Positions 1 through 10,085 of a DNA stretch of 10,085 nucleotides are shown piece by piece. This DNA is from Actinomycetes bacterium (GTDB lineage Bacteria > Actinomycetota > Thermoleophilia > RBG-16-64-13). A program made the position numbers and the translations under genes. Position 1 is the first letter of the stretch. The number at the start of each line of letters is the position of its first letter. The notes under the pieces are model-generated. The model made no database searches. It was not told the origin of the DNA and worked only from the letters and a program-made list of their open reading frames with translations. The DNA lies in contig JAKAHF010000032.1 in the NCBI GenBank assembly GCA_021815245.1, forward strand, positions 1-10,085. The letters are read 5' to 3'.

Positions 1-204
1 GAACCCTGGACGACGGCCTCGGTGACGACGTTCGCCGACCACAGGCTTGCCATGGTAGGAGCCATCGCGGGAGCGGCTTCTCTCCAGGGTGTGCAAATTG
101 ATAATCTGGGGTGCATCGGTGTCTCATTCCCGGAGTTCCTGGACAGCTTCCGCGCTTTGGGGGGATCGTTGGCAGCCGACCAGGATACGGTCAGCCTGGA
201 GTAG
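1..204 (+). CDS. aroA: 3-phosphoshikimate 1-carboxyvinyltransferase (EPSP synthase), C-terminal end only
   Basis: Only the last 67 codons are present; the gene begins upstream of the window. The frame is open from base 1 and ends with TAG at 202-204. The enzyme transfers the enolpyruvyl group of PEP to shikimate-3-phosphate in the cytoplasmic shikimate pathway. The diagnostic element is the DHRLAM stretch (codons 13-18), which matches the conserved DHR-[ML]-AM signature near the C-terminus of EPSP synthases; its Arg contacts PEP in the family. It is followed by the usual GCIGVSFPEFLDSF-type end (family form: GC...TFPDFF..L). The stop lies 4 nt before the cmk-plsC start, so the gene is the upstream member of that operon. 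Identification rests on a short fragment, but the motif and spacing are characteristic. Confidence 0.9.
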   Translation, partial: EPWTTASVTTFADHRLAMVGAIAGAASLQGVQIDNLGCIGVSFPEFLDSFRALGGSLAADQDTVSLE

Positions 205-208
205 CTGC

Positions 209-1552
209 ATGATCATTGCGATCGATGGCCCGGCCGGCTCGGGCAAGAGCACGATAGCCAGGGAGGTAGCGAAGCGTCTCCGCATGCCCTACCTCGACAC
301 GGGGGCCATGTATCGCACCATCACCCTCCTTGCGCTCGAGGCCGGGCTTATTCCTGATCGCGTGGCCGAAAGCGGCTCCTTGGCTGCCACCGTCCCCTTT
401 CGATTCGAGCAACGTCCCAACGATCTCACCAGGGTCTTCATCGGCGACCGTGAGGTCACCGACGAGATCCGGGGTCGTGCCGTGTCGCAGAACGTGTCGG
501 CCGTTTCAGCTGAGGCCTCGGTGCGCGAAGTCCTGACCCAGAAGCAGCGCGAAGAAGCCGCCCGAGGCGATCTCGTGCTCGAGGGCCGCGACATGGGCAC
601 CGTCGTCGTCCCGCGGGCGGAGGTCAAGGTCTTTCTCACCGCTTCGGTCGAAGAACGTGCCCGTCGGCGTCGCGCGCAGCAATTGGCTCAAGGTGTCGAC
701 CAGCCGCTCGACGAGATCGTTGCCGACATCCGTGCGCGCGACGCCTACGATTCGGGCCGCTCGCTCGCGCCCCTCCGCAAGGCCGACGACGCGGTCGAGA
801 TCGACACCACGGGCATGACCATCGAAGAGGTCATTCAGGCCGTTTGCTCCCTGGCCGAGACGGCGGCGCGCGGCGATGCCGCCTCAGTCGAGAGCCGGCC
901 CCGCAAGTGGCCCCTCTCGCGCCTCTTGCGCGGACCTCTCGACACGTGGGTCTACCGTGTCGCCTACAGCATCATCCCGCCGCTTTTCAGGCTCCTGTGG
1001 CGCCTACGGGTCGAAGGAGCCGAACACATACCTCTGTCGGGTGCGGTTCTTGTCGCGTGCAACCATCGATCGAATCTTGATCCGTTCTTCCTCGGCTCCG
1101 CTTTTCCGCGCCAGATCCATTTCATGGCGAAGTCGGAGTTGTGGAGCTTCAAACCGCTTGGGCGCATCCTCGACAGGCTTGGCACGTTTCCGGTGCGCCG
1201 CGGCAAACCCGATCGGGAGGCGGTGCGTACGGCCCTGGCAGTACTGGCAGGTGGAGCGGTTCTGGGCCTGTTCCCCGAGGGTCGGCGGCAGCGCGAGAAC
1301 GATCTGGGCGACATCCGCCCCGGCGTGAGCCTCTTCTCTTTGCGCGAGGGGGTGGTCACGATTCCCTGCATTCTCAGGAACACCGACAAGGTCGTGCGGC
1401 GCCGGCTTCTGCGCTTTCCCCGGGTGATCGCCGTGTTCGGCCCGCCAATCGAGCTGCCCGGGCCTGAGGTCGCGGCATCCGACAGACCCTCCTTCACCGC
1501 CGATAATCTGATCTCGGCCCTCCATGCGCTGCTCGAGAAAGAGACCACGTAA
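209..1552 (+). CDS. cmk-plsC: Fused cytidylate kinase / 1-acyl-sn-glycerol-3-phosphate acyltransferase
   Basis: A 447-residue protein with two enzymatic halves. Residues 1 to about 220 are a (d)CMP kinase: the P-loop GPAGSGKST is at 7-15, the CMP-site segment YLDTGAMYR at 28-36, and the family motif EGRDMGTVV at 125-133. It phosphorylates CMP and dCMP with ATP. Residues about 240-447 are a PlsC-type acyltransferase that acylates lysophosphatidate: the catalytic HX4D is H286 and D291 (NHRSNLDP), the glycerophosphate-binding FPEGRR is at 355-360, and a VTIPCIL block follows at about 383-389. A basic, Pro-rich linker (about 225-240) joins them, and a hydrophobic segment at about 250-264 may touch the membrane. 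ATG 209 is chosen because GGAG at 198-201 lies 7 nt upstream and the P-loop then sits at the usual distance from the start. The frame is open further upstream (to 89), but that part overlaps aroA. The TAA stop shares its last A with the ispH ATG. As far as I recall, similar fusions occur in some Gram-positive bacteria. Confidence 0.95.
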   Translation: MIIAIDGPAGSGKSTIAREVAKRLRMPYLDTGAMYRTITLLALEAGLIPDRVAESGSLAATVPFRFEQRPNDLTRVFIGDREVTDEIRGRAVSQNVSAVSAEASVREVLTQKQREEAARGDLVLEGRDMGTVVVPRAEVKVFLTASVEERARRRRAQQLAQGVDQPLDEIVADIRARDAYDSGRSLAPLRKADDAVEIDTTGMTIEEVIQAVCSLAETAARGDAASVESRPRKWPLSRLLRGPLDTWVYRVAYSIIPPLFRLLWRLRVEGAEHIPLSGAVLVACNHRSNLDPFFLGSAFPRQIHFMAKSELWSFKPLGRILDRLGTFPVRRGKPDREAVRTALAVLAGGAVLGLFPEGRRQRENDLGDIRPGVSLFSLREGVVTIPCILRNTDKVVRRRLLRFPRVIAVFGPPIELPGPEVAASDRPSFTADNLISALHALLEKETT

Positions 1553-2400
1553 TGGCGCATCCGGTCGTACGTATTTCCGAATCGGCAGGCTTCTGCTTCG
1601 GCGTGGAACGTGCCCTCGAGACCACGCTACAGGCGGCCGAGGAGGCTCCGGCTCCTGTCAACACCCTGGGCCCGCTCATCCACAATCCAAGCGTCATCGC
1701 CGATCTCAAGGAGAAAGGCGTCGGCGTGCTCAGCGAGCCGAGCGAGGCCCATTCGGGCACCGTGATCCTCCGTTCGCACGGCGTGCCGCGCGAGGTACGC
1801 CAGGAGCTCTCGGAGTCGAACCTGACGGTGATCGATGCCACCTGTCCTTTTGTTACCTCGGCGCAAGAGAAGGCCGCCCGGCTGCACAAAGCCGGATACC
1901 TGGTAGTCATCCTGGGAGAAAGGGAGCATCCGGAGGTTCTGGCTCTTCGGTCGTATGCGGGCGATGATTCCCTTGTCGTGGAGTCTCCGGCCGACCTTCC
2001 GGCGGAGCTTCCCAGCCGGCGGGTGGGCGTTGTCGTGCAGACCACGCAGTCTCAAGAACGGCTGGCCGAACTGGTAGCGCATATCGCCCCAAGGGTTCGC
2101 GAATTGCTCGTGCACAACACCATCTGCAGCGCTACCGAGCAACGGCAAGCCGCGGCCATCACCATGGCTCGTTCTGTCGACGCCGTTGTCGTCGTGGGAG
2201 GCAGGAACTCCGCGAATACCCGGCGACTCGCGGAGTTGTGCGGAGATCAGCAGGCGCACACCTATCACGTGGAATCCGCGACCGAGATCGACCCGGCCTG
2301 GTTTCGCGGAGTAGAAGTGGTCGGCGTCACGGCCGGAGCATCCACGCCGCCCGAACAAATAGACGAAGTCGTCCGCACAATAGAGGAGATAGAGACGTGA
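1552..2400 (+). CDS. ispH: 4-hydroxy-3-methylbut-2-enyl diphosphate reductase
   Basis: The 282-residue IspH (LytB) converts HMBPP to IPP and DMAPP, the last step of the MEP isoprenoid pathway, using a [4Fe-4S] cluster. The three cluster cysteines are visible: C15 in GFCFGV, C98 in DATCPFV and C192 in NTICSAT. Substrate-binding residues expected from the family are also present: H44 (LIHN), H76 (RSHG), H126 and catalytic E128 in EHPEV, TTQS at 164-167, and the GGRNSANTRRL block at about 216-226. Length matches the usual 280-320 residues. The ATG overlaps the cmk-plsC stop by one base (TAATG), which points to translational re-initiation. The 3' end overlaps der by 4 nt (GTGA). Pairing with lipid acyltransferase genes suggests coordinated supply of membrane and isoprenoid precursors. 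Confidence 0.97.
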   Translation: MAHPVVRISESAGFCFGVERALETTLQAAEEAPAPVNTLGPLIHNPSVIADLKEKGVGVLSEPSEAHSGTVILRSHGVPREVRQELSESNLTVIDATCPFVTSAQEKAARLHKAGYLVVILGEREHPEVLALRSYAGDDSLVVESPADLPAELPSRRVGVVVQTTQSQERLAELVAHIAPRVRELLVHNTICSATEQRQAAAITMARSVDAVVVVGGRNSANTRRLAELCGDQQAHTYHVESATEIDPAWFRGVEVVGVTAGASTPPEQIDEVVRTIEEIET

Positions 2401-3719
2401 CCACTGGCAGACCGCCCCGCGTGGCCATCGTCGGCTACCCGAACGTGGGCAAATCCACGCTTTACAATCGTATTACCGGCACACGCGAAGCGGTGGTGGC
2501 CCCCGAATCAGGGGTCACTCGAGATCGCAAAGAAGGCGTCGCCGATTGGAACGGCCGGTCGTTCATCATCGTAGACACCGGCGGCATCGATCTGCAGAGC
2601 AGCGAAGCCCTGGGAGAAGAGGTGCGCGACCAGGCCCGGGCAGCCATCACCGAAGCATCGGTGGCGATCTTTCTCGTCGACGGGCGGATGGGTCTCGCCC
2701 CGCAGGACGACGAAATCGCCATGATTCTCCGCAAGAGCGGCAAACCGGTCTTGCTGGCGGTCAACAAGTACGACACGAAGACCGCTCGGGAGAACATGCC
2801 GGAGTACTGGTCACTTGGCCTCGGGGAACCCATCGGGGTTTCGGCGGAGCACGGCCTGGGCGTCGGCGACCTTCTCGATGAGGTTGTGAGAGCCCTGCCG
2901 GTAGAGGAGGACGGTCCGGAGATCGCCGCCCCGATGCGGGTGGCCATCGTGGGCCGGCCGAATGTCGGCAAGAGCTCCATCGTCAACACGCTTCTGGGAG
3001 ACAAGCGCACGATCGTATCGGCGATCCCGGGCACGACCCGCGATGCCATCGACACCGACTTCCTCTTTGAAGACTCGCCGGTGACGTTGGTCGACACGGC
3101 CGGTCTTCGCCGTCCGGGAAAGCGCACTCAGACCGACGTGGAGTACTACAGCTCTCTCCGAGCTCTCAAGGCCCTGGAACGTGCCGACGTGGCCCTCGTG
3201 GTGATAGACGCCTCGGAGGGGCTCGTCGACCTCGACCTGCAGGTTGCCTATGAAGCTCAGCGGGCCAAGTGCGCGACAGCGATCCTGTTCAACAAGTGGG
3301 ACATCAACACTCTCGATCTCGAGAAGGCCACGGAGCGCATCAGGGCCAAGGTGCAGATGAAGCCGCGCTGGCTCACCATCTCGGCTCTTTCAGGCCGCGG
3401 CATGGAGCGCATCCTGCCGCTTGCCCGCGACCTCTACCAACAGTACAGCTCACGCATCCCCACGGCAGAACTCAACCGCTGGCTCGAGGAACTCCGCGCC
3501 AAGCGCGCCCCGGGCATCAAAGGGGGCAAGTCGATCAAGATCTTCTACATGGTTCAGTACGAGACGAGCCCGCCGCGTTTCAAGGTGATGGTCAACTCAA
3601 GGGCGCTGGTCAACAAGTCGTTCGCGTATCACCTCGAGAACCGCCTGCGCGAAGACTATGAGATGTGGGGAATCCCGCTCGTGATCGACTTTGAAGGCAA
3701 GGAGGAACGTTACTCGTGA
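2397..3719 (+). CDS. der: Ribosome biogenesis GTPase Der (EngA)
   Basis: A 440-residue protein with the tandem G-domain layout unique to Der/EngA, required for 50S subunit maturation. The first G domain has GYPNVGKST (13-21), DTGG (60-63) and NKYD (123-126). The second has GRPNVGKSS (186-194), PGTTRD (211-216), DTAG (233-236) and NKWD (299-302). A KH-like C-terminal domain follows (about 350-440), rich in basic residues (KRAPGIKGGKSIK, about 369-381). The start is GTG 2397, overlapping the ispH TGA by 4 nt, with AGGAG at 2384-2388 about 8 nt upstream; the frame is open further upstream, but that part overlaps ispH and resembles no Der. Length fits the family (about 435-490). The stop overlaps the plsY start in the same GTGA arrangement. 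Confidence 0.97.
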   Translation: MTTGRPPRVAIVGYPNVGKSTLYNRITGTREAVVAPESGVTRDRKEGVADWNGRSFIIVDTGGIDLQSSEALGEEVRDQARAAITEASVAIFLVDGRMGLAPQDDEIAMILRKSGKPVLLAVNKYDTKTARENMPEYWSLGLGEPIGVSAEHGLGVGDLLDEVVRALPVEEDGPEIAAPMRVAIVGRPNVGKSSIVNTLLGDKRTIVSAIPGTTRDAIDTDFLFEDSPVTLVDTAGLRRPGKRTQTDVEYYSSLRALKALERADVALVVIDASEGLVDLDLQVAYEAQRAKCATAILFNKWDINTLDLEKATERIRAKVQMKPRWLTISALSGRGMERILPLARDLYQQYSSRIPTAELNRWLEELRAKRAPGIKGGKSIKIFYMVQYETSPPRFKVMVNSRALVNKSFAYHLENRLREDYEMWGIPLVIDFEGKEERYS

Positions 3720-4426
3720 CCACCTCCTTCGTACTCACGTCTGTCGGGCTGGTTGTCTTCGGATACTTGCTCGGCTCGGTGTCGCCGAGCGTCTTCCTTG
3801 GCAAACTGTGTAGAGGCATCGACGTGCGGCACCACGGCAGTGGGAATGCCGGCACCACCAACGCCTTTCGCGTGCTCGGGGTGAAGTTGGGCATAGTCGT
3901 GCTCCTGGCCGACGTCGTCAAGGGGGCGCTCCCGGTGGTGGCCGCTCGCCTCATCCTTGGTAACGACGACAACACACCGCTCGTGACCGTCATCGTCGCC
4001 CTGGCCTGCATAGCCGGTCACGACTACTCCATCTTCCTTCGCGGCAAAGGCGGGAAGGGTGTGGCGACGGGCGCCGGGGCGGCCTTGGCCATGATGCCCA
4101 TCGCGATGGCCTTTGTCGTTGCCTTGTTCATCATCGTACTTCTCACGGTGCGGATCGTCTCTGTCGCTTCTATCAGTGCCACGGTGGTCTTTCCGGTCAC
4201 CGCGGTGGTGCTGAAACAACCACTGCCCTACGTCATCGTCTGCTGCCTCATGTCGGCAGTCGTACTGTGGGCCCATCGCGGAAACTTCAAGCGTCTGTGG
4301 AGACGCGAGGAGAAGCGCGTCGTCTTTCCTTGGAACCGAAGGGCCAAGCGTTCGGCGGCGAACGCTTCTGGGGGTGGCGACAGCAAACCTCTTCAGACCA
4401 GCGCGGCCGACATCGGTCGAGAGTAG
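3716..4426 (+). CDS. plsY: Acyl-phosphate:glycerol-3-phosphate acyltransferase PlsY
   Basis: An integral membrane enzyme of 236 residues that makes lysophosphatidate from acyl-phosphate and glycerol-3-phosphate; the upstream PlsC half would then give phosphatidate. The PlsY signatures are present: GSGNAGTTNA (41-50), GHDYSIFLRGKGGKGVATG (101-119) and HRGNF (187-191). Hydrophobic segments lie at roughly 6-29, 55-80, 88-104, 122-146 and 148-185. The start is GTG 3716, overlapping der by 4 nt, with a strong AAGGAGG at 3699-3705. After the last motif there is a hydrophilic tail of about 45 residues, first basic (RLWRREEKR, KRSA) and then Ser/Gly/Ala-rich, making the protein longer than the usual 190-215 residues. 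No gpsA follows, although it is often next to plsY; the operon ends before a tRNA gene. Confidence 0.96.
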   Translation: MTTSFVLTSVGLVVFGYLLGSVSPSVFLGKLCRGIDVRHHGSGNAGTTNAFRVLGVKLGIVVLLADVVKGALPVVAARLILGNDDNTPLVTVIVALACIAGHDYSIFLRGKGGKGVATGAGAALAMMPIAMAFVVALFIIVLLTVRIVSVASISATVVFPVTAVVLKQPLPYVIVCCLMSAVVLWAHRGNFKRLWRREEKRVVFPWNRRAKRSAANASGGGDSKPLQTSAADIGRE

Positions 4427-4476
4427 CGGCAGCCACCGCGTTTGCTCTGCCGGTGGCCCGACGGCCGCAGGCGCGG

Positions 4477-4482
4477 TATACT
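4477..4482 (+). promoter_or_regulatory. Probable -10 element of the tRNA-Pro promoter
   Basis: TATACT at 4477-4482 matches the sigma-A -10 consensus at 5 of 6 positions. It would start transcription near 4489, about 3 nt before the mature tRNA 5' end. No good -35 hexamer is visible at 16-18 nt spacing (TGGCCC at 4454-4459). The rest of the 65-nt gap after plsY shows nothing else. Confidence 0.55.
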
Positions 4483-4491
4483 GCCAGCATT

Positions 4492-4565
4492 CGGGACGTG
4501 GCGTAGTTTGGTAGCGCATCCGGCTGGGGGCCGGAAGGTCGCCAGTTCAAATCTGGCCGTCCCGA
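4492..4565 (+). tRNA. tRNA-Pro (anticodon GGG)
   Basis: A full cloverleaf can be drawn. The acceptor stem CGGGACG (4492-4498) pairs with CGTCCCG (4558-4564). The D arm is GCGT/GCGC-like (4501-4504 with 4514-4517) around AGTTTGGTA. The anticodon stem TCCGG/CCGGA (4519-4523 with 4531-4535) encloses the loop CTGGGGG, placing anticodon GGG at 4526-4528. The T arm is GCCAG/CTGGC (4541-4545 with 4553-4557) with loop TTCAAAT. The discriminator is A4565. The next bases are CTA, so CCA is not encoded and must be added by tRNA nucleotidyltransferase. The anticodon reads CCC, a codon used heavily in GC-rich genomes. The C1-G72 pair is typical of bacterial tRNA-Pro. Confidence 0.96.
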
Positions 4566-4571
4566 CTAACG

Positions 4572-4594
4572 AAGGCCCGCAATTGCGGGCCTTT
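4572..4594. terminator. Bidirectional intrinsic terminator between tRNA-Pro and the zinc-ribbon gene
   Basis: A perfect inverted repeat spans 4572-4593: nine paired bases, AAGGCCCGC against GCGGGCCTT, around the four-base centre AATT. It starts 6 nt after the tRNA and ends 16 nt beyond the stop of the gene arriving on the minus strand. A short, imperfect T-rich stretch follows on the plus strand (TTTCTGATT). Position between convergent genes and the GC-rich stem support a two-way terminator; the weak U tract lowers certainty for the minus direction. Confidence 0.75.
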
Positions 4595-4609
4595 CTGATT
4601 GCCGAGAGG

Positions 4610-5332
4610 CTAGTCGCCTGTTTCCCAGACGGCAGTTCCGTCGGCGAGGAGGGGCGAGTAGCTCACCGACACCACCGCCTTGCCCTTTGGAAGCTCGAAT
4701 CCCACGTATCCCTCGACCGTCTGACCGGGCTCTATGTCGCCCGAATCGAGGGCCTGGTTCTCGACATAGAGCGACGCGTCGTAGCTCGACCCGTCGGCAT
4801 CCGACGCGGTCCAGTAGAAGAGGTTGTAATCGCGCAGTTCGTCGCCCGAGTTCGTGATCTTCACATACACGATGTAGAGGTCCACATCCGCGCCGAGAAG
4901 CTCCTCAAGCGCCGCGTCGGTCAGAATCTCGGGAGCTCCGACGGTCATCACGGTCTGCCAGAGCTCCTGAGTAGCGCCGAAAGCGGCGACGGGGATAAGA
5001 TCGAGGAGCTCGCTCGTGGTGGTCGTCGACTCCTCGGAGGTGACGGCCGAAGGCGCGGTAGTGCCGGATTGCTCACCCGGACCGGCACCGGCGGCCGGCG
5101 TGTCCCCGTTCCCAACAAGAAGCCAAACCACCACTGCCGCGGCGGCAACGATGATGAAAGCGATCACCGCGATGAGCCAGGTCTTTCTGGTTCTCCGACG
5201 CGCCTCTGTGCGCGCACGGACAGGCTCGTTGAAGTCCTCGTGCCCCATCAGGGGCGTGCCGCAGGCGAAGCACGACTCGGCTTCTTGAGCGTTCTCTCTG
5301 CCACACCACGGGCAGTTCTTGCTCTGCGCCAC
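4610..5332 (-). CDS. Membrane-anchored zinc-ribbon protein with DUF4352-like extracellular domain
   Basis: A 240-residue protein of unknown function. Residues 7-24 form a zinc ribbon with two CxxC knuckles (C7/C10 and C21/C24; CPWC and CFAC). A basic stretch (R39-K50, [12 protein letters not shown]) precedes a single transmembrane helix at about 51-73, so the ribbon should be cytoplasmic and the C-terminus outside. A Gly/Ala/Ser/Thr/Glu-rich flexible linker (about 74-108) follows. Residues about 115-240 resemble the DUF4352/immunoprotective-antigen-like beta-sandwich: [15 protein letters not shown], the YNLFYW region, [17 protein letters not shown] and SVSYSPLL. The start is GTG 5332-5330, with GAGGG (5343-5339) 6 nt upstream. 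The gene stands alone and diverges from the nucleotidyltransferase fusion. The fold assignment is from pattern memory, and no function should be inferred beyond a surface-exposed anchored protein. Confidence 0.85.
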
Positions 5333-5368
5333 CTGCGACCCTCACTGCGTATGCTTGTCCCGGCCAAT

Positions 5369-5396
5369 ACGATACAGCCTCCTCAGAGGTTGTGCA
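5369..5396 (-). promoter_or_regulatory. Possible promoter of the zinc-ribbon gene
   Basis: On the minus strand, TGCACA (5396-5391) and TATCGT (5374-5369) are 16 nt apart, each matching consensus at 4 of 6 positions. The predicted start near 5362 would leave a 5' leader of about 30 nt containing the GAGGG ribosome site. The match is weak and placed mainly by position. Confidence 0.3.
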
Positions 5397-5452
5397 GCGA
5401 AGCCGAAAGCACACGGCTTGTCGAGTTCGACAGCTCCCCCGGCTTGTTCGCG

Positions 5453-5461
5453 TGCTAGGAT
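5453..5461 (+). promoter_or_regulatory. Possible extended -10 promoter of the nucleotidyltransferase fusion gene
   Basis: TGCTAGGAT at 5453-5461 fits the extended -10 form TGn-TAnnAT. It would give a start near 5468 and a leader of about 28 nt, with ribosome site GAGGAGG at 5484-5490. No credible -35 hexamer is seen at standard spacing. The remainder of the divergent region 5333-5495 shows no further gene or repeat. Confidence 0.4.
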
Positions 5462-5495
5462 TTTCGCATCAGGGAAAGCTGACGAGGAGGTCGCG

Positions 5496-8006
5496 GTGAA
5501 GGCAGTCATCATGGCCGGTGGCCAAGGCACCAGACTCCGCCCGCTGACATCCAACCAGCCCAAGCCCATGGTGCCGATCGTCAACAAGCCCTGCATCCAG
5601 CATATCCTCGAGCTGGTGCAGCGCCACGGCATCAACGAAGTCGTGATGACCCTGGCTTTCCTGCCGAGGCTCATCCGCAATCACTTCGGCGACGGCAGTA
5701 GTTTTGGCATGCGCATCGACTACACGGTCGAGGAGACCCCGGCCGGCACAGCGGGATCCATCCGTCTGGCCAAGGACCTGCTCGACGAAACGTTCGTAGT
5801 CATCAGCGGCGACGCGCTCACCGACTTCGATCTGACCAAGGTCATCGACTTTCACAAGCAACGCCAGGCCATGGTGACGATCGCGCTCAAGAGCGTCGAG
5901 AACCCCCTGGAATTCGGCGTGGTGATCGTCGACGAAGAGGGACGCATCGAGCGCTTCTTGGAAAAGCCCGGATGGGGGCAGGTGTTTTCCGACACAGTCA
6001 ACACGGGCATCTACGTACTCGAGCCGGAGATCTTCGACCACATCCCCGAGGGCCAGCCGTACGATTTCAGCCACGATCTCTTTCCCAAGCTGTTCGACAT
6101 GCACAAGCCGCTCTTCGGCACTGTGTGCGAAGGCTACTGGCAGGATATCGGGAGTCTCGAGCAGTTCCTTCAGGCGAACCGCGACGCGCTCGACGGCAAG
6201 GTGCGCCTCACCCCTCCGGGAGTCCGCCTTCGGGGCAACATCTGGGTGGGCCAGGGAGCCTCCCTCGAGAGTCTCGACGACGTGGAGGGCCCGGCGGTCA
6301 TCGGCGCCAACGCCCGCATCGAGGCGGCCGCGTCGGTGCTGTCTCACTCGATTCTCGGCGACAACACCGTCGTCCGGGCCGGCGCCCAGATAGGCGACTC
6401 GGTGCTCGGTGAGAACGTCTACCTGGCTTCGGGGTCGGTTGTTACCGGAGCGGTGCTCGGCAACGCGGTAGAGGTGCACGAGAACGCCAATATCGCCGAG
6501 GGGGTGGTGATCGGCGATCGCTCGGTCATCGGTCGCAATGCGGTCGTGGCCAACAAGGTCAAAGTCTATCCGTTCAAGAACGTGGAGCCAGGGTCCACGG
6601 TGCGCTCTTCGATCGTGTGGGAGACCCGCGGACCAAGCACTCTGTTCGGGCGCAGTGGCGTCAGCGGCCTCGCCAATGTCGACCTTACTCCCGAGATGGC
6701 GATGCGTCTCGCCATGTGCTACGGCACGCTCCTCACAAAGGGCGCCTATGTCACCACCAGCCGCGATACCCACCAGGCCTGCCGGGTGTTCAAGCGTGCC
6801 ATCATCAGCGGACTCAACGCCACAGGCATCAACGTCCGCGATCTCACGACGGCGCCTTTGGCGGTAAACCGCTTCGATATCAAGGGCGGCAATGCGATCG
6901 GCGGCATCCACGTGCAGATCAGCCTCGAGAACCCCGAGATCATCGAGATCCTTTTCTCCGAACCTCCCGGGGTCCCGATCGACGGGCGCAGAGAGCGCGC
7001 CATCGAGAATCACTACTTCAGGGAAGACTTCCGTAGGGCCCCGTTCGAGGAGATGGGGCAGGTCATGTATCCGCCCAGGGCGATCGAGACCTACACCAAC
7101 TCCCTGCTCGAGAACTGGAACACCGTGGCCATACGTGGGAGGCAGCCTCGTTTGGTGCTCGACTACTCGTCGTCGGCGCCGGCATTCTTCTTTTCCGCCA
7201 CACTCGACAAGCTTGGCGTTGAAACCATCGCGCTCAACACGTTCTCGCGAGTGAGGTCGCGCTTCACGCTCAGAGAGAGCCTGCCGGCGGCCGTGTCGCG
7301 AGTGGGGGAGATGGTCAAGGCCATGGAGGCCGATCTCGGGGCGATTCTCGATCCGGGTGCCGAGTACCTGTATGTCGTCGACGAGAAGGGCAACCTCATA
7401 TCAGATACGACGCTGCTCCTTCTCCTGCTGCAGCACGCCGCCCGCGAGGCGGGATCCGGCGTCGCGGCCCTGCCGCTGCACGCAACGCGGTTGGGCGAGC
7501 ACGTGGTTGCTTCGACCGGAGTGAGTATCAGGCGCACCAAGTACTCGAAAGCGGCGCTGATGGCCGAGGCCTCGCGGCCCAATACCGTGTTCTCGGCCAC
7601 CACCGACGGAGGCTATATCTACCCGTCGGTGCTGGCGTCGATGGACGGTTTGTTCGCCCTCGGCAAAGTCCTTGAACTGGTGTCTACGAACGATCAGCCG
7701 CTCTCGAGTCTCGTAGGCCGTATCCCGCAGGCCTTCCTCGCGCATCTCACGGCGGAGTGCCCGTGGGAGCAGAAGGGGGCTGTCATGCGCCAGATGACCG
7801 AGAGACTGCGCAGTGGTCGCGTCTCACTGGTCGACGGCATCAAGGTCTTCCTTGAGCATTCCGAGTGGGTTTTGGTGCTGCCCGACGCGGAAGAGCCGCT
7901 ATTTCACGTATATACCGAGGCCGCCAGCGCCGCTCGTGCGGACGAATTGGCCGAGGAGTATCGCGACATGGTGGCGGCAGCGGCAGGCGAGGGACGCGAG
8001 GAGTAG
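5496..8006 (+). CDS. Sugar-1-phosphate nucleotidyltransferase / beta-helix / phosphohexomutase-like fusion
   Basis: An 836-residue three-part protein. Residues 1 to about 235 are a nucleotidyltransferase that would join an NTP to a sugar-1-phosphate: [11 protein letters not shown] (8-18) with PKP at 22-24, metal site GDALTD (105-110), EKP (156-158) and YWQDIG (214-219). Residues about 245-370 carry hexapeptide repeats of a left-handed beta-helix. Residues about 380-836 have the fold landmarks of the phosphoglucomutase/phosphomannomutase family ([19 protein letters not shown], about 422-440), but its active-site loops are altered: no TASHNP (ISLENP-like, 475-480), DPGAEY (619-624) for DGDADR, no GEXSGH, and LPDAEEP (795-801) for RPSGTEP. 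The mutase half is therefore probably not a catalyst. GTG 5496 is chosen for GAGGAGG 5 nt upstream and because the nucleotidyltransferase fold starts there. Cyanobacterial and actinobacterial proteins of this length are usually named mannose-1-phosphate guanylyltransferases. The substrate (mannose-1-P or glucose-1-P) and nucleotide cannot be fixed here. Confidence 0.9.
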
Positions 8007-8076
8007 CTTGGACCACCCCTACCAACGTAGGTCGTCGACGAACGAGGCGCATGGGCTTGGCTTCGCGCCGGAAGAA
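8007..8076. other. Convergent intergenic gap
   Basis: The 70 nt between the ends of the facing genes contain a small hairpin, CCTAC-CAAC-GTAGG (8018-8031), and next to it the palindrome TCGTCGACGA (8032-8041). Neither is followed by a U tract in either direction, so a classical terminator is not supported. Confidence 0.4.
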
Positions 8077-8661
8077 TCAGTTGCGCGAACTCTTGGCGAT
8101 GACTTGCTTGCAGACCGTCTTCAGCGTCTCGAAGACTCCGACACCGGTCAGGGCACAGGCTTCGACCACCGGCGAACCGGTGTGGTTGAGCAGCTCGGTC
8201 AGGTCGGCCACCGAGAAGATGGAACCAAGGTCGCGCTTGTTCATCTGCAGGACGATGCCCAGGTTGCCGGGATCCTCGTTCTGCTCCATGAGGTTGTCCC
8301 ACAGGTTGAGGTAGCTGTCGACGTTCTCGTCGAGACGCGAGATCTGGCTGTCGGCCACGAAGACCACTCCATCGACACCCTGCAACACGAGCTTGCGCGA
8401 AGCGTTGTAGAACGACTGGCCGGGTACGGTGTAAAGGTGGAAGCGCGTGCGGAGCCCCTTGACGGTTCCCAGCGACAGGGGGAGGAAGTCGAAATACAGC
8501 GTGCGTTCCTCTTCTGTGGCGATGCTCACCAGACGGCCACGAGCACTTGGGTTGACCCGGCGATGGATGTACTGGATGTTGGTAGTTTTGCCACAAAGCC
8601 CGCAGCCATAGTAGACGATCTTGTAGTTGATCTCTCTGGCTGCCAAGTTTATGAGTGCCAC
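8077..8661 (-). CDS. MglA-like Ras-superfamily GTPase
   Basis: A 194-residue small GTPase close to MglA along its whole length; in Myxococcus MglA switches cell polarity and powers motility. Visible elements: REINYKIVYYG lead-in (9-19), P-loop GCGLCGKTT (19-27), switch I region ATEEERTLYFDFLP (48-61), TVPGQ (78-82), FVADSQ (101-106), base-recognition NKRD (141-144) and a G5-like ALTG (170-173). R53 and Q82, the two catalytic residues I recall for Myxococcus MglA, occur at the same numbers, so GTP hydrolysis should be intact. The P-loop has Cys20 where most MglA have Pro. No lipidation signal or signal peptide is seen. The start is GTG 8661-8659 with AGGGAG (8673-8668) 6 nt upstream. It lies 18 nt behind the Roadblock gene, its likely regulator. 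Its cellular role in this organism is unknown; a link to type IV pili or polarity is inference. Confidence 0.93.
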   Translation of the reverse strand: MALINLAAREINYKIVYYGCGLCGKTTNIQYIHRRVNPSARGRLVSIATEEERTLYFDFLPLSLGTVKGLRTRFHLYTVPGQSFYNASRKLVLQGVDGVVFVADSQISRLDENVDSYLNLWDNLMEQNEDPGNLGIVLQMNKRDLGSIFSVADLTELLNHTGSPVVEACALTGVGVFETLKTVCKQVIAKSSRN

Positions 8662-8679
8662 GTGCCGCTCCCTGAACCG

Positions 8680-9183
8680 CTATTCGCTTTGCGCAGGAAA
8701 CCAATCGTCGATGGCTGTGCCGGCTTCCCGCGAATACTCACGATCGATGAGTTGAGGAGTTTCGCCCCCAGAGGTTTCTTCGGCATCTTCAAAAATCGGC
8801 TTGAGTACCTCGAGTGCCCTGGATGTGTAGAGCCTGACTCTGCCGACCTGCGTGTCGTGCCCGAAGGTCAACAGGAGAAGAATCTGGTCGGTAACCTGCA
8901 TGACGTGGAGATTCGACTCCTTGCCCTCGTGGAAGAGGAGGGTGAATTCCTTCTCCCTAAGCACCTCGGCGAGTTGGCGAGTAGCGGCGAACGACCCGGC
9001 AGCCAGCGCGGCGAGCGACAGAGTGTCGGCGTCGACGTCGCTCGGCGTAGAGGTGATCGGCTGGCCGCTCGTCGAGATGAGCGCACAGAAATTGGATCCG
9101 CACACGCGCTGCAGCTTGCTGAGAACACCGTCGATCATCTGCATCTGCTCGTCATTGATGACGAGCCCTTTGCGACGTGCCAC
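8680..9183 (-). CDS. Roadblock/LC7 domain protein (MglB-like partner)
   Basis: A 167-residue protein whose residues about 12-135 form a Roadblock/LC7 domain: an amphipathic first helix (QMQMIDGVLSKLQRV), the strand-turn FCALISTSGQPITS (32-45), helix LSLAALAAGSFAATRQLAEVL (about 56-76), then strands FTLLFHEGK, NLHVMQV, ILLLLTF and the last helix RVRLYTSRALEVLKPIF. MglB-type members act as dimers and stimulate the cognate GTPase. About 32 C-terminal residues (acidic, EDAEETSGGE, ending DDWFPAQSE) extend past the domain. The start is GTG 9183-9181, because AAGGAGGG (9197-9190) is 6 nt upstream; the frame is open back to 9267, but that part precedes the likely transcription start. It is the first gene of a two-gene operon with the MglA-like GTPase. 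Confidence 0.9.
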   Translation of the reverse strand: MARRKGLVINDEQMQMIDGVLSKLQRVCGSNFCALISTSGQPITSTPSDVDADTLSLAALAAGSFAATRQLAEVLREKEFTLLFHEGKESNLHVMQVTDQILLLLTFGHDTQVGRVRLYTSRALEVLKPIFEDAEETSGGETPQLIDREYSREAGTAIDDWFPAQSE

Positions 9184-9218
9184 TGCAAACCCTCCTTCGG
9201 TGCTGTACGTGCCCACAC

Positions 9219-9224
9219 AGTATA
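9219..9224 (-). promoter_or_regulatory. -10 element of the Roadblock-GTPase operon
   Basis: TATACT on the minus strand (9224-9219) is the same hexamer as at the tRNA gene. The predicted start near 9212 gives a 28-nt leader containing AAGGAGGG. No -35 match is visible at 16-18 nt spacing. Confidence 0.5.
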
Positions 9225-9275
9225 CAACCGGCGGGGAGCGCGCACCCGCCGCCTCGAAGAGCCACAAAACCGCTG

Positions 9276-9284
9276 TGCTATCAT
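9276..9284 (+). promoter_or_regulatory. Extended -10 promoter of gcvH
   Basis: TGCTATCAT (9276-9284) has both the TGn extension and a 5-of-6 -10 hexamer. The predicted start near 9291 leaves a leader of about 29 nt with AAAGGAG at 9308-9314. It diverges from the Roadblock-operon promoter 52 nt away; the 136-nt region between the two genes shows no obvious operator. Confidence 0.5.
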
Positions 9285-9319
9285 GACGGCCAGCCGATTA
9301 TGGCGAGAAAGGAGCGCTT

Positions 9320-9703
9320 GTGAATCCTAAAAACCTCAAATACCACAGGGAGCACGACTGGGTGCGCATCGACGGTGATACCGCGACATTCGGTCTCACC
9401 AGCTACGCCCAGGAGACACTCGGTGACATCGTATTCATCGAACTCCCCGAGGTTGGCACGGACGTCACCGCTGGGACGCCCTACGCCGAGGTAGAGTCGG
9501 TGAAGGCGGTCTCCGACGTGTACGCGCCGATGAGCGGCTCGATCGTCGAGATCAACGAAGAAGTCGTTGACGCCCCCGAGATTATCAACGAGAGCCCGTA
9601 TGAAGATGGCTGGCTCATCAAGGTTCGTTTGAGCGACCCGTCTGAGGCCGATGATCTGATGACCGCGGCCGAGTATGACGAATTGCTCACGGAAGAGGAG
9701 TAA
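9320..9703 (+). CDS. gcvH: Glycine cleavage system H protein
   Basis: The 127-residue lipoyl carrier shuttles the aminomethyl group of glycine between the P, T and L proteins. The lipoylation site is K62 in AEVESVKAVSDVYAP (56-70), the family's ESVKA motif. The N-terminal HREHDWVRIDGD, TSYAQETLGDIVFIELPEVG (27-46) and ESPYEDGWLIKV (91-102) are also typical. Length is standard (about 125-130). The start is GTG 9320, with AAAGGAG (9308-9314) 5 nt upstream. The end is acidic (DELLTEEE). No gcvT, gcvP or lipoate ligase gene is adjacent, so the H protein is encoded apart from its partners, at least on the sides seen here. A role as carrier in lipoate relay is possible, but the sequence does not decide it. 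Confidence 0.97.
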   Translation: MNPKNLKYHREHDWVRIDGDTATFGLTSYAQETLGDIVFIELPEVGTDVTAGTPYAEVESVKAVSDVYAPMSGSIVEINEEVVDAPEIINESPYEDGWLIKVRLSDPSEADDLMTAAEYDELLTEEE

Positions 9704-9721
9704 GAAGCGCGCTCTTCTCGT

Positions 9722-9757
9722 TTGAAGGTGCTGTGGGCAGCCGGTATAGTGAAAGCA
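9722..9757 (+). promoter_or_regulatory. Promoter of the rsiG-like gene, giving a leaderless mRNA
   Basis: The hexamers TTGAAG (9722-9727) and TATAGT (9745-9750) are exactly 17 nt apart, the best sigma-A-type promoter in the window. Counting 7 nt from the end of the -10 puts the transcription start on 9757, the A of the ATG. No Shine-Dalgarno sequence precedes that ATG. The two facts together suggest a leaderless transcript, a common arrangement in actinobacteria. Confidence 0.6.
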
Positions 9758-10044
9758 TGAATGCTTTGGATGATTCATCCTTCGAGCGTCTCATCAAGAT
9801 CCAGTCGTACACCGACGAGGAGCTCAAGGCGCTCGCGGTGAAGTTGACCCAGGAGGAGCAGGAGGTTTCCATGAAACGCCGCTTGCTCCATGGCGAACTC
9901 GACATCGTCAGGGCTGAGATGGTACGCAGGCTGCGCGACAAGAACACAACCGGCTCGGGCATCGTGCAGCACGGTGATGTCGCCGCCTTGAGCGCAATCC
10001 TGAGCAACCGTGGAGGGAGCGGGGAACCACTGGGAGAGGAGTGA
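9757..10044 (+). CDS. rsiG: RsiG-like c-di-GMP-binding anti-sigma factor, single-motif form
   Basis: A 95-residue, mostly helical protein. Residues about 9-62 form one long charged helix suited to a coiled coil. It carries the RsiG signature E(X)3S(X)2R(X)3Q(X)3D as E34, S38, R41, H45 and D49, with His in place of Gln; the block RRLLHGELDIVRAEMVRR (41-58) is very like the RRLLQGRxDILRAEL of Streptomyces RsiG. From the literature as I recall it, RsiG with c-di-GMP sequesters the sigma factor WhiG; the Streptomyces protein has two motifs in one chain, whereas the Rubrobacter protein has one and works as a homodimer. One motif here points to the homodimer type. A loose Gly/Ser tail holds a second short helix (DVAALSAIL, 74-82). 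ATG 9757 is preferred to GTG 9733, which lies upstream of the predicted transcription start. No sigma gene lies in the window, so the target is inferred. Confidence 0.8.
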   Translation: MNALDDSSFERLIKIQSYTDEELKALAVKLTQEEQEVSMKRRLLHGELDIVRAEMVRRLRDKNTTGSGIVQHGDVAALSAILSNRGGSGEPLGEE

Positions 10045-10049
10045 TTCTG

Positions 10050-10085
10050 ATGAGCGATGACGTCGAACCCGTCGACGGGTTCGAC
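10050..10085 (+). CDS. Start of an unidentified gene, truncated by the window end
   Basis: ATG at 10050 opens a frame of 12 codons to the end of the window, reading MSDDVEPVDGFD. GAGGAG (10036-10041) lies 8 nt upstream and the gap to the rsiG-like stop is only 5 nt, so the gene is probably co-transcribed with it. The acidic N-terminus gives no family clue. Confidence 0.6.
   Translation, partial: MSDDVEPVDGFD

Follow-up and report, generated by a model that had tools for sequence, protein, structure and literature searches.

A single-motif RsiG between mglAB and pilus genes as a probable c-di-GMP-dependent regulator of WhiG in an uncultivated actinobacterial order

Close to its end, a 10,085-nucleotide stretch of actinobacterial DNA (contig JAKAHF010000032.1 of assembly GCA_021815245.1; hereafter, the window) encodes a small helical protein with the signature of the anti-sigma factor RsiG, which raises the question of whether this protein responds to c-di-GMP, which sigma factor it would hold and which genes would be its output. 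We consider it highly probable that the protein is a single-motif RsiG that is armed by c-di-GMP and holds WhiG off RNA polymerase, with pilus genes as the output. The basis for this account is homology and the signature motif in the window and, in relatives, co-occurrence, WhiG contact residues, gene neighbourhood and promoter-like sequences. The sigma factor, the cyclases and the promoters that figure in it are known only from relatives, and binding of c-di-GMP, dimer formation and sigma factor binding are predicted for the window RsiG from close analogues. The features of the window are listed in Table 1.

Table 1. Features of the 10,085-nucleotide window and the basis of their assignment
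Feature	Position	Strand	Basis
tRNA-Pro (ggg) gene	4492-4566		
Zinc-ribbon protein, DUF4352 domain	4610-5332	-	
Nucleotidyltransferase, hexapeptide-repeat and phosphomannomutase/phosphoglucomutase domains fused in one protein	5319-8006		
MglA-like small GTPase	8077..8661	-	Pfam Arf
MglB-like roadblock protein, probably with an internal true start	8680..9267	-	Pfam Robl_LC7
gcvH, glycine cleavage H protein, directly 5' of rsiG	9320..9703	+	Pfam GCV_H
rsiG, single-motif RsiG anti-sigma factor, 95 aa	9757..10044	+	ORF translation; Pfam PF22802; PDB RsiG matches
c-di-GMP signature E34-x3-S38-x2-R41-x3-H45-x3-D49	9856..9903	+	Translation; H45 codon 9889-9891
Gly-containing linker and C-terminal extension (about residues 62-95)	9941..10044	+	Alignment A3
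Start of small ORF directly 3' of rsiG, truncated where the window stops	10050..10085	+	Sequence

The protein is recognized by the RsiG family of Pfam with 53.5 bits and E=2e-14 (cut-off 27), while no other Pfam family matches at E<=1 and a search of NCBIfam gave zero matches. Among PDB chains, it matches 6pfj_T, which is Streptomyces venezuelae RsiG/AmfC, and 7lq2_B, 7lq3_B and 7lq4_D, which are Rubrobacter radiotolerans RsiG, and no others at E<=0.001. All five signature positions are at exact spacing, and in the alignment with 7lq4_D, R41 and D49 fall on Rubrobacter residues 66 and 74, i.e. on R66 and D74, by which the guanines are read in the solved complex (PMC8325347). The motif E-x3-S-x2-R-x3-[QH]-x3-D, the Q/H form of which has been published (PMC8325347), occurs only once in the six frames of the window, and this search gave no second RsiG motif. 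Such a motif arose in 53 of 200,000 shuffles of the window RsiG; the Pfam match is evidence of homology beyond the motif. In an alignment of P0001 with 39 chosen relatives (A3, 40 rows), all 40 proteins match Pfam RsiG and no other family at E<=0.001, and the E, S, R and D of the signature are invariant. An in-frame GTG 24 bases upstream is not supported as an alternative start; most aligned relatives begin near the annotated residue. Thus, the proposal of a sequence-only reading that this is an RsiG homologue with one motif, four of the five signature residues at exact spacing and H45 in place of Gln is borne out by the translation, by the Pfam and PDB matches and by the single motif in 95 residues, and the profile search that it had suggested places the protein in RsiG and in no unrelated coiled-coil family. 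At the level of sequence, we therefore regard the gene as a confirmed single-motif RsiG. By analogy with the Rubrobacter structure (PMC8325347), its residues from about 62 to 95 probably contact the sigma factor.

The same reading had taken the His at the Gln position as a change that might alter nucleotide affinity or specificity, and this part of it is not supported. In the best 120 of 132 matches at E<=0.001 (window RsiG included), E, S, R and D are exactly spaced in all 120 and position 45 is His in 112 and Gln in eight, a frequency that describes the clade rather than RsiG at large, since these best-ranked sequences are close relatives. In twin-motif RsiGs, Gln is often replaced by His in motif 1 (PMC8325347). 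Moreover, Conexibacter woesei RsiG, which has one motif and is of the His-type, has been reported to bind c-di-GMP and not c-di-AMP, with a Kd for c-di-GMP of 25 µM alone and 1.7 µM with WhiG; the Kd of the Gln-type Rubrobacter RsiG is 12 µM (PMC8325347). On these published binding data, we reject a His-driven change of nucleotide specificity. His in the window RsiG is thus ordinary, and because the Conexibacter woesei protein has been published (PMC8325347), the His-type is already known. The window protein is a further example of a described type of RsiG and was to be expected from the 2021 work.

If the protein is an anti-sigma factor, a partner and a source of c-di-GMP should be found in its relatives. 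The first three relatives, with an RsiG that is 67-74% identical, came from a scan of species genomes; all are actinobacterial metagenome assemblies, and RBG_16_64_13 is one of them. Our genome-level counts come from 18 relatives, taken from the order assigned to this genome (G002), for which completeness is not given. RsiG was detected in 17 of the 18 genomes and a WhiG/FliA-family sigma factor over the curated cut-off in all 18; in this search, G004 has WhiG and no RsiG match. The G002 sigma factor, the one copy of the 18 that was tested, scores 356.5 bits with the WhiG equivalog NF004935 (cut-off 343), and it matches Streptomyces WhiG with 296 bits versus 166 bits for FliA. Its gene adjoins what we take to be rpsB in the three loci with flanking frames read and, in the two loci that reach far enough, also what we take to be a xerC-like recombinase gene. 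In both solved complexes, the K-x3-G-R of WhiG region 2 touches c-di-GMP, and in Rubrobacter T, R and K residues of region 4 do so too (PMC8325347). The K-x3-G-R is kept in all 17 readable WhiG copies of the relatives (one of the 18 is truncated), and the full triplet is found in none of the three FliA chains among the alignments listed. As for c-di-GMP, GGDEF proteins are present in the three genomes tested (5, 9 and 8 each); the four whose loci were read all have an intact GGDEF motif, and three have an EAL-type motif. The sequence-only reading had stated that lack of a WhiG/FliA-like sigma factor or of a diguanylate cyclase would speak against it. Judged from sequence, and as far as the relatives represent the genome of the window, both appear to be present.

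The gene neighbourhood points to pili. In all 11 loci compared, which come from 11 of the 17 rsiG-bearing genomes (one more stretch, L090, duplicates the G002 locus), rsiG has mglAB on one side and pilBTC on the other, in the conserved order mglAB, gcvH, rsiG, small ORF, FHA protein, MerR regulator (FtsR family), apt, pilC, pilT and pilB, with apt not found in one of the loci; the gene families were tested on the window and on L002. The window covers the left half of this locus and ends just inside the small ORF, which is about 98 residues long in one relative and has a homologue at this place in all 11 loci. The small GTPase and the roadblock protein of the window, which we take to be MglA and MglB, are also conserved, the former with 77-96% identity across the 11 loci and the latter kept in all of them. 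Because gene order is well kept in this region generally, the neighbourhood alone is weak evidence. In the PilB encoded near rsiG in G002 (L002 14982-16712), a c-di-GMP-binding MshEN domain is present, and a model of MshE-related c-di-GMP binding matches the N-terminus. We infer that c-di-GMP may act on the pili twice, i.e. on transcription and on the motor.

Evidence for a WhiG regulon comes from promoter-like sequences in the relatives, for which we used the pattern TAAA-N15/16-GCCGATAA, with the reversed pattern as a control. Without mismatches, it occurs 19 times in 13 of the 18 genomes, and the control three times. Four of these perfect promoters precede type IV pseudopilin genes, two FlgM-like genes, five gatC-like genes and two a small Cys-rich protein, while six are without a clear target; the targets were tested with Pfam on one or two examples per kind, and several of the 19 fall inside long frames on either strand. 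The gatC-like genes, for a tRNA amidotransferase, are in L042, L045, L046, L048 and L052, which come from five genomes, with GatC confirmed by Pfam only in L052. The Cys-rich protein, of about 105 residues and with no confident Pfam family, is directly behind the promoter in L044 and L055, from two genomes.

Pilin and pseudopilin genes were then considered as a set, comprising 30 loci found with one pseudopilin query, with up to two mismatches allowed upstream. A WhiG-type promoter was found at 21 of the 30 loci, or at 17 of 26 without the four loci (L098, L099, L106 and L117) that had first been found via the promoter itself; it was absent from nine of the 30, and the reversed control matched at one of 30. 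Among the orthologues, eight of 12 have the promoter, with no control match; 200 Markov simulations gave 0.18 on average and 2 at most. The remaining 18 loci gave 13 promoters and one control match, and the promoter-bearing genes among them include some with a major pilin sequence; five of these 13 loci were simulated (mean 0.09), so that the simulations cover the 12 orthologues and five other pilin or pseudopilin loci. The window, the rsiG neighbourhoods and the whiG loci were scanned as well. The window has no promoter with up to one mismatch and one with two mismatches, equal to the control; the 11 rsiG neighbourhoods gave one match with one mismatch versus one control match; and the 18 whiG loci gave none with up to one mismatch. 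Therefore, membership of rsiG and whiG themselves in the regulon is not supported.

The FlgM-like genes add a second candidate regulator of the same sigma factor. Pfam FlgM (PF04316) matches in seven of the 18 genomes at E<=0.001, four of them over the cut-off, and a profile built from eight FlgM-like proteins matches in 12 of 18, of which four (in G001, G002, G016 and G018) were absent from the profile; we left out a second, weak match in G010, which had E=0.006, lay within a longer reading frame and was not preceded by the promoter. The C-terminal region of these proteins matches PF04316 weakly (18.8-30.5 bits). All 12 genes (L128-L139, and for instance L095 1438-1695) are preceded by a WhiG-type promoter sequence with a spacer of 16 and up to two mismatches, 11 of them with up to one. 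The reversed control matched at none of the 12, and 200 simulations averaged 0.2 and never exceeded 2. Two of the twelve (in G006 and G017) were noticed first via the promoter search and ten are free of this circularity, and the genes are related and hence not independent events, though their spacers differ. In a first scan of seven FlgM-like genes, in which a spacer of 14 was also allowed, there was one control match. The sequence match suggests that the FlgM-like gene is expressed from a sigma-28-type promoter, and a second brake on the same sigma factor is likely in this lineage. Six genomes, including G013 with rsiG on a 4.6-Mb contig, have no FlgM-like match, and the second brake is therefore not universal.

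With the FlgM family, these proteins share the C-terminal region, if weakly, and the sigma-28-type promoter sequence. Export of FlgM runs through the flagellum; by contrast, none of the 18 genomes, of which completeness is not given, has an FlhA match, and flagellar export of the FlgM-like protein is therefore not expected. Flagellin was found in none of the three genomes tested. There is a precedent in Legionella oakridgensis, which has FlgM and FliA without flagella (PMC5655016). According to a 2023 study, FlgM is missing from the later flagellated classes, unlike the basal ones, and Thermoleophilia is one of the classes in which many species are flagellated (PMC10746217). Our literature search did not find FlgM and RsiG together in any one paper, and the word FlgM is absent from the main text of the paper on Rubrobacter RsiG (PMC8325347).

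Could RsiG act on another sigma factor? In six of the 11 loci (L082-L087), pilC and the rsiG block are separated by a gene for a SigB/F/G-related sigma factor, and in several genomes the contig with rsiG carries another sigma factor gene at a distance of about 12-16 kb. The one copy tested of the latter is over the SigB/F/G cut-off; that of the pilC-adjacent protein, with 178.7 bits, is below the cut-off of 234. On proximity, RsiG might thus act on a SigB/SigF-like sigma factor rather than on WhiG. However, the pilC-adjacent gene was not found at this place in the other five loci, including L001-L003, which were found with the window RsiG itself, and the full K-x3-G-R that all 17 readable WhiG copies have is present in none of the six pilC-adjacent sigma factors. 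Nor is it complete in any of 14 copies of the more distant, SigB/F-like sigma factor, of which four have the Lys alone and all 14 the last Arg. Since WhiG is, in addition, the partner of the published single-motif RsiGs (PMC8325347), we judge action on such a neighbour to be quite improbable.

It is about as improbable, or slightly more so, that the protein is a degenerate or repurposed RsiG-like coiled coil in which c-di-GMP binding has been lost. The Gln-to-His change could be read in this way, as could position 47, which is mostly Glu and not Arg, but the four other signature residues do not vary across A3 (40 rows) and are exactly spaced in 120 of 120 (the best 120 of 132 matches), and the His-type Conexibacter RsiG binds the nucleotide (PMC8325347). 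Finally, composition alone can give matches for short helical proteins, and the motif might have arisen by chance in an unrelated coiled-coil protein. To this we assign almost no probability: the match to the Pfam RsiG profile at E=2e-14 refutes it, and RsiG is the sole Pfam family that the A3 proteins, all 40 of them, match at E<=0.001.

In the model in which a single-motif RsiG controls WhiG, RsiG, as a predicted antiparallel homodimer loaded with c-di-GMP, would bind the cell's own WhiG-type sigma factor and keep it off RNA polymerase, and the pili would be turned down. When c-di-GMP falls, WhiG would be freed and would transcribe from promoters resembling TAAA-N15/16-GCCGATAA, the targets of which, going by the relatives, would include genes for type IV pilins and pseudopilins and also, in 12 of the 18 genomes, the FlgM-like gene. 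The closest described counterpart is Conexibacter woesei RsiG, which likewise has one motif and His at the Gln position (PMC8325347). This species, of the Thermoleophilia, belongs to the same phylum as the window and probably, by the source-given names of relatives of the window RsiG, which include Thermoleophilia bacterium, to the same class, whereas the order of the window is a different, uncultivated one; the two proteins are likened here by published description. Rubrobacter radiotolerans RsiG (7lq2, 7lq3 and 7lq4), which aligns over residues 15-58, also has a single motif, and WhiG is tied to type IV pili in both lineages, but it has Gln rather than His and 118 residues rather than 95. 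Position 47 is mostly Glu in the relatives of the window RsiG (A3), and both Rubrobacter RsiG and motif 1 of the Streptomyces protein have Arg there; therefore, the sigma factor interface is not identical to theirs. Streptomyces venezuelae RsiG/AmfC (6pfj) has the same motif and helix, and both of its halves align with the window RsiG, but it is a twin-motif monomer that serves sporulation control. In Streptomyces, a phosphodiesterase can antagonize RsiG at WhiG, as reported in a 2026 paper (PMC13232838).

We give roughly even chances to the further possibility that two unrelated anti-sigma factors, RsiG and an autogenous FlgM-like protein, act on one WhiG in cells that apparently have no flagella and in which type IV pili are the output, as a surviving intermediate between FliA-FlgM and RsiG-WhiG. 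With two such brakes, RsiG armed by c-di-GMP would set when WhiG may act, while the FlgM-like protein, made from a WhiG-type promoter, would give negative feedback on the WhiG that has been freed.

A role of WhiG and RsiG in type IV pilus formation has been proposed for Rubrobacter (PMC8325347). The promoter sequences and the gene order reported here extend this role to another lineage. If the account with two anti-sigma factors is true, this lineage preserves a stage midway between flagellar control by FliA and FlgM and the RsiG-WhiG switch. FlgM-like genes stand behind WhiG-type promoters here in genomes with RsiG but without a detected flagellum, which makes it testable how a flagellar sigma factor exchanged an exported anti-sigma factor for a c-di-GMP-sensing one.
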